A DNA stretch of 11,305 nucleotides from an uncultured Solimonas sp. GTDB lineage: Bacteria; Pseudomonadota; Gammaproteobacteria; Nevskiales; Nevskiaceae. Each line of letters starts with the position of its first letter. Position 1 is the first letter of the stretch. Location of the stretch: contig CAMLDZ010000104.1 in the NCBI GenBank assembly GCA_946478985.1, forward strand, positions 1 through 11,305, in the 5' to 3' direction. The notes beneath the pieces were generated by a model. It saw only the letters and a program-made list of their open reading frames with translations. It did not search any database and was not told where the DNA came from. Below, one piece after another: positions 1-11,305 of the stretch. The translations under genes and the position numbers were made by a program.

Positions 1-76
1 GTACACGGCGCTCCTCGCGCCTTGCGCTGCGCCAAAACCGTCTCCGTCACAACGGTGGCCATAGCGTTAACAGGCC
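1..76. other. Non-coding left margin with GC-rich inverted repeat
   Basis: This stretch lies downstream of the TSUP permease gene (minus strand) and I see no gene in it. It contains a GC-rich inverted repeat: GGCGC at 7-11 pairs with GCGCC at 29-33 and encloses a CGCG/GCG-rich loop. A second imperfect pairing joins ACCGT (36-40) with ACGGT (52-56). Neither has a T-run, so neither is a convincing intrinsic terminator. Together with the 61-85 motif, this looks like part of a dispersed non-coding repeat that continues leftwards out of the window. That reading is inference. Confidence 0.4.
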
Positions 77-85
77 CTAGCGCAG
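61..85 (-). repeat. Left copy of 25-bp terminal motif (inverted relative to right copy)
   Basis: Read on the minus strand, this is CTGCG followed by CTAGGGCCTGTTAACGCTAT. The TAG is the stop codon of the TSUP permease (complement of 77-79). The same 25 bp recurs at 11246-11270 on the plus strand with two differences. The copies are inverted with respect to each other, and both read outwards from the window. Shared sequence past the stop codons cannot be explained by coding constraint, so I treat it as a repeat, possibly the end of an insertion sequence or a MITE/REP-like element. Confidence 0.6.
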
Positions 86-838
86 GATGTCCCAGGCAAA
101 GCGCGCGATCAGCGCCGCGACGATGCCGATGAAAACCTTGCGGACGAAGCCGCTGCCCAGGCGCAGAGCCAGCCGCGCGCCGATCACGCTGCCGGTCAGA
201 TTGCACAGCGCCATGGGCAGCGCGAACTCGTAACGCACGTGGCCGTGCGTGGTGAAGTAGACCAGGGCGGCGAGGTTGGTGACGACGTTGATCAGCTTGG
301 CGGACGCCGATGCGGCGAGGAAGCTGAAACCGAACAGTCCGGCAAATGCGAACAACAGGAACGAGCCGGTGCCCGGGCCGAGCAGGCCGTCGTAGAAGCC
401 GATGCTGCTGCCGGTCAACAGCGCGGCGATCAGCGTCGCCCGAGCGCCCAGGCGCGGCGCGTGCAGCGCGCCCAGGTCTTTCTTCCACAAGGTGTAAGCC
501 AGCACTGCGAGCAACAGCATCAGCACCAGTGGACGGAACCAGTCGACCGGAATCGCCGCGGCGGTGCGGGCGCCGACGAAACCGAACAGCAATGCCGCTG
601 CCGCCGTCGGCAGTATCGCTCGCCAGTCGAGTGGAGCCCTGCGCGCGTATTGCCAGGCGGCCGCCGCCGTACCCCAGATACTGACGAACTTGTTGGTGCC
701 GAGCAGGGTCGCCGGCGCCAGTTGCGGCAGCAGCACGAACAGCGCCGGCACCTGGATCAGTCCGCCACCGCCGACGATCGAATCGACGAAGCCGGCAAGC
801 AGCGCAAAGCCGCAGAGCAGCCCCAGTTCTGGCGTCAT
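77..838 (-). CDS. TSUP family (TauE/SafE-like) membrane permease
   Basis: This is a predicted inner-membrane transporter of the TSUP/TauE-SafE family (DUF81, YfcA-like). Members export or import small organosulfur anions such as sulfite or sulfoacetate, but the substrate here cannot be told from sequence. The 253-aa protein is almost entirely hydrophobic, with about seven or eight membrane segments. Near the N-terminus it has the family signature GFVDSIVGGGGLIQVPAL (residues 16-33), and a second half-repeat begins near GFYDGLLGPGTGSFLL (about 147-162). The length matches the family (about 250 aa). The ATG at 838 is used; upstream there is only a weak AGG. It lies 49 bp downstream of the 110-aa gene on the same strand and is probably the last gene of a phoH-led transcription unit. 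Its stop codon is embedded in the left repeat motif. Confidence 0.9.
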   Translation of the reverse strand: MTPELGLLCGFALLAGFVDSIVGGGGLIQVPALFVLLPQLAPATLLGTNKFVSIWGTAAAAWQYARRAPLDWRAILPTAAAALLFGFVGARTAAAIPVDWFRPLVLMLLLAVLAYTLWKKDLGALHAPRLGARATLIAALLTGSSIGFYDGLLGPGTGSFLLFAFAGLFGFSFLAASASAKLINVVTNLAALVYFTTHGHVRYEFALPMALCNLTGSVIGARLALRLGSGFVRKVFIGIVAALIARFAWDILR

Positions 839-887
839 CGGCGCTGGACCTGGCGGCGCACCGCAAGGCGGCGGCTGAGGGCCTGGC

Positions 888-1220
888 CTACAGCAGCGCC
901 GCCACCTTGGACGGAATCTTGAAGCGTTTGCCGATCAGCAGCTTGTTGACCAGTGTGGTGATCCACTCGCGCGAGGTCGAGAAGCTGCGGATGATGATGA
1001 AGACCTCGTCGCCGTCGCGGACGATCTCGTAACGATCGACCGCGGCGTCGACAGGATCACGCTCGCCGCGCAGCAGCGCGCGGAACGTCAGCTTGCTGTG
1101 CGTGGTGTCGATCTGGCAGTCGAGCACTTCGCCGTATTCACCGAGGCGATCGTTGACGTACGCCTTGATGCCGACGGCAAGCGCGCCATCCTTGATCGAC
1201 TTGGCCATGCGTCCCAGCAT
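888..1220 (-). CDS. Unrecognised 110-aa conserved-looking protein
   Basis: I do not recognise the family by name. The protein is 110 aa, soluble and mixed alpha/beta, with no signal peptide or membrane segment. It starts with a short helix and GIKAYVNDRLGEYGEV (about residues 18-33), followed by alternating strands (QIDTTHSKLTFRALLRGE) and a C-terminal segment SREWITTLVNKLLIGKRFKIP (about 83-103). The charge pattern and well-ordered strands suggest a real folded domain, perhaps a small lipid- or ligand-binding cup, but that is a guess. The start is well supported: CAGGAG lies 8 nt upstream of the ATG at 1220. A second in-frame ATG at 1208 is less well placed. It sits 44 bp after phoH and 49 bp before the TSUP gene on the same strand, which suggests cotranscription. 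Confidence 0.8.
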   Translation of the reverse strand: MLGRMAKSIKDGALAVGIKAYVNDRLGEYGEVLDCQIDTTHSKLTFRALLRGERDPVDAAVDRYEIVRDGDEVFIIIRSFSTSREWITTLVNKLLIGKRFKIPSKVAALL

Positions 1221-1264
1221 CCGGGCTTCTCCTGAGCGGCTGCGGCCCGAGCGGGCCCATAGCC

Positions 1265-2695
1265 CTACAGGATATCCGATGCATACGCCGCGAGCCGCGA
1301 GCGCTCACCACGCGCCAGCGTGACGTGGCCACCGTGCGGCCAGCCCTGGAAGCGATCCACCACGTAGGTCAGGCCCGAGGTGGTCTCCGACAGGTAGGGC
1401 GTGTCGATCTGGCCGAGGTTGCCCAGGCAGATCATCTTGGAGCCGGGGCCCACGCGCGTGATCAGCGTCTTCATCTGCTTGGCGGTGAGGTTCTGCGCCT
1501 CGTCGATGATGATGTAGCGGTTGAGGAAGGTGCGGCCGCGCATGAAGTTCAGCGAGCGGATCTTGATGCGCTTGGCCAGCAGATCGTTGGTGGCCTGGCG
1601 CTCCCAGTCGCCGCCGCTGCCGTTCTGCGTCAGCACTTCGAGGTTGTCCATCAGCGCGCCCATCCACGGCGCCATCTTCTCTTCCTCGGTGCCGGGCAAG
1701 AAACCGATGTCCTCGCCAACCGGCACGGTGACGCGGGTCATGATGATTTCGCGGTAGCGCTGCTCGTCCATGGTCTGTGCCAGGCCCGCGGCCAGCGTCA
1801 GCAGCGTCTTGCCGGTGCCGGCGGTGCCGAGCAAGGTGATGAAGTCGACGTCCGGGTCGAGCAGCAGGTTGAGCGCGAAGTTCTGCTCGCGGTTCTTGGC
1901 GTGGATGCCCCAGACACTGGTCTTGGCGGCGCGGTAGTCGCGCACCACGCGCATCTCGGCCGTGGTGCCCTCGACCTTGCTGACAACCAGCTCGATGCCC
2001 TTGTCGTCGTCGCCGTCGGGAATGAAGAGAAACTGGTTGACGTACCAGTCGCGCACCAGCGGGCCCTTGATGCGATAGCAGGCGCGGCCGCGGCTGTCCT
2101 GCCAGCTCTCCAGCTTGTCGCCGTGGGTCTGCCAGAAATCGCCCGGCAGTTCCTTGTAGCCGGAGTACAGCAGGTCCAGGTCATCGAGCACCTGGTCGTT
2201 GTGGTAATCCTCGGTGTGGACGCCGACGATCGCCGCCTTGATGCGCAGGTTGATGTCCTTGCTGACCAGCGCGACGTGCCGCCCCGGATGCTTGGCGTGC
2301 AGGTCCAGCGCGTTGATCAGGATGCTGTTGTCCGGCTTGTTGCCGGGCATCAGGCCGGGCAGCGCGGATTCGGTCGGGCGGGTCTGGAAGAACAGCTTGC
2401 CGGTCGCCGGCTCGCCGGTCTTGCCACGGCCATGCCCGTTGAGCGGGCCGCGCGTGCCGGGCAGGGGCAGGCCCTTCTCGATCTGCGCGTGGTTCTTGTC
2501 CTGCATCAGCTCGTCGAGGAAGCGGCTGACCTGACGGGCGTTGCGGGCGATTTCGCTGGTGCCTTTCTTGGCGGCATCCAGCTCTTCCAGAACGATCATC
2601 GGGATGAAGAGGTCGTGCTCTTCGAAGCGGAACAGCGCGGAGGGGTCGTGCAGGAGGACGTTGGTATCGAGGACGAAGATCTTGCGCTTGCTCAT
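1265..2695 (-). CDS. phoH: PhoH family protein: PIN domain fused to PhoH-type ATPase
   Basis: This cytoplasmic two-domain protein has the YlaK/PhoH2-type layout, which is associated with NTP-dependent RNA processing or helicase activity. The N-terminal PIN-like nuclease domain (about 1-160) shows conserved acidic residues: FVLDTN (D10, N12), VLEELD (E38, E39), DNSIL (D122) and SKD (D147). After a linker, the PhoH ATPase (about 265-476) has Walker A GTAGTGKT at 290-297 and Walker B IIIDEAQN with D398/E399. The length of 476 aa is normal for PIN-PhoH fusions. The start MSKRKIFVLDTN is the typical one, although no Shine-Dalgarno sequence is visible before it; the leader upstream is rich in hairpins. 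It probably heads a unit with the 110-aa gene and the TSUP permease. Homologues are often linked to toxin-antitoxin modules, but no antitoxin gene is visible here. Confidence 0.95.
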   Translation of the reverse strand: MSKRKIFVLDTNVLLHDPSALFRFEEHDLFIPMIVLEELDAAKKGTSEIARNARQVSRFLDELMQDKNHAQIEKGLPLPGTRGPLNGHGRGKTGEPATGKLFFQTRPTESALPGLMPGNKPDNSILINALDLHAKHPGRHVALVSKDINLRIKAAIVGVHTEDYHNDQVLDDLDLLYSGYKELPGDFWQTHGDKLESWQDSRGRACYRIKGPLVRDWYVNQFLFIPDGDDDKGIELVVSKVEGTTAEMRVVRDYRAAKTSVWGIHAKNREQNFALNLLLDPDVDFITLLGTAGTGKTLLTLAAGLAQTMDEQRYREIIMTRVTVPVGEDIGFLPGTEEEKMAPWMGALMDNLEVLTQNGSGGDWERQATNDLLAKRIKIRSLNFMRGRTFLNRYIIIDEAQNLTAKQMKTLITRVGPGSKMICLGNLGQIDTPYLSETTSGLTYVVDRFQGWPHGGHVTLARGERSRLAAYASDIL

Positions 2696-2974
2696 CGTGC
2701 GGACAGGACCGGGCGCGCGCGATGTCTTGCCGCGCCGTCTAGGAGGGTGGAAGACATCGGGCCGATGCGGCGGATGCGCATCGGTTCGGCTGAGCTCGAA
2801 ATGAAGCGGGCAGTACTAATTTTTTCGGTCAGAGGGTGCCGCGGAAACCGCGCCGGATTCCCCGGCGTCCGGCTTCAATCTAGCCCATGCTCCGGCGATA
2901 AAAAAGTGCTTTTCAGCGCGACGATTTCTGGGTACCGTGGCAATCCACCCGGCCCGCTGCGCCAGCCCGGCGGT
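2696..2974 (-). promoter_or_regulatory. Structured phoH leader / bcp-phoH intergenic region
   Basis: No convincing gene is seen in these 279 bp. On the phoH (minus) side there are several clean inverted repeats. A 9-bp stem joins 2720-2728 to 2751-2759 across a 22-nt loop. An 8-bp stem, CCGATGCG/CGCATCGG, joins 2762-2769 to 2777-2784 across a 7-nt loop. A 6-bp stem, CGCCGG/CCGGCG, joins 2851-2856 to 2862-2867, and a small GCGG-AAA-CCGC hairpin sits next to it at 2841-2851. An A/T-rich patch at about 2815-2825 and another at 2899-2915 are the only promoter-like stretches; I cannot assign a confident -35/-10 pair. The region probably holds the phoH promoter and a structured 5' UTR, and possibly the end of the bcp transcript. 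Confidence 0.45.
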
Positions 2975-3439
2975 TCAGAGCGCCTTCACCGCGGCGAGCA
3001 CTTCGGCGGCGTGGTTCTTGACCTTGACGCCACGCCATTGGCTCTGCAGCACACCCTTGCCGTCAAACAGGAACGTGCTGCGCTCGACGCCCAGGTACTT
3101 GCGGCCGTACAGCGACTTTTCCTTGATCACGTCAAAAGCCTGGCACAGCGCCTCGTCGGCGTCGGACAGCAGCGCGAACGGGAACTGGAACTTGGCCACG
3201 AAGTTGTCGTGCGACTTCACGCTGTCGCGCGAGACGCCGACGATCTCTGCGCCGGCCTTCTGGAACTGCGCGTACAGATCACGGAAATCCTGGCCTTCCT
3301 GCGTGCAGCCGGGCGTGTTGTCCTTGGGGTAGAAGTAAACGACCAGCGCGCGGTTCTTGAAGCTGGTGAGGGTGACGGTCTGGCCGCCGCTGGCCGGCAG
3401 CGACAGCGCCGGGATCTGGTCGCCGACTTGCAGGCTCAT
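2975..3439 (-). CDS. bcp: Bcp/PrxQ-type thioredoxin-dependent peroxiredoxin
   Basis: This cytoplasmic peroxiredoxin of the AhpC/TSA superfamily reduces H2O2 and organic peroxides using thioredoxin. From the ATG at 3439 it is 154 aa, the normal Bcp length, beginning MSLQVGDQIPALSLP. An in-frame ATG upstream (3499) would add 20 residues overlapping gcvR coding sequence and is rejected. The active-site motif is YFYPKDNTPGCT with peroxidatic Cys45. The usual resolving Cys five residues later (Cys50 in E. coli Bcp) is Gln50, and the position where some Bcp proteins carry a Cys (HDNFCAK-like) is Val81. The only other Cys is C99 in the DEALCQAF segment. It is therefore either 1-Cys or uses C99. The start is 11 bp after the gcvR stop, so the two are very likely cotranscribed. 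Confidence 0.93.
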   Translation of the reverse strand: MSLQVGDQIPALSLPASGGQTVTLTSFKNRALVVYFYPKDNTPGCTQEGQDFRDLYAQFQKAGAEIVGVSRDSVKSHDNFVAKFQFPFALLSDADEALCQAFDVIKEKSLYGRKYLGVERSTFLFDGKGVLQSQWRGVKVKNHAAEVLAAVKAL

Positions 3440-3450
3440 GTGCAGGGTGC

Positions 3451-3990
3451 TCAGGTCTTGATCGGATCGAGCATGCCGTCGGCATTGAGGTCGTCGCACA
3501 GATCCATGAAGGACTCGCGCAGCGCCTGCGGATGCTGGTTGACCGGCACGTGCAGCACCATCTGCACGCTGGCCATCTCGGCGCCGGTGTAGGTGGACTG
3601 GTACTTCTGCGTGGAGATTTCCACGACCTCGACGTCCTGATGCTGGAAGAACTCCAGGATGTTGACCAGCAGGTTCGGGTCCTGCGGCGCCACCACCTCC
3701 GCCGCGTACGGGCGGAAATCCGGATTGACCGGGCGCGCCTCGCAGCGCTCGAAGCGGACCTGCAGATCAAGCTTCTCGGCGATGCCGGGCAGGGCGGTTT
3801 CGAGCCGGCCCAGCGTGCTCCAGTTGCCGGACACCAGCAGGTTGGCGGTCAGGCGGTCGCCGATCTGCGCGATGCGGCAGTCCTCGACCTCGCCGCCGCG
3901 CTCGCGGATGGCTTTGAAAAGTTCCAGCGGCACATTGCCTTTCGGCTTGCCGATGACGGAAACGGTGAGCAGATTGTCGTTGGCGGACAT
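3451..3990 (-). CDS. gcvR: GcvR-like ACT-domain regulator (glycine cleavage system repressor family)
   Basis: The 179-aa soluble protein consists of two ACT-like domains, about residues 6-78 (LLTVSVIGKPKGNVPLELFKAI) and about 95-172 (YAAEVVAPQDPNLLVNILEFF). This is the layout of GcvR, which in E. coli binds glycine and antagonises the activator GcvA to control the gcvTHP operon. There is no DNA-binding domain, as expected, because GcvR acts through protein contact. Whether a GcvA partner exists cannot be seen in this window, so the regulatory target is inference. It is divergent from dapA across 134 bp and is followed closely by bcp. A gcvR-bcp order next to dapA also occurs in E. coli and relatives, which supports the name. 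Confidence 0.85.
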   Translation of the reverse strand: MSANDNLLTVSVIGKPKGNVPLELFKAIRERGGEVEDCRIAQIGDRLTANLLVSGNWSTLGRLETALPGIAEKLDLQVRFERCEARPVNPDFRPYAAEVVAPQDPNLLVNILEFFQHQDVEVVEISTQKYQSTYTGAEMASVQMVLHVPVNQHPQALRESFMDLCDDLNADGMLDPIKT

Positions 3991-4124
3991 GAATGGGACG
4001 GCCAGGTAATGGCGCGTATTGTAGTCGCGGCCGCCGACGAGGTGGACTATTCATGGTGCTACGCCGGGGGCGGCGCTGCGGCTATACTTCGCGTCCCTCG
4101 CAAACCAGTGTCCCGCCGCAGCGC
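3991..4124. promoter_or_regulatory. Divergent gcvR / dapA promoter region
   Basis: This 134-bp region separates the divergent starts of gcvR (minus) and dapA (plus). Plus strand: TATACT at 4083-4088 is a good -10 candidate 36 nt upstream of the dapA ATG. Minus strand: TACAAT (complement of 4018-4023) is a -10 candidate 28 nt upstream of the gcvR ATG. Neither has a recognisable TTGACA-like -35 at 16-18 bp, and neither gene has a clear Shine-Dalgarno sequence. The assignments rest on the -10 hexamers only. Confidence 0.45.
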
Positions 4125-5003
4125 ATGATCAAGGGCAGCATCGTCGCCATCGTCACCCCCATGTTCCCCGACGGTGCGGTCGACTGGGACAGTCTCTCGG
4201 CGCTCGTCGACTGGCACATCGCCGAAGGCACCGACGCGATCGTCGCGGTCGGTACCACCGGCGAATCGCCGACGCTGGAGGTCGAAGAGCACATCGACGT
4301 CATCCGTCGCGTCGTCAAGGTCGCCAAGAAGCGCGTGCCGGTGATCGCCGGCACCGGCGCCAACTCCACCAGCGAGGCGATCGAGTGGACCGCGGCCGCC
4401 AAGGACGTCGGCGCCGACGCCGCGCTGATGGTGACGCCGTACTACAACAAGCCGCCGCAGGAAGGCCTGTACCGCCACTACAAGGCGGTGGCCGATGCGG
4501 TGGAGATCCCGATCATCCTTTACAACGTGCCGGGTCGCACGGGTTGCGATCTGCTGCCGGCCACGGTGGCGCGGCTCGCACAGCTGAAGAACATCGTCGG
4601 CCTCAAGGAGGCCAAGGGCGATCTGGCGCGGATCAAGGATCTGCTGGCGCTGGACCTGCCGCGCGATTTCGCCATTTATTCGGGCGACGACGCCACCGCC
4701 TGCGAGTCGATACTGCTGGGCTGCCATGGCGACATTTCAGTGACCGCCAACGTCGCGCCGCGCAAGATGCACGAGATGTGCGCGGCTGCGCTTGCCGGCG
4801 ACGCGACGAAGGCAAAGCGCATCGATACGGAACTTCAGCCCCTCCATCAGCATCTGTTCGTCGAACCTAATCCGATCCCCGTCAAGTGGGCGCTCAACGA
4901 GATGAACAAGATTCCTGCCGGCCTGCGCTTGCCGCTGATTCCCCTGGATCCCTCCCACCACGATCTGGTGCGGTCGGCGCTGCGTACCGGCGGCTCGCTG
5001 TGA
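4125..5003 (+). CDS. dapA: 4-hydroxy-tetrahydrodipicolinate synthase
   Basis: DapA condenses pyruvate with aspartate-semialdehyde, the committing step of the diaminopimelate/lysine branch that supplies peptidoglycan and lysine. The 292-aa TIM-barrel protein has all expected catalytic residues at the canonical E. coli numbering: Thr44 and Thr45 (GTTGESPT), Tyr107 (TPYYNKPP), Tyr133 and Arg138 (LYNVPGRTG), and Schiff-base Lys161 (IVGLKEAKGD). The ATG at 4125 gives the standard N-terminus MIKGSIVAIVTP; the longer in-frame extension upstream covers the promoter region and is not used. No clear Shine-Dalgarno sequence precedes it. The stop overlaps the GTG start of the lipoprotein gene by 4 bp (GTGA), so translational coupling is likely. 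The dapA-lipoprotein order matches dapA-bamC of enterobacteria. Confidence 0.98.
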   Translation: MIKGSIVAIVTPMFPDGAVDWDSLSALVDWHIAEGTDAIVAVGTTGESPTLEVEEHIDVIRRVVKVAKKRVPVIAGTGANSTSEAIEWTAAAKDVGADAALMVTPYYNKPPQEGLYRHYKAVADAVEIPIILYNVPGRTGCDLLPATVARLAQLKNIVGLKEAKGDLARIKDLLALDLPRDFAIYSGDDATACESILLGCHGDISVTANVAPRKMHEMCAAALAGDATKAKRIDTELQPLHQHLFVEPNPIPVKWALNEMNKIPAGLRLPLIPLDPSHHDLVRSALRTGGSL

Positions 5004-5359
5004 GCGCCGCCAAGTGGCTGGGCGCCGCCGGCGCCGTCGTGCTGCTGGCCGGCTGCAGCCTCAACCAGCGTTGCGAAGGCGTGCAGCGTTACCAGGAAGC
5101 CGAAACGCTGCCGACGCCGTCCGCCATCGACGGCCTGACCATTCCGGATTCGCCGGCGGCGATGCGCATCCCCGCCGCGCCGGCCGAGCCGGTGCCGTAC
5201 GGCCGCAAGCTCACGGATCCGAACACCAAAGAGACTTACACCAGCTGTCTGGACACGCCGCCGCGTATCGCGCTGCCGGAAAAGACCAAGACCAGTAAGG
5301 AACGCGCCAAGGAAACGCGCGAGAAAATTCAGGACATCAAGCCCACCAAGGCCGAGTGA
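5000..5359 (+). CDS. Small outer-membrane lipoprotein, BamC N-terminus-like
   Basis: The 119-aa protein starts from the GTG at 5000, which overlaps the dapA stop. Longer in-frame starts lie inside dapA and are rejected because only this start puts a signal peptide at the front. The signal peptide (1-18) ends in lipobox LAGC with lipidated Cys19; Ser20 at +2 predicts outer-membrane sorting. After Cys19 the segment YQEAETLPTPSAIDGLTIPD (31-50), followed by MRIP, resembles by eye the conserved unstructured N-terminal segment of BamC that binds BamD. The two BamC helix-grip domains are absent; instead there is a proline-rich part and a charged tail (about 95-119) likely to be helical. C25 and C83 could form a disulfide. 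Position directly after dapA, where bamC sits in E. coli, supports a BamC relation. A role in outer-membrane assembly is inference. Confidence 0.8.
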   Translation: MSAAKWLGAAGAVVLLAGCSLNQRCEGVQRYQEAETLPTPSAIDGLTIPDSPAAMRIPAAPAEPVPYGRKLTDPNTKETYTSCLDTPPRIALPEKTKTSKERAKETREKIQDIKPTKAE

Positions 5360-5363
5360 TGGC

Positions 5364-5369
5364 TATAAT
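5364..5369 (+). promoter_or_regulatory. -10 box for tRNA-Ser
   Basis: A perfect TATAAT lies 44 bp upstream of the tRNA 5' end and only 4 bp after the lipoprotein stop codon. It is followed by a GC-rich discriminator (CGCGGCCC), as in growth-rate-controlled stable RNA promoters. No good -35 hexamer is visible at 16-18 bp upstream. The -35 region would lie inside the lipoprotein coding sequence. Confidence 0.6.
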
Positions 5370-5413
5370 CGCGGCCCATTGCGCAGCCGGCCGCGGTTCG
5401 CTGCAGATGATCC

Positions 5414-5505
5414 GGAGAGATGTCCGAGTGGTTGAAGGAGCACGCCTGGAAAGCGTGTATACGGTGAATGCCGTATCGCGGGTTCGAATCCCGCTCTCTC
5501 CGCCA
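5414..5505 (+). tRNA. tRNA-Ser (anticodon GGA)
   Basis: This is a complete class II tRNA of 92 nt with encoded CCA. The acceptor stem GGAGAGA (5414-5420) pairs with TCTCTCC (5495-5501), the discriminator is G5502, and CCA is at 5503-5505. The anticodon stem CACGC/GCGTG (5441-5445, 5453-5457) carries loop CTGGAAA with anticodon GGA at 5448-5450, which reads UCC and UCU. A long variable arm (TACGG/CCGTA) confirms serine identity. The T arm has the TTCGAAT loop on a GCGGG/CCCGC stem. It has its own -10 box upstream and an intrinsic terminator downstream, so it can be transcribed alone, though read-through from dapA is possible. Confidence 0.98.
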
Positions 5506-5537
5506 ATATGGCGTTTCCAGAACCCTCTGGAACTCAG

Positions 5538-5562
5538 AAAACCCCTGCCTGGCAGGGGTTTT
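5538..5562 (+). terminator. Rho-independent terminator after tRNA-Ser
   Basis: This is a strong stem-loop: AAAACCCCTGC (5538-5548) pairs with GCAGGGGTTTT (5552-5562) across a 3-nt loop. It has an A-run on the left arm and a T-run on the right, so it may work in both directions. It sits 32 bp after the tRNA 3' end and isolates the tRNA from the next gene. It also shows that the LtaS-like gene must start after it, although that reading frame is open from 5508. Confidence 0.9.
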
Positions 5563-5591
5563 CTACATGTGCCGATACCTCGGTGCCGGCG

Positions 5592-7232
5592 GTGAAGCCG
5601 ATCATCGCCCCCCTCGATGTCAAGGCATGCTGGCGACTGGCCTGGCGCGCGGTGTTGTGCGTGCTGCTGGTATCGGCGCCCACGCTGCTGCTGGGTAACA
5701 GCGTCGACCATCCCCTCAATCCTGATGTTCTGCTTGCCGTACTGGCCTGCGCGGCGCTGGCCTCCGTATGGCGCGCGCGGCTGGCGATGCCGTGCGCGCT
5801 GTTGCTGACGGCGCTGCTGTTGTTGCGGCTCGCCGAGGCCGGCACGCAGCAGGCACTGGCACGGTCTTTCAATCTGGCGATGGACTGGCAGCTGGCGGCA
5901 CCGCTGCATGACCTGCTGCGCCGTAATCTGGGGCCGCCGGCATACCTCGTGGAGCTCGGCGTCGCATTGGGCCTGGCGGTGCTGACATGGATACTGGCGC
6001 AGCTGCTGCGCCGTCCAGCTCCGCGCAGCGCTGGCTGGTTGCTGCTGCCATGGCTGGGCGTGACCCTGATGTGGCCGCAGCAAGCGGCACCGTTGCTGTC
6101 GGCCGGCGCGACGCAGCTGCAGCGTGGCCTCGCGACCTGGCAGGAGCGTCGCCGTTTCGAGCCGACGCTGGCCGACGATCCGCTGGCGGCGATCGCCGAC
6201 ACCGATCTGTTCTCGGCGCTGCGCGGGGTTGACGTAATCGTCGCCTTCGTCGAGTCCTATGGCGCCGACACGCTCGACGATCCGCTGCACGCCGCGCAGG
6301 TCCGTGCCGAACTCGACAGCTGGCCGCAGCGCTTCGCCGCGCAAGGTCTTGCGGTGGCCAGTGCGCGATTCACGTCGCCGGTGCAGGGCGGCCAGTCCTG
6401 GTTGCCGCAAACCACGCTGCTCAGCGGCCGCTGGATCGACAGCCCGTTGCGCTACGCGCTGATCACCCGCGAAGGCCGCCAGCCCGGCATGCTGCCCCGC
6501 GATTTCGCACGTGCCGGCCATGACAGCATCGCGATCCGGCCGGCCAATGTGATGGCCTGGCTGGAGGCACCGGCGTACGGCTACGGCAAGATCATCGACG
6601 CCGCGGCCAGCGGCTATCGCGGGCCGGCGTTCAATTGGGTGACGATGCCGGACCAGTACACCTGGTCGCGGCTGCAGCGCGAGCGCGAACGCGAACGCGG
6701 CGGACGCGCGCGCTACATCGACGTCGCGCTGCTCAGCAGTCATGCGCCGTGGACGCCGATCCTGCCGCTGCTCGACGACTGGTCGCAGATCGGCGATGGC
6801 AGCGTCTACGCGCAGTGGGCGGGCAGCGGCGAATCACCCGACCAGCTGTGGCAGGACCCCGCGCGCGTGCGCGAGCACTACGCGATGGCGCTGCACTACT
6901 CGCTGGCGGTGATCGGTGCCTATGTTCAGCGCCATGTCGATGCGCACAGCCTGTTGATCGTGCTCGGCGATCATCCGGCGGCGCCGCTGGTCACCGGCGG
7001 CCCGCAGCACGAGGTGCCGATGCATGTGATCAGCGGCGATCCGGCGCTGGTGCAGCGTTTCATCGATGCCGGCTTCAGCGCCGGCAGCATCCCGCCGCAA
7101 CGCAAGACGGCGCCGCCGCTGAGTGCCTTCCGCAGCTGGTTCGCGAATGCCTTCAGCGGCTCAGGCGAGCGGCGCGTGCTGCTGCCGGCCGAGCAGCCAG
7201 ATCAGGTCTCGGCCGAACGAGCAGATCAGTAG
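5592..7232 (+). CDS. Membrane-anchored LtaS/sulfatase-fold (alkaline phosphatase superfamily) enzyme
   Basis: Predicted inner-membrane enzyme with about five N-terminal membrane segments (within residues 18-165) and a large extracytoplasmic alkaline-phosphatase-superfamily domain, the layout of LtaS, OpgB and phosphoethanolamine transferases. Motifs numbered from the chosen start: AFVESYG (E221), comparable to the ESF metal site of LtaS; GGQSWLPQTT (Ser269, or a nearby Thr, as nucleophile candidate); LSSHAPW (H384); and VLGDH (D460/H461), matching the LtaS metal pair. Expected chemistry is transfer or hydrolysis of a phospho- or sulfo-linked group; the substrate is unknown. The frame is open from 5508, but that part crosses the terminator hairpin, so I choose GTG 5592 (546 aa); GTG 5583 is the alternative. 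Its last 72 bp overlap the opposite-strand phosphatidyltransferase gene. A short (R-E) run is encoded by a 6-bp repeat at 6681-6698. Confidence 0.8.
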   Translation: MKPIIAPLDVKACWRLAWRAVLCVLLVSAPTLLLGNSVDHPLNPDVLLAVLACAALASVWRARLAMPCALLLTALLLLRLAEAGTQQALARSFNLAMDWQLAAPLHDLLRRNLGPPAYLVELGVALGLAVLTWILAQLLRRPAPRSAGWLLLPWLGVTLMWPQQAAPLLSAGATQLQRGLATWQERRRFEPTLADDPLAAIADTDLFSALRGVDVIVAFVESYGADTLDDPLHAAQVRAELDSWPQRFAAQGLAVASARFTSPVQGGQSWLPQTTLLSGRWIDSPLRYALITREGRQPGMLPRDFARAGHDSIAIRPANVMAWLEAPAYGYGKIIDAAASGYRGPAFNWVTMPDQYTWSRLQRERERERGGRARYIDVALLSSHAPWTPILPLLDDWSQIGDGSVYAQWAGSGESPDQLWQDPARVREHYAMALHYSLAVIGAYVQRHVDAHSLLIVLGDHPAAPLVTGGPQHEVPMHVISGDPALVQRFIDAGFSAGSIPPQRKTAPPLSAFRSWFANAFSGSGERRVLLPAEQPDQVSAERADQ

Positions 7233-7889
7233 CAGCAGCGCGATCGCCAGCAGCGGCGCGGCGAGCGCCGCCGGTGTCCACGGCGCCAATGCCAGCAGCA
7301 GCGCAGCGAGCTGGATCACGCAGACCAGCTTGGCGAAGAAGCTCGGCGGCACCTCGCCGCGCAGCCGCGGCCACGCCAGGGCCGCAGCCAGCAGCGCGTA
7401 GCGCATCAGGCCGATCGCCAGCACCCAGACGCCGGCACGCGCGCTGAGCCAGCAGGCCAGGCTCATCACCAGCACGAAGAACGCATCGAGTTCCATGTCG
7501 AAGGCCGCGCCGAACGGCGAGGCGGTCTGCGTGTGCCGCGCCACCGCGCCGTCGATGCCGTCGAGCAGCAGCGCCAGCAGGCTCAGCACGCAGCACGGCA
7601 GCGCATGCGCGCGCAGCCATTCCGGCACCACCAGACAGCCGGCAATCGCTGCAATCAGAAGACCGCGCAGATAGGTGAGGCGATTGGCGGGGCCCAGGCC
7701 GCGCAGCGCGCTGCCCGGTGTCCAGAAGCGCAGCACCAGCAGCGCGATGATGGCCGCAACCGCCAGCGCGGCGAGCGTCGCGCCGAGCGGCAGCGACAGC
7801 ATGGTGGCGATGGCCGCCAGCAGCAGCGAACCCGCGCCCAGCTCGACGGCGACGCGCTGTCGCGATTTGCGTAGGCTTGCGCTTTCCAT
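7161..7889 (-). CDS. CDP-alcohol phosphatidyltransferase family protein
   Basis: Integral membrane enzyme that transfers a phospho-group from a CDP-alcohol (CDP-diacylglycerol or similar) to an alcohol such as glycerol-3-phosphate or inositol phosphate. The 242-aa protein is hydrophobic with about six membrane segments and a perfect family signature at residues 110-135: D110, D113-G114, A117-R118, G127, D131 and D135, in the spacing D-x2-DG-x2-AR-x8-G-x3-D-x3-D. The ATG at 7889 is preceded by GGAGAG 11 nt upstream. In-frame extensions to 7976 would run into the divergent MDR gene and are rejected. It has an unusual N-terminal stretch with two extra hydrophobic segments (about 20-55) before the catalytic part. 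It is opposite in strand to its neighbours: 17 bp separate its ATG from that of the MDR gene, and its 3' end overlaps the LtaS-like gene. The acceptor alcohol cannot be told. Confidence 0.9.
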   Translation of the reverse strand: MESASLRKSRQRVAVELGAGSLLLAAIATMLSLPLGATLAALAVAAIIALLVLRFWTPGSALRGLGPANRLTYLRGLLIAAIAGCLVVPEWLRAHALPCCVLSLLALLLDGIDGAVARHTQTASPFGAAFDMELDAFFVLVMSLACWLSARAGVWVLAIGLMRYALLAAALAWPRLRGEVPPSFFAKLVCVIQLAALLLALAPWTPAALAAPLLAIALLLLICSFGRDLIWLLGRQQHAPLA

Positions 7890-7906
7890 CTTTGCTGCCG
7901 CTCTCC

Positions 7907-8887
7907 ATGTCCAAGCGCAAGGCGCGCGCGTTCTGGGTCCTCGCACCCGGCCGTGGTGAAATCCGTGACGAAACACTCGCCGCGCCGCAGCCGGGGCAGG
8001 CGCTGGTGCGCACGCGCTACAGCGGCATCAGCCGCGGCACCGAGAGCCTGGTATTCCAGGGCCGGGTGCCGGCCAGCCAATACACGCTGATGCGGGCGCC
8101 GCACCAGGCCGGCGAATTTCCCGGGCCGCTCAAGTACGGCTACATCAACGTCGGCATGGTAGAGCAGGGGCCGGCCGAATGGTGCGGCCGCCGTGTGTTC
8201 TGCCTGTATCCGCACCAGACCGAATACGTCGTGCCGGTCGAGGCGCTGCTGCCGCTGCCGGACGATCTGCCGGATGCCCGAGCGCTGCTCGCCGCCAACA
8301 TGGAAACCGCGATCAATGCGCTATGGGACGCCGCGCCGCGCGTCGGCGACCGCATCGCCGTGATCGGCGCCGGCGTGCTCGGCACGCTGGTCGCGAGCCT
8401 GGCGGCGCGGATCGCCGGCACGCAGGTGCAGCTGATCGACATCGACCCGGCACGCGCCGCCGTCGCGGCTTCGCTCGGCGTCGGGTTCTGTTTGCCGGAC
8501 GCAGCCGCAGCCGACTGCGATCTGGTGTTCCACGCCAGCGCTTCGGAAGCCGGCTTGCAGCTGGCCTTGCGACTGGCGGGCCTGGAGGCGGAGATCATCG
8601 AGCTGTCGTGGTTCGGCGACCGCAGCGTCGCGCTGCCGCTGGGCGAGGCCTTCCATGCGCGGCGGCTGACGATCCGCGCCAGTCAGGTCGGCCAGGTCTC
8701 GCCGTCGCGCCGCGCGCGCTGGTCTTACTCGCGACGCCTGCAGCTCGCGCTCGAACTGCTGCGCGACGCGCGCTACGACGCGCTGCTGGGCGAGGAATCG
8801 GCGTTCGACGATCTGCCGCAAACGATGGCGCGGCTCGCCGTCACGCCCGGCAGCGCGCTCTGCCATCGCATTCGCTACGAGTCCTGA
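7907..8887 (+). CDS. MDR superfamily oxidoreductase lacking zinc ligands (BchC-like)
   Basis: The 326-aa protein has the medium-chain dehydrogenase/reductase layout: a GroES-like domain (about 1-125), then a Rossmann domain with [10 protein letters not shown] (G154, G156, G159) and LIDID, where Asp178 at the end of the second strand suggests NAD(H) rather than NADP(H). The usual GICGTD zinc Cys is replaced in [10 protein letters not shown] (38-47), and the GHE motif is replaced by KYGYINVG (76-83). The four-Cys structural zinc loop is absent. It therefore probably works without zinc, like BchC-type or quinone-oxidoreductase-type members. The ATG at 7907 gives [15 protein letters not shown]; no Shine-Dalgarno sequence is visible. 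It starts the plus-strand operon and precedes the PTPS-like gene by 22 bp. The substrate is unknown. Database pipelines may call it zinc-binding alcohol dehydrogenase, which the sequence does not support. Confidence 0.85.
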
Positions 8888-8909
8888 AAGTCACCACCGG
8901 AGTTCCTGC

Positions 8910-9314
8910 ATGTTCAGTGTCACCGTCCGCGATCACGTGATGATCGCGCACAGCTTTCGCGGCGAGGTCTTTGGCCCGGCGCAGCGCCTGCACGGCGCCA
9001 CCTATGTGATCGACGTGACGTTCAAGCGCCCCGAACTCGACGCCGACGGTCTGGTGGTCGACATCGGCCTGGCCAGCCGCGCGGTTTCGGCGGTGCTGCG
9101 CGCGTTCGACTACCGCAATCTCGACGACGAGCCGGTGTTCAAGGGCATCAACACCACCACCGAATATCTCGCCAAGTACGTGTTCGACCGCGTGGTCGAC
9201 GCGATCCGCGCCGGTGAAGTCGGCGAGACCGCGCGCGGCCTCACCGCGCTGGCCGTGGTGCTGCGCGAGTCGCACGTCGCCGCCGCCGGCTACGAGGCGG
9301 CGCTGTCGCTGTGA
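8910..9314 (+). CDS. PTPS/QueD-fold protein with degenerate active site
   Basis: The 134-aa protein is a recognisable T-fold homologue of 6-pyruvoyl-tetrahydropterin synthase / 6-carboxytetrahydropterin synthase. By-eye alignment to E. coli QueD: IAHSF (H14) matches AAHRL (zinc H16); [12 protein letters not shown] (21-32) matches GHKCGRLHGHSF, so catalytic Cys27 is Ala24, zinc H31 is His28 and zinc H33 is Ala30; FDYRNLD matches LDHHYLN, so catalytic His71 is Tyr68 while Asp67 is kept; NTTTEYLA matches NPTSEVLA; and LRES (E120) matches the substrate-anchoring Glu. The fold and probable pterin pocket are kept but the known chemistry is lost. The start is firm: GGAG 7 nt before the ATG. It sits 22 bp after the MDR gene and its stop overlaps the first ATG of a chained start region. 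It should not be annotated as queD. Confidence 0.88.
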
Positions 9315-9355
9315 TGTCGCCGCGCTGATGCCCCCGCGCTGATGCCCAGGCTGCA
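9312..9355 (+). repeat. 14-bp tandem repeat with chained TGATG stop/start overlaps
   Basis: Three 14-bp units start at 9314, 9328 and 9342: ATGTCGCCGCGCTG, ATGCCCCCGCGCTG and ATGCCCAGGCTGCA. The third diverges after its first seven bases. The stop of the PTPS-like gene (9312-9314) overlaps ATG 9314. The tiny frame from there (M-S-P-R) ends in a TGA overlapping ATG 9328, and the next (M-P-P-R) ends in a TGA overlapping ATG 9342, the glycosyltransferase start. No Shine-Dalgarno sequence precedes 9342, which fits re-initiation. Confidence 0.7.
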
Positions 9356-10388
9356 TCTGCTGGTACCGGGGCCGCTCGATCGCGCCAGCGGCGGCTCGCG
9401 CTACGACCGCCGCATGGCGCAGGAACTGCGCGCGCTCGGCTGGACGGTCGAGGTCGCCGAACTCGCCGGCGCATTTCCGGATGGCGATGCGCCGGCGCGG
9501 CAGGCGCTGCGGGCCGCGCTCGCCGCGTGCCCGGACGATGCCTGCGTGCTGATCGACGGTCTCGCCGGTTCGGCGCTGCCGGAGCTTCTGGCCGCCGAAG
9601 CGGCGAGGCTGCGGATGCTGCTGCTGATCCATCTGCCGCTGGCCGAAGCGGTCGCGCTGAGCGCGGCGCAGCGCGCCGAGCTGCTGGCGCGCGAAACCCG
9701 CGCGCTGGCGCAGGTGCGCGGCGCCGTTGTCACCAGCCCGTACTCGCGAGGCTGCCTGCTGCGCTACGGCGTCGCGCCGGCACGCATCGCCGTCGTGCAG
9801 CCGGGCACCGATCCGGCGCCGCCTGCGGTAGGTAGCGGCAGCGCAGGGCCGCAACTGCTCTGCGTCGCCGCGGTCAGCGCGCAGAAGGGTCATGACGTGC
9901 TGATCGAAGCGCTCGCGCTGCTGCGCGACCGGGCGTGGACGCTGCGCTGCGTCGGCGCGCTCGATGCCGCGCCGGATTTCGTCGCGAGCCTGCGCGCACG
10001 CATCGCGGCGCTGCGGCTGGCATCGCGCGTGCAGTTCAGCGGCGCGCTGGATCAGGCCGGCGTCGCCGACGCCTACGCGCAGGCCGACCTGTTCGTGCTG
10101 CCGACGCGGCTCGATACCTACGGCATGGTGCTGAGCGAGGCCGCGGTGCGCGGCCTGCCGATCGTCAGCACGCGCAGCGGCGGCATCGCGCAGACGCTGC
10201 CGGCCGATGCCGCGCTGCTGGTGCCGCCGGAGGACGCGCTGGCCCTGGCAGACGCGCTGCGGCGCGTGCTCGATGACGAGGCCTTGCGCGAGGCATTGAG
10301 CAAGGCCGCGCTGCGCGCGCGCTTCGACAGCTGGCCGCAGGCCGCGCAGCGCCTCGCTGCCGCATTGCTGGATCTCGCCGGCGCATGA
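9342..10388 (+). CDS. GT4-family (GT-B fold) glycosyltransferase
   Basis: The 348-aa cytoplasmic or membrane-associated retaining glycosyltransferase of family GT4 transfers a sugar from a nucleotide-sugar donor to a lipid or saccharide acceptor. The N-terminal domain begins HLLVPGPLDRASGGSRYDRR (5-24) with the GG loop typical of GT-B enzymes. The C-terminal donor domain contains AAVSAQKGHDVLIEAL (K182), a strand VQFSGALD, then VLPTRLDTYGMVLSEA. The EX7E motif is present as D258-x7-E266, with Asp replacing the first Glu. GLPIVSTRSGGI follows, as expected for donor binding. The acceptor and sugar are unknown. The ATG at 9342 has no Shine-Dalgarno sequence and lies at the end of the TGATG chain. 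Its stop overlaps the start of the next gene by 4 bp (ATGA), so both are translationally coupled. Confidence 0.9.
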   Translation: MPRLHLLVPGPLDRASGGSRYDRRMAQELRALGWTVEVAELAGAFPDGDAPARQALRAALAACPDDACVLIDGLAGSALPELLAAEAARLRMLLLIHLPLAEAVALSAAQRAELLARETRALAQVRGAVVTSPYSRGCLLRYGVAPARIAVVQPGTDPAPPAVGSGSAGPQLLCVAAVSAQKGHDVLIEALALLRDRAWTLRCVGALDAAPDFVASLRARIAALRLASRVQFSGALDQAGVADAYAQADLFVLPTRLDTYGMVLSEAAVRGLPIVSTRSGGIAQTLPADAALLVPPEDALALADALRRVLDDEALREALSKAALRARFDSWPQAAQRLAAALLDLAGA

Positions 10389-11254
10389 AGCGGCTGCTGC
10401 GCCTGGGCGTAAGCGCAGCGCTGCTCGTCGCGGTGTTCGTTCTTGTCGATCGCGAGCATGTCTTCGCGGCGCTGCGGCAGCTGCCGCCGGCGCTGCTGCT
10501 GCTCGCGCTGGTGCTGGCCGCGGTGCAGATCGCCCTGGCTGCGGCGCGCTGGTCGTACACCGCCGCCCGGCTCGGCGTGCCGCTGCGTTTCATGCGGGCG
10601 TTCGCCGAATGCTACGCCGCCAGTTTCATCAACCAGGTCCTGCCCGGTGGCGTGCTCGGCGATGTCTCCCGTGCCTGGCACCACGCGCGTGCGGTCGATG
10701 CGCGCGGCGCGGCGGTGCGCGCCGTGGTCTTCGAGCGGGTCATGGGCCAGCTGGCGCTGGTATTGGCGACGCTGCTCGCCTGGCTCGCGCAACCGCAGCT
10801 GCTGACGCTGCCCTTGCTGCAGGCCGTGCTGGTCGTGGCACTGGTCTTGTTGCTGGCAGCGGTGTGGCTGCGCCGCCGTCGCCGCGCCGGCTGGCTTGCC
10901 GACACGCTGCGCGATCTGCGCCGCGCCTGGTGGCCGCCGGCTGTGCTGCTGCGGCAGCTGCTGCTGTCGTGGCTGCTGCTGGCGACCTTGCTGCCGGTCT
11001 ACGTGCTCGCCGCGCGCAGTGCCGGCGTGCAGGCCTCGCTGCCGGTGCTGCTGCCGCTGCTGCTGAGCACGCTGCTGGCGATGGCGATCCCGCTCGGCTT
11101 CGCCGGCTGGGGCTGGCGCGAAGGCGCAGCGGCGCTGGCCTGGACCGCCGCCGGCCTGGATCCGGCACAGGGCGTCGCCGCGTCGATGCTCTACGGCGTG
11201 CTGGCGCTGGCCGGCAGCCTGCCGGGGGCGCTGCTGCTGATCCGGCTGCGCTAG
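10385..11254 (+). CDS. UPF0104 / LPG-synthase-type multi-pass membrane protein
   Basis: The 289-aa inner-membrane protein with about eight hydrophobic segments belongs to the family of the MprF flippase/synthase membrane domain (annotated as lysylphosphatidylglycerol synthase TM region or flippase-like). Conserved features are ARWSYTAARLG after the second segment, the signature NQVLPGGVLGDVSRAW (83-98), an ER pair (E117-R118), and GFAGWGWREGA in the C-terminal half. There is no soluble aminoacyl-transferase domain, so it cannot make lysyl-PG itself. In glycolipid clusters such proteins often accompany GT4 enzymes and are thought to help move or present the lipid, but this is not proven. It overlaps the glycosyltransferase gene by 4 bp. 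It is slightly short for the family, and its stop codon lies inside the right repeat motif, so the natural C-terminus may have been altered. Confidence 0.85.
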   Translation: MKRLLRLGVSAALLVAVFVLVDREHVFAALRQLPPALLLLALVLAAVQIALAAARWSYTAARLGVPLRFMRAFAECYAASFINQVLPGGVLGDVSRAWHHARAVDARGAAVRAVVFERVMGQLALVLATLLAWLAQPQLLTLPLLQAVLVVALVLLLAAVWLRRRRRAGWLADTLRDLRRAWWPPAVLLRQLLLSWLLLATLLPVYVLAARSAGVQASLPVLLPLLLSTLLAMAIPLGFAGWGWREGAAALAWTAAGLDPAQGVAASMLYGVLALAGSLPGALLLIRLR

Positions 11255-11270
11255 GGCCTGTTGACACTAT
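11246..11270 (+). repeat. Right copy of 25-bp terminal motif
   Basis: CTGCG followed by CTAGGGCCTGTTGACACTAT. The TAG is the stop codon of the UPF0104 gene. The sequence matches 23 of 25 bases of the minus strand of 61-85. The part after the stop codon, GGCCTGTTGACACTAT, marks a sharp change to AT-rich sequence. From memory, ends of the form GGG-CTGTTGACA occur in IS5/IS427-like elements that insert at TA/CTAG-type sites; I cannot verify that here. Confidence 0.6.
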
Positions 11271-11305
11271 TCAATTACGGTTGTTCTGTTGAATACTTCT
11301 GCGAT
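11255..11305. other. AT-rich right margin, possible mobile element end
   Basis: After the UPF0104 stop, the base composition drops abruptly: 11261-11305 has 16 G/C of 45, against a strongly G/C-rich gene just before. It contains a TTGACA (11261-11266) without a properly spaced -10 box. It also contains a 7-bp inverted repeat, TATTCAA (11268-11274) and TTGAATA (11289-11295), around a 14-nt spacer. No gene is visible before the window ends. Confidence 0.5.

Follow-up and report, generated by a model that had tools for sequence, protein, structure and literature searches.

A PTPS-IV gene cluster with GTP-ring-opening enzymes and a lipid module is a candidate pathway to a glycosylated pyrimidine- or pterin-type compound

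The T-fold proteins named PTPS-IV form a subgroup of COG0720 (AGeNNT cluster 62) with the signature FGPAQ and, in the part of the source available, their genes neighbour those of GTP cyclohydrolase II (PF00925) and a RibD_C protein; no MDR, GT4, methyltransferase, creatininase or lipid gene is named there as a neighbour (PMC5445326). In Streptomyces, SCO6655 is entered as a GTP cyclohydrolase II in a table row of the accessible part of PMC2853524. Despite a solved structure (SCO6650, PDB 3d7j), our literature search found no function for PTPS-IV. A crystal paper on SCO6650 is said to exist. The same search, made in an open library where absence is not absence from print, found no description of the whole cluster reported here. 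The original prediction, made on the 11,305-nucleotide stretch from an uncultured Solimonas sp. that we analysed (the window), had placed six genes in a pathway not described before; within that library this holds for the cluster as a whole and not for its PTPS-IV part, which is already in print with cyclohydrolase II and RibD_C.

All six genes were recovered from the window by open reading frames and profile searches, with the overlaps and short gaps expected. On the plus strand lie an LtaS-like membrane protein with N-terminal helices and an alkaline-phosphatase-superfamily headgroup-transferase-like domain (5592..7232; longest frame from 5508), a zinc-less MDR oxidoreductase (7907..8887; longest frame from 7877), a PTPS-IV family T-fold protein with FGPAQ...HGA, homologous to SCO6650 (8910..9314; PF01242, E 1.5e-23), a GT4-family glycosyltransferase (9342..10388; PF13692, 8.1e-28; PF00534, 5.3e-27) and a UPF0104/LPG_synthase_TM flippase-like membrane protein (10385..11254; PF03706, 3e-33; TIGR00374 above cut-off). 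The CDP-alcohol phosphatidyltransferase (CDP-OH; 7161..7976; PF01066, E 2.6e-16) lies on the minus strand, a detail missing from the original prediction. Its frame opens with GTG and its likely start is the first in-frame ATG at 7889, which diverges from the MDR gene with 17 bp from ATG to ATG, and its tail overlaps that of the LtaS-like gene by 72 bp (7161-7232). The MDR and PTPS-IV genes are 22 bp apart, those of PTPS-IV and GT4 27 bp, and GT4 overlaps UPF0104 by 4 bp. Because the window stops 51 bases past UPF0104, the four further families found in relatives were invisible to the earlier reader. A plasmid search with bases 11240-11305, made on the idea of an insertion sequence at the window end, gave no match.

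In relatives, the cluster runs on beyond UPF0104 and takes in RibD_C, methyltransferase, GTP cyclohydrolase II and creatininase genes; the usual order is CDP-OH (reverse), MDR, PTPS-IV, GT4, methyltransferase, UPF0104, RibD_C (reverse), cyclohydrolase II and creatininase (reverse), with the LtaS-like gene nearby. Among 60 sampled loci around PTPS matches (49 from draws of three phyla and 11 from one order), MDR occurs in 59, GT4 in 58, methyltransferase in 54, RibD_C in 47, CDP-OH and creatininase in 35 each, UPF0104 in 31 and the LtaS-like gene in 17, while cyclohydrolase II is found in 34 with half of the model covered, or in 35 with the shorter match of L190 (250.8 bits), a locus that PF00925 finds too. 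The figures for LtaS-like, CDP-OH and UPF0104 include frames open at locus ends and become 15, 33 and 30 of 60 with closed frames only. The absences from L192 mean little, since this locus is just 3.8 kb long; other loci below 14 kb were counted too, but what they lack was not scored in the tree test given below. The predicted linkage of the six window families was found again across phyla, with all six in 12 of the 60 loci and in 33 of the 80 best of 378 confirmed relatives; five families, leaving out LtaS, are together in 29 of the 60 and 67 of the same best 80. In twenty regions of 20 kb drawn at random from these genomes, one of them holding 185 N, a single match was found, for GT4, and the other nine families had none; the linkage of the cluster is far above chance.

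MDR, PTPS-IV, GT4, methyltransferase and RibD_C make up the constant part of the cluster, and GTP cyclohydrolase II and creatininase often accompany them. MDR is present in every one of the best 80 of 378 relatives and stands immediately upstream of PTPS-IV in 52 of them, as it does in 59 of the 60 sampled loci; in 27 loci, those of Lentzea and its kin, it lies about 4 kb away on the opposite strand, and it is 2.5 kb upstream in L001, the nearest relative, whose PTPS-IV is 89% identical to that of the window and whose locus holds RibD_C and no cyclohydrolase II. No match for methyltransferase or creatininase was seen in H. effusa, the nearest of the genomes examined. The gene set thus looks reduced in the window's lineage, and the cyclohydrolase would therefore come from elsewhere in the genome.

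The pterin-fold protein at the centre had been called degenerate, a word that misleads because its altered site is invariant and not decayed. As in the published subgroup, FGPAQ stands at residues 21-25 of the window protein, which matches the sequence of 3d7j with an E of 5.7e-53, and cyclohydrolase II and RibD_C are neighbours in relatives; FGPA is kept in 137 of 137 aligned sequences and the Q in 135. With 6-pyruvoyltetrahydropterin synthase and QueD it shares the T-fold, the Glu that anchors the pterin or guanine, which is invariant, and two of the three zinc histidines; it differs in having Ala both for the third zinc His (HGA for HGH) and for the catalytic Cys in 137 of 137 sequences. 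The zinc site is therefore not kept, the loss of catalytic residues was rightly called, and a classical PTPS/QueD identity is out by residues. At the presumed positions of the Asp-His pair of those enzymes, PTPS-IV has mostly Asn-Tyr (114 and 113 of 138). With at least 8000 homologous proteins at E<=1e-10, subfamilies pooled, the family is large, and its distribution is patchy (27 of 398, 9 of 296 and 17 of 200 genomes in three draws). This patchiness, and the frequency of the methyltransferase and glycosyltransferase genes, would suit a core whose product is secreted as a secondary metabolite or pigment, namely a toxoflavin-like pteridine or azapteridine glycoside exported by UPF0104, and the route to toxoflavin likewise begins with GTP cyclohydrolase II. 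We consider this decidedly unlikely: an invariant PTPS-IV site and identities of 48-73% to the window protein across phyla are what one would sooner expect of a conserved function, as cofactor or structural component, and CDP-OH would be left without a role.

The other half of the predicted pair, the zinc-less MDR, was likewise confirmed: the catalytic-zinc Cys of zinc-dependent MDR alcohol dehydrogenases is aligned to a Ser in the window protein, and Ser42 is found in 139 of the 139 sequences with a letter there. Its predicted model has, among the matches listed, a polyol-dehydrogenase-like fold. It is set apart from BchC and the polyol dehydrogenases by this Ser and by conserved SRGTE and PHQ motifs; no Cys lobe for a structural zinc was seen in it, unlike in those enzymes, and it reaches 53.6 bits against the BchC profile, far under the cut-off of 291.

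The content of the cluster and the invariant PTPS-IV site therefore point to a core that is a GTP-derived pathway of pyrimidine or pterin type with glycosylation. In full, we propose that this cluster of at least three phyla likely turns GTP into a glycosylated diaminopyrimidine- or pterin-type compound which, where CDP-OH and UPF0104 are present, is likely joined to a phospholipid and displayed on the envelope, a proposal in which our belief and our doubt are about evenly balanced. The version that follows the original prediction is instead a phospholipid or glycolipid pathway in which MDR and PTPS supply the head group, a small polyol or sugar, and GTP is not a precursor; with cyclohydrolase II, RibD_C and creatininase in the same cluster in many relatives, and the pterin-anchoring Glu invariant, we hold it to be very improbable.

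For the GTP-derived core, we infer every chemical step. At the position of E. coli Tyr105, the cyclohydrolase II of Actinomycetota has mostly His or Met, and others keep Tyr. The study of SCO6655 reportedly found formamidopyrimidine (FAPy) as product, with Met for Tyr. The cyclohydrolase would open GTP to FAPy in Actinomycetota and to diamino-ribosylamino-pyrimidinone phosphate (DARPP) in the others. A simple FAPy rule for all clusters was rejected, as it fits Actinomycetota and fails elsewhere, 22 of the 31 Tyr copies still coming with a creatininase. Where FAPy is made, its formyl group may be taken off by the creatininase-fold hydrolase, which in L003 scores 33.7 bits against the ArfB FAPy deformylase NF033501, below the cut-off of 180, and in L020 gives no match to it at 1e-4. 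The ribosyl would then be reduced to a ribityl chain by the RibD_C protein; that of L020 matches the solved DARPP reductase 6p8c (6.7e-25), which shows a relationship by sequence, and RibD_C is not filed as the archaeal equivalog TIGR01508 because it scores 96.6 against 186 bits. MDR might oxidise or reduce the side chain, PTPS-IV, with its Glu anchor and no zinc site, might bind the product and guide cyclisation or a side-chain rearrangement, and methyltransferase and GT4 might decorate it.

Cyclohydrolase II, the creatininase fold and a DARPP-reductase-like RibD_C recall the early riboflavin/F420 route (GTP cyclohydrolase II/III, ArfB, RibD reductase), and an unpublished remark in the accessible part of PMC5041015 ties PTPS-IV to cofactor F420. 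The cluster differs from that route in that no deaminase domain was seen in the RibD_C proteins scanned and a second cyclohydrolase II lies outside the cluster in the three genomes checked that have one inside. Moreover, CofH (TIGR03551) is above cut-off in just 5 of 27 PTPS-IV genomes, so that the other 22, by this test, do not make F420; for bacteria, an F420 pathway is mostly refuted, and we find it barely credible.

As for the lipid side, the predicted link with lipid genes stands, but the centre of the cluster is not a lipid pathway, because 23 of the 60 loci have neither CDP-OH nor UPF0104 and 43 lack the LtaS-like gene; the lipid genes are an accessory module to the core. The window CDP-OH carries the DxxDGxxARx8GxxxDxxxD motif, whose residues are conserved to at least 95% in 107 sequences, and its best NCBIfam match is archaetidylinositol phosphate synthase, at 31.8 bits against a cut-off of 180. 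One may ask whether two separate systems merely adjoin, the core making a soluble glycosylated pyrimidine or pterin, and CDP-OH, UPF0104, LtaS-like and OpgG/MdoH forming an envelope glycan/lipid set. The loci with neither CDP-OH nor UPF0104, which include 8 of the 11 order-level ones, would agree with this, as would the LtaS-like gene, which varies in place and strand and is gained or lost 15 times on the tree (absences from loci below 14 kb excluded). We regard it as possible yet doubtful: CDP-OH and UPF0104 occur together in 29 of the 60 loci, hold fixed places (divergent from MDR and after the methyltransferase) in most of the loci carrying them, across three phyla, and tend to go missing as a pair, for example in L210 compared with L209 and L212. 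If the compound is instead lipid-joined, the CDP-alcohol transferase would place it, or its sugar or polyol part, on a phosphatidyl group, UPF0104 may carry the resulting lipid to the other face of the membrane, and there, on the outside, its phospho-headgroup could be passed on by the LtaS-like enzyme, with periplasmic glucans as a conceivable acceptor.

The LtaS/sulfatase fold claimed for the LtaS-like enzyme rests on a predicted model (pLDDT 81.7), as Pfam gives nothing for the window protein at E<=0.01, two of three relatives reach 19-20 bits for sulfatase PF00884 (cut-off 25), the third, cut by a contig end, none, and a search of PDB chains with the sequence of the L058 homologue found no match at E<=1. 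Among the matches listed, the model resembles LtaS, LtaP, GacH and EptC, with plain sulfatases just 2-4 Z below the top. Like LtaS/OpgB/EptA-type transferases, it shows a predicted superfamily fold, membrane anchor and metal- and nucleophile-site residues; Glu (E249), S297 and H412 are invariant and Asp-His (D488/H489) nearly so in 15 sequences, the Ser at the likely nucleophile site being a difference from those transferases. OpgG and MdoH each lie near 15 of the 60 clusters, both near 7, above random regions, and this link is a lead. It is tempting to imagine a new envelope-lipid class of several phyla whose head group, a glycosylated pyrimidine or pterin, is cut from GTP, with RibD_C reduction then MDR oxidation replacing the Amadori step of GTP cyclohydrolase I, PTPS-IV closing or trimming the ring, the CDP-alcohol transferase anchoring it and the LtaS-like enzyme passing it to OpgG/MdoH periplasmic glucans; in this complete form we think it rather unlikely. 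Now that PTPS-IV is seen to belong to a cluster of ten families, among them a lipid module and enzymes that open the GTP ring, a concrete series of candidate substrates can be named for it, and pterin- or pyrimidine-bearing envelope molecules, a hitherto unknown class, may be possible in Streptomyces, Lentzea, Thauera, Kushneria and Gemmatimonadetes. A CFA synthase gene adjoins 10 of the 11 order-level clusters and was set aside as shared synteny.

The six genes named in the original prediction were all found in the window. Five of them lie on the plus strand and the CDP-alcohol phosphatidyltransferase (CDP-OH) gene on the minus strand, divergent from that of the zinc-less MDR oxidoreductase; the LtaS-like gene and the transferase gene overlap tail to tail on opposite strands by 72 bp (7161-7232), and MDR, PTPS, GT4 and UPF0104 are closely packed, with gaps of 22 bp and 27 bp and an overlap of 4 bp. 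A tRNA-Ser, dapA (DHDPS) and further genes lie upstream, and the window stops 51 bases past UPF0104. These last bases (11255-11305) look lower in GC content than the preceding genes and may represent a mobile-element edge; no plasmid matches to this end of the window were found.

Species genomes were scanned with the PTPS protein, and profile searches of the best 80 of 378 confirmed relatives found MDR in 80/80 loci, GT4 in 76, the methyltransferase in 74, CDP-OH in 71, UPF0104 in 69, cyclohydrolase II in 57, creatininase in 54, RibD_C in 40 and the LtaS-like protein in 37. Since this set is skewed to Lentzea and Actinomadura, we made more even genome draws, with phylum labels assigned from the loci used as draw centres. 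PTPS matches occurred in 27 of 398 genomes for Pseudomonadota (Hydrocarboniphaga effusa), 9 of 296 for Actinomycetota (Actinomadura meyerae), 17 of 200 for Gemmatimonadota (a Gemmatimonadetes MAG) and 16 of 85 in the order of H. effusa. Sixty regions from the draws were mapped and counted with profiles of ten families. The order that recurs, with losses, is CDP-OH (reverse), then MDR, PTPS, GT4, methyltransferase and UPF0104 (forward), RibD_C (reverse), cyclohydrolase II (forward) and creatininase (reverse); in 27/80 best matches (Lentzea and kin) the MDR gene is found on the opposite strand, on the far side of PTPS and about 4 kb away, and the cyclohydrolase is upstream in Actinomadura (L003). 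By contrast, 20 random 20-kb regions of the same genomes gave one GT4 match and zero for all other families, so that the proposed linkage of the six families stands.

The window PTPS protein carries FGPAQ, the motif published for PTPS-IV, and matches SCO6650 of Streptomyces coelicolor (PDB 3d7j) at 5.7e-53. The crystal paper on SCO6650 reportedly found neither zinc nor PTPS activity and described a pterin-like pocket. FGPA, HGA, His14 and His28 are each kept in 137/137 aligned sequences and Glu120 in 138/138, counts consistent with a site that is altered yet under constraint. The MDR protein has Ser aligned at the catalytic Cys in 139/139 sequences, and its predicted model (pLDDT 90.6) is closest, among solved folds, to polyol and alcohol dehydrogenases, all tied. 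Three loci (L186-L188) run PTPS, GT4, methyltransferase, UPF0104, creatininase, cyclohydrolase, a gene number that fits the span SCO6650 to SCO6655, the latter entered as GTP cyclohydrolase II in PMC2853524. The PTPS-IV neighbourhood as described in PMC5445326 includes PF00925 and RibD_C. A review (PMC5041015) describes PTPS-IV as belonging to F420, citing unpublished grounds; the F420 marker CofH was above cut-off in only 5/27 PTPS-IV genomes.

In the examples scanned, Pfam assigned RibD_C (PF01872, 9.4e-39), GTP cyclohydrolase II (PF00925, 1.1e-56) and creatininase (PF02633, 6.1e-52), and matched the methyltransferase weakly, below its cut-off. The RibD_C of the proteobacterial locus L020 is closest to a solved DARPP reductase. 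In Pseudonocardia, cyclohydrolase II and RibD_C share one reading frame (L034:14019-15350, L036:13815-15194), a natural fusion that ties the two steps together; creatininase is absent from both loci. Of six genomes, all but that of Thiocapsa, which has a single cyclohydrolase II, carry a pair of them. In G002, G003 and G005 one member of the pair sits in the cluster; both lie outside it in G001 and G004, where the cluster therefore has no copy of its own. The L020 cyclohydrolase (14422-15618, 399 aa) matches PF00925 at residues 181-347 only, and its N-terminal half, for which no Pfam match was found, could be a DHBP synthase domain that has decayed.

SCO6655 is said to yield a FAPy product because Met replaces the Tyr equivalent to Tyr105 of E. 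coli RibA. The 60 aligned Actinomycetota cluster copies, not 60 independent cases since many are close kin (Lentzea, Actinomadura), have His (43), Met (10), Tyr (3) or Cys, Leu, Gln and Ser (1 each) at this position. Creatininase is present in the locus of every copy whose residue is neither Ser nor Tyr (56/56) and is absent from the loci with Ser or Tyr, one of the Tyr loci being on a 3.8-kb contig. Outside Actinomycetota the residue is Tyr in 31/31, yet creatininase is present with 22/31, and a simple rule linking the two thus stops at Actinomycetota.

Judged by its families, the constant part of the cluster would start from GTP and end in methylation and glycosylation, and the lipid part is accessory, its genes tending to be present or absent together. 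The product is thus best explained as a GTP-derived glycoconjugate that some lineages anchor to lipid, a reading that we give an even chance of being right, with all chemical steps inferred from family and position. The envelope connection originally predicted was right; the lipid pathway was wrongly placed at the centre.

In H. effusa, the nearest of the genomes examined, an inserted gene (L001:8221-9570, minus strand), putatively HipA-like from its sequence, separates MDR from PTPS, otherwise a tight pair; creatininase and a methyltransferase of the cluster type were looked for in this genome, and neither was found. Of the ten families, three loci of Halochromatium and Lamprobacter (L051, L060, L075) retain just two in the examined stretch, MDR and PTPS-IV as direct neighbours, with less than 1 kb of downstream sequence covered in L075. 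Finally, in both Pseudomonadota and Gemmatimonadota draws the cluster has opgG (mdoG) and a glucosyltransferase of the MdoH type as neighbours (L168:2510-5960, L199:3813-7561).
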